From positions 1 to 49,495 of the forward strand of contig JACZJL010000146.1 of NCBI GenBank assembly GCA_014860585.1: a stretch of DNA of 49,495 nucleotides, given 5' to 3'. The translations under genes and the position numbers were made by a program. Position 1 is the first letter of the stretch; every line of letters starts with the position of its first letter. Shown here piece by piece: positions 1 to 49,495 of the stretch. Source of the stretch: Bacteroidales bacterium (lineage in GTDB: Bacteria; Bacteroidota; Bacteroidia; Bacteroidales; 4484-276). Under the pieces are notes generated by a model. That model was not told where the DNA came from. It was given only the letters and a program-made list of their open reading frames with translations, and did not search any database.

Positions 1-2
1 GC

Positions 3-2717
3 ACATGGTACGAGGTGTGCATACCTCCCGGGAAGACAGCCAAGTTTGACTATTCCGATGTGGATTTCTGCGGAAATACGTCCGTACAACGCTGGAACGG
101 AACCAGCTGGGAGGATTATCGTCACTGGAACTGGAATGGCAGCCCACCCAACAACCACAGGGAGATTGACAATGTGGGCACTGGCGTTGGCAAGGTAAGG
201 TTGCATAATGACAATTATGACCAGGATGGTTTCCAGGTATCCGTTTCGATAGATCCGCCAACAAAGCAGACTTCGCCTGACAATCGTGAGGAATTTGCCA
301 CCGTATCGCTGGGCGGCCGCGATGGTCGCTCATGTGAGTTCGGCAATATTGTTGCCACTACGCATGTGTTTGCATTCGAACAGGGAGCATTGTACAGCGA
401 TTTTCCCGGCACACTTGGAGAGGGTGGAGTTGATAACCTGGAAATAGAATTTGAAAGCTATGATAACCCTTACTGGAGCGACATGCAGTTGATGATAAGC
501 TGTGTCAGTGTCAGTGAACCCCTTACTTTGTCACTGGCTATTCCGGATGCTGATGTGCCACTTACTACTGCTGATATTTTGCCGGGAGAAACTGTTTGTT
601 ATTTGAATCCCGGCGGAATTAATGCACCAGGTTATCATACAATGACCATTTCCTTAGCCACAAGTGGCAAGCAGCCTGCTACTCTTACAATTGATGCTTT
701 TAATTTCAGTTCTTTGGTCTGGACTATGTTCTATCACTTAGACTACGGCGATGCTCCTGATTCTTATCTTACTCTGGGATCAAGTAATGGTGCAAGACAT
801 GGTGGTGATGGTTTACTGCGGCTTGGAAATTTGATTGATTTTGAATTGGACGGACAACCTTCACCTGGCGCCGATGGTGATGATTTGAATAATGAGCCGG
901 ATGAAGATGGTGTTTTGTTCCTGAATCCGATTGTTGCCGGTGAAAATATGAATCTGAAAGTTTTTGCTTCAGCTCAGGGGTACCTCAGTTCCTGGATCGA
1001 TCTGACCGGAAACGGAACATTTACCGATGCAGGAGAAAAAATCTTTTCTAACATATTGCTTACACCCGGCTGGAACACTTTGTCCGCAAATATTACCCCA
1101 AATGCCAGGGTAGGAATTACTTATATCCGGTTCCGCTTCTGCAGCACCGCAGGGCTGAATTTCTTTGGACTTGCTGCAGATGGTGAAGTAGAAGATTATA
1201 GAGTTAACATTTATCCTGCCGGATGGGGTTATATTCCTTCACCGGTTACACACCTGATACTTATTCCGCTTAATGTCGGATTGAATGCAAATCTGCTTAA
1301 TCCCGATGATATTCTTGGTGTTTTCTACACTGATGAAGCGGGTAACCTCAAATGTGGTGGTGCTTCTGCATGGGATGGAACAACCAATCAGGTATTGATT
1401 GCCAATGGTGATGACATCACTACGATCGGCAAAACGGGTTTCGCCGAAGATGAAGAACTGCAATGGAGATTGTTCAAGGTAGCAACCGGAACCGCACAAT
1501 GGATTGACGTAACCTATGATCCTGCATTTCCTGATTCTGATGGGAAGTTCAGCAGCACTGGTTTATCAGCACTTGCCTCTCTGGGCAATTTTTATGATCT
1601 CCAGATATTTAGCGGATGGAGCGGGCTCTCCACTTACTTTATTCCTTCTAATACTGATATTGTAAGTATGATGAACCCAATTGTGAATGACCTGATCATC
1701 CTCTACAATATCACAGGAGTTTACTGGCCTTCGCAAAACATCAACACTCTGATCACCTGGAATATTTACAAAGGTCACGTGATTAAAGTGAGCGATGACG
1801 TCATCCTCACATTAGCTGGCCAGGATATTACTAACAAAACCGTATCCCTGGTTTCGGGCTGGAACCTGATCCCTGTTTTCAGCCAGTCCTCTTCAACATC
1901 TCTGCTGGGTGGGTTACCCGGATTTGTGGTTGCCAAGGGAGTAGCCACCAACGAGGTTTACTGGCCTGCCTACAACATCAACACAATGCCTTACCTGAAT
2001 GTCGGGAAGGCATATTACGTTTATACCACCCAGGCCGGCTCAATAACTTACGCCAAAGGCGGAGAAGAAATATTATGGGAATCGCCGGAGATGATTGCCT
2101 CAACGCCGTGGAACGACATAGCATGGTCACCTAATGCTCATCTCGTAGCATTTACCGCCGAAAGCCTGAAATCGCTGCAAAATGGCGATATGCTGGCTGC
2201 TTTCACACCCGCTGGCCGTTGTGCCGGTGCTGCAGTTATTTCGGATGTTGCAGACCCGGCTGTCCTTATTATCAACGGTGATGATCCGACTACTCCAACT
2301 TTAGATGGTTTTCAAACCGACGATCAGTTGAACTTTAGGGTTTACCGTGAGCAAACAAATGAAACGTTTGAACTTGAAGTAATCTGGGATAAAAATCTCA
2401 ATCATTCAGGTTTGTTCGAAACAAATGGATTGTCTTCAGTGGTTATCATGAAGACTGCAGGCTTACGTAAAACCGAAGCGGCATTATTTGATTTCACCAT
2501 CAATCCGAATCCTTCTAAAGGTATCTTCAACATTAAAGGTTCTCAACAGATTGATGAAATCACCATTTCTAATCTTTTTGGTGAAACGATCCTATCCAAG
2601 CAAATGTCAACAAACGAACCTGTTGATTTGAGGGATTATCCTGACGGAATTTATTTTATTAGGATATCCTCCTATGGAAAAGTGTTTTTTAGCAAGTTAG
2701 TAAAAACTAATTTGTAA
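3..2717 (+). CDS. Large secreted T9SS-sorted protein with GEVEDY domain (5' partial)
   Basis: The reading frame is open to the left edge (codons from base 3), so the N-terminus and signal peptide are missing; the GTG at 15 is probably not the real start. Visible residues (numbered from 15) hold a GEVEDY-type domain at about 243-400, opening with DYGDAPDS and closing with GEVEDYRV. Then comes a module at 403-525 (GD/DD-ILGVF, Cys-Gly, a DGDD-like loop, GF-EDE), a two-part region at 530-690 with two YWP-x-x-NIN motifs and a GWNLIPVFS motif, and a second copy of the first module at 697-820. The last 75 residues (INPNPSKG, DLRDYPDGIYFIRI) are a type A T9SS sorting domain, so the protein is expected to cross the outer membrane and be anchored or released. 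The substrate or ligand is unknown. The next gene carries the same C-terminal architecture. Confidence 0.85.
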   Translation, partial: TWYEVCIPPGKTAKFDYSDVDFCGNTSVQRWNGTSWEDYRHWNWNGSPPNNHREIDNVGTGVGKVRLHNDNYDQDGFQVSVSIDPPTKQTSPDNREEFATVSLGGRDGRSCEFGNIVATTHVFAFEQGALYSDFPGTLGEGGVDNLEIEFESYDNPYWSDMQLMISCVSVSEPLTLSLAIPDADVPLTTADILPGETVCYLNPGGINAPGYHTMTISLATSGKQPATLTIDAFNFSSLVWTMFYHLDYGDAPDSYLTLGSSNGARHGGDGLLRLGNLIDFELDGQPSPGADGDDLNNEPDEDGVLFLNPIVAGENMNLKVFASAQGYLSSWIDLTGNGTFTDAGEKIFSNILLTPGWNTLSANITPNARVGITYIRFRFCSTAGLNFFGLAADGEVEDYRVNIYPAGWGYIPSPVTHLILIPLNVGLNANLLNPDDILGVFYTDEAGNLKCGGASAWDGTTNQVLIANGDDITTIGKTGFAEDEELQWRLFKVATGTAQWIDVTYDPAFPDSDGKFSSTGLSALASLGNFYDLQIFSGWSGLSTYFIPSNTDIVSMMNPIVNDLIILYNITGVYWPSQNINTLITWNIYKGHVIKVSDDVILTLAGQDITNKTVSLVSGWNLIPVFSQSSSTSLLGGLPGFVVAKGVATNEVYWPAYNINTMPYLNVGKAYYVYTTQAGSITYAKGGEEILWESPEMIASTPWNDIAWSPNAHLVAFTAESLKSLQNGDMLAAFTPAGRCAGAAVISDVADPAVLIINGDDPTTPTLDGFQTDDQLNFRVYREQTNETFELEVIWDKNLNHSGLFETNGLSSVVIMKTAGLRKTEAALFDFTINPNPSKGIFNIKGSQQIDEITISNLFGETILSKQMSTNEPVDLRDYPDGIYFIRISSYGKVFFSKLVKTNL

Positions 2718-2733
2718 AGTGTTTAATATCAAT

Positions 2734-2761
2734 GCCCCGACCTAAATGGTTGGGGCTTTTT
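2734..2761 (+). terminator. Rho-independent terminator
   Basis: A 9-bp stem (GCCCCGACC paired with GGTTGGGGC, one G-U pair) with a 5-nt loop is followed by five T residues. It lies 17 nt after the stop of the first T9SS protein and ends 20 nt before the next start, so the two related genes are probably separate transcripts. Confidence 0.85.
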
Positions 2762-2781
2762 AACCCAAAAAATATGAAAAT

Positions 2782-5700
2782 ATGAAAACTATTTTAATCG
2801 TGATAGCAATTACAAGTTCGCTTTGTCTTTACCCGCAGGTAAACAATTCGAATTTTGATTTGAAGGAATCTGAAAAATCAAGCAAAAAACAGAGCAATAA
2901 CCTGGATATACTCAACTATAACAAGGTACCCATTGGGATTCATCCCTTTATGGACGGAAACTGTACATTTTATTTGGAATGGGATTCGGCAAAAGTGAGA
3001 ATAAACAAGCAAGTTGGCAAGCGTGGTGCTATCTGTCGTGAATATCAAAACGACTGGGTGGCAACTTCATCAAAAGATGGGAACAAGATCGTTTACTCAG
3101 GTGTTACCTTATTTGAATTGCATGATTTTTGGGATGCTGACACTTATGAAATTGATGATTTTAACAAATTTGGATGGACCGTTGATCCTACTTTAAAAAA
3201 TCCAAACTTTTCTTTAATTGCCTGGGTTTTCGATGATATTAATGAACCTGATGATAAATGGCTTCGACACCGAACAACAGAGCGTGATCCTTTTACCGGT
3301 TTATGGTCCAGCCATTTGTGTAACAGATCAGGACTTGATCATATTGACGATCGGGGATTTATCGTAAGATTAAACAAAGATCCGAATACCGATATACAAT
3401 GGTTGCCAGGCGATCCCGAACCGGGAGATTTCAGGTGGAGATGGCCGGATTATCATGGCTTCTATGGGAAATTCGATTTCAATCAATCCTCGCGTATAAA
3501 TGCTGTTGCATGGGCATGGGAATATTTTAATGTAATGAATACCCCGGGACAAAGCACTCCCAATGAAGTTTACGAGTTTTGTCTGCATGGCGGCATTGGC
3601 GGAAAAGGTGGGGATGATTCATCTACATACAAACCATGCATCCACACTATGCGTGTTTTAGATCATTATGATCCTCATAACGGCCAGAGTTATTATGTTG
3701 ATATCATTGTGATTGATGGCCCGGGGCATGTTAAAAAGCCAAAACCTCCAGATTCTTTACCACCATTTCCACCAAATCCAGGTGGTGGTCACGGGGGTAA
3801 AAACCCAGGAGGCAATCATTTAAGCGGTTTCCCGGGGAATGTATTGTTGGTTCCCGGCCAATACGTCAATACTTATTACGACTTATCAAATACTGGAGTT
3901 GTCGGCGGCAATTTCCTCATAACAATCCAGGATAATGAACTGTTGGATGGCGATATTGTCTCCTCAATATTTTTTGAAGCACTTGAAAGAAAAACCCTAA
4001 GGTATGAATTTGCAGTACCTCCTGATATCCCAATAGGTTCAGTACACCGGTTCAATTTTGATGCGGTTACCGAAGAACATCCTGAGCAAACTGATTCCTT
4101 TTATATTGACCATATCGTGTCAGCGCCGTCCAATAACTTGATTTGGGCTCCTGCAGGCGTAAATATGGAATCTCCAATGACTATCATGAATGGACTTGCA
4201 TCTATGGGACACTTTGCTGAATTGCATCAAATTCTACCTGATCCAACAATTCTTTTTGATTTCGATGTGATATGGGTTTGCCTTGGAACTGCACCCGATT
4301 ATCAGGAGATTGACCAGGGATCGCCTGAATATCTGTCTTTGCTGGAGTATCTGAACAGCGGCGGTTCAGTATATCTCGAAGGAGGTAGTTTCTGGAATAC
4401 AGCCTCCAACGAGTTGCTTTCACTGTTCAACATCCATTCTGAATCAACATTCTATACAAACATTGAAAAAGTAGTTGGCTACCAATTTTTTAAATTAATG
4501 GATTTCAGCAGAGAAGAATCTATGCAAACTTTGTCCACGGATAAACTAAGGATTGCAACGAACAACTATTGTGAAACACCGGGATTTTACGGAAATCTTA
4601 TGCTATTCAACGATGAGGGGGAAGATTATTCGTTTATGATCTACAATGATTCCGAACTCACAGGGAGAAGAACCGTCGGCAGTTCGATCGAACTTGGGAG
4701 CCTGAAAGATTTCGAATTAAGCGGTTATTCTAAAAACGACCTCATTAACAGGCTGCTATACCTCCTGTTACCACCACAGGTGGAACCGGCACTAATGGTA
4801 ATGGCGGTAATGGATAATGCTGAGATTTTCGCAGGTGAATCGGTCTCGTTTTTCGGATTCAGTGAACCCGATGCCGATCAATGGAATTGGCACTTCGAAG
4901 GGGCTGATCCATCCTACTCAGCCCGCAAATCGCCTGAAGAAATATATTATTACATGCCTGGTGTTTATGATGTTAAACTATCAGCAAACAATACTTTTGC
5001 ACGTGGAGGAGTTGTAATTGAAAATGCCATAACGGTTATGGAAAATATTCCACCCGGATGGGAACCATCTCCATCGCCTAATTGGGCTACAGTAAATGTT
5101 CCTTTAGAAATCAATCCTTCGATCAATGATGTAATACTGAAACCAGGTGATATTATAGGAGCATTTCATAAAGATCTCAACTTATCGGATAAATGTGCCG
5201 GCTATTGCATTTGGCCTGGAAATCAGTCAGTATCTTTCATCATTTCAGGTGACATTTTTTATACGATTTTCAAAGAAGGATTTTCGGAGGGCGAAGAGAT
5301 CGTTTTCAAAATATATTCAATGGCTGAGCAAATGGAATACCGCGCTGATGGTATCACGGCTGATTATAACCCGGCATATTTTTCACAGGGTGAAATGATT
5401 ACACTTGAACTGTTGAAAGCTGTTTTTGAGCAGGACTATTTTTTATTCGATGGATGGCAGGGATTTTCATCGTTTATCATTCCAAAACAGGGTAATATTC
5501 CGGAAATCTTTTCACAGATTTCAGAAAACATGATCTTTTTTGGCAACAATTATTCCTTCTGGTGGCCGTCACAAGGTATAAATACGTTTGATAACTGGAT
5601 GATTCAGAGCGGATATAAAATGAAACTGGAATCGACTGCCACATTCCATGTATCAGGCTACATTCGCTTGCCAGGATATAGCATTTTGGATCAGGGGTGG

Positions 5701-6564
5701 TCGTTGTTACCCGTATTTTCTGATGTGCCGGTTTCTGTTGAAGACCTGTTTGCCGATGTTGAAGAACTCGAAATTGTTTATGATGTAGCAGGGATGGGTG
5801 TTTACTGGCCAAGATTTAATATCAACCAACTCTACAGCCTTAAGCCAGGAAAAAGCTATTGGATAATGCTGAATGAGCCCGCAAACATCAATTTTGAAAT
5901 CGGTGAGTTAAAATCTTTATCTGACGATTTTACAAGTGTGAATGAAATTCAAAGTCTTAATCCCTGGTCATCTTTACATCCTACTACTTATCAGCACATC
6001 ATTGGTATTTCGGGTAACGCTTTGTCAAAAATACCTGCAGGAAGCATCCTGGGAGCATTTACACTTAGTGGATTATGCGCTGGCACCATTGATATTGCAG
6101 ACAATAACCCTGTTGCTATTACACTTTTCGGAGACGATCCTTTAACACCGGTTATTGATGGATTTGAAGCCGAAGAGATGATCAGCTACAGAATTTACAA
6201 TCCTAAAACAGGAGAAATATTCGAAACTCTGGCTCAATATGATGAAACCCTGGATCATTCAGGTAAATTTTCTTCTCAGGGCCTTTCAGCAATCGAAGAC
6301 TTTAAGGTTGCTCCGGCAAGGATTTTTAATCCTGACATGCATTTAATTAAAATCTATCCAAATCCTACCTATTGCTATTTCAATATTGCAGGCTCAACCG
6401 AAGAGGCCACAATAAAAGTCCTAAGTGCTTACGGCAGTTTAATTCTAACAAAATACACCCGCCTCCCGGCTGTGATTGACCTTTCATCACAGCCTAAAGG
6501 GGTCTATTTCATCAGTGTGAAAACTGACAAACAAGTATTCTATGAAAAGGTGATCAGGAATTAG
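2782..6564 (+). CDS. Large secreted T9SS-sorted protein with PKD domain
   Basis: A 1260-residue protein with an N-terminal signal peptide (MKTILIVIAITSSLCL). Residues 30-310 match no family I recognise. A Pro/Gly-rich linker lies at 316-347, followed by a beta-rich region and a stretch at about 445-620 that looks like an alpha/beta Rossmann-like or glutamine-amidotransferase-like fold (VIWVCLGTAP, GGSVYLEGG). A PKD-like domain spans about 668-753 (FAGESVSFFG, PGVYDVKLSA). From 759 the protein repeats the modules of its upstream neighbour: GDIIGAF/C-AG module, two YWP/WWP-x-x-IN motifs, GWSLLPVFS, then a second GSILGAF/CAG module. It ends in a T9SS type A sorting domain (IYPNPT, KGVYFISV). It is predicted to be a cell-surface or released protein of unknown binding or catalytic role. 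Confidence 0.85.
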   Translation: MKTILIVIAITSSLCLYPQVNNSNFDLKESEKSSKKQSNNLDILNYNKVPIGIHPFMDGNCTFYLEWDSAKVRINKQVGKRGAICREYQNDWVATSSKDGNKIVYSGVTLFELHDFWDADTYEIDDFNKFGWTVDPTLKNPNFSLIAWVFDDINEPDDKWLRHRTTERDPFTGLWSSHLCNRSGLDHIDDRGFIVRLNKDPNTDIQWLPGDPEPGDFRWRWPDYHGFYGKFDFNQSSRINAVAWAWEYFNVMNTPGQSTPNEVYEFCLHGGIGGKGGDDSSTYKPCIHTMRVLDHYDPHNGQSYYVDIIVIDGPGHVKKPKPPDSLPPFPPNPGGGHGGKNPGGNHLSGFPGNVLLVPGQYVNTYYDLSNTGVVGGNFLITIQDNELLDGDIVSSIFFEALERKTLRYEFAVPPDIPIGSVHRFNFDAVTEEHPEQTDSFYIDHIVSAPSNNLIWAPAGVNMESPMTIMNGLASMGHFAELHQILPDPTILFDFDVIWVCLGTAPDYQEIDQGSPEYLSLLEYLNSGGSVYLEGGSFWNTASNELLSLFNIHSESTFYTNIEKVVGYQFFKLMDFSREESMQTLSTDKLRIATNNYCETPGFYGNLMLFNDEGEDYSFMIYNDSELTGRRTVGSSIELGSLKDFELSGYSKNDLINRLLYLLLPPQVEPALMVMAVMDNAEIFAGESVSFFGFSEPDADQWNWHFEGADPSYSARKSPEEIYYYMPGVYDVKLSANNTFARGGVVIENAITVMENIPPGWEPSPSPNWATVNVPLEINPSINDVILKPGDIIGAFHKDLNLSDKCAGYCIWPGNQSVSFIISGDIFYTIFKEGFSEGEEIVFKIYSMAEQMEYRADGITADYNPAYFSQGEMITLELLKAVFEQDYFLFDGWQGFSSFIIPKQGNIPEIFSQISENMIFFGNNYSFWWPSQGINTFDNWMIQSGYKMKLESTATFHVSGYIRLPGYSILDQGWSLLPVFSDVPVSVEDLFADVEELEIVYDVAGMGVYWPRFNINQLYSLKPGKSYWIMLNEPANINFEIGELKSLSDDFTSVNEIQSLNPWSSLHPTTYQHIIGISGNALSKIPAGSILGAFTLSGLCAGTIDIADNNPVAITLFGDDPLTPVIDGFEAEEMISYRIYNPKTGEIFETLAQYDETLDHSGKFSSQGLSAIEDFKVAPARIFNPDMHLIKIYPNPTYCYFNIAGSTEEATIKVLSAYGSLILTKYTRLPAVIDLSSQPKGVYFISVKTDKQVFYEKVIRN

Positions 6565-6583
6565 TTTTCCCCCTTTCGTTATG

Positions 6584-6665
6584 AAAGCCTCGGCCCCGGA
6601 TCCTTCTGTATAAATCCTTCCATTTAACTTGCCGGAAGGTGAAGGGGCGGGGGCTTTCCTTTTTT
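6584..6665 (+). terminator. Composite hairpin terminator
   Basis: A long outer stem pairs AAGCCTCGGCCCC (6585-6597) with GGGGCGGGGGCTT (6644-6656), with one mismatch and one wobble. An inner CCTTCC/GGAAGG hairpin sits inside the loop, and a T-rich tract follows at 6660-6665. It lies 20 nt after the stop of the second T9SS gene, between it and the convergent carboxylase operon. Confidence 0.65.
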
Positions 6666-6740
6666 GTGGAAAGTCATTGTGCGGGATTATTCAGGTTAAA
6701 AGTCAAAATTAGCTTCCCTATCCAAAACCAGGGAAACGGT

Positions 6741-8279
6741 TTACAAAGGAATATTTCCGTGCTTCTTTGGAGGGCTTTGCTCGCTTTTGTTGCGGGTCAT
6801 CTCGAGTGCCTGCACAAGTTTCAGCCGGGTTTGACGCGGATAGATGATCTCATCAATATAGCCCAATTCAGCGGCTTTAAAAGGACTGGCAAAGGTTGTC
6901 TTGTAATCTTCTACCGCTTTCGCCCGGTCTTCTTCATTCAATTTATCCCTGTATAAAATATTGACCGCTCCCTCGGGTCCCATGACGGCGATTTCGGCGG
7001 TGGGATAAGCAAAGTTGACATCAGCGCCAATGTGCTTGGAAGACATTACGTCGTAGGCGCCGCCATAAGCTTTGCGGGTAATAACGGTGATTTTCGGAAC
7101 CGTAGCTTCCGAGAATGCATAAAGCAACTTTGCGCCATGCTTGATGATTCCGCCAAATTCCTGTGCAGTGCCGGGTAAAAATCCGGGCACATCTTCAAAG
7201 GTGATGAGTGGAATGTTGAAAGCATCGCAGAAGCGGACGAAGCGGGCAGCTTTGATAGAAGAGTTGATGTCGAGTACGCCGGCAAGAACCTGTGGCTGGT
7301 TGGCCACAATCCCGACCGGCTGGCCGTCGATGCGGGCAAAGCCGACAATAATATTTTGGGCGTAATAAGGCTGTACTTCCATGAAATCATGGTAATCCAC
7401 CACTGCCGTAATGATCTCTTTCATGTCGTAAGGCTTGTTGGGATCTGGGGGCACAATGGTATCGAGTTTCGGCTCCTCGCGGTTTACGCAATCAGTGCAG
7501 GGCTTTCGTGGCGGATCTTCCATATTGTTTGAGGGCAGGAAACTCATCAGTTCCCTGATCATCAGGAGTGTTTGTTCGTCGTTGTCGCCGGTGAAATGTG
7601 CCACGCCGCTGGTGGCATTGTGGGTCATGGCGCCGCCAAGTTCTTCTTTGGTCACCTCCTCATGGGTCACAGTTTTGATAACCTCAGGGCCGGTTACAAA
7701 CATGTAGCTGGAGTTTTTCACCATAAAAATGAAGTCGGTGATGGCAGGCGAATAAACAGCTCCCCCGGCACAGGGTCCCATAATAGCGGATATTTGCGGG
7801 ATAACTCCGGAAGCTTTGGTGTTGAGCAGAAAAATGTCAGCATACCCAGCCAGACTTTGAACCCCTTCCTGGATCCTGGCGCCTCCGGAATCATTCAGTC
7901 CAATGACCGGTGCTCCCATTTTCATGGCCAGCTTCATCACCTTTACGATTTTATCGGCATTGGCGCCTGAAAGCGTTCCACCAAACACAGTAAAATCCTG
8001 TGCAAAGACATACACCAACCGGCCGTCAATTTTGCCGTAACCGCTCACTACGCCATCGCCGAGGATTTTGTTTTCGGCCATGTTGAAATCGGTGGCGCGG
8101 TGGGTTACGAACTTGTCCATTTCGACAAAGGTATCAGGGTCGAGCAATATCTTTACCCGCTCGCGTGCAGTGAGTCTCCCGGCGCTGTGCTGGCGTTCGA
8201 TACGCTCGATGCCGCCTCCCATTTCTGCCAAACGGTTCTTCTCTTCAAACTGTGCTATTTTCTCTTCAATTGTTGCCAT
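6741..8279 (-). CDS. pccB: Acyl-CoA (propionyl-CoA) carboxylase, carboxyltransferase subunit beta
   Basis: A 512-residue carboxyltransferase, the usual length for the PccB/MmdA family. It moves CO2 from carboxybiotin to an acyl-CoA, most likely propionyl-CoA to give methylmalonyl-CoA. Visible family motifs are the N-terminal [12 protein letters not shown], the acyl-CoA-binding [12 protein letters not shown] near residue 130 with nearby [11 protein letters not shown], and the C-terminal biotin-side motif [13 protein letters not shown]. It is the last gene of a three-gene minus-strand operon, 44 nt after the biotin carrier gene. The same fold also serves Na+-pumping methylmalonyl-CoA decarboxylases, but the adjacent biotin carboxylase and absence of a membrane beta subunit favour a soluble ATP-dependent carboxylase. 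Substrate specificity is inferred. Confidence 0.9.
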
Positions 8280-8323
8280 ATCCTGTTGTTTTGTTTTCTG
8301 TTTAAATATTTACAACGAACCCT

Positions 8324-8830
8324 TTATTCCACCACGATCAGCGTCTGGTTACCGTCAATGGTATCACCCTCTTTAACCAATACCTGTCGGACAATGCGGT
8401 CCTTTTTTACTTTATACTCGCTCTCCATTTTCATGGCTGAAACGATGATCACTGTTTCGCCTGCCTTGACATGGTCGCCTTCTTTTACCAAAATTTTGAC
8501 CACTTTCCCGGGCATCGGGCTAAAGATTTTGCGAATCTCTTCATGTTCTTCCCGGTGGCGGTTTCGACGGTATTTCGTTTCCGCGTCAACAATCTCGACA
8601 TCCCATGAACTATAAAGTGTGTTCACATTGTAGTGTCGATGATCCAGCTTTTCGATCAATTCGACATTGTAGGAAATATTATTGTAAAGGATACTGTAAA
8701 CGCCGTCTTCCACCATCAGCAGATCGAGGTCATACACTTTGCCGTCAACGTTCACTTTGACGAGATTGCCCTCACGGCTGATCAATTCAACCTGTGCTGT
8801 TCTGTCACCGATTTTTATCTCTAAGGCCAT
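8324..8830 (-). CDS. Biotin carboxyl carrier protein of acyl-CoA carboxylase
   Basis: A 168-residue protein whose last 75 residues form a biotinyl domain. The biotinylation motif SAMKMES is at residues 130-136, and the lysine near 133 should carry biotin. The first 75 residues form a small beta-rich domain (IGDRTAQVELI, KVYDLDLLMVEDG) typical of the separate carrier subunits of Bacteroidota carboxylases, joined by a charged linker (RRNRHREEHEE). It shuttles carboxybiotin between the biotin carboxylase encoded 21 nt upstream and the carboxyltransferase encoded 44 nt downstream. Confidence 0.92.
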   Translation of the reverse strand: MALEIKIGDRTAQVELISREGNLVKVNVDGKVYDLDLLMVEDGVYSILYNNISYNVELIEKLDHRHYNVNTLYSSWDVEIVDAETKYRRNRHREEHEEIRKIFSPMPGKVVKILVKEGDHVKAGETVIIVSAMKMESEYKVKKDRIVRQVLVKEGDTIDGNQTLIVVE

Positions 8831-8851
8831 AATCAGATTTTCTTTTAATGA

Positions 8852-10360
8852 TTACAAACGGGAAACGGATTTCCTCCTGCCGAAAGATTTCCATTCATTT
8901 GTTGTGGAGCTGTTATTAGGTTCAGGTTTCACTGCGCTAATCCTGTCGTTGTAGTGCATGAAAGCCGCTATCAGTGCAATGTCCTGGCAACGGCGGCCGC
9001 AGGGCTCTTTTGCCATCAGCATATCGAAATGCTTTTCGATGAAATGGGTGTTGTAATTCCCTTTGATGAAATCTTCGTTTTCCATGATCCGTGCCAGGAA
9101 AGGAATTGAAGTTTTTATGCCGGTGATCTTATAGGCATGAAGTGCGCGTTTCATCCGTGCAATTGCTTCTTTACGGGTGCGTGCCCAAACGATCAGTTTT
9201 GAAATGAGCGGGTCGTAATAAATCGGGATATCATATCCGGTATAAACATACCCATCGTGACGGACGCCAAGGCCAAGCGGCTCGGTGATGTGGGTGATTT
9301 TCCCCGGCGAAGGCATGAAGTTGTTTTCAGGGTCTTCGGCATAAATTCGGCACTCGATGGCGTGTCCGAATTGTTCAAGTTCCTCCTGTTTGAGCGTCAT
9401 TTTTTCACCTTGTGCAATTTTGATCTGCTCTTTTACCAGGTCAACACCAACAACACGCTCGGTAATCGGATGTTCCACCTGGAGTCGCGTATTCATCTCC
9501 AGGAAATAATAATTCAGGCTGTCATCGACAATGAACTCGATGGTTCCGGCGCCATGATAATTCACTGCCCTGGCAGCAGCTACGGCATGGCGTCCCATCT
9601 CTTCCCTGATGTCAGGATTCATCAAAGGTGAAGGTGTTTCCTCGATTACTTTCTGGTGACGGCGTTGTACAGAACATTCCCTCTCAAACAGATGAATGAC
9701 ATTACCGTGTTTATCTCCTAATACCTGGAATTCGATATGATGTGGCGACTGAATGTATTTTTCAATATATACAGCATCATTGCCAAAAGCAGCTTTAGCC
9801 TCTGATCTGGCTCCACGTATTGAACTGATAATGTCCTCATCTTTTTTTACCAGTCTCATCCCTTTGCCACCACCGCCTGCAGAAGCCTTGATCATTACCG
9901 GAAGCCCGATCTCTTTTATTTTTTCGAGGGCTGCTTTTTCGTCGGTAAGGGGCTCTATCGTTCCGGGAACAACGGGAACCCCGGCAGCAAGCATGTGCTT
10001 GCGGGCTGTTATTTTATCGCCCATGTTAGCTATTGATGAAGGAGAAGGTCCGATGAAAATGATCCCTTCATCTTCGCAACGCTGGGAAAAGGAAGCATTT
10101 TCCGATAAAAACCCATAACCCGGATGGATAGCATCAGCCCCGGATTTTAGGGCAGCGCTAATGATCTTGTCGATGTTCAGGTAACTCTCGATAGAGGGGG
10201 AAGGACCGATGAAATAGGCTTCGTCGGCAAACCGCACGTGCATCGAAGAACGATCAACCTCCGAGAAGACAGCCACCGATGTGATCCCCATTTCACGGCA
10301 AGAGCGCATGACACGTATAGCAATTTCACCCCGGTTGGCTACGAGCACTTTTTTTATCAT
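8852..10360 (-). CDS. accC: Biotin carboxylase subunit of acyl-CoA carboxylase
   Basis: A 502-residue ATP-grasp biotin carboxylase that carboxylates the carrier protein using ATP and bicarbonate. The N-terminus (KKVLVANRGEIAIRVMRSC), the glycine-rich ATP loop (KASAGGGGKGMRLV), the FLEMNTRLQVEHPITE metal/bicarbonate region and the C-terminal GPGK-equivalent MPSPGKI are all present. After the normal end there is a polar tail of about 45 residues (PNNSSTTNEWKSFGRR). First gene of the operon; a TAGTTTTGC promoter element lies 40 nt upstream. Because it sits with a PccB-type subunit it is more likely part of propionyl-CoA carboxylase than of fatty-acid synthesis. Confidence 0.92.
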   Translation of the reverse strand: MIKKVLVANRGEIAIRVMRSCREMGITSVAVFSEVDRSSMHVRFADEAYFIGPSPSIESYLNIDKIISAALKSGADAIHPGYGFLSENASFSQRCEDEGIIFIGPSPSSIANMGDKITARKHMLAAGVPVVPGTIEPLTDEKAALEKIKEIGLPVMIKASAGGGGKGMRLVKKDEDIISSIRGARSEAKAAFGNDAVYIEKYIQSPHHIEFQVLGDKHGNVIHLFERECSVQRRHQKVIEETPSPLMNPDIREEMGRHAVAAARAVNYHGAGTIEFIVDDSLNYYFLEMNTRLQVEHPITERVVGVDLVKEQIKIAQGEKMTLKQEELEQFGHAIECRIYAEDPENNFMPSPGKITHITEPLGLGVRHDGYVYTGYDIPIYYDPLISKLIVWARTRKEAIARMKRALHAYKITGIKTSIPFLARIMENEDFIKGNYNTHFIEKHFDMLMAKEPCGRRCQDIALIAAFMHYNDRISAVKPEPNNSSTTNEWKSFGRRKSVSRL

Positions 10361-10399
10361 ACTCTACTATATTTTAGTGAGTTAATTGATTAACCGGCG

Positions 10400-10407
10400 C
10401 AAAACTA
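10400..10407 (-). promoter_or_regulatory. Promoter -7 element of carboxylase operon (TAGTTTTG)
   Basis: On the minus strand the sequence reads TAGTTTTGCGCC, a perfect match to the Bacteroidota -7 consensus TAnnTTTG, 39 nt upstream of the biotin carboxylase start. No clear TTTG at -33 is visible. Confidence 0.6.
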
Positions 10408-10705
10408 AAACAATTTCCCGAGGGAAGGCATGAATTTCAGCCTGATAATCGGTAAGCATCAAATTTTTACTGATAATCAACAAGGTAGGCTTAGATTTAT
10501 TTCGTTAAAAATGATTAATTGAAAATGCTTAATCCAATTTACACTTTTCATCATTCTTATGATGAGTAATCCTCATTGATCTCATGATTTAACAAACAGG
10601 CTTATTTTCAGATTTTTACAGCTAACTGCTCCAAAATGGCAAACTTTTAAAATTTTAAAAACAGCGGAAACATCTCTTTAATGATCTCCGATATCATAGT
10701 TTGTC

Positions 10706-10713
10706 TAAATTTG
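10706..10713 (+). promoter_or_regulatory. Candidate promoter -7 element (TAAATTTG)
   Basis: TAAATTTGTC matches TAnnTTTG and lies 34 nt before the beta-propeller gene start. A second weaker element, TATCTTTA, occurs at 10729-10736. No -33 TTTG at proper spacing was found. Confidence 0.5.
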
Positions 10714-10747
10714 TCAAACAAATCAACTTATCTTTACAAGAAAAAAA

Positions 10748-12553
10748 ATGATTATGAAAAGAAATTTACTCCCTGTAATGATTTACCTGTTTTCGATGTC
10801 TCTTTTATCTGTTAATGTAATGTCTCAGGAATGGAAGACCATAAAAGAAACTGTTGCTGGACAAAACAAAAGTTTGGAAGAGGTCACCTTCACCAAAGTC
10901 ACAACAGGGCCGGTAGTGAATGATGGAGGGTGGAATTATGGGATGATCTGGTGCGATGTTGATCAGGATGGGCTTTCCGATCTTTTTGTTGTAAATAATG
11001 ACGCTAACAACGGAAAGCATAATTTCCTTTACATCAACAATGGCGGAGGCACTTTTACCAAAGTCACCGAAGGAGTAATTGTGAATGACTCCGGGAGTTC
11101 TTATGCGGCAACAGCTGCCATGATTGGCAGCGGTATTTATAACATAGGGATATTCGTGGCAAATCATAACGAAAACAATTGCCTTTACCTAAGAGATGGA
11201 AATGGCACTTTTACAAAAATTACCGACGGGATTATTGTAAATGATGGTGGCAAATCGGTTGGCGCTGCCTGGGCTGATTATGACCGTGACAACTTGCTTG
11301 ATCTTTACGTAGTGAATCGCGACCAGAAAAATTTCCTTTACCACAACCTGGGAAATGGTACTTTTGAGAAGATCACAACAGGCGCCATCGTAAACGATAT
11401 AGCCAACTCAAGCGTTTGTGCCTGGGGTGACTACAACAACGATGGTTACCCCGATCTTTATGTTGCTAATGCGGGAGCCCCGGGCTGTCTTTACAAAAAC
11501 AATGGCGACGGGACATTCACCAAAGTCCAGGATGTACCCTTTATTTCCGACATCTCGAGTTGCGCAGGCGCCAGTTGGGGAGACGCCAACAACGACGGTT
11601 ACCTCGACCTTTTTGTTTCAACCGGTTTGCTCGGCATGTATAACAACTGGTTTTACCTGAACAACGGCGACGGAACCTTTGCTAAAGTTACTGACAGCCC
11701 GCTGGTTAGTGATGTATTATGGTCGTCCGGTAGCGCCTGGGGTGATTTTGACAAGGATGGTCATCTTGATCTTGCTGTTGGCGGCTACGACGGAAATAAC
11801 CTGCTTTTCAGAAACGACCGGAACGGGGGATTTATAAAAGTAGAAAACAATGCTTTTGTAAACGATGGGAACTATACCATGGGATTGGCCTGGGCAGATA
11901 TTGACAACGACGGCGATCTCGACATTTTCACTGCCAAAAACAATTATTTTGGCGGCAATAATTCACTATTCCTCAATGATGGCAATGAAAATAACTGGCT
12001 GAAAGTGCTTGTACAAAGCAACGGCATCTACTCAACACCTGATTGCATCGGTGTACGCGTGGAGATCAAGGCAACCATCTTTGGTCAGCCTGTGACCCAG
12101 GTTCGCGAAATCAGCTCCCAAACGGGAGGTGGACAGGGCGGGCAAGGCGAATTTACGCAATTCTTCGGATTAGGCGACGCAACGCAGGTGGATACCCTCA
12201 GAATTTACCTTGACCAAAACAACCCGATTTATGAGGAATTTAGTCTCACAAGTATCAACAAATTGCATTTTATTTTGATCGACCCCTGGGGAATTGGTGA
12301 GGATAGCAAGGTGAACTCAACTGCGCTCCAGGTTTATCCCAATCCGGCTGATCATCTTGTAACCCTCTCCATTGCAGGCAACCAAAATCATATCAACTTC
12401 ACAATCATGGATATGAATGGAAGAGTAATCGAACAATCAGGCTTCACTGGAAACGAAACAATACTCGACATCAGCAATTTCAAACCAGGATTTTATTTCA
12501 TCAGGATGATGATCAATGGAGTATTAGTCACCAAAAAGTTGGCTGTAATGTAG
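10748..12553 (+). CDS. Secreted seven-repeat VCBS/FG-GAP beta-propeller protein with ASPIC/UnbV and T9SS domains
   Basis: A 601-residue protein starting with a signal peptide (MKRNLLPVMIYLFSMSLL; ATG at 10754 is an equally good start). Residues about 45-415 contain seven repeats of roughly 50 residues, each with a GTFTKVT-V-ND element, a W-D-NDG-LDL calcium-type loop and an NNGDGTF-like end, which suits one closed seven-bladed propeller. The second repeat has lost its D-x-D-x-DG loop (AAMIGSGIYNIGIF). Residues about 428-490 resemble the ASPIC/UnbV domain that often follows such propellers (FFGLGDATQVDTLRIY), and 527-601 is a T9SS sorting domain (VYPNPADH, KPGFYFIRM). Probably a surface-exposed or secreted adhesion or carbohydrate/protein-binding protein; no catalytic residues are recognisable. 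It is monocistronic. Confidence 0.85.
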   Translation: MIMKRNLLPVMIYLFSMSLLSVNVMSQEWKTIKETVAGQNKSLEEVTFTKVTTGPVVNDGGWNYGMIWCDVDQDGLSDLFVVNNDANNGKHNFLYINNGGGTFTKVTEGVIVNDSGSSYAATAAMIGSGIYNIGIFVANHNENNCLYLRDGNGTFTKITDGIIVNDGGKSVGAAWADYDRDNLLDLYVVNRDQKNFLYHNLGNGTFEKITTGAIVNDIANSSVCAWGDYNNDGYPDLYVANAGAPGCLYKNNGDGTFTKVQDVPFISDISSCAGASWGDANNDGYLDLFVSTGLLGMYNNWFYLNNGDGTFAKVTDSPLVSDVLWSSGSAWGDFDKDGHLDLAVGGYDGNNLLFRNDRNGGFIKVENNAFVNDGNYTMGLAWADIDNDGDLDIFTAKNNYFGGNNSLFLNDGNENNWLKVLVQSNGIYSTPDCIGVRVEIKATIFGQPVTQVREISSQTGGGQGGQGEFTQFFGLGDATQVDTLRIYLDQNNPIYEEFSLTSINKLHFILIDPWGIGEDSKVNSTALQVYPNPADHLVTLSIAGNQNHINFTIMDMNGRVIEQSGFTGNETILDISNFKPGFYFIRMMINGVLVTKKLAVM

Positions 12554-12702
12554 GTATAATCCTGAAAAATTTTAAATTTCTGGCAGGTTTTTAAGAATCA
12601 ACACAACCGGGGTATCGGATCCGGCTGTTATGATTACAGAATCGCTGTAAAGCTTCTGAACTTCCGCCTGACACTGGGAACACAGTCCCAAGGAATTCAG
12701 CA

Positions 12703-13833
12703 CTAATTCAATCGGAAATAGTCCATGATATTATCCGGTGTGTCTGGATTTAAGAAGTTTATATTCAGGATGATTTCAAAATAAATAAACACCAAAAACC
12801 CGATGTAAAGCAGCGCCAGTGCAATTGCTTTGGTTGTGTTGAATTGATTCCCTGTAATGAAAATCAACATTGTTCCGATGGTAATAATTAACAGTGCAAA
12901 CCAGATATCAAAAGAGGCATCAAGAATTTGCTGATCCATGGAGATTGATCCGAAAAAGATAGTGTAAAGTAACAGTGGAAATCCAAGGGCAAAACTGATG
13001 TCGAAAATGTTACTCCCAAGAGCGTTCGAGAAAGCGTCTTCGTAGTTACCTTTGCGGGCATCACGAATGGAGATCATGGTATCGGGGATACTTGATGCCG
13101 CGGATGCAAGGATCACCGAAATAAAAATCAGCGGAATATCCATTGCTTTACCCAACTCATCGGTGGAATAGACAAGAAGCCATGTACCGATTATCATCAC
13201 CAGGGTGCTGAATGATAGAAGACGCCAGGCATTGGCAGTACCAATTGATTTTCCCTTCAGAACAAACTTTTCAAGATTGATTAGCAGATAGTCTTCAACA
13301 GCAATCTTAGCAGTTAGTGGCGAGTACCTGTAGTTTTCGCCCTTACCAATAATCTTTTTATGCGAAATAAAAAGCCAGGCAATGTAAATCAGATAAGGAG
13401 CCGTTAGCAGCATTCCATCGACCCAGTTGAGGCGGCCATGATTAATAAGGATCGCCAGGAGTCCCGTGATGATAATCAAAGCTATGCCGTCGCGAACCAT
13501 GGTTTGTCTTACCAGTGTGATGATTGCATTTTTGTTGGTCAGGCGCACAACAACGAAAATTGAAAATGGGATGATCAGTATGTTAAAAATGGCGCTGCCC
13601 GCCGTTATGCCAAGGCCACCCGAAAACCCATCAGACTTCCTTAAATAGAACAAGAAAAAGAGCGTTGATAAAAACTCGGGCATTGAGCTGGCAATAGCAT
13701 TGATTGTCGCACCTTTGATACCTTTGGTGAGTCTCCTTCCCAAAAAATCGCTGGCCAGTTCAAACCCATCGGTAGAGCGCCAAATAATAAAACCACTTAA
13801 AACAATCCCAAGCAAAGCAAAAATGATATCCAT
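12703..13833 (-). CDS. Sodium/calcium exchanger family membrane protein
   Basis: A 376-residue inner-membrane antiporter of the CaCA superfamily with two homologous halves of about five membrane segments each. The first alpha-repeat carries INAIASSMPEF and GSAIFNIL (residues about 45-85), the second ASSIPDTMISI and LGSNIFDISFALG (about 243-283); these acidic residues form the cation sites in the family. A hydrophilic loop (HKKIIGKGENYRYSP) separates the halves. It probably exports Ca2+ in exchange for Na+ or H+. It lies 23 nt downstream of the glycosyltransferase gene on the same strand and is likely co-transcribed with it. Confidence 0.85.
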   Translation of the reverse strand: MDIIFALLGIVLSGFIIWRSTDGFELASDFLGRRLTKGIKGATINAIASSMPEFLSTLFFLFYLRKSDGFSGGLGITAGSAIFNILIIPFSIFVVVRLTNKNAIITLVRQTMVRDGIALIIITGLLAILINHGRLNWVDGMLLTAPYLIYIAWLFISHKKIIGKGENYRYSPLTAKIAVEDYLLINLEKFVLKGKSIGTANAWRLLSFSTLVMIIGTWLLVYSTDELGKAMDIPLIFISVILASAASSIPDTMISIRDARKGNYEDAFSNALGSNIFDISFALGFPLLLYTIFFGSISMDQQILDASFDIWFALLIITIGTMLIFITGNQFNTTKAIALALLYIGFLVFIYFEIILNINFLNPDTPDNIMDYFRLN

Positions 13834-13856
13834 TTGTAAACAGTTATTCTTTCATC

Positions 13857-14852
13857 TTATTTATTTCCCCAAAACTTTTTTATTGCTTCAACGATTGTAT
13901 TCACATCCTGATCCATCATACATTTGAAATGCTTTTCCGGGCATTTTTCAAAACCAATCTTCGAGCATGGCCTGCAGGGTAACCCATTGACTTCAAAAAT
14001 CCTGAATCTATCAGAATGTTGCGGCATGTAAGGATACATCCCAAGCTCGGGCACTGTATTTCCCCAGATGGAGATCAGCGGTTTGTTGAAAGCCGCCGCG
14101 ATATGCATCAGACCGGTGTCATTGGTGATTACCACCCTGGCCTGTTCTACAATCGATGCCGACTGGCTGATATTAAATTTCCCGCAGGTTGAAGAAACCC
14201 GTTCCCCAACCTGTTGTTCAATTTTTCTTCCCTCTTCAATCTCTTCGGGGCCGCCAAGAATTACTACCGGATAAGTAAACCGGCCGATCAGTTCAATGAC
14301 TTTTTCGGTCGGCAGTTGTTTGGTTTTATGCTTTCCGCCAATCACCATAGCTACATATCCCTTCTGATGGGTTTGAGGGAGCAAATCCATCGAAATCCGG
14401 TCCTGATCAGCAATATAATAATCAAGGCCTGCCATATCGTTAATCACACCAAGACCCTTAACCGCACTGAAGTACCTGTCAACAATGTGGATATCGGGCA
14501 AAAGATTGATCTTGAATCTTACCAACAGCCATTTCCTGAAGTTGAGTTTTGTGAATGAAGTGCCCTTCCTTCCAAGTTTCAGCCTTATCCCAAATGAACG
14601 AAAGTTTTTATGAAGATCAACTATGTGATCGTAATGCTCTTTTAACAATCCGGGAATTACTTCATCAATGTTCTTATGGATGGTGATTATTTTGTCAATG
14701 TATGGATTGCTCTTCAACACCGGTTCAAATGCCTGCTTGGTGAGGTAGTGCACCTCACTTTCTGCAAGCTGCTTTTTCAGGCATCGTACAATCGGCGTAG
14801 TCAGCACAATATCGCCAATGGAGCTGAAACGTATGACAAGTATCTTCTTCAC
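13857..14852 (-). CDS. Glycosyltransferase family 9 (heptosyltransferase-like)
   Basis: A GT-B fold transferase of the ADP-heptose:LPS heptosyltransferase family, probably acting on lipopolysaccharide or another surface glycolipid. I place the start at the GTG at 14852, giving 331 residues beginning (V/M)KKILVIRFSSIGD, the family N-terminus; the frame stays open upstream to 14993 but that extension is low-complexity and would overlap the divergent tatD gene. The C-terminal donor-site motif ITNDTGLMHIAAAF followed by PLISIWGNTVPE is intact, as is DLHKNFRS. A Cys-rich tail (CRPCSKIGFEKC) is common in Bacteroidota members. The exact sugar is unknown. Confidence 0.85.
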   Translation of the reverse strand: MKKILVIRFSSIGDIVLTTPIVRCLKKQLAESEVHYLTKQAFEPVLKSNPYIDKIITIHKNIDEVIPGLLKEHYDHIVDLHKNFRSFGIRLKLGRKGTSFTKLNFRKWLLVRFKINLLPDIHIVDRYFSAVKGLGVINDMAGLDYYIADQDRISMDLLPQTHQKGYVAMVIGGKHKTKQLPTEKVIELIGRFTYPVVILGGPEEIEEGRKIEQQVGERVSSTCGKFNISQSASIVEQARVVITNDTGLMHIAAAFNKPLISIWGNTVPELGMYPYMPQHSDRFRIFEVNGLPCRPCSKIGFEKCPEKHFKCMMDQDVNTIVEAIKKFWGNK

Positions 14853-14866
14853 CCGGAAATTTTTGG

Positions 14867-14874
14867 CGAAAGTA
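14867..14874 (-). promoter_or_regulatory. Candidate -7 element of glycosyltransferase gene (TACTTTCG)
   Basis: TACTTTCG on the minus strand differs by one base from TAnnTTTG and lies 14 nt upstream of the chosen GTG start. Its position supports the shorter reading frame rather than the 14993 start. Confidence 0.45.
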
Positions 14875-14939
14875 CAAAATATGGAGGGAGTGTTTTGGGG
14901 ATCGTGCATTTTTCGCGAATCACTCTGTTCAAAAACAGC

Positions 14940-14947
14940 TACTTTTG
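14940..14947 (+). promoter_or_regulatory. Promoter -7 element abutting tatD start (TACTTTTG)
   Basis: TACTTTTGCCGC is immediately followed by the ATG at 14952, so transcription should begin at or about the start codon. The identical arrangement occurs at the flavin reductase gene near 43.24 kb. A clear TTTG at -33 is not seen here. Confidence 0.55.
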
Positions 14948-14951
14948 CCGC

Positions 14952-15728
14952 ATGATCCTGACTGACACACATACACATCTTTACCTTGAGCATTTTGATC
15001 CGGATCGCGACGAAATGCTCAGCCGTGCTTTCGATGCGGGAGTAAAATTCATGCTCCTGCCAAATATCGACAGTGTATCGGCGCCAAAAATGCTTGACCT
15101 GTGTGCCCGTTATCCCAAAAATCTGTTTCCGATGATCGGGCTACATCCTACTGACGTAAAAGAGAACTTTGAAAATGAATTGGAAAATGTAGTCCGGTTG
15201 CTAAACACAAATACGTTTTATGCAATTGGTGAAACAGGGATTGATCTTTACTGGGACAAGACATTTATTGCTGAACAAAAAATCGCATTGCGTTATCAGA
15301 TTCAACTGGCAAAAGATCATAGATTACCCATTGTCTTGCACGTCAGAGAATCGTTTGACGAGATTTTCGGGGTGTTATATGAGACAGCAGACGAACATTT
15401 GACCGGTGTTTTTCATTGCTTTACCGGCACTGCAGAACAAGCTGCAAAAGCCATCGGGATGGGATTTAAGCTGGGATTAGGTGGAGTATTGACATACAAA
15501 AATTCAGGGCTTGACAAAGTAGTGACCGCTATTGACATGAAACACTTTTTACTCGAGACCGATTCGCCTTTTCTAAGTCCAAATCCTTTCAGGGGGAAAC
15601 GTAACGAAAGTTCCTACATCAGGTTTGTTGCAGAGAAACTGGCCGAAATAAAGGGATTAACCATTGAGGAGGTTGCTGCCATTACTACCCGTAATGCCAT
15701 CGAACTTTTCAGATTTCCGACAATTTAA
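14952..15728 (+). CDS. tatD: TatD family metal-dependent hydrolase
   Basis: A 258-residue TIM-barrel hydrolase of the TatD DNase family, cytosolic, with nuclease or deoxyribonuclease-type activity in characterised members. The N-terminal metal motif DTHTHLY, a central GETGIDLYW, HVRES, GVFHCFTG and the late LLETDSPFLSP motif are all present. The start at 14952 is chosen because the family begins M-(I/L)-(L/V)-x-DTH; the open frame upstream to 14676 is an overlap with the divergent glycosyltransferase gene. It is followed 29 nt later by asparaginase on the same strand, so the two probably form an operon. Confidence 0.9.
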   Translation: MILTDTHTHLYLEHFDPDRDEMLSRAFDAGVKFMLLPNIDSVSAPKMLDLCARYPKNLFPMIGLHPTDVKENFENELENVVRLLNTNTFYAIGETGIDLYWDKTFIAEQKIALRYQIQLAKDHRLPIVLHVRESFDEIFGVLYETADEHLTGVFHCFTGTAEQAAKAIGMGFKLGLGGVLTYKNSGLDKVVTAIDMKHFLLETDSPFLSPNPFRGKRNESSYIRFVAEKLAEIKGLTIEEVAAITTRNAIELFRFPTI

Positions 15729-15757
15729 ACAGAATTACTCAAATCCTAAAACAGATC

Positions 15758-16798
15758 ATGAAATCCTCATCAAAAAAGTCCATCCTGGTGATTTATACCG
15801 GCGGTACGATCGGAATGATTAAGGATGTGGGAACCGGCGTTCTAAAACCCTTTAATTTCGATAGTGTTTATGAACACCTGCCTTCACTCAAACTATTTGA
15901 TTTCACCATAGATAACTATTGCTTTGACCCTGTGATTGATTCGTCCAATATGCAGCCTAAGTATTGGATAGAAATTGCCCGCGTGATTGAAAAAAAATAT
16001 GAGGATTATGATGGTTTTGTTGTGCTACACGGATCTGACACCATGGCTTACACCGCATCGGCGCTTAGCTTCATGTTTGAAAACCTCAATAAACCGGTGA
16101 TTCTGACAGGTTCGCAACTGCCTCTGGGGATGGTTCGCACTGATGGTCGCGAAAACTTTGTGACAGCCCTCGAAATTGCAGCTGCAACGATTGATGATAC
16201 ACCCATCGTCCCCGAAGTAGCCATTTATTTCGAAAATCAACTGATGCGTGGAAACCGAACTATCAAATTTAACGCAGAAAACTTCGAGGCATTCCGATCA
16301 CCAAATTACCCCCCATTAGCCACTGTAGGCATTCACATCAAATATAATCATGCTCAGATACGAAAACCAAACTTCAAGAAGCTGAGGCTTAATACAAACC
16401 TTTGCACCGACATTGTTATTTTAAAACTCTTTCCTGGAATTACTGAAAATACAATCCGTGCAATTCTTCAAACAGATGGCTTGCGGGGTATTATATTTGA
16501 AACTTACGGCACTGGAAATGCTCCAACCGAAAAGTGGCTGCTCGATCTGCTGGCTGATACCGTTGACAAAGGGATTGTTATTTTAAACGTCACTCAATGC
16601 CAGGGTGGAAGTGTAGACATGGAAAAATACCAGACCGGTATGGCATTGAAAAAAGTTGGCGTCTTAAGCGGAAACGACATCACCACTGAGGCAGCAATTG
16701 CAAAAATGATGCATGTATTGGCGAACTACAAAAAGCCCTCAGAAATCAATTCCATGATGATATCAACCATTGCAGGAGAAGTAACAATGGATAAATAA
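15758..16798 (+). CDS. ansA: Type I L-asparaginase
   Basis: A 346-residue cytoplasmic-type asparaginase converting asparagine to aspartate and ammonia. The first catalytic threonine lies in YTGGTIGMI (Thr17), and the second catalytic patch reads HGSDTMAYTAS, where residue 93 is Ser instead of the family's usual Thr next to the conserved Asp94. Other conserved parts are LTGSQLPLGMVRTDGREN and the late GGNDITTEAA-like GNDITTEAAIAKM. No signal peptide. Second gene after tatD with a 29-nt gap. Serine keeps the hydroxyl group, so the enzyme may still work. Confidence 0.9.
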   Translation: MKSSSKKSILVIYTGGTIGMIKDVGTGVLKPFNFDSVYEHLPSLKLFDFTIDNYCFDPVIDSSNMQPKYWIEIARVIEKKYEDYDGFVVLHGSDTMAYTASALSFMFENLNKPVILTGSQLPLGMVRTDGRENFVTALEIAAATIDDTPIVPEVAIYFENQLMRGNRTIKFNAENFEAFRSPNYPPLATVGIHIKYNHAQIRKPNFKKLRLNTNLCTDIVILKLFPGITENTIRAILQTDGLRGIIFETYGTGNAPTEKWLLDLLADTVDKGIVILNVTQCQGGSVDMEKYQTGMALKKVGVLSGNDITTEAAIAKMMHVLANYKKPSEINSMMISTIAGEVTMDK

Positions 16799-16897
16799 CG
16801 GCGCTCAATTGATTTTTTTTGATGTTTATTTAATTGATAATCATCATACTATCAAAATTAAAAAAAGATTACATGTTTTTGTATCAGATATTTTTTT

Positions 16898-16905
16898 TAC
16901 TTTAG
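16898..16905 (+). promoter_or_regulatory. Candidate -7 element for tRNA-Ser (TACTTTAG)
   Basis: TACTTTAGCCGC is a one-base variant of TAnnTTTG, 44 nt before the mature tRNA-Ser. It follows a T-rich run (16891-16898). Confidence 0.45.
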
Positions 16906-16949
16906 CCGCTCAAATTTTTAGGAGGAACGATTGAAATTCTTGGACGTTT

Positions 16950-17040
16950 GGAGAGGTGGCCGAGTGGTTGAAGGCGCACGCCTGGAAAGTGTGTGTACGC
17001 CAAAAGCGTATCGGGGGTTCGAATCCCTTCCTCTCCGCCA
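16950..17040 (+). tRNA. tRNA-Ser (GGA anticodon)
   Basis: A 91-nt class II tRNA. The acceptor GGAGAGG pairs with CCTCTCC, followed by discriminator G and an encoded CCA. The D-arm (GGCCGAGTGGTTGAAGGC), the anticodon loop CTGGAAA with GGA at 16984-16986, a long variable arm (TACGC/GCGTA) and the T-loop GTTCGAATC are all visible. A T7 run follows the CCA directly. Confidence 0.95.
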
Positions 17041-17124
17041 TTTTTTTGATAAAATGCTGATTTTGAATTAATTTAATTTTAATAAACAGGAAACATTTAA
17101 TTATTTAATCAACAAAAGTAAACC

Positions 17125-17952
17125 ATGAAAAAATTATTTGCTTTTTTGACGATTGCTGCACTCTTCACATTTGGAATTGCAGTTACAGTTTTTGCACAGG
17201 ATCAAACTACCACAGACCAGGCGGCTCAGACTGAAGCAGCAGATATGGGTCAGGATGAGAGCATGGAAGACGAACCCGTGCAATCCACTCTCGAAGCCGA
17301 ACCAGAGGTAGAAAAAGAATTTCACCAGATTTTAAAAGAAAAATTCATTGAGGGTGACTGGCGTTTTATGGGTATCGTATTGCTCACGCTGATATTCGGG
17401 TTGGCATTGTCCATTGAAAGGATTATTTACTTAAACCTTTCCACAACCAATACCAGCAAGCTACTGAATAAAGTGGAATCTGCCCTCGAAACCGGTGGAA
17501 TTGAAAGCGCAAAAGAGGTCTGCAAAAATACAAGAGGTCCTGTGGCTGGTATTTTTTACCAGGGCCTTGAAAGGTACAGTGAAGGATTGGATATTGTTGA
17601 GAAATCAGTTGTTGGGTATGGCAGTGTGTTAATGGGACGCCTGGAGTCAGGTTTGTCCTGGATTTCACTTTTTATTGCCCTTGCCCCTATGCTTGGCTTC
17701 CTTGGAACAGTTATCGGAATGGTTCAGGCATTTGATGATATCGCAGCTGCCGGTGACATTTCTCCAACCATCGTAGCCAGTGGTATTAAAGTAGCTCTTT
17801 TAACCACAGTTTTCGGATTGGTCGTTGCTATTATCCTTCAGCTTTTTTACAACTACATTGTGTCAAAAATTGATGGCCTTGTCAACAGTATGGAAGACAG
17901 TACCATTTCTTTTATTGATATTCTTACAAAATTCAAACTCAACAAAAAATAG
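17125..17952 (+). CDS. exbB: MotA/TolQ/ExbB family proton channel protein
   Basis: A 275-residue inner-membrane protein of the ExbB/TolQ family, part of the complex that converts proton-motive force into energy for TonB-dependent transport. It has an N-terminal signal-like segment (MKKLFAFLTIAALFTF) and an acidic Gln/Glu-rich periplasmic stretch (residues 25-70), a membrane segment at about 80-95 and two more near 170-260. The signature SLFIALAPMLGFLGTVIGM and the following KVALLTTVFGLVVAI match the channel core. First gene of a four-gene operon with two ExbD genes. Confidence 0.9.
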   Translation: MKKLFAFLTIAALFTFGIAVTVFAQDQTTTDQAAQTEAADMGQDESMEDEPVQSTLEAEPEVEKEFHQILKEKFIEGDWRFMGIVLLTLIFGLALSIERIIYLNLSTTNTSKLLNKVESALETGGIESAKEVCKNTRGPVAGIFYQGLERYSEGLDIVEKSVVGYGSVLMGRLESGLSWISLFIALAPMLGFLGTVIGMVQAFDDIAAAGDISPTIVASGIKVALLTTVFGLVVAIILQLFYNYIVSKIDGLVNSMEDSTISFIDILTKFKLNKK

Positions 17953-17964
17953 AAAGGCATCACA

Positions 17965-18384
17965 ATGAAAGACAAAGTAGCAACAACGCTCAGGATATTT
18001 CTAACCTTGCTGTTGGTTGTATCTGGGGTGCTTTTTATCATTTTTTACTCAACGGGAGAAGAATTTACCAGTGCTGTACTTACCTGGGGTTATATACTTC
18101 TGGCCATTACAGTCATCGTAACCATTGTGTTCCCGATCTTAAACACCATCTCAAATCCAAAAAGTGGAAAAACAGTACTTGTAGGAATTATCGGATTTAT
18201 TGTTTTATATCTGATTTCTCATGGACTGGCTTCTGGTAATATTGAAGGAGATGTTTACCAGGTTTTCAATATAACCGAAGCTACATCCAGATTTATTGGA
18301 GCCATGCTCAACATGACTTTTATTCTGGCAATTGTAGCAGTGTTGGCAATTATTTATTCTGGGATTTCCAATTCATTAAAATAA
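17965..18384 (+). CDS. Small four-helix membrane protein between exbB and exbD
   Basis: A 139-residue hydrophobic protein with four predicted membrane segments (about 10-30, 40-60, 72-92 and 112-135). I recognise no catalytic motif or named domain. It sits 12 nt after exbB and 10 nt before the first exbD, so it is translated with them; a structural or assembly role in the ExbB/ExbD complex is a reasonable inference from position only. Similar unnamed proteins are common at this place in Bacteroidota ExbBD operons. Confidence 0.75.
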   Translation: MKDKVATTLRIFLTLLLVVSGVLFIIFYSTGEEFTSAVLTWGYILLAITVIVTIVFPILNTISNPKSGKTVLVGIIGFIVLYLISHGLASGNIEGDVYQVFNITEATSRFIGAMLNMTFILAIVAVLAIIYSGISNSLK

Positions 18385-18394
18385 GAAAAACACT

Positions 18395-18970
18395 ATGGCA
18401 AGGCCACTTCAAGAAATTAATGCCGGATCAATGGCAGATATCGCCTTCTTGTTGCTGATCTTCTTCCTGGTAACAACAACCATGGATGTGGATACAGGAA
18501 TCGGAAGGAGACTTCCACCGCCATTAACCGGTGATGAAAAACCACCGGACATTAACGAACGTAACATCTTTACTGTTAATATCAACAGTCGCGATCGCCT
18601 TCAGGTTGATGGCCAACCTGGTGATATCCGTACACTTCGTCAGCAAACCAAAGAGTTTCTGAGGAATCCGCAAAACCGTGATGATATGCCTGAGATGATT
18701 ACCAAGACATTTCCAGAGCTTGGCGCTGTCAGGGTACCCAAGAATGCTGTCATTTCATTGAAAAATGACCGTGGAACATCCTACAAGATGTACATTGCCG
18801 TCCAAAATGAATTGGCGGCTGCTATCGCAGAATTACGGAACGAACTTTCGATGGAAAAATTTGGTAAACGCTTCACCGAGCTTACTATTGATACTCAAAT
18901 TGAGGCCATCCAGTCAGCCGTTCCAATTCCTATTTCAGAAGCTGAACCAGTAGAAGTTGGAGGAGAATAA
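18395..18970 (+). CDS. exbD: ExbD/TolR family biopolymer transport protein (first copy)
   Basis: A 191-residue ExbD-type protein. A short cytoplasmic N-terminus leads into one membrane helix with the conserved proton-carrying Asp in GSMADIAFLLLIFFLV (Asp15), and the rest is periplasmic. The periplasmic part (residues 60-165) is longer than in enterobacterial ExbD (about 140 residues in total) and contains an extra segment rich in Asp/Asn and Arg (RNPQNRDDMPEM). It ends 2 nt before the second exbD, implying coupled translation. Two different ExbD subunits probably form a heterodimer in the ExbB channel. Confidence 0.9.
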   Translation: MARPLQEINAGSMADIAFLLLIFFLVTTTMDVDTGIGRRLPPPLTGDEKPPDINERNIFTVNINSRDRLQVDGQPGDIRTLRQQTKEFLRNPQNRDDMPEMITKTFPELGAVRVPKNAVISLKNDRGTSYKMYIAVQNELAAAIAELRNELSMEKFGKRFTELTIDTQIEAIQSAVPIPISEAEPVEVGGE

Positions 18971-18972
18971 TT

Positions 18973-19452
18973 ATGGCAAGATTTAAAAGAGGAAAAAAAG
19001 GGGGCACCCCTGGAATCAGTACAGCATCATTACCTGATATTATTTTCATGTTGCTGTTCTTCTTCATGGTTACCACTGTGATGCGGGAAGTAACACTGAT
19101 AGTAAAAATTAAACCGCCGGAAGCTTCTGAGGTAAGCCGGCTTGAAAAGAAAGCACTGGTTAGCTACATTTACATTGGAGTCCCGGTAAAGGCTAATCTT
19201 TTTGGTACAAAGCCACGTATCCAGCTGAACGACCAGTTTGCCAGAACCTCAGACATACCTACTTTCGTTACCTCTGAGCGTCAGGCTCGTGACGAATCCG
19301 ACAGGAGGTTCATCACCACATCACTCAAAGTGGATGAAGGGATACGAATGGGAATTGTAACCGATGTAAAACAAGAGCTGAGAAAAGCAGGTGCTTTTAG
19401 AATTAATTATTCAACCAGGAAAGTTGAAAAATTGAATTTTGCGAAGTTCTGA
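18973..19452 (+). CDS. exbD: ExbD/TolR family biopolymer transport protein (second copy)
   Basis: A 159-residue ExbD with a basic N-terminus (MARFKRGKKGG), the conserved membrane Asp in SLPDIIFMLLFFFMV and a periplasmic domain ending KQELRKAGAFRINYS, the family's usual C-terminal strand pattern. It differs clearly from the first copy in length and sequence, so it is not a recent duplicate. Last gene of the operon; a strong hairpin follows 24 nt after the stop. Confidence 0.9.
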   Translation: MARFKRGKKGGTPGISTASLPDIIFMLLFFFMVTTVMREVTLIVKIKPPEASEVSRLEKKALVSYIYIGVPVKANLFGTKPRIQLNDQFARTSDIPTFVTSERQARDESDRRFITTSLKVDEGIRMGIVTDVKQELRKAGAFRINYSTRKVEKLNFAKF

Positions 19453-19467
19453 TAGAAAAAACCAAAC

Positions 19468-19515
19468 AAAAAAAATGGGGGTGAACGGGTAAATCTGTAT
19501 CACCCCTAATTTTTT
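19468..19515. terminator. Bidirectional terminator between exbD and aspS
   Basis: The stem GGGGTGA (19478-19484) pairs with TCACCCC (19500-19506). An A8 run lies on the left (19468-19475) and a T6 run on the right (19510-19515), giving a U-tract on both strands. It can end the exbBD transcript rightward and the aspS transcript leftward; the aspS stop codon (19514-19516) overlaps the T run. Confidence 0.8.
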
Positions 19516-21274
19516 ATTTGCTTTTCGGTGCAATTATAAGTCCCAGTTCTTCCAATTGCTCTTTTGCTATTGTAGAAGGTGCATCAATCATTACATCCCG
19601 GCCAGCATTGTTTTTTGGGAAAGCAATAAAGTCGCGGATGGAGTCCGAACCTCCAAAAAGTGAAACCAAACGATCGAAACCAAGGGCAATGCCTCCATGC
19701 GGTGGTGCGCCAAACTCAAAGGCATTCATCAGAAAACCAAATTGGTTTTGAGCCTCTTCAGCGGTAAAACCGAGTATCTGGAACATCTTACCCTGGAGAA
19801 TTTTATTGTGAATTCTAATAGAACCACCACCAATTTCCACCCCGTTGATCACCAGATCGTAAGCATTGGCACGTACCTGCTCAGGGGCAGTATCAAGCAG
19901 ATGAACATCTGAAATCTTTGGCGAAGTAAACGGGTGATGCATAGCAAAAAAACGCCCTGATTCCTCATCCCATTCGAGTAATGGGAAATCAATCACCCAA
20001 AGCGGTGCAAACACATCCGGCTTTCGCAGCCCCAGCTGATCAGCCATTTCGAGACGAAGTGCACTCAAGGCTTTTCTCGTTGGAGTGGTTTTTCCAGCCA
20101 GGATAAGCATCAAATCTCCGGGTGCAGCATCGAATGAAGCAGTCCACAATTGTAGTTGACTTTCATCGAAAAACTTGTCAACAGATGATTTAACCGTACC
20201 ATCGTTATTAAATCTTAAGTAAACCAAGCCTGAAGCACCAAGTTGTGGCTTCTTTACGAATTCGGTTAACTGATCCAGTTGCTTGCGCGTATAATCAGCA
20301 CAACCCGGCACGTTGACACCAACTACCAACTCTGCATCGTCAAATACTTTAAATCCTTTGCCTTTCGTAAGATCATTCAGCTCAACAAAGGTCATCCCGA
20401 ATCGTATGTCCGGTTTATCGCTGCCATAATTTTTCATCGCATCAGCAAAGGTCATTCTCGGAAATTTTTCGGTCATATCAATCTGCTTCACCACTTTGAA
20501 AAGATGTTTGGCCAATCCTTCAAAAGTCTCCAACACATCATTTTGCTCAATGAATGACATCTCACAGTCAATCTGTGTAAATTCGGGCTGTCGGTCAGCA
20601 CGCAAATCCTCGTCTCGGAAGCATTTCACAATCTGGTAGTACCGGTCAAACCCCGCAACCATTAAAAGTTGTTTGAATGTTTGCGGGGATTGGGGCAGGG
20701 CATAAAATTCGCCCTGGTTCATCCTTGAAGGCACTACAAAGTCACGCGCTCCTTCCGGGGTTGACTTCATGAGGACTGGGGTTTCAATTTCGACAAAATG
20801 TTGCTGATCTAAATAATTTCTTGTTTCAATAGCCATTCTGTGCCGAAGCATCAGGTTGTTTTTTACGGTGTTTCTGCGCAGATCAAGGTACCTGAATTTC
20901 ATTCGGAGTTCATCACCTCCATCGGTCTGGTCTTCAATAGTAAATGGTGGTAATTTGGCAGGGTTGAGCACTTCGAACTGATCAACAAATATCTCGATTT
21001 CTCCTGTAGGCATCTTCAGATTTTTCGCACTTCTTTCGATTACTTTCCCGCTGACTCTGATTACATATTCACGGCCGGTTTTTTTTACTTCACTGATCAA
21101 CCCAATATTGGTTTTTCCTTCTTCCATGATCAGCTGGGTAATTCCATAACGGTCGCGAAGATCAATCCAGATCAGGCCTCCTTTGTCTCTGACTCGCTGC
21201 ACCCAGCCGCTAAGGGTAACATACTTACCAACAAAGCCCAGGTTTAGTTCTCCGCAATTATGTGTTCTGTACAT
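19514..21274 (-). CDS. aspS: Aspartyl-tRNA synthetase
   Basis: A 586-residue class II synthetase of the bacterial type. An N-terminal OB-fold anticodon domain ([26 protein letters not shown]) leads into the catalytic core with motif 2 around [16 protein letters not shown] and motif 3 near [11 protein letters not shown] bacterial GAD-type insertion (about residues 280-415) lies between motifs 2 and 3. It charges tRNA-Asp with aspartate in the cytosol. Whether it also charges tRNA-Asn cannot be read from sequence alone, but the separate asnS in this window makes that unnecessary. Single-gene transcript. Confidence 0.97.
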
Positions 21275-21303
21275 ATGTTTTCCGATTTAATAATTTGAGT
21301 TGG

Positions 21304-21311
21304 CGAAAGTA
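21304..21311 (-). promoter_or_regulatory. Candidate -7 element of aspS (TACTTTCG)
   Basis: TACTTTCG on the minus strand lies 29 nt before the aspS start and is the same one-base variant seen upstream of the family 9 glycosyltransferase. Confidence 0.45.
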
Positions 21312-21496
21312 TAAAAATTGACCGAATCGTAAGAATTTCAAAGTACACGCAAATTGTCTTACAAAACCCATTTTACAATTGACCAAACTGACGGGAAGAG
21401 TAATAAACTTGCCGTTCATCAGTTATTAAACCCTGACACCATTATCTGACTGCCATAAATGTTGCTATTGCCACGACGACAGCGTTGATTTTTTCG

Positions 21497-21504
21497 TACT
21501 TTTG
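21497..21504 (+). promoter_or_regulatory. Promoter -7 element (TACTTTTG)
   Basis: TACTTTTGCCAC lies 17 nt before the ATG at 21522, a normal short leader. It shares the TTTGCC extension with the tatD and flavin reductase promoters. Confidence 0.6.
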
Positions 21505-21521
21505 CCACAAATCATTTTACC

Positions 21522-22202
21522 ATGAAAAAAGCCATCTTGATAATTGCAATATTGATTACCGGTATTGAGGGCTTCTCTCAAAGCCCCACAACAAGCACAC
21601 GTAAAAAATTCAGCACCATTATTGATGTTTTCACCGACATAAATGTAAATATCCCTGATTCCGTCGACACACGCTTCTTTAATTTGGGGGCAAACTTTTC
21701 AGGTCTGTATGACTATCGTTTCGGAGAAAGTGATTACAGTTTTGCCTTCGGCATAGGGATCGGATCACATAACTTTTACAACAACTGTTTTGTTGTGGTT
21801 GATACTTTAGGGGTTTCAGAATTTCAACGTATCAAGACCCTGTATCCCGGCACCAATTATGATAAAAACAAAATCTCCTACACCTACTTTGATATTCCCC
21901 TCGAGTTTAGGCTGCGAACCAAAAAGGAAATTAGGGCTGCTCTTGGTTTTAAATTTGGATTTCTGATCGACACACACTCAAAATACAAAGGCGACGATTA
22001 TCTTTATGAGACTAACGATCAGCTGCTTGTCAAATTCAAAGATGTTGATAACATTCAGGATTTGAGATACGGTATCACTGCACGTGTCGGATGGAAATTC
22101 ATTAACCTTACAGGGTTTTACTCGTTATCAAAAGTTTTCGAAAATCAAAAAGGTCCGGATATGTACCCCATTTCTGTAGGTATTTCGTTGATGCCTTTTT
22201 AA
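21522..22202 (+). CDS. Outer membrane beta-barrel protein (PorT-like)
   Basis: A 226-residue protein with a signal peptide (MKKAILIIAILITGIEGFS) and alternating aromatic beta-strands through to a C-terminal strand (YPISVGISLMPF) ending in phenylalanine, as outer-membrane barrels do. The pattern (YSFAFGIGIGSHNFY, YFDIPLEFRLRTK, FKFGFLID, ITARVGWKFINLTGFYSLSKVF) fits the PorT/outer-membrane-protein beta-barrel family of Bacteroidota, about eight strands. The cargo or role is unknown. Its stop overlaps the end of the convergent PAP2-like gene by 4 nt. Confidence 0.75.
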   Translation: MKKAILIIAILITGIEGFSQSPTTSTRKKFSTIIDVFTDINVNIPDSVDTRFFNLGANFSGLYDYRFGESDYSFAFGIGIGSHNFYNNCFVVVDTLGVSEFQRIKTLYPGTNYDKNKISYTYFDIPLEFRLRTKKEIRAALGFKFGFLIDTHSKYKGDDYLYETNDQLLVKFKDVDNIQDLRYGITARVGWKFINLTGFYSLSKVFENQKGPDMYPISVGISLMPF

Positions 22203-22804
22203 ATGTACAGAAAGTGCAGTAACATCACCGTTGTTCCCAACACAAAACCTGCATAAACCTCTGCTGGACGGTGCAACCCCTGTGTAAGTCTTGCGAAACC
22301 CACTATGCCGGAAAACGCTATGATGAGCAGGATGTAGAAAAGCAAATTCAGATCGAAAATAAATGTAATCCCCAGCAGTGCTCCCACGAATGCACCCATT
22401 GCCACCATGTAAATACTGATATTCCAAACTAAGGTAATCAGAATGCAAATACCAATCAGCGTGGTGCTCCCAAGAATGAACAAGGTAAAAATAGGTGAGA
22501 GCTGGATTTGATTCAATAAATGAAAGGTGAGAAAATAAAAAACAGCCGCAATAAACATTACAGCAATTTTCCCCTCTTTTTTCGTAAATTTCAACAGGTT
22601 CTGAAAGTACGATGCAAATGTGGTGATCAATAGTGCTGGAATAATATAAGTAGTGATGATCACCATGCCAAGGAGCAACCATTTGGCTTTGACGGGTATG
22701 GCCGTTACTACTTGTGTGCTCAGGTTGAGTGTAATAATGAGATAATAAAAGGTAATGAAAAGAGGATTGAGGCTGCGTGATATGAGTCTGGCTAATGGCA
22801 TCAT
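22199..22804 (-). CDS. PAP2-like integral membrane protein with altered active site
   Basis: A 201-residue protein of about six membrane segments. Its C-terminal part reads ARLTQGLHRPAEVYAG, which aligns with the third PAP2 phosphatase motif (SR-x5-H-x3-D) but with Ala for Ser and Glu for Asp. The second motif (PSGH) is not visible; the equivalent place reads MGAFVGAL. It is therefore either a divergent lipid phosphatase-like protein or one that has lost activity. It starts 32 nt after rpoN on the same strand and is probably co-transcribed. Confidence 0.7.
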   Translation of the reverse strand: MMPLARLISRSLNPLFITFYYLIITLNLSTQVVTAIPVKAKWLLLGMVIITTYIIPALLITTFASYFQNLLKFTKKEGKIAVMFIAAVFYFLTFHLLNQIQLSPIFTLFILGSTTLIGICILITLVWNISIYMVAMGAFVGALLGITFIFDLNLLFYILLIIAFSGIVGFARLTQGLHRPAEVYAGFVLGTTVMLLHFLYI

Positions 22805-22836
22805 TGAAAGCTAATTACAATTTGGGGAAGAACCGG

Positions 22837-24312
22837 TTAAAGCTCTTTACGCAGCCTTGCTACAGGAATACCCAATTGTTCGCGGTATTTAGCTACTGTG
22901 CGTCTGGCAATATTATACCCCTTGGTTTTGAGAATAGCCGTCAATTGGTCATCTGTAACGGGCTTTGATTTATTTTCTTCAAAGATACAGTCCTGAAGGA
23001 TTTTTTTTATCTCCCTGGTCGAAACTTCTTCTCCTGAATCGGTCTGCATGGATTCAGAAAAGAAACTTTTAAGCAGGAAAGTCCCGAATGGAGTCTGTAC
23101 ATATTTGCTGTTGGCCACCCTTGATACGGTGGAAATGTCAAGGTTAACAATTTCGGCTATATCTTTCAGGATCATCGGTCTAAGCCGTGTTTCATCGCCG
23201 GTCAGGAAGTAATCCCGCTGATACTCCATGATGGCATTCATGGTTACCAGTAGCGTATTTTGCCGTTGTTTTATGGCATCAATAAACCACTTTGCCGATT
23301 CGATCTTGCTCTTAATAAATTGAATGGTTTCCTTTTGTTGTCTGGATTTCTTAGATTTATCCAACACGTATGATTCAATCATATCCATGTAGGTCTTGTT
23401 CAGGCGGAGTTCAGGAGCATTTTTTGAATTCAGTGTCAATTCAAGGTTCCCATCTTGCGCAGCAATCATAAAATCAGGAACTACGTATTGGTTGGTTTTT
23501 GCGGTATCCGACATTGAATTGCCTGGCTTCGGGTTTAACTTCAAAATTTGGTCAATGGCCTCCTTGAGTTGATCATCTGTTACCTTTGCCTTTTTTGTAA
23601 TTTTATCGTAATGTTTTTTGGCAAATTCATCAAAATAGCGTTCGATAATCAGGATTGGCAATTCGAAACTTTCATCGGGTTGTTCAGCCTGGTTCCTTTT
23701 GAGCTGAATCAGAAGACATTCTTTAAGATTGCGTGCGCCAACACCAGATGGATCAAGATCCTGAATTATTTCAAGTACTTCATGAATCTCAGCAGGTATT
23801 ACTGATACATTTTGCGAAAAAGAAAGATCATCTACCATTGCATTGATATCACGCCTCAGGTAACCTGACTCGTCCAGGTTTCCGATAATGGTTGCTGCTA
23901 TAGTTAGTTGCTTTTCGCTTAGATTTCTTAAGCCCAGCTGTGAGATGAGATGATCGTGAAAACTCTTGCCGACTGAAAAAGGGATCTCTTTTTTATTGTC
24001 ATCATCGGGGCTATAGTTGTTAGCGCTCAGCTTATAACCTGGAATATCATCTTCACCCAGAAAGTCCTTCAAATCGAACTCATCTCCCTCGCTATTGTCC
24101 ATTTCGTTTTCGAAATCTTCGTCTGACGTTTGTGGAGAATCATTTTCATCGTATTCGGGTAATTCGTCCAAGGCAGGGTTTTCTTCGATCTCCTGCTTTA
24201 TTCTTTGCTCAAGGGCAACGGTAGGGATTTGCAGCATCTTCATCAGAAGAATCTGCTGCGGTGAAAGCTTTTGCTGAAGAGCCAGCTTTTGATATAATCC
24301 CTGAGTTCCCAT
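22837..24312 (-). CDS. rpoN: RNA polymerase sigma-54 factor
   Basis: A 491-residue sigma-54. Region I is Gln/Leu rich (QKLALQQKLSPQQILLMKMLQIP), followed by a strongly acidic region II (residues about 55-85), a core-binding domain (VGARNLKECLLIQL, LKLNPKPG), and the C-terminal helix-turn-helix with the RpoN box ARRTVAKYRE at 469-478. It directs RNA polymerase to -24/-12 promoters activated by AAA+ enhancer-binding proteins; none is encoded in this window. It lies 74 nt downstream of asnS, with its own good promoter in the gap. Confidence 0.95.
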   Translation of the reverse strand: MGTQGLYQKLALQQKLSPQQILLMKMLQIPTVALEQRIKQEIEENPALDELPEYDENDSPQTSDEDFENEMDNSEGDEFDLKDFLGEDDIPGYKLSANNYSPDDDNKKEIPFSVGKSFHDHLISQLGLRNLSEKQLTIAATIIGNLDESGYLRRDINAMVDDLSFSQNVSVIPAEIHEVLEIIQDLDPSGVGARNLKECLLIQLKRNQAEQPDESFELPILIIERYFDEFAKKHYDKITKKAKVTDDQLKEAIDQILKLNPKPGNSMSDTAKTNQYVVPDFMIAAQDGNLELTLNSKNAPELRLNKTYMDMIESYVLDKSKKSRQQKETIQFIKSKIESAKWFIDAIKQRQNTLLVTMNAIMEYQRDYFLTGDETRLRPMILKDIAEIVNLDISTVSRVANSKYVQTPFGTFLLKSFFSESMQTDSGEEVSTREIKKILQDCIFEENKSKPVTDDQLTAILKTKGYNIARRTVAKYREQLGIPVARLRKEL

Positions 24313-24337
24313 GTATAATTTTTAAATCAATCTTGTG

Positions 24338-24371
24338 CAAAGTTAATAATGAAAATGATATTTCGGGCAAA
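24338..24371 (-). promoter_or_regulatory. rpoN promoter (TTTG-N22-TAACTTTG)
   Basis: On the minus strand TTTG (24371-24368) is followed after 22 nt by TAACTTTGCAC (24345-24338), close to the Bacteroidota consensus, with a 25-nt leader to the rpoN ATG. The upstream part overlaps the region just before the asnS stop. Confidence 0.6.
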
Positions 24372-24386
24372 AGAAATCAATTCCTA

Positions 24387-25784
24387 TTAAAACTCCGCAT
24401 TCTGCGGTGTTCTTGGAAATGGGATCACATCCCTGATATTTTTCATTCCGGTGACAAAAAGAACCATCCGCTCAAAACCGAGGCCGAACCCGCTGTGTGG
24501 AACTGTGCCGTACTTCCGGGTATCAATGTACCACCACATTTCCTTTTCAGGAATATTCATCTCCCTGCACCGCTGGATTAATTTTTCGAGCACCTCTTCC
24601 CTTTGCGATCCTCCGATGATCTCTCCAATTTTTGGGAACAGAACGTCCATGGCACGGACTGTTTTACCATCATCATTTTGCTTCATATAAAAAGCCTTGA
24701 TCTCTTTTGGGTAATTGGTAAGGATCACCGGCTTGTTGAAGTGCTGCTCCACAAGATATCTTTCATGTTCGGCCTGCAGGTCAACACCCCATTCCACAGG
24801 AAACTCAAAATTCTTACCTGAGGCCTTCAATATTTCAATTGCATCCGTATAGGTCAATCGCTCAAATTTCAATTCAACAATAGACTTCAACCTGTCGGTC
24901 AACTCTTTATCGTACATGTTGTTTAGAAACTCAAGATCATCCTTGCAATGTTCCAAAGCATAACTGACAAGGTACTTAAGAAAATCTTCGGCAAGATCCA
25001 TGTTGTCCTGAATCTCGTAAAAAGCCATTTCTGGCTCAATCATCCAAAATTCGGCCAGGTGCCTGGGCGTATTGGAGTTTTCAGCCCTGAAGGTTGGCCC
25101 GAAAGTGTAAACGAGCGATAGTGCCAACGCCCCGAGTTCGGCTTCTAACTGGCCTGAAACAGTCAGGTTCGTGGCTTTCCCAAAAAAATCTTCCTTGAAA
25201 TTCACCGATCCATCAGGCAAAAGTGGTGGATTTTTGGGGTCTAATGTTGAAACGCGGAACATCGCACCGGCGCCTTCAGCATCCGATCCTGTGATAATGG
25301 GTGCATGAAGGTAATAAAAACCCCTGTCGTTAAAATATTTGTGAATAGCATACGCCAAAGCATGACGAATCCTCAATACGGCGCCAAAGGTATTGGTGCG
25401 GGGTCGCAGATGCGCTATCTCACGCAAAAACTCAAGGCTGTGACCCTTCTTTTGCAGAGGATAAGTTTCGGGATCAGCAGTTCCGTACAAAATGATTTCC
25501 ACCGCCTGAATTTCAACGTTCTGGCCTTTTCCCATTGATTGTACCAGTTTTCCGGTCGCTGAAATACCTGAACCAGTAGTGACCTTCTTCAACAGTTCTT
25601 CATCAAACTGTTGTAAGTCTACCACAATCTGAATATTGTGGATTACCGAACCATCGTTCAAAGCAATGAAGGCTACCACTCCGCTTCCACGCTTGGTTCT
25701 TACCCAACCCTTTACATTGACAATAGTATCATAATTTGTGCTTTTCAAAAGGTCAACAACCTTTGATTGCTTCATATTTTCCAT
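24387..25784 (-). CDS. asnS: Asparaginyl-tRNA synthetase
   Basis: A 465-residue class II synthetase charging tRNA-Asn with asparagine. The N-terminal OB-fold domain reads [14 protein letters not shown], motif 2 includes [22 protein letters not shown], and motif 3 is [12 protein letters not shown]. The insertion around [17 protein letters not shown] is typical of AsnRS. The ATG at 25775 (MKQSK) is an equally possible start. Followed by rpoN on the same strand, an order common in Bacteroidota. Its presence means asparagine-tRNA can be made directly rather than by amidation. Confidence 0.97.
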
Positions 25785-25812
25785 AAAAATTCCTTATTGT
25801 TTAAATCGGCTG

Positions 25813-25820
25813 CAAAAATA
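25813..25820 (-). promoter_or_regulatory. Promoter -7 element of asnS (TATTTTTG)
   Basis: TATTTTTGCAGCC on the minus strand is a perfect TAnnTTTG match 28 nt upstream of the asnS start. Confidence 0.6.
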
Positions 25821-25953
25821 ACTACTTTATTAAGGTTGTGATGGTGAAGGACATTTTTTACCTCCGATTTACTGTAACCCGGAGTAATTACCATTTTTAA
25901 TCACTGAGCGATTGTTAAGGTTCAGGTGATTCTAGTTATTGATACTAAAATAT

Positions 25954-25961
25954 TAAATTTG
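25954..25961 (+). promoter_or_regulatory. Promoter -7 element of TrmH-type gene (TAAATTTG)
   Basis: TAAATTTGCCGG is a perfect TAnnTTTG match with the GCC extension, 28 nt before the start at 25990. Confidence 0.6.
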
Positions 25962-25989
25962 CCGGAATCAAATCTGCTATCATTTTCCA

Positions 25990-26526
25990 ATGAAGAAAAT
26001 AAGTAACAGTGATTTAAACCGGTTGAATGCAAAAGAGTTTGCTGAAGCAGAAAAAATACCATTAGTCATTATTCTTGACAATTTACGAAGCCACAATAAT
26101 ATTGGTTCAGTGTTCCGTACCGCAGATGCTTTCAGAATCAATGCTATTTACCTGTGTGGAATCACAGCCTGCCCCCCACATCGCGACATACACAAAACAG
26201 CCCTTGGCGCCACCGAAACAGTTAAATGGCAATATTTTGAAAACACAATGGATGCTGTTTTAACATTAAAAAATGAGGGTTATAAAATAGCGGCCGTCGA
26301 GCAGGTAACACATGCGATATCTTTGGAAAAACTCGATATTAATCCGGAAGAAAAGCTGGCACTTATTTTTGGCCACGAAGTTAAAGGTGTTGACCAGGAA
26401 GTTATTGATTTGTCTGATTTTAGCATCGAAATCCCTCAATTTGGAACGAAGCATTCATTAAATATCGCTGTTTCAGCAGGAATAGTTATTTGGGAAGTGT
26501 TCTGGCAATTTACTAAGAATTCTTAA
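25990..26526 (+). CDS. SpoU/TrmH family RNA 2'-O-methyltransferase
   Basis: A 178-residue SPOUT methyltransferase that should transfer a methyl group from SAM to a ribose of tRNA or rRNA. The three family motifs are clear: LDNLRSHNNIGSVFRTADAF (residues about 29-48), LIFGHEVKGVD and IPQFGTKHSLNIAVSAGI, the last forming the knotted SAM site. No extra RNA-binding N-terminal domain is present, so it is near the minimal catalytic size. The target nucleotide cannot be assigned. Single-gene transcript. Confidence 0.85.
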   Translation: MKKISNSDLNRLNAKEFAEAEKIPLVIILDNLRSHNNIGSVFRTADAFRINAIYLCGITACPPHRDIHKTALGATETVKWQYFENTMDAVLTLKNEGYKIAAVEQVTHAISLEKLDINPEEKLALIFGHEVKGVDQEVIDLSDFSIEIPQFGTKHSLNIAVSAGIVIWEVFWQFTKNS

Positions 26527-26552
26527 AATAATAATTAAATCAATCAAATTAC

Positions 26553-26582
26553 TTTGTAAAACATCAGATTTTAATACATTTG
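26553..26582 (+). promoter_or_regulatory. Promoter of TPR lipoprotein gene (TTTG-N18-TACATTTG)
   Basis: TTTG at 26553-26556 and TACATTTGC starting at 26575 are spaced by 18 nt, close to the usual 19-21. The 5' leader to the chosen ATG at 26704 would be about 115 nt and is AT-rich without an obvious structure. Confidence 0.55.
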
Positions 26583-26703
26583 CAAAAAAATTAGGCTGTT
26601 TTTTGCTTTTTAAGTTTAATGCAGTAAAAATTTTTATTCTATTTGAAACTTTAGAATTAACAATTTGAAAATAAATTTATTAACTATCAAACAAATAAAG
26701 AAA

Positions 26704-28608
26704 ATGAACCAAAGAAAAACGTTCTTGAAGATTGCAGGATTATTCCTTATCGCTGCATTTTTTGTTGGGTGTAATTCCCTGAATAAAATGGCCAAGAATT
26801 TCAACACAGTTACTTATCAGGTGACGCCTGAAGTGCTTGAATCCAAAGGCGGTATCGTTACTTTTACAGTAAGTGGTAAAATTCCTGCCGACTATTTCAA
26901 TAAAAAAGCAGCCATCTTTTTCCAGCCCACCATTGAGTTTGAAGGCGGACAACTTGCGCTCAGGCCACTCATCCTGAAAGGTGAAAGTGTTTCAGGTGAA
27001 GGTACAACCGTTTCTTACAAAGATGGAGGATCATTCACTTACACCGAAACATTCAATTTTAAGGATGAAATGAAAGTATCTGAATTAATGGTCACCAGCG
27101 TTGCATTCCTTCCGAAACAGCCGATTGCAGCCGGAATGACTATAGAGGATGCACGCGCAATGAAGAAATCCGTAACGCTGGACGAAAAGAAACTGGCTGA
27201 TGGGATCATCTTTACTTCACACAAATTAAACGTCGAGAACGAAGTTCGCGAACTGGTTGAGGTCGGAGAAGAAAATCCCGCACGTGATGCCAGCGGCAAT
27301 GTTGACCTGAAAGCCTACCAGGTGAAAGATGAAAATAAGGTTGACCTGATGCGTCTTGCTCCCCATGGTTATGAAAAAGTTACCCTGGCCAGCGAAAGAG
27401 CCACCATTTATTTTGCAAAAAATTTGCATGAATACAATCCAAACCTTGAGTGGAACAAAAGCCAAAATGTAACTGCACTGCTTGACAATGTCAGCAACTT
27501 CGTTCGCAAAGGCTGGGAAATTAAAGAAGTTGTGATCAATGGCTGGGCTTCTCCTGAAGGTGAAGAAACTTTCAATGACGGTCTTTCAGAGAAAAGGGCA
27601 AACACAGCGGCAAACATCCTATACAAAAACTTCGATAATATTGCCAAAGAGAAAGACACTAAGGTTACTTTTAAAAATGCTAAAACCGATCTGAATTTCA
27701 AAATGGTTGGAAACGGTCCTGACTGGAATAGTTTCGTTACAAAAGTTGAAGCATCGAATATTCAGGATAAACAGCCAATATTAAATGTCGTAAGATCATC
27801 AAAACCAGAGCAGCGCGAAGAGGAAATCAGAAATATGATTCTCATTTTTCCTGAACTCGAAAAGAGCATTCTTCCTGCACAACGTCGTGCCGAAATTTTA
27901 ATTACCTGCTTCGAACCTAAGAAAACCGATGAGGAAATTGCTCGTCTGGCCACAACCAACCCATCCGAATTAACACAGGCTGAATTGCTCTATGCTGGTA
28001 CACTGACTGAAGATTGGGGAACCAAGTACAACATTTACAAAGCAGCTGCAAGCAATTTTGCCAACAGTTGGGAAGCACAGAATAACGCCGGTTACATGGC
28101 TTTGAAACTTGGCAAGGCTGATGAGGCAAAGAGTTATTTCGAAAAAGCTGAAAAACTCAATGCCAACAGTGGGCTCGTTGCAAACAATCTCGGTGTTGTG
28201 TATGCATACCAGAATAATTTTGTTGAAGCCGAAAAATACTTCAACAATGCCAACAGAATGGGCATTGACAACAACTATAATCTTGGCCTGGTAGCACTTA
28301 AAAAAGCTGATTACAAAGGTGCTATAAGCAAATTTGCCGGTGTAAACTGCAACTATAATGTTGCTCTTGCCCACCTGATTGACGGAAACACAAGCGGCGC
28401 TGCATCTAATCTTGAATGTGCAAGGAAAAACGGGCCTACCTATTACCTGCTTGCAGTTACAGGAGCTCGCACCAATAACCAGACTATGATGCTTAGCAAC
28501 CTGAAAAAAGCCATCAAAGTGAACAACAAGTACAAAGCAGAAGCCAGTGCTGACAGAGAGTTCATCAAATATTTCAATCTTCCTGAATTCCAGGCTATCG
28601 TAAAATAG
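26704..28608 (+). CDS. Lipoprotein with OmpA-like domain and TPR repeats
   Basis: A 634-residue lipoprotein. I choose the ATG at 26704 because it gives a proper lipoprotein signal (MNQRKTFLKIAGLF) with a lipobox ending in Cys23; the frame opens 39 nt earlier. Residues 30-225 are beta-rich and unrecognised. Residues about 232-345 resemble an OmpA C-terminal peptidoglycan-binding domain (VINGWASPEGEETFNDGLSEKRANTAA is read in parts: GWASPEG, then NDGLSEKRA). Residues about 442-565 hold TPR-like helices (NNAGYMALKLGKADEAKSYF, ANNLGVVYAYQNNFVEAEKYF). It likely tethers the outer membrane to peptidoglycan while offering a protein-binding surface in the periplasm. A strong terminator follows. Confidence 0.85.
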   Translation: MNQRKTFLKIAGLFLIAAFFVGCNSLNKMAKNFNTVTYQVTPEVLESKGGIVTFTVSGKIPADYFNKKAAIFFQPTIEFEGGQLALRPLILKGESVSGEGTTVSYKDGGSFTYTETFNFKDEMKVSELMVTSVAFLPKQPIAAGMTIEDARAMKKSVTLDEKKLADGIIFTSHKLNVENEVRELVEVGEENPARDASGNVDLKAYQVKDENKVDLMRLAPHGYEKVTLASERATIYFAKNLHEYNPNLEWNKSQNVTALLDNVSNFVRKGWEIKEVVINGWASPEGEETFNDGLSEKRANTAANILYKNFDNIAKEKDTKVTFKNAKTDLNFKMVGNGPDWNSFVTKVEASNIQDKQPILNVVRSSKPEQREEEIRNMILIFPELEKSILPAQRRAEILITCFEPKKTDEEIARLATTNPSELTQAELLYAGTLTEDWGTKYNIYKAAASNFANSWEAQNNAGYMALKLGKADEAKSYFEKAEKLNANSGLVANNLGVVYAYQNNFVEAEKYFNNANRMGIDNNYNLGLVALKKADYKGAISKFAGVNCNYNVALAHLIDGNTSGAASNLECARKNGPTYYLLAVTGARTNNQTMMLSNLKKAIKVNNKYKAEASADREFIKYFNLPEFQAIVK

Positions 28609-28622
28609 TTCATCAAATGATG

Positions 28623-28661
28623 AAAAAAAATCCCGGAGCAATGGTTTCGGGATTTTTTTTT
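28623..28661 (+). terminator. Rho-independent terminator
   Basis: A long stem of A8-TCCCG (28623-28635) with CGGGA-T9 (28648-28661) closes a 12-nt loop and ends in nine T residues, 14 nt after the TPR lipoprotein stop. The flanking A and T runs allow function in both directions. Confidence 0.9.
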
Positions 28662-28923
28662 GGCATCTTCTTCCCAAACTATTTTGTATAGGAGAAGTGT
28701 CTTCAATGCCAGTTCAACCAATTATTTGAAGAATAAAAGCTCAGTTTGAGAAAGTTTAAAGTCAGAATAATCCTTCAAGCATCAAAATACAGTCAGTCTT
28801 GTTGACCCGCTTTGTTTTTGGAACAGAAAACTTTCGCCCAAAAATAAAGAAGCCGTTTTAAAAGTCCTTTCACTCGATTAAAGGTCAAATATTGAGGTTG
28901 CCTCATTATCTGCCTAGTGACAA

Positions 28924-28969
28924 CCAGAAAACCCTTAATGCTGAAAATCATATTCAGGGTGTTTTCTGG
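28924..28969 (-). repeat. Inverted repeat downstream of beta-galactosidase
   Basis: CCAGAAAACCCT (28924-28935) pairs with AGGGTGTTTTCTGG (28956-28969) with a small bulge, and an inner CTGAA/TTCAG pair can extend it. It lies 17 nt past the stop of the minus-strand beta-galactosidase gene but no T-run follows on that strand, so it may protect the mRNA 3' end or be a Rho-type end. A small TGAGG-TTG-CCTCA hairpin follows at 28893-28905. Confidence 0.55.
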
Positions 28970-28986
28970 CAGTAACTGCTTAAGAT

Positions 28987-32820
<3,834 letters not shown>

Positions 32821-32855
32821 TTAAAAAAGAACATTCGATTTTTTGAAACAAGTCA

Positions 32856-32863
32856 CAAATTTA
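32856..32863 (-). promoter_or_regulatory. Promoter -7 element of beta-galactosidase gene (TAAATTTG)
   Basis: TAAATTTGTGAC on the minus strand is a perfect TAnnTTTG match, 47 nt before the ATG at 32808. It lies between this gene and the end of the response regulator gene, showing that the hydrolase has its own promoter. Confidence 0.55.
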
Positions 32864-32899
32864 ATCGGAAATCTTTACAACCCGACAGACTAGAAATTA

Positions 32900-33592
32900 T
32901 TAATCCGGTTTGATGATGAGTCTGTAACCGACATTGTGAATATTTTCAATTTTTACTTCCGGATCTGGCTTAAGATACTTACGAAGTCGCGACACAAAAA
33001 CATCGAGGCTGCGACTGGCAAAATAATGATCATCACCCCAAACCTTCATCAGCAAATCATCACGTTTAAGAATAGTATCATGGTTTTCACAAAAAATTCT
33101 GAGCAGATCAGCTTCGCGAAGGGTTAGCTCCCGTGTTTTATCATCCAAAGTCAGCCGCTGGTTAATGACATCAAAAATGAACCGCCCGATGTTGATCATT
33201 CCTTTTGGTTGTAAAATCCGCTGACCACTGCGTTTAAGAAACACTTCGATTTTGAGTGCAAGTTCTTCAATGCTGAAAGGTTTGGTGATATAATCATCGC
33301 CACCAAGCCGGAGACCGAAAATCTTGTCCTCCTTGGTCGATTTGGCTGTAAGAAAAATTATTGGGATGTCCGAATTGCGCTGTCTGATCTTTGTCGCAAG
33401 TTCGAAACCGTCCATCTTTGGCAACATCACATCGAGAATACAAAGGTCGTAAGTATTCGTTTCAAAGAGTTTAAAGGCTCGTTCCCCATCTTCGCAAAAA
33501 TCGATTTCATAGCCGTGCAATTCAAGGTTGTCGCGGGTTACAAACGATAATGTTGTATCGTCTTCAACATATAAAAGTTTGGCTTTGCTCAT
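32900..33592 (-). CDS. OmpR/PhoB-type response regulator
   Basis: A 230-residue two-component regulator. The receiver domain has the acidic pocket (YVEDDTTLS), the phospho-accepting Asp54 in CILDVMLPKMDG and the conserved Lys in FLTAKSTKED. The C-terminal winged helix (residues about 130-228) carries LTLREADLLRIFCEN and the recognition stretch RSLDVFVSRLRKYL. It begins 2 nt after the stop of the sensor kinase gene, so the pair is translated together. It resembles RprY of Bacteroides by architecture; its target genes are unknown. Confidence 0.92.
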   Translation of the reverse strand: MSKAKLLYVEDDTTLSFVTRDNLELHGYEIDFCEDGERAFKLFETNTYDLCILDVMLPKMDGFELATKIRQRNSDIPIIFLTAKSTKEDKIFGLRLGGDDYITKPFSIEELALKIEVFLKRSGQRILQPKGMINIGRFIFDVINQRLTLDDKTRELTLREADLLRIFCENHDTILKRDDLLMKVWGDDHYFASRSLDVFVSRLRKYLKPDPEVKIENIHNVGYRLIIKPD

Positions 33593-33594
33593 GA

Positions 33595-34860
33595 TTATTT
33601 GATTTCGATGATAAAAATTGACCCTTTCCCGACCTCACTTTCAAGCCGGATGTTCCAGCCATGCGCTTCACAAACTTTTTTTACATAATATAACCCCAAT
33701 CCAAAGCCTTTGACGTTGTGCACATTACCGGTTGGTACGCGAAAAAACTTTTGAAACACCTTCTTCTGGTATTCCTGTCCGATGCCAGGGCCATTATCAC
33801 GCACCTCAATGTTTATACTTCTGTTATTCAGCGTAGTTTTTACAAGGATTTGTGGCTTTTCCAACGAGTATTTGGTGGCGTTATCAAAAAGGTTGTAAAA
33901 GATATTTGTCAGGTGTAAAGGATCGGCTTTTAATCCATTGATACGATGATCAAAATCAGTTTGAATACTCAAGTTTTCGGAATTTCCATTCTGTTTGTGG
34001 TGGTTTTCGACCACTTCAGCAATTAAATCATTCAGGTTCAGCAGTTCCTTTTTCAGTTCAAAACCACCCTTTTCAATACGCGCAATTTGCAGCACTTTCT
34101 CTACAAGTTCATTAAGCCGGCTATTTTCCTGTTTGATGATAGCGCTGTAATTCTTCAGGCGTTGCGGTTGATTCAATATTTCCGGGGAGGAGATCACATC
34201 AGCCGAAATGTTGATGCTTGAAATAGGTGTTTTAAACTCGTGCGTCATGTTATTGATAAAATCCTTTTGCAATTCCGAAAGCCGCTTTTGCTGCAAAATA
34301 ACAAACATGGCGTAACCAAAGAAAATGACTGAAACAAGCAAAATGACTGAAAATATGATCCACAAGGTCATGTCGGCGCCGAGGTAGTTTTTCTTGGAGG
34401 GGAAATTTATTCCGAAATAATACACATAATCACTGTATTTTGGAAGGTTTGTGGTCAGTTTTATCGGTTTGTTGTCTCCTTTCGCCGAAATGTAATCACC
34501 GTAAACCATTTTATCGTCGTGGCAATCGTAAATGGCATACTCATAATCGGCAGTGATACTCAACTTATCAAATTCTGTCTGCAGGTAATATTCGAGGATA
34601 TTGGCATCAATAACGCTATTCAGATTGACAACAAAATAATTGGCAGAGAGCTGGTTAACCGGATTGACGTTCGGAAGAACTGTCTGGTTGTAGGCACTCA
34701 TCCTTTCAGCTACCTGTCTCAACGCAATCTGTACCGTTTGGTTGAATTGTTTTTCTTTGATGCTCCAGGCATTCTGCAACCAATAGGTCTGAACGATGAT
34801 GATCCCAATGATGGCAAAAGTTCCCAAAATAACGATGAACCTGATCTGGTTGCGTTTCAT
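33595..34860 (-). CDS. Sensor histidine kinase
   Basis: A 421-residue membrane kinase. I choose the ATG at 34860 (MKRNQIRFIVILGTF); the frame is open 66 nt further but without a better signal. A first membrane helix (residues 8-28), a periplasmic sensor region of about 130 residues, and a second helix (about 160-185, LWIIFSVILLVSVIFFGYA) precede the HisKA domain with the phospho-accepting His in MTHEFKTPISS. The HATPase domain has N (FYNLFDNATKYS), G1 (DNGPGIG) and G2 (GFGLGLYYVK) boxes. It phosphorylates the response regulator encoded just downstream. The stimulus is unknown. Confidence 0.92.
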   Translation of the reverse strand: MKRNQIRFIVILGTFAIIGIIIVQTYWLQNAWSIKEKQFNQTVQIALRQVAERMSAYNQTVLPNVNPVNQLSANYFVVNLNSVIDANILEYYLQTEFDKLSITADYEYAIYDCHDDKMVYGDYISAKGDNKPIKLTTNLPKYSDYVYYFGINFPSKKNYLGADMTLWIIFSVILLVSVIFFGYAMFVILQQKRLSELQKDFINNMTHEFKTPISSINISADVISSPEILNQPQRLKNYSAIIKQENSRLNELVEKVLQIARIEKGGFELKKELLNLNDLIAEVVENHHKQNGNSENLSIQTDFDHRINGLKADPLHLTNIFYNLFDNATKYSLEKPQILVKTTLNNRSINIEVRDNGPGIGQEYQKKVFQKFFRVPTGNVHNVKGFGLGLYYVKKVCEAHGWNIRLESEVGKGSIFIIEIK

Positions 34861-35046
34861 GTTCTGAAATCTTTTTGGTTTAATAAGTTGAAAATGCAAC
34901 GATAAAAGTAAACGATTTTCTTGCAACCTGCGGTATGTTTACATTTCATTAACAAAGTTTTGAACTTCATTAACATGACAATTGGGAATTTCGGCTCACC
35001 TTTGTCGCGGAATTTTTTTATTTATCAACCTAAAATCTAAATTGAC

Positions 35047-35478
35047 ATGAAGAAATCAATGATTATTATGATGATGATGGTGCTGCCGGTTTTCATAATG
35101 AATGCCCAGGAACCAGCACTATCAAGCAAGAAAAATGATGCAGCAGCCGAAAAAGTAGCAGTGGGGCCAAAAGCTTCCTGGGAAGCCCAAATTGTTGACC
35201 TGGGTGAAGTAACCTTCAGGGTGAGTAAGGATGCCGAGTTCAAACTCACCAATACCGGAAATCAGCCACTGTTGATTACCAGCGCCAAAGCATCTTGTGG
35301 TTGCACAAACCTAAGGTATTCCGAAGAACCGATTTTGCCGGGGAAGACTGCAATTATGGCTGTAACTTTCAATGGCACAGGGAATGGACCATTCCGTAAG
35401 TCAATCACCGTTCAGACCAATGATTCTCAAACTCCTACGGTTTTACAAATCACAGGAACAGTGATCAAAACTGAGTAA
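35047..35478 (+). CDS. DUF1573 domain secreted protein
   Basis: A 143-residue protein with a Met-rich signal peptide (MKKSMIIMMMMVLPVF) and a single immunoglobulin-like DUF1573 domain at about 45-140 (FKLTNTGNQPLLI, ASCGCTN, PGKTAIMAVTFN, ITVQTNDSQTPTVLQITG). The conserved SCGCT cysteines are present. Function of the family is not known; it is widespread in Bacteroidota and probably periplasmic or surface-located. It is divergent from the sensor kinase gene and ends in a terminator. Confidence 0.85.
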   Translation: MKKSMIIMMMMVLPVFIMNAQEPALSSKKNDAAAEKVAVGPKASWEAQIVDLGEVTFRVSKDAEFKLTNTGNQPLLITSAKASCGCTNLRYSEEPILPGKTAIMAVTFNGTGNGPFRKSITVQTNDSQTPTVLQITGTVIKTE

Positions 35479-35503
35479 TTGTGAACCTTTAGATTGCCTG
35501 TAG

Positions 35504-35534
35504 CCCCGATGGTTTATCAACTATCGGGGTTTTT
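35504..35534 (+). terminator. Rho-independent terminator
   Basis: The stem CCCCGATgGTT pairs with AACtATCGGGG around a TATC loop and is followed by five T residues. It lies 25 nt after the DUF1573 stop. Confidence 0.85.
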
Positions 35535-35685
35535 CATTTTTGCTGCATCATCCCTTTTAATAAAAATACTTTCTTAATTAGACACTATTTAACTGTTTGG
35601 TTTATTCGGATGGCTTTTTAATTACTCAGAAACTAAAAGCAAGGTTGGTTGTTTATTCATCAAAATCATATCTATAACCTTACCA

Positions 35686-35985
35686 GTGAAAAATTTTCAT
35701 GTACATCGAAGCCCTGGCAGCAATGGCCATTCAAAACCCGGTTTTCCATTGGTTTTCGACCTGAAAGTGATTGTTGATAATCAACATCCTGAGGAATATT
35801 CGAGAGCACATCTCCGAACACTGTTTTCACAACTTGAAATCCCCAATACCAACTGGCGCTCCCGGCTCAGTGCCGAAGGAAAGTACATCAGTTTTACCAT
35901 TGAGGTATTCGTGAAAACAGATGAGATGATGAAGAAGCTCTATGCAGATTTAAAAACCCTTCCCGGTATTAAGTTGGCGTTATAA
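35686..35985 (+). CDS. DUF493 (YbeD-like) protein
   Basis: A 99-residue cytosolic protein starting with GTG at 35686 (no in-frame ATG near the start). Residues 20-99 match the DUF493/YbeD fold: the strand FPLVFDLKVIVDN, then LSAEGKYISFTIEVFVKTDEMMKKLY is the family's central strand-helix region, read here in pieces, ending LPGIKLAL like YbeD's final strand. E. coli YbeD (87 residues) has an ACT-like fold of unknown role. It stands alone, convergent with the WtpA-type gene. Confidence 0.75.
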   Translation: MKNFHVHRSPGSNGHSKPGFPLVFDLKVIVDNQHPEEYSRAHLRTLFSQLEIPNTNWRSRLSAEGKYISFTIEVFVKTDEMMKKLYADLKTLPGIKLAL

Positions 35986-36126
35986 TGAGGATGGATTGCC
36001 AGTCCGTCGGAGCCACTTTTTTTAAGGCAACCTTACAAATCACTGCCATAAAATTCTTGCGAAAAGATCAATACTTTTTGTCTTGGCGAATGGATTTTCG
36101 AACCCTACCAGCCACTTTTCAAAACA

Positions 36127-37131
36127 TCACTTTAGTAATTGCCCACTACTTTTTGCAAAACGCTGCAATCCCTCAGGCACTTTTTCAAAATAGGGTGTTG
36201 TAGCGGGAATCACTGACGGCTGACCAAGTTGCTCCATGGTTTTCATCCCCTTTTCGCTGTTTAAAAGAAAAACAAGGAATTGCTCGGCCAACTCTTTGTT
36301 TTTGGATTTGTGGGGGATGGTTAGTCCATAGACCATGCTTTTCCCGGTTTCGGTAATTGTACTTCCGGGGGTTGATCCAAGAGTCTCGGTGCTCACCTGG
36401 CTGTACCACTCTTCCAGTTCAGCATTACCCTGACTCAATTCCGGGGGAAGTTGGAGATAAGGTAATTTATGCTGCTGTGCTACACTTCGATACAAAAAAA
36501 TGTAGTCAACATGGTTGCTTTCCAGCAATGCGATCAGATCAGTTTCTTTTGGCCGGATGTTTTGAGAATTTTTATCGAGGAGCAGATCAGCCAGACCCGG
36601 TTGTTGATAAAAAATCTCAGCCAGCTTTGCGGTAAATACCGTTCTCACTCCGCACGGATCGTGATCAGGGTTACTGCGGGCGATGCTCACATCGGGTCTC
36701 AACAGAATTTCCGTCCAGTTTACCTGATTGATTTCTTCAGCATAGCGCGATTTATCGGTGTAAACAATGGCCATTTCGTTGGCAGCAAATTTCAGGTACC
36801 ATGAAGCATGATCTGGGATAAGCATATTTTCGATCACGGTATAATCTGCCGAAAGGTAAATATCGCAGGGAGTTTCGATTTCCATGATCCGCCTTGCCCC
36901 AGCTTTACTCCCCCAGGCTTCGGTTAAAAATCTGACCTCAGGGTGTTCTGCCTGAAAAGCTTCAGTGATTAGTTTTACTGGATAGGTAAGACTGCCGGCA
37001 TGGACAATATGCAGTGTATTTTCGCTGGTGCCTTGCTGATTTGACTGAAAATGACATCCGGACAAAGCAATAAACATTATAACCCATATCGAAACCAAAT
37101 CCGGCCTTCTACCATTGATGGATCTTTTCAT
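36127..37131 (-). CDS. wtpA: Tungstate/molybdate-binding lipoprotein (WtpA-like)
   Basis: A 334-residue extracellular solute-binding protein of the WtpA/ModA type. The lipobox ends in Cys26 (FIALSGC). Family motifs are HAGSLTYPVKLI, SADYTVIENML, FAANEMAIVYTDKS and DPCGVRT, which in WtpA surround the oxyanion site, so tungstate and/or molybdate is the likely ligand. It is the third gene of a minus-strand set: ModE-type regulator, TonB-dependent receptor, then this gene 35 nt later. In known systems WtpA feeds an ABC permease (WtpB) and ATPase (WtpC), but neither is next to it here. Confidence 0.85.
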   Translation of the reverse strand: MKRSINGRRPDLVSIWVIMFIALSGCHFQSNQQGTSENTLHIVHAGSLTYPVKLITEAFQAEHPEVRFLTEAWGSKAGARRIMEIETPCDIYLSADYTVIENMLIPDHASWYLKFAANEMAIVYTDKSRYAEEINQVNWTEILLRPDVSIARSNPDHDPCGVRTVFTAKLAEIFYQQPGLADLLLDKNSQNIRPKETDLIALLESNHVDYIFLYRSVAQQHKLPYLQLPPELSQGNAELEEWYSQVSTETLGSTPGSTITETGKSMVYGLTIPHKSKNKELAEQFLVFLLNSEKGMKTMEQLGQPSVIPATTPYFEKVPEGLQRFAKSSGQLLK

Positions 37132-37147
37132 AAATGCAACTTTTTTG

Positions 37148-37155
37148 CAAAGTTA
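37148..37155 (-). promoter_or_regulatory. Candidate internal promoter of wtpA-like gene (TAACTTTG)
   Basis: TAACTTTGCAAAA on the minus strand is a perfect TAnnTTTG match in the 35-nt gap between the TonB receptor stop and the binding protein, 16 nt before its ATG. It could allow separate transcription of the binding protein. Confidence 0.45.
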
Positions 37156-37166
37156 CGGGTTCCTGG

Positions 37167-39485
37167 TTAAAACGTGTATCTCAGTTCAGCGGTGATCATT
37201 CTTCCCGGAGCAATCATATTTCTTGAATCTACGTAGTCGTCATCCAGTAGGTTATTGACTTTAACCGAAGCAGAAAGCCCTTTGTAAACCGGCCGCCAGA
37301 GTTGCAGATCAATATTGCTGTAAGCTTCAATTTCTTCAGTGTTCACATCATTCAGCCATTGTGCGCCTTTGTAATCATAGGATACAAACAAATTCACATA
37401 CTTGTTTCTCCAGGTGAAGGAGGCATTGAGTATGTCATTTGGCTGGTAAACAAGGGATTTTCCTTCCAGATCATCGTCAATTTCATCATTAAATCTTTCA
37501 TATTCAACAATTTCAGTGTCAATATGGCTATAGGATAAAGATAGATTGATATTCTCGGTAAATTTGAGATTAACTGCCAGTTCAGCGCCCAGAATTTCAA
37601 CTTTTCCAATGTTATCCTTGATGCGGATTGGTCTCATTCGTCCACTCATCATCAATGAGTCGCCAGTAGCAATGTAGGCATGATAATCGGTCCCAATTGA
37701 ATAATAAACAGTAGGGGAAATGGTGATTATTTTTCCGGCGAAAATATCGCCGCCAATTTCAAAATTATCGAGGTACTCAGGTTTTAAATCAGGATTAGCC
37801 AGCTTCATTCCCCCGGAAATCCGCCCGGTACGGCACATGTCATCCAGCACAGGCGGCCTGAATCCACGGCTGTAACCGCCATACACACGGTATTGATTTT
37901 CAATGTGATATTGTAACGAAAGTCGGGGACTGACTGCATTGAATGAAGCATCGTCCAGTTCGCCGGCGAAATCCTGCAAAAATGCCGTTTCGTTTGTCGG
38001 GTCTTCCACGATAAATTCGCCATCGTAGAAACCGGCAAAATCATACCTCAACCCGGCCAATACCCGCCAGGGAGAATCAAACAATCTGATTTCATCCTGC
38101 ACGAAGAACCCTGTCTGAAACATTTTCCCGCGGTTAATCACCTGGTCGGTGGAGGTAATGTAAATGTCGTTACCATCCACAGCGCCGTTTTTGGAATCAA
38201 GTCCAACAGTGAAAGCATGTGATTTACCGGCGTCGAAATTCAACGCAGTAAGTAACCCTAAATCCGTTCTGAATGATTCCACATCGTAACGGGTGATTTT
38301 ATCATTTCTGACGCTCTCCCTGATGTTCTGATAATTCTCCCGCTGGCCGTATAATGTTACATTCAGCTGACTGGTTTCGGAAAAGCTTTTACGGTACATC
38401 AACCTTCCGTTTACATTATCATAGGTATTGTAGCCGCCATCTTCGGCTGCCAGTTCATCATTTTCAAAACCATAACCGGTATAGTCCTGGCCTGTTCCCC
38501 TGTCGCCGGTGTAAAAACCTCCTGCAAGCTCAATAGTCTGATCCGGTTTGATGTTATAACCCAAACGACCATTTACAAGGTATTCATCCAAAAAAGAAGG
38601 AACTGAATATTCATCCACCTCATCTGCAGGTGTGGTGATGTAACCGTCGCTGGTTCGGTACATTCCGTTAACTCCCCAGAAAAGTTTATCCTGCTTCCCT
38701 GAAAGAGCAGCCTGCGTTTGCCATGTGTCGAATGTTCCGTAACTCTGGCTGATATTACCCTGAAGATTCTTCTCCGGAACCGGGGTAATCATGTTAATGA
38801 TACCCCCCATGGCATTTCCGCCATAAATAGACGAACCTGGTCCTTTTATTACTTCAATTCGCTGAATGTCGTTTACACTCAATGAATTCCAGTTTACCGT
38901 ACCTCCGTCGGATTTATTGATCGGGACACCATCCACTAAAACCAGCGTGCGCCCCTGCTCGCTCCCCATTCCACGCAACGAAACAGTGGATGAAGATAAA
39001 AAAGCAGAACTTCGGCTAACCGAAATACCCGGAATAGAACGCAACAACTCATCAGCCGAGAGAGCAGGAATCGAACTAATCTTTTCCCGACTCATTACTT
39101 CAATCCTTGAAGGATAATCCATCGCCGTCTGCCGGCTGCGCGTCGCTGATACGACCACATCTTCCAGTTCTAAAACATCCGGCTCAAGTGCAATTTCGAT
39201 ACTTTCCCCAAAAACACTATCGGTAAAGCTTTCCCGTGTCGTCTTAAAACCCACATAGCTTACAACCAACACAAATAGCTTTTGGTTTTCAAATGGAATC
39301 TCAAAAAAGCCCTCATTGTTGCTCGTTGTTGATGTATTCGTTCCTTCCACCTGAATGGTGGCGCCGCTTAAACCTTCGGATGTTTCCGCATTGATTACTT
39401 TACCGCGAACGATTGTTTGCGCAGATAAACTGCCTGATATCAATCCAAAGGCAATTAACAGTAAATAAAAAAAAATTCTTTTCAT
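37167..39485 (-). CDS. TonB-dependent outer membrane receptor, probably for oxyanions
   Basis: A 772-residue TonB-dependent receptor. A signal peptide (MKRIFFYLLLIAFGLISGSLSA) is followed by a carboxypeptidase-regulatory-like N-terminal domain (residues 25-105), a plug (VVVSATRSRQTAMDYPS, LLRSIPGISV, LVDGVPINKSDGG, IEVIKGPGSSIYGGNAMGGIIN) and a 22-strand type barrel ending AELRYTF. It belongs to the classical BtuB/FepA-like group, not the SusC group (no SusD partner). It lies 69 nt downstream of a ModE-type regulator and 35 nt upstream of a WtpA-type binding protein, so the likely cargo is molybdate or tungstate, perhaps in a chelated form. The cargo is inferred only from context. Confidence 0.85.
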   Translation of the reverse strand: MKRIFFYLLLIAFGLISGSLSAQTIVRGKVINAETSEGLSGATIQVEGTNTSTTSNNEGFFEIPFENQKLFVLVVSYVGFKTTRESFTDSVFGESIEIALEPDVLELEDVVVSATRSRQTAMDYPSRIEVMSREKISSIPALSADELLRSIPGISVSRSSAFLSSSTVSLRGMGSEQGRTLVLVDGVPINKSDGGTVNWNSLSVNDIQRIEVIKGPGSSIYGGNAMGGIINMITPVPEKNLQGNISQSYGTFDTWQTQAALSGKQDKLFWGVNGMYRTSDGYITTPADEVDEYSVPSFLDEYLVNGRLGYNIKPDQTIELAGGFYTGDRGTGQDYTGYGFENDELAAEDGGYNTYDNVNGRLMYRKSFSETSQLNVTLYGQRENYQNIRESVRNDKITRYDVESFRTDLGLLTALNFDAGKSHAFTVGLDSKNGAVDGNDIYITSTDQVINRGKMFQTGFFVQDEIRLFDSPWRVLAGLRYDFAGFYDGEFIVEDPTNETAFLQDFAGELDDASFNAVSPRLSLQYHIENQYRVYGGYSRGFRPPVLDDMCRTGRISGGMKLANPDLKPEYLDNFEIGGDIFAGKIITISPTVYYSIGTDYHAYIATGDSLMMSGRMRPIRIKDNIGKVEILGAELAVNLKFTENINLSLSYSHIDTEIVEYERFNDEIDDDLEGKSLVYQPNDILNASFTWRNKYVNLFVSYDYKGAQWLNDVNTEEIEAYSNIDLQLWRPVYKGLSASVKVNNLLDDDYVDSRNMIAPGRMITAELRYTF

Positions 39486-39525
39486 GTCTTTTTACAAGTA
39501 TTAAATGAATCAATTTTTCGAGTTG

Positions 39526-39533
39526 CAAAAATA
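39526..39533 (-). promoter_or_regulatory. Promoter -7 element of TonB receptor gene (TATTTTTG)
   Basis: TATTTTTGCAAC on the minus strand is a perfect TAnnTTTG match, 40 nt before the receptor ATG and 21 nt past the regulator stop. It suggests the receptor and binding protein can be transcribed apart from the regulator, which might itself bind here. Confidence 0.55.
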
Positions 39534-39554
39534 GCATATCGGTGAATAAAAAAA

Positions 39555-39935
39555 CTATTCCTGTTGAATAATTTTATTTAATTCGTCCTGCAATCCCGAA
39601 AGATGCTGCTGGATTACCGGATCAACCTGATTATAAAGTCGTTCGAAATATTCAACCATCTGAACTCCTTTCCGGGTGAGCACGGTTTGACCACCTGCGG
39701 CGCCGCCACGGCTTTTTTCGATGAGTGGAAATCCCAGTTTTTCTTCGATTTTTTTCAGGTTATCCCATGTCTGGCGATAGGCATATCCCATCTTATCCAC
39801 TGCTGCTTTCAATGAGCCGGTGTCACGGATGGCTTTGAGCAAAATCCATTTGCCTTCGCCCAGAATGCTTACCTGGTCGTTGGACTCGATCCAGAATTTG
39901 TATTTCAGTTGCAAATGTGATTTGTTTTCAGACAT
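39555..39935 (-). CDS. ModE-type winged-helix transcriptional regulator
   Basis: A 126-residue protein consisting of the ModE/LysR-like winged-helix domain only. The core reads ILGEGKWILLKAIRDTGSLKAAVDKMGYAYRQTWDNLKKIE, read in parts, followed by the hallmark wing GGAAGGQTVLTRKG. It ends in a short helical tail; the molybdate-binding MOP domains found at the C-terminus of E. coli ModE (262 residues) are absent, so ligand sensing, if any, must differ. Such short ModE proteins commonly control molybdate/tungstate uptake. It lies directly upstream of the TonB receptor and WtpA-like genes. Confidence 0.85.
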   Translation of the reverse strand: MSENKSHLQLKYKFWIESNDQVSILGEGKWILLKAIRDTGSLKAAVDKMGYAYRQTWDNLKKIEEKLGFPLIEKSRGGAAGGQTVLTRKGVQMVEYFERLYNQVDPVIQQHLSGLQDELNKIIQQE

Positions 39936-40066
39936 ATTTGAGGGTATTAAGATTGCAATAATAATGATTTTTTACAGGCTGAAACTGTCATCACGACAAG
40001 TGGCGATAATTAGCCATTAGCCGTTGAATATGAGAATAAGCCACAACCATTAGGTTTCGGATTCAG

Positions 40067-41161
40067 TTATAATCTCCTTACACAATGAGGAAGCATGATG
40101 ACGTTTTCGTTGGTTAGTGTTTCGGCACATTCTATAGGGTCACAACACGTTTGGCAGACTCTTTTATAAGCTCTGAAATGCAAAAGCTCGACATCCTGCG
40201 AAAAAAAGTCTTCTTGAACTGGCTCCGTGCGGAGAAGATCAGTGCTGAGATACTTTTTATTATCGTCAGGAAAAACAGTAACCACTACAGCCTTGTTTCC
40301 AAGCTGGTTTTGAATCATTAAGGCTCCAAGAAAATTTGCGCCCGAAGATATCCCGACACCAAGGCCAATTTCGCAGGATAACTTCTGAGCCATGATAATG
40401 GCGTCCCCATCGTCAACTGCTACCACTTTGTCTAAATGATCGAAGTTAATAATTGCAGGCACAAATTCATCCGAAATGCCCTGTATCCGATGTTTACCAA
40501 CTTTATGTCCGGTGGATAATGTAGGGGAATTAGCGGGCTCCAATGGATGAATCATAATTGATGCATCCCGTTCTTTGAGGAACTTTCCAATTCCCATTAT
40601 TGTTCCACCTGTACCCACACCGGCAATAAAAGCGTCGGGGTTGATATTTCTGTACTTTAATTGCCACCAAAGTTCTGGCGCTGTGGTGAAATAATGTGCG
40701 TTGATGTTGTCTTCGTTCGAGAATTGCTTGGGTAGAAATCCATTCGTTTTTTCAGCAGCAATTCTTGCCATCTCAATACTTCCCAGGAAGCCGCCTTCTT
40801 CTTTACTAACGAGTCTGATAGTGGCGCCATAGCTTTTGATCAGGTTCTTCCGTTCGTCGCTCATCCAGTTTGGCATAAAAATATTTACATGGTGGCCCAA
40901 AGCCCTGCCGATAGCTGAAAAAGAAATTCCTGTATTGCCGCTTGTAGCCTCATAAATCTGTACCTCCGGATTCAATAATCCCCTGTTGTAGGCTTCGCTG
41001 AGGATATAAAATGCCATGCGGTCTTTAATACTTCCGGTCATGTTAAGATTCTCGGCTTTTGCATAAATTATCCGATTTTCGCCCCTGTAGCGAAAATTAA
41101 TCTCTAACAGAGGGGTATTCCCGATCAGACTCTTCAAATTTTTGATGTTGGAATAGATCAT
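40067..41161 (-). CDS. Cysteine synthase-like PLP enzyme with Cys-rich C-terminal tail
   Basis: A 364-residue fold-type II PLP enzyme of the CysK/CBS family, which replaces the acetyl group of O-acetylserine (or a related substrate) with sulfide. The PLP lysine is in [14 protein letters not shown], the substrate loop is [13 protein letters not shown], the phosphate-cradle is [15 protein letters not shown], and [12 protein letters not shown] is present. Standard CysK proteins are about 310 residues; here about 50 extra residues follow [10 protein letters not shown] and hold Cys336, 339, 340, 345 and 360, a spacing that suggests metal or Fe-S binding or redox control. Monocistronic on the minus strand, between the regulator and the SDR gene. 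Confidence 0.85.
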
Positions 41162-41249
41162 TTGCTTTTCAATTTTTGTTGTTTGTCGTTCAGTATGTGT
41201 AGATATTTATTTTGATTGTTACTCCATTCATTTTGCAATTAATCAGTTT

Positions 41250-42083
41250 TTATGTTAAACCCGCATTGCCTTTTTGCAACAGGTTGGTGTTTTTGTGAAT
41301 CAGAAAAATCAAACGCATCGAGAGGAGTGGCAAAAAGTATACGGTGAGTTTATTGAGCAAACCGGGAATACACTCAGCTTTTTTTCTGAATAACGACCTG
41401 ACAGCTTTTTTTGCAACGAATTCGGGGGTTTGCATAATACCAAGCCTCCTGGCCAGTTTCAGATTGATTTTGTTGGGATCATAAAGTGCTGTTGCCGTTG
41501 CACCGGGAATCAGGCAGGTAGCGTTCACGCCATAGATTTTCAATTCGCTTCGCAAAGCGCGCGTGAAAAAGCGCATGTAAGTTTTGGAAGGGCCATAAAT
41601 CGAAATTCCGGGATAAGGCATCACTGCAGAAATGGAAGAGACATTGAGAATGTGCCCACTGTTCCTTTGTTTCATTTCGCTTCCAAATAACCGGCAAAGC
41701 ATTGTTGGAACCAGTACGTGCAACTGCAGGACAGCATTGATTTTTTTCGCCGGAGTTTCCATAACTTCAGAGAAAACCAGAAAGCCGGCATTGTTTACCA
41801 ATATTTCGACTTCAAGGTCTTGCTGTTTTGTAAAGTTAAAAATTTCCTGCGCTGAATTTTCCTTTGATAAATCAATATCAAGCACATGGCATGAAACAGC
41901 ATATTTCGCTTCAATTTCAATCTTACAATTTTCTAAAAGCCCCGGCTGATTGCTGACAAGAAATAAGGAAAAGCCATTGGCGGCCAATTCGTGCGCAATG
42001 GCCAGCCCAATGCCTGATGAGCCACCTGTGATCAGTGCAACTTTTTTTGCAGGTTTATTTTGCATGGCCGGCGTCTTCTTCAT
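41250..42083 (-). CDS. Short-chain dehydrogenase/reductase (SDR)
   Basis: A 277-residue classical SDR. The cofactor-binding motif is TGGSSGIGLA (near residue 20), followed by NNAG, the catalytic Ser in NVSSISAV and the YGPSK pair of Tyr and Lys. A hydrophobic C-terminal stretch (TVYFLPLLSMRLIFLI) suggests membrane association, as in the YqjQ/DltE-type members. It uses NAD(P)H to reduce or oxidise an unknown substrate. The start overlaps the upstream flavin reductase gene by 29 nt, or by 11 nt if the ATG at 42065 is used, so translation is coupled. Confidence 0.85.
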   Translation of the reverse strand: MKKTPAMQNKPAKKVALITGGSSGIGLAIAHELAANGFSLFLVSNQPGLLENCKIEIEAKYAVSCHVLDIDLSKENSAQEIFNFTKQQDLEVEILVNNAGFLVFSEVMETPAKKINAVLQLHVLVPTMLCRLFGSEMKQRNSGHILNVSSISAVMPYPGISIYGPSKTYMRFFTRALRSELKIYGVNATCLIPGATATALYDPNKINLKLARRLGIMQTPEFVAKKAVRSLFRKKAECIPGLLNKLTVYFLPLLSMRLIFLIHKNTNLLQKGNAGLT

Positions 42084-43233
42084 TTTGATGACATCTGAAA
42101 GGGCCGTTATACATCACCGCAATACAATGATTACTTGTGTCACAGGATGAGCGGGATATCTCATTATTCCTGATCTTATTGATAAAGTCAGGGTCTTTGA
42201 TCAGCGCGCGTGCAATGGCCACAGCATTAAAGCCTTCAGATAAAACTTCGTCAATGTTTGTTTTTGATAAAATACCTCCGACGTAGACCAGAGGCATTTT
42301 CAGTGCTTTTCGGAACAAGCGGGCATCGTCGAGGAAATAGTTTTCATGGAAGGGTACTTTATGGATCATTATTTTCCCAAATATCCGGACCATCAGGCTT
42401 ACGAATGGATTATCGACATGCCGGGCAAGAGTCCTCACCGGCATGGCCCCGCGAAGGATATACATCGGAGACCGGCTCACAAAGCCGCCGCTCAGCACCA
42501 GGGCATCAACACCTATATTTTCGAGTGTTTTAGCAACCTGGAGCGATTCCTCTGTCTCCATCCCTCCACGAACACCATCACGCATGTTCAGTTTAACCAA
42601 AACAGCCGTTTTTCCTCCTGCGGCTTGCAACACCTCCTCCATCACCAGTTGCATGAAACGCATTCTGTTTTCCAATGATCCGCCAAACTCATCTTTCCGC
42701 CGGTTGAAAATTGACGAAAGAAACTGGCTGATAAGATACCCGTGCCCGGCATGAATTTCTACCGCATCAAAGCCGGATTGCTGTGCAAGACGCACAGCAT
42801 CCCCAAAACTCGTTACTATTTCTTGAATTTCATTTTTCCTTAATCCACGTGCAAACGAGGGTGCATACAAATTGAAATGGGTTGAGGAAGAGACGGGCTG
42901 AGATCCTGCCATGCCATTTTTTGCCATATTGCCGCAATGCCCCAGTTGAATGGATGCAGCAGCACCTTCGGTATGAATGGCATCGGTAAGGCGCTTCAAT
43001 TGTAATAAAATCTCTGGTCGAATCCATAGCTGATGAGGAAATGAAAGTCCGTTCCGGGTCACCGAAGCATAAGCCACCGTTGTCATCCCGATGCCGCCAG
43101 CTGCTACTGAGCGATGATAGTTAATGAGCTCCTCACTCACCTGGTTTCCCGGGCACATGCCTTCAAAGGCTGCTGCCCTGATGGAGCGGTTGCGCAGCGT
43201 GAGCGGGCCAATTTTAACCGGTGTAAACAGCAT
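42055..43233 (-). CDS. NADH:flavin oxidoreductase (Old Yellow Enzyme family)
   Basis: A 392-residue FMN-dependent ene-reductase-like protein with a TIM barrel. I choose the ATG at 43233 (MLFTPVKIGPLTLRNR), the family N-terminus, over the longer open frame to 43269. Characteristic motifs are the LGHCGNMAK region, AGHGYLISQFLS with the substrate-binding His pair (EIHAGHGYL), RRKDEFGGSLENRMRF and the late VGGILS...VAIARALIKDPDF. A Cys pair in the tail (SSCDTSNHC) is like those of the Fe-S members, but the second Fe-S and Rossmann domains of those enzymes are lacking. It reduces an alpha,beta-unsaturated carbonyl or similar substrate. Coupled with the overlapping SDR gene. Confidence 0.85.
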   Translation of the reverse strand: MLFTPVKIGPLTLRNRSIRAAAFEGMCPGNQVSEELINYHRSVAAGGIGMTTVAYASVTRNGLSFPHQLWIRPEILLQLKRLTDAIHTEGAAASIQLGHCGNMAKNGMAGSQPVSSSTHFNLYAPSFARGLRKNEIQEIVTSFGDAVRLAQQSGFDAVEIHAGHGYLISQFLSSIFNRRKDEFGGSLENRMRFMQLVMEEVLQAAGGKTAVLVKLNMRDGVRGGMETEESLQVAKTLENIGVDALVLSGGFVSRSPMYILRGAMPVRTLARHVDNPFVSLMVRIFGKIMIHKVPFHENYFLDDARLFRKALKMPLVYVGGILSKTNIDEVLSEGFNAVAIARALIKDPDFINKIRNNEISRSSCDTSNHCIAVMYNGPFRCHQNEEDAGHAK

Positions 43234-43237
43234 GTGG

Positions 43238-43270
43238 CAAAAGTAAGGGATTATTGAATATTTCAACAAA
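43238..43270 (-). promoter_or_regulatory. Leaderless-type promoter of flavin reductase gene
   Basis: On the minus strand TTTG (43270-43267) is followed after exactly 21 nt by TACTTTTG (43245-43238), then CCAC and the ATG at 43233. Both elements and their spacing match the Bacteroidota consensus, and the start codon sits where transcription should begin. Confidence 0.75.
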
Positions 43271-43598
43271 TCTTGCTTTTAGCAGCGTTAAAAAAATTGC
43301 TGTGAATTATTGATTACTGGTTGGGAGATCAATTTCCTACGACAAATTTTAGTGTAACCAGTTGGTTCAAAAAATAATCCAATTTATCTTTTCAAATGAT
43401 CCTTCGAAAGTTAGCTATGTAATATAACGTGGTTGCATCAGTTCAAATCTGAAATAATCTGGTTTACGCCCCTGTCCCCGCAAATCCTATGGGTAAAAGT
43501 AAGTGTCTTGTGTAATGGAAAAAGCTAATTTGCCTTTGACCAAAAATTTGGAATCATTAAAAATTACAAGAATATCTTCAGAGTAAAAAGAAAAGTTT

Positions 43599-43606
43599 GA
43601 TCTTTG
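43599..43606 (+). promoter_or_regulatory. Candidate -7 element of lipoprotein gene (GATCTTTG)
   Basis: GATCTTTGCGAC, one base off TAnnTTTG, lies immediately before an in-frame ATG at 43611. Because the lipoprotein signal fits the ATG at 43656, the transcript would have a leader of about 45 nt. Confidence 0.45.
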
Positions 43607-43655
43607 CGACATGCAAAATTCACATATCGTAATATTTACTTTAATAAGAGAAGTG

Positions 43656-44723
43656 ATGAAGAAGAGTATAAAAGGAGTTTTGGTTCTTTTTGGGAGTTTG
43701 CTTTTAATGACTTCGTGTAATCTCAATCCTGATGCTGTTACCGGAGCAAGCAAACCGATGGTTCAAAATGGGAATAGTCTGTTTCACCAGACAGAGGAAG
43801 TTAGTTTAACCGTTGGTGAGATTACCATTGAGGGGGAGGTAAAAAATCCGGGAAAATTAAATCTGGAAGACTTTTACAAGAGAGAGGTGATGGTAAAAGA
43901 GGCGCTCTATGATAAGCAGAAAGGAATTGACTTTATCGGTGCATACCGCTATCGCGGCTATTCTTTGTTTGATCTGCTTCATCCTTACAATCATGAGAAA
44001 AAAAATAAAGAAGAGTTCCCCCCGGCGATCGATCTTTACGTAGTTATTGAAAATGCGGCAGGGGAGTCCGTTGTATTCAGTTGGTCAGAAATCTTTCATA
44101 CCAATATTCCTCATCAGATGTTGATTGCAACTGAAATGGCGCCAATCGTCCCTTACAAAAAGGAAGTAAACTATCCGGTGTCAAAAGAATGGAAGATTGT
44201 TTGCGGTAATGATCTTTTTGCCTACAGGATGCTCGAAAATCCTGTGAAAATAAACGTGCATTCGTTTGGTGAAAAGGATTACGCTATTCAGAAAGGAATG
44301 AAACCTATGTATAGTTCTGATGTCAGCGTTGTTTTCGGGGACGGATTATCGTTTGTCATTGACCCGGTAAATGACACAACAACCTACCGAACCTATTTTT
44401 CTAGTTTTTACGGTATGGGGATGGGTTACCATGAAGCAAAATATTTTAGGGGTCCGGTACTGTTTGATCTTTTTGACAACCAGATTGATTTATTTGATTC
44501 CGAACGGATTACCCATGGACTGGTTTGTTTTGCCGGTCTTGACGGTTACCGATCAGTTTACAGCTTCAGCGAACTGTTCAACCGTACTGACCAGGTTTAC
44601 CCAATACTTGCTGTTCCCGAAAACCCTGAGGATGGTGGATTTTACAGGGTTTTTCATCCAGCAGAGTTCTATGCCGACCGCTCGGTGAAATCATTACAGG
44701 AAATCTATTTTTTTAACAAATGA
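43656..44723 (+). CDS. Lipoprotein with two molybdopterin-domain (SUOX-like) halves
   Basis: A 355-residue lipoprotein; the ATG at 43656 gives a clean signal (MKKSIKGVLVLFGSLLL) and lipobox Cys21, whereas the ATG at 43611 adds 15 residues that blur it. The first half reads like the oxidoreductase molybdopterin-binding fold: LTVGEITIEGEVKNPGKLNLEDF, then YRYRGYSLFDLL, ESVVFSWSEIF and ...YPVSKEWKIVCGNDLF. The second half repeats the pattern weakly: YFRGPVLFDLF, DGYRSVYSFSELF, YPILAVPEN. The single Cys that binds Mo in sulfite oxidase-type proteins is not where expected, so cofactor binding is doubtful. It lies near a molybdate/tungstate uptake locus, but a link is only suggested by distance. 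Confidence 0.65.
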   Translation: MKKSIKGVLVLFGSLLLMTSCNLNPDAVTGASKPMVQNGNSLFHQTEEVSLTVGEITIEGEVKNPGKLNLEDFYKREVMVKEALYDKQKGIDFIGAYRYRGYSLFDLLHPYNHEKKNKEEFPPAIDLYVVIENAAGESVVFSWSEIFHTNIPHQMLIATEMAPIVPYKKEVNYPVSKEWKIVCGNDLFAYRMLENPVKINVHSFGEKDYAIQKGMKPMYSSDVSVVFGDGLSFVIDPVNDTTTYRTYFSSFYGMGMGYHEAKYFRGPVLFDLFDNQIDLFDSERITHGLVCFAGLDGYRSVYSFSELFNRTDQVYPILAVPENPEDGGFYRVFHPAEFYADRSVKSLQEIYFFNK

Positions 44724-45100
44724 CCACTTTTCTTATAATAATGTAAACAGTACAACTTGAATTTACTGGTCGGATGACAAAAAATATTTTTTGAAGTTGT
44801 CACGGATTATGTTTGGGGATTACTCCAATCAAATTGTTAGCCTAAAATTATGATCATCAAAAAAAATATCCCCCGATCTGTCTTTTGCATGAAGATGCCT
44901 TATTTGAGAATACTAGGTGCTGTTTTTTGGTAAAAGTTAAAACTTTCGATTGTATCAAATCATTTTAACTCACCTCCAAATACCTCCGCTTGTCCATAAG
45001 TTTATTAAACGCTGTTGGCCATTCCTACTTAAAATTAATTTTATACCCTGTACGTTTTCAAAATATTGTACTTTTGCCGGTGTAATTTTATTGATTATTT
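44724..45100. other. Intergenic region before tRNA-Pro
   Basis: A 377-bp AT-rich region after the lipoprotein gene. It holds the tRNA-Pro promoter element at 45069-45076. I see no stable hairpin with a T-run to end the lipoprotein transcript and no supported small gene. Confidence 0.55.
45069..45076 (+). promoter_or_regulatory. Promoter -7 element of tRNA-Pro (TACTTTTG)
   Basis: TACTTTTGCCGG is a perfect TAnnTTTG match with the GCC extension, 24 nt before the mature tRNA. Confidence 0.65.
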
Positions 45101-45174
45101 CGGGGTGTAGCGCAGTTGGTTAGCGTGCTAGACTGGGGGTCTAGAGGTCGCGAGTTCGAGTCTCGCCACTCCGA
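45101..45174 (+). tRNA. tRNA-Pro (GGG anticodon)
   Basis: The acceptor CGGGGTG pairs with CACTCCG (one G-U), the discriminator is A at 45174, and the CCA is not encoded (ACAA follows). The D-arm (GCGCAGTTGGTTAGCGTGC), the anticodon stem CTAGA/TCTAG with loop CTGGGGG (GGG at 45135-45137) and the T-loop GTTCGAGTC are all clear. 74 nt. Confidence 0.95.
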
Positions 45175-45186
45175 CAAAGAAAAACG

Positions 45187-45216
45187 AGGCTGCTTCAGCA
45201 ATGAGGCGGCTTTTTT
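45187..45216 (+). terminator. Rho-independent terminator after tRNA-Pro
   Basis: AGGCTGC (45187-45193) pairs with GCGGCTT (45206-45212), including G-U pairs, followed by a run of T to 45216. It starts 12 nt past the tRNA. Confidence 0.65.
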
Positions 45217-45274
45217 GTTTCGGAAATTAACCAAGATTGCTGAGATTTGTTTATCGCAGAAAAGTTGGTTTAGC

Positions 45275-45282
45275 TATTTTTG
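45275..45282 (+). promoter_or_regulatory. Candidate -7 element (TATTTTTG)
   Basis: TATTTTTGTCGG is a perfect TAnnTTTG match, 22 nt before the start of the GT-C-like gene. A TTTG lies upstream at 45246-45249 but the gap of 25 nt is long. Confidence 0.5.
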
Positions 45283-45304
45283 TCGGAATTGATTTTGCCG
45301 TCTG

Positions 45305-47152
45305 ATGAAGAAAGTATTTGACATTTGGTCAAAAAAACCGATGCAGAAAGAGAGTTATCTGTTTGGCTTTGTTATTTTTTTACTCTGGATTTACCTGATT
45401 CTCCGGGGAATTTTCGTTCAACCCATGCACGATGAAGTGGCCACCTTTTTCACCTTTGTGCAGTCAGGCCGGTTTTTACCCTACTTTTCTGAGTGGACTA
45501 CCAACAACCATCTGTTGAATTCGCTGCTGACCTGGATTAGCTACCATCTTTCCGGCTCATCACCGATCTCATTGCGTTTACCCAATTTACTCTTTTTCCC
45601 ATTTCTCGGCTATTTTCTCTGGAAAATTGCATCTTACCTCAACTCCAGGTTGTTACGCTGGGGGTTTCTGACCTCCATTTTATTTATTCATCATTTCATC
45701 GAATTTTTTGCCCTCTCGCGTGGATATGGATTGGCATTTACCCTACTGGCCGGCAGCATCTGGTTCACGATGAAGGCAATGGAATCAAACCAAATCAAAA
45801 ATCAGGTCATGGCACTGGCTTTTGGTGTGTTGTCGGTTAGTGCCATCCTGATTCATGTAAACTCACTGATTGTTGTCATTGGTTTGTTTCTGATGAATAT
45901 CTTTTTCAACACCTCAGTTAAAAAGCAAAAATTCACCAAAATCATTGTACTAATAATAATAGGTATCATTCCAGCCTTGCTTGCCGTTCGCTACCTGCTT
46001 GATCTGAATACAGCAGGGCGGCTGGATTATGGCGGTGATCAGGGATTTTGGGAAGCATCGGTAAAAGACCTGACCTCGATGCTACTTGGCGATTTATCCG
46101 GCTGGCTCAACAGTTACATCCTCATATTGGTCGCGGTATTAATTCTATTGACCGGATACTTTATTTTTAATGAATGGCAAAAGAAACCGGGTATCATACA
46201 CTTGTTTAATCCAAGGTGGGTGTTGTTCTATTTGCTGACCGGAAACCTGGCGGGCTTTTTCATCGAACATCATCTGTTTGGCGTCCTTTATCCCGGCAAC
46301 CGGACTTCCATTCAATTTATCATCTTTTTCCTGGGGAGCATCTTTTTCCTACTTGATGGTTTTAATAAAAAAATCAAACCTTTGCTGTCATTATTTTTGA
46401 TACCTCTCCTGTTTTTCCCTTTACAATTTTTTGTTTCGGCAAACCTATCCAAAATCGCCATTGAGAATGAATCTATTCCCCTGAGATTCTTCAATACAAT
46501 TCAGGAAGAGCGATCGGAAGAAAATCGTCAGCCAACCATACAGGGCTACAAAGGCCGTGAGTTACGCTGGGCTTACCTGAATTATCGCGAAAAAGCACAA
46601 ATGCCCATGGTACATTGCAGTTCTTATCCTGATGATATTGCCGACTTTCAGATTGTTTACCCTGATCAAAACCCTTCATGGTGGAATTTGTACGATTCCA
46701 TTGATAGCGATAATGTTTCGGGTTTGTATCTGCTGGAACGAAAAAACAAATTGAGCAGGCGTAAGCTGATAAAAGAAATCATACCCCCTTTCGATGAAAT
46801 GCAAAACGATGAATATTTTGCCATTTCAAGGGGTAGCGTTGACTCTATGGCCAACGCGCATCTTTTTGCAGAATTTGATCTGTCAATCACCACCTCAGAT
46901 CAACCTTTCGATGGGTGGATCGTATTTACTGTTCTGGATAAAGATGGGCAGGGTTTGCGCTATGAGCGGATTCCGCTGAACTGGTATAACGTTGACTGGA
47001 GTTCTGATGGCAGGTGGATCCGAACCGGCTTAATGATCAATGCTTTGCCAGAGGAGACGACAACCTATCTCGCATACTTGTGGAATATCCACACTAAATC
47101 GTACAAAATAAATTCGATCGAATTTACGCTTTTTATTCTTGAAAATCAGTGA
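45305..47152 (+). CDS. GT-C fold glycosyltransferase-like membrane protein
   Basis: A 615-residue integral membrane protein with roughly ten membrane segments (residues about 18-38 and 85-400) and a soluble C-terminal region of about 200 residues that is beta-rich (AEFDLSITTSDQPFDGWIVFTV). The first periplasmic loop carries the Asp-Glu pair of GT-C enzymes (MHDEVATFF, Asp43-Glu44) and NNHLLNSLLTW, as in the Pmt/ArnT/GT39 and related lipid-linked sugar transferases. It probably moves a sugar from a polyprenyl phosphate carrier onto a surface glycan or protein. Monocistronic, between tRNA-Pro and the ATP synthase operon; the acceptor is unknown. Confidence 0.7.
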   Translation: MKKVFDIWSKKPMQKESYLFGFVIFLLWIYLILRGIFVQPMHDEVATFFTFVQSGRFLPYFSEWTTNNHLLNSLLTWISYHLSGSSPISLRLPNLLFFPFLGYFLWKIASYLNSRLLRWGFLTSILFIHHFIEFFALSRGYGLAFTLLAGSIWFTMKAMESNQIKNQVMALAFGVLSVSAILIHVNSLIVVIGLFLMNIFFNTSVKKQKFTKIIVLIIIGIIPALLAVRYLLDLNTAGRLDYGGDQGFWEASVKDLTSMLLGDLSGWLNSYILILVAVLILLTGYFIFNEWQKKPGIIHLFNPRWVLFYLLTGNLAGFFIEHHLFGVLYPGNRTSIQFIIFFLGSIFFLLDGFNKKIKPLLSLFLIPLLFFPLQFFVSANLSKIAIENESIPLRFFNTIQEERSEENRQPTIQGYKGRELRWAYLNYREKAQMPMVHCSSYPDDIADFQIVYPDQNPSWWNLYDSIDSDNVSGLYLLERKNKLSRRKLIKEIIPPFDEMQNDEYFAISRGSVDSMANAHLFAEFDLSITTSDQPFDGWIVFTVLDKDGQGLRYERIPLNWYNVDWSSDGRWIRTGLMINALPEETTTYLAYLWNIHTKSYKINSIEFTLFILENQ

Positions 47153-47257
47153 TATTTACCCGTTTGAAATCCCTGTCATTTAGAATGATTTAACGTAAGG
47201 AGTAAAAAACCTTTTTAAAAAATTGTTAATAAATCACTTATACTTAAAAGTTCACAG

Positions 47258-47265
47258 TATCTTTG
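47258..47265 (+). promoter_or_regulatory. Promoter -7 element of ATP synthase operon (TATCTTTG)
   Basis: TATCTTTGCGCC is a perfect TAnnTTTG match, 42 nt before the atpD ATG. No convincing TTTG at -33 is seen. Confidence 0.65.
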
Positions 47266-47307
47266 CGCCCTGTTTAAACGAAGAAAATCTATCATAAGAT
47301 ATTGTAA

Positions 47308-48819
<1,512 letters not shown>

Positions 48820-48834
48820 AGAAAAGACTGACCA

Positions 48835-49077
48835 ATGAGCTTGAATATCAGGGTAATCACAAAAAATAAAACGATTTATGCCGATAAAGTCAAAATGGCC
48901 CAGTTCCCGGGAATTGACGGGTTATTTGGTGTGCTGAATAATCATGCTCCCATGGTTTATGTGTTAAAAAAGGGCTCCATCAAAGTCACAAAATCAGATG
49001 ATAAAGAGCAATTTATCGAAATCGATGGCGGCCTGGTGGAAGTGTTCAATAACGAAATCGTCGTGCTGGCGGATTAA
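48835..49077 (+). CDS. atpC: F1Fo ATP synthase subunit epsilon (short form)
   Basis: An 80-residue epsilon subunit consisting of the N-terminal beta-sandwich only (FPGIDGLFGVLNNHAPM, GGLVEVFNNEIVVLAD). The C-terminal two-helix domain that inhibits ATP hydrolysis in E. coli epsilon (139 residues) is absent, as in many Bacteroidota. It follows atpD by 15 nt. Confidence 0.93.
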   Translation: MSLNIRVITKNKTIYADKVKMAQFPGIDGLFGVLNNHAPMVYVLKKGSIKVTKSDDKEQFIEIDGGLVEVFNNEIVVLAD

Positions 49078-49124
49078 TTAATTTCAAAGGTTGAAGTTTA
49101 GTGATGGTTAATCAGGGAAAAAAT

Positions 49125-49495
49125 ATGGTAAAGTGGTTAAGACGAATGTTCATTCCGTTAGGATTGGTCGTTATGCTCGCACTTTCTGTAACAATCACTG
49201 CATCCGGCAAAATTGAAGAACAGCCCCACCAACTTGATGCTGATTCGATTATCCAGGAGCAAAGCACCAAGAAATTCAGGGCAGCCGACATGATTTTTCA
49301 TCACATTGCTGATGCTCACGACTGGCATATATTGGATCGGGGTAAGTTTCATCTCACCATTCCTTTGCCTGTAATTCTTTGGCATGACGGGCAGTTCCAT
49401 GTATTCATGTCCAGTAAATTCAATCATCGCCATGACCTTTACAAGGGTTTTGGAATTAAAACAGTTGGCCACTCGAGCAAAATCGTTAAAGCTGA
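49125..49495 (+). CDS. atpB: F1Fo ATP synthase subunit a (3' partial)
   Basis: The frame runs from ATG 49125 to the window edge (123 codons visible); in-frame ATG 49104 and GTG 49101 are alternative starts. The product opens with a signal-like hydrophobic segment (PLGLVVMLALSVTITASG), then the Bacteroidota-specific hydrophilic stretch FHHIADAHDWHILDRGK and LPVILWHDGQFHVFMSSKF before the first Fo helices, which lie outside. It forms the proton half-channels of the Fo rotor-stator. The order atpD-atpC-atpB fits the phylum. Only 47 nt separate it from atpC. Confidence 0.9.
   Translation, partial: MVKWLRRMFIPLGLVVMLALSVTITASGKIEEQPHQLDADSIIQEQSTKKFRAADMIFHHIADAHDWHILDRGKFHLTIPLPVILWHDGQFHVFMSSKFNHRHDLYKGFGIKTVGHSSKIVKA

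Follow-up and report, generated by a model that had tools for sequence, protein, structure and literature searches.

A putative ModE-linked locus for molybdenum or tungsten acquisition with a TonB-dependent receptor in a Bacteroidales genome

Here we describe a group of genes on contig JACZJL010000146.1 of a Bacteroidales bacterium (assembly GCA_014860585.1; 194 contigs, 4.7 Mb, 96% complete), analysed within a window of 49,495 nucleotides, which is the whole stretch of DNA examined. On the minus strand, a ModE-type regulator, a TonB-dependent outer-membrane receptor (TBDT) and a WtpA-type lipoprotein follow one another, separated in the list of open reading frames by only 69 and 35 bp, just as the initial annotation had it. 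The features discussed below are these:

17125-19452, plus strand: ExbB (17125-17952) and two ExbD genes (18395-18970 and 18973-19452)
36127-37131, minus strand: WtpA tungstate/molybdate-binding lipoprotein by its match to TIGR03730, binding role predicted, 334 aa
37167-39485, minus strand: TBDT with a carboxypeptidase-regulatory-like N-domain, plug and beta-barrel, 772 aa
39519-39541, no strand assigned: predicted ModE-like operator with a 9-bp spacer, 33 bp ahead of the receptor ATG
39555-39935, minus strand: ModE-type regulator with a winged-helix DNA-binding domain only, 126 aa (TIGR00637 below cut-off; PDB 2ijl, 1b9m)
43607-43629, no strand assigned: predicted ModE-like operator with a 9-bp spacer, 26 bp ahead of the lipoprotein start codon (43656)
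43656-44723, plus strand: lipoprotein with two PF00174-related (sulfite-oxidase-type) regions, 355 aa

Judged by its gene content and predicted operators, the locus extends past the interval 36127-39935 to which it had been confined, and the second lipoprotein gene, with an operator of its own, belongs to it. The ExbB and ExbD genes may possibly energise the receptor, as a general system rather than one specific to the locus. Two partner genes that accompany related receptors, the lipoprotein LP and the T9SS-sorted protein T9, are absent among the open reading frames of the window.

The receptor exceeds the Pfam cut-offs for Plug (PF07715) and TonB_dep_Rec_b-barrel (PF00593) and also carries CarbopepD_reg_2; its genome holds 23 PF00593 matches. 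The top NCBIfam score is that of the heme receptor TIGR01785, at 244.2 bits under a cut-off of 316.85, the vitamin B12 receptor model TIGR01779 reaches 161.3 of the required 599.7 bits, and none of the 25 families listed, of 31 matched, attains its cut-off. The nearest solved receptors have heme, PQQ or siderophore-type cargo. With heme PhuR, the PQQ transporter/YncD, the colicin I receptor Cir and BtuB the window receptor shares the plug and barrel architecture, but it has diverged (87 bits at best to any solved receptor) and is linked to molybdenum/tungsten (Mo/W) genes.

The binding protein passes TIGR03730 with 272.1 bits (cut-off 242.75), while the second WtpA model, NF003196, is missed at 319.4 against 355 bits. 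Seven solved relatives at E<=0.001 are Wtp/ModA-type tungstate/molybdate-binding proteins, presumably archaeal to go by their locus names. The sequence reads as a lipoprotein with the lipobox LSGC, and its putative metal-ligand carboxylates are D158 in a DPCG motif and E196 in an IRPKE motif, both invariant in three aligned rows and both aligned with acidic residues of the archaeal structures. We take these two motifs to be the probable carriers of the ligand residues. The ligands in Pyrococcus furiosus WtpA are Asp160 and Glu218, as given in an excerpt of PMC10221389.

The 126-residue regulator matches the ModE DNA-binding model TIGR00637 with 67.7 bits (E 7e-19), which is below the cut-off of 98.5, and finds 2ijl (E 7e-9), 1b9m and 1o7l in the PDB. 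Pfam at E<=0.001 returns a helix-turn-helix domain only, and the molybdate-binding domains of E. coli ModE are missing, in agreement with the initial annotation. By these matches the protein is a ModE-type DNA-binding protein, equivalent to the DNA-binding half and less than a full ModE. Single-DNA-binding-domain forms of ModE are described from Desulfovibrio and D. psychrophila in an excerpt of PMC545781, so a short ModE, already known in delta-proteobacteria, is unusual here but not new. A look for palindromes in the 250 bp preceding the ModE gene of the window found none.

The lipoprotein at 43656-44723 has the lipobox LLMTSC by sequence reading, and we chose the start at 43656 because of this lipobox and because the operator overlaps the longer frame starting at 43611. 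It belongs to a lipoprotein family (E 6e-139) whose genes lie between WtpA and WtpB in six of the 22 regions fetched around WtpA genes in close relatives (L069, L070, L072, L076, L079, L080), and also in L036. Neither Pfam nor NCBIfam matches it directly, and PF00174 is matched by one of 11 relatives. A relationship to the PF00174 protein of the genome G324 emerges from hhalign (probability 93.9) and blastp (1e-7 and 4e-5); the blastp alignment covers the first half of the lipoprotein and weakly the second, and that of hhalign the second half only. Sulfite-oxidase-type domains use a cysteine as metal ligand. No cysteine occurs in the invariant or nearly invariant columns of the family alignment, so if that ligand is needed the lipoprotein would be a carrier rather than an enzyme. 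An AlphaFold model built from two sequences only has a mean pLDDT of 28. The CysK-like, SDR and OYE genes between this gene and ModE (40067-43269) were considered as chelator biosynthesis genes and set aside: in the same-genus locus L078 the orthologous lipoprotein gene is directly divergent from ModE, so they do not stand between the two there.

According to the initial annotation the locus lacked its inner-membrane transporter. It is true that wtpB and wtpC are not adjacent, but a search of the genome recovered neighbouring wtpB-type (271 aa) and wtpC-type (365 aa) genes on another contig (G000:C67), so the transporter is not missing. The WtpB-type protein is below the TIGR02141 (modB) cut-off (132.8 against 182.6 bits). 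Compared by blastp with the wtpA loci of relatives, the two proteins reach 37-66% (WtpB) and 31-48% (WtpC, a range that takes in generic ABC ATPases). On these similarities the WtpBC step is present in the genome and unlinked, an operon split rather than a transporter lost; the strict operator described below was absent at this wtpBC pair in a pattern scan of the 4.7-Mb genome. The same genome encodes one AOR-family protein, of the tungsten type, as well as two molybdopterin oxidoreductases that exceed the Pfam cut-off; the gene of one of these has an in-frame TGA, and its product looks like a formate dehydrogenase.

If the receptor serves Mo/W acquisition, its relatives should keep similar company, and the initial annotation had proposed this comparison. 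At E<=1e-100, with three candidates scored per genome, a search of 295 genomes of the class found three matches: the receptor itself, one in G324, within a row of ModE, PF00174 protein, TBDT, lipoprotein and T9SS-sorted protein, and one in G445, within a row of LP, TBDT, T9 protein, WtpA, WtpB, WtpC and a MobB-like protein. When a profile built from four receptors was run on 395 genomes of the phylum at E<=1e-120, with two candidates scored per genome, it matched only the source genome; this threshold was probably too strict. At E<=1e-60 and with at most eight candidates scored per genome, 118 relatives yielded 45 receptor matches in 35 genomes, the source genome included, and the 44 others lie in 41 regions. 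As controls we took 40 TBDT regions from 20 genomes, at two per genome, using the first listed TBDTs outside the family and outside regions already taken; 19 of these genomes belong to the 34 with the receptor, and the twentieth is our own. Core Mo/W genes (ModE, WtpABC, MoeA, MoaA, MoaC, MOSC, MobB, AOR) occur in 12 of the 41 family regions and in one of the 40 controls (p = 0.0015), with thresholds that were fixed after the family regions had been seen and before the control scan. ModE or Wtp genes alone give 11/41 against 0/40, and core genes or the sulfite-oxidase-like lipoprotein 16/41 against 1/40 (p = 5e-5), leaving 25 of the 41 with neither. LP is found in 29 family regions and no control, and T9 in 14 and none, counts to be read in the knowledge that the marker queries were themselves taken from wtpA loci or loci of the family, a choice that biases the counts toward the family, chiefly for LP, T9 and the lipoprotein. 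Counting genes, lipoprotein or operator, 26 of the 41 regions show some Mo/W signal and 15 show none; many regions end at contig ends, and six of the signal-free ones are stretches of less than 8 kb.

In the same genus, L078 repeats the order ModE (79% identity), TBDT (70%), WtpA (70%). In L115 a single strand carries ModE-WtpA-TBDT-lipoprotein-WtpB-WtpC, and in L066 wtpABC occupy one strand, with receptor, LP, T9, lipoprotein and ModE alongside on the opposite one. In L050, L115, L121, L145 and L148, which represent five taxonomic families, the receptor and the wtp/ModE genes around it share one strand. A WtpA scan of named genomes gave 12 loci, in nine of which wtpB directly follows wtpA (L030-L034, L037, L039-L041), with wtpC next in eight; in L035 and L036 wtpB comes one or more genes later, and L038 ends before that point. 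AOR lies within a few kb of wtpA in L030, L032, L033, L034, L036 and L037, ModE precedes WtpA in L035, L036 and L038, and L036 continues with genes that read as MoeA-, MoaA-, MoaC- and MOSC/Mog-like. WtpA is present in 22 of 59 close relatives, the source genome included. Among the 58 others, assumed to be covered by the search of 118 relatives, it occurs in 12 of the 16 genomes with the receptor and in nine of the 42 without (p = 4e-4, ignoring kinship). The four receptor genomes without a WtpA match are G664, G666, G680 and G699. G699, which is 94% complete, has the second-closest receptor (56% identity), and so this receptor may use another periplasmic protein or another cargo. The nearest relatives of the window receptor are those of L078 (with ModE and WtpA), of L114 (G699), a stretch that starts at a contig edge and on which no Mo/W gene is seen, and of L115, the full operon.

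In a receptor tree made by a quick method, in which 14 of 49 inner branches are weak, each of the three main groups contains receptors with Mo/W linkage. One nested and fully supported group (L124, L126, L133) stands beside Fec-type ABC genes, with a NikR-type gene in two of the three, and is probably concerned with nickel; these gene names come from sequence reading. The three receptors have 36-39% identity to the nearest of the four query receptors, and all three are among the 15 signal-free regions. Orthologues beside unrelated transport genes were to count against a Mo/W role in the initial annotation, and these three receptors partly bear out that concern, since with such neighbours family membership alone leaves the metal unfixed. 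The family is probably one of metal receptors in which the cargo has changed at least once.

Comparison of upstream regions revealed an inverted repeat, CG[AT]TATG-N10-CATA[AT]CG, that was first noticed at L036, L115 and L050. The E. coli ModE consensus is ATCGNTATATA-[N6]-TATATANCGAT in an excerpt of PMC545781, and measured against it CGWTATG-N10-CATAWCG agrees in its ends (CGNTAT...ATANCG) and in its span of 24 bases, while the operator of our own genus is one base shorter. With up to two mismatches and within 4 kb upstream, the repeat is found at 23 of 45 family receptors and at none of 36 controls (p = 4.5e-8); with one mismatch the counts are 17 and 0, and with none 8 and 0. The 45 are drawn from 47 family receptors, L115 and L050 being excluded as training cases and the window left uncounted, and the 36 controls comprise all TBDT frames that could be detected, which came from 31 of the 40 control regions. 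One of the 22 receptors without the N10 operator is that of L078, which has the N9 form instead. The operator is also frequent at receptors without Mo/W genes nearby.

Across the whole genomes of 22 chosen relatives, perfect operators number 20 and fall in 14 genomes, compared with a single site for the reversed pattern; eight of the 22 genomes, G324 and G445 among these, have no perfect operator. Nineteen of the 20 are at genes of this set, either overlapping one or no more than about 115 bp from its start (the overlaps stem from an ORF caller that chooses the longest frame): eight at an aldehyde dehydrogenase (ALDH), seven at LP, and one each at ModE, WtpA, the sulfite-oxidase-like lipoprotein and T9. 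The remaining site lies among unrelated, phage-like genes (L212). ALDH, LP and T9, which hold most of the perfect sites, count by company alone, and what role they may have in Mo/W metabolism is suggested by that company, so that three of the 20 sites belong to genes that are themselves directly linked to Mo/W or to the lipoprotein. Four of the eight ALDH sites (L074, L137, L148, L216) share their stretch with ModE, WtpA or AOR.

Within the window, the repeat takes a form with a 9-bp spacer, CGAGTTGCAAAAATAGCATATCG at 39519-39541 before the receptor and CGACATGCAAAATTCACATATCG at 43607-43629 before the lipoprotein gene. A scan that allowed a spacer of 9 or 10 and at most two mismatches finds three window sites, of which these two are no more than 150 bp upstream of a gene; the fixed N10 pattern at up to three mismatches gives six window matches against 5.0 expected. 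A looser N9 pattern has two sites in the 4.7-Mb genome, one before the TBDT and one before the lipoprotein, with none for the reversed control, but it was fitted after both window sites were known, so the count of two is in itself no test. The test value rests instead on there being no other sites, on their positions 33 and 26 bp before the starts, and on conservation of the receptor site in L078, where it falls inside the non-coding gap's longest stretch of conservation (29 of 30 columns kept). Upstream of the L078 lipoprotein the motif is only partly kept, and in G646 the N9 pattern has one site, before its receptor, against three for the reversed control. Both window sites are put forward as predicted operators to which the ModE-type protein may bind.

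We consider it probable that these genes form a ModE-controlled system for Mo/W acquisition that starts at the outer membrane, a reading well supported by conserved linkage, co-occurrence and the ModE-like operator. Molybdenum and tungsten are usually assumed to pass the outer membrane through general pores. TBDT ligands are usually bulky or very scarce, and this makes a complex a likelier cargo than the free oxyanion. In the favoured scheme, the TBDT, energised by TonB-ExbBD, would import a scarce Mo or W species into the periplasm, where it would be handed, possibly via the sulfite-oxidase-like lipoprotein, to WtpA. The separately encoded WtpBC would then move the metal across the inner membrane to supply AOR and other pterin enzymes. 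The ModE-type protein would bind the CGNTAT...ATANCG-like operator before the receptor and the lipoprotein, presumably repressing the set when metal suffices. The candidate Mo/W uptake locus of the initial annotation gains linkage, co-occurrence and a shared operator, in a larger form that takes in the second lipoprotein and its operator.

A more specific version, speculative and in our view unlikely, has the receptor taking up Mo/W already bound in an organic complex, which could be a dedicated molybdophore or tungstophore or else a scavenged metal-pterin (Moco/Wco or breakdown products). The co-regulated lipoprotein would then serve, without enzymatic activity, as a pterin/metal carrier that takes the metal from the cargo and passes it to WtpA. 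If true, Mo/W would be obtained by cofactor scavenging, much as PQQ and B12 are through their TonB-dependent receptors. It is rather improbable that the ModE-regulated receptor imports something other than Mo/W, such as an iron-siderophore, heme or a cofactor needed alongside Mo/W enzymes. The heme family as top NCBIfam score, nearest PDB receptors by E-value that include heme PhuR, the PQQ transporter and the colicin I receptor, and G699, in which no WtpA match was found, would all suit such a cargo, but the heme score is itself below cut-off, like those of all the families listed, and the receptor lies among wtp/ModE genes in five loci from as many families.

The subclade beside Fec-type and NikR-type genes raises the prospect of a multi-metal family whose member here has nickel or a mixed metallophore as its cargo, the ModE linkage being secondary. 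We give this little credence: the four NikR/Fec markers have no blastp match at E<=1e-3 among the window's open reading frames and are matched, among family loci, in that subclade only, while ModE and WtpA stand at the receptor in both the window and L078. That an ordinary TBDT, from a class as common as the 23 matches in this genome imply, should have come to lie beside wtpA and a regulator by chance is scarcely believable, given that the order is kept in the same genus, that the linkage recurs in other families, and that the controls score one in 40 for genes and none in 36 for the operator. The preferred reading, Mo/W acquisition under ModE control, remains the one into which these observations best fit.

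Catechol siderophores of Azotobacter vinelandii reportedly chelate molybdenum and tungsten. Mutants without them are tungsten-sensitive, to judge from an excerpt of PMC6448029, and the idea of chelated Mo/W is common to both systems, though no chelator genes were identified in the window locus. In Pseudomonas aeruginosa, an excerpt of PMC8602904 describes ModA, secreted by the H2-T6SS, acting with the outer-membrane protein IcmP in molybdate acquisition; a dedicated outer-membrane step is shared, but there the parts are a secreted ModA and, in place of a TBDT, a metalloproteinase-type outer-membrane protein. The likeness to WtpABC of P. furiosus, as far as the excerpt of PMC10221389 describes it, consists in a WtpA that passes TIGR03730 and in wtpB/wtpC-type genes in the genome, the difference being that wtpA is here apart from wtpBC and beside an outer-membrane receptor gene. 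With known ModE regulators (excerpt of PMC545781) the protein shares the DNA-binding domain; unlike known ModE systems, its putative regulon includes a TBDT and lipoproteins.

Searches of open-access papers in PMC, covering titles, the openings of abstracts and passages of some papers, turned up no TBDT described as serving molybdate or tungstate. The locus is likely, with the same assurance as the reading as a whole, to represent a TBDT with a new cargo class and a ModE regulon with an outer-membrane branch. If so, some Bacteroidota would spend energy on capturing molybdenum or tungsten, probably as complexes, and the list of TBDT substrates would gain the group-6 metals. A receptor family with 47 members compared besides that of the window would acquire a likely function, and the outer-membrane step of Mo/W nutrition would become testable.

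Three genes lie between the gene of the ModE-type regulator and the divergent gene for a sulfite-oxidase-like lipoprotein, and on L078, a stretch from the same genus, the regulator directly faces the lipoprotein gene. The features considered here are:

window 28987-32808: GH2 beta-galactosidase, a laminin-G-like domain placed between its domains
window 40067-43269: the three genes between regulator and lipoprotein, for a CysK-like protein (cysteine-rich tail), an SDR and an OYE-type flavoenzyme
window 45305-47152: 615-aa ORF, no match in Pfam or NCBIfam at E 0.001
L049 11037-12856 and L050 8972-12980: LP/T9 beside the receptor
L053 10794-12776: SelB-like GTPase frame
L053 (G000:C18:43570-44850): molybdopterin oxidoreductase frame, one in-frame TGA

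Among the 41 regions holding relatives of the window's TonB-dependent receptor, the conserved lipoprotein LP (LP293/LP306) is present beside the receptors in 29, and a T9SS-sorted protein, T9, in 14; neither has a match within the window. By analogy with SusD and BtuG, both may be surface partners of the receptors. Related receptors are accompanied by FecB/CD/E-like ABC genes (L124, L126 and L133) and, in L124 and L126, adjoined by a NikR-type regulator, a set named by reading the sequences that is probably a nickel system made from the same receptor family.

Read in the same way, the L053 stretch, which belongs to the window's own genome, carries the SelB-like frame and the TGA-containing oxidoreductase frame, the latter possibly a selenocysteine formate dehydrogenase.

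In the relatives' genomes, a gene for an aldehyde dehydrogenase of about 545 aa lies downstream of 8 of the 20 perfect ModE-like operator sites (CGWTATG-N10-CATAWCG, without mismatch), on L213, L215, L216, L217, L220, L074, L137 and L148. Two of these stretches, L148 and L216, also carry a tungsten-type aldehyde oxidoreductase (AOR). This arrangement may be a metal-sparing switch, with the tungsten enzyme and an ordinary aldehyde dehydrogenase as its two alternatives.
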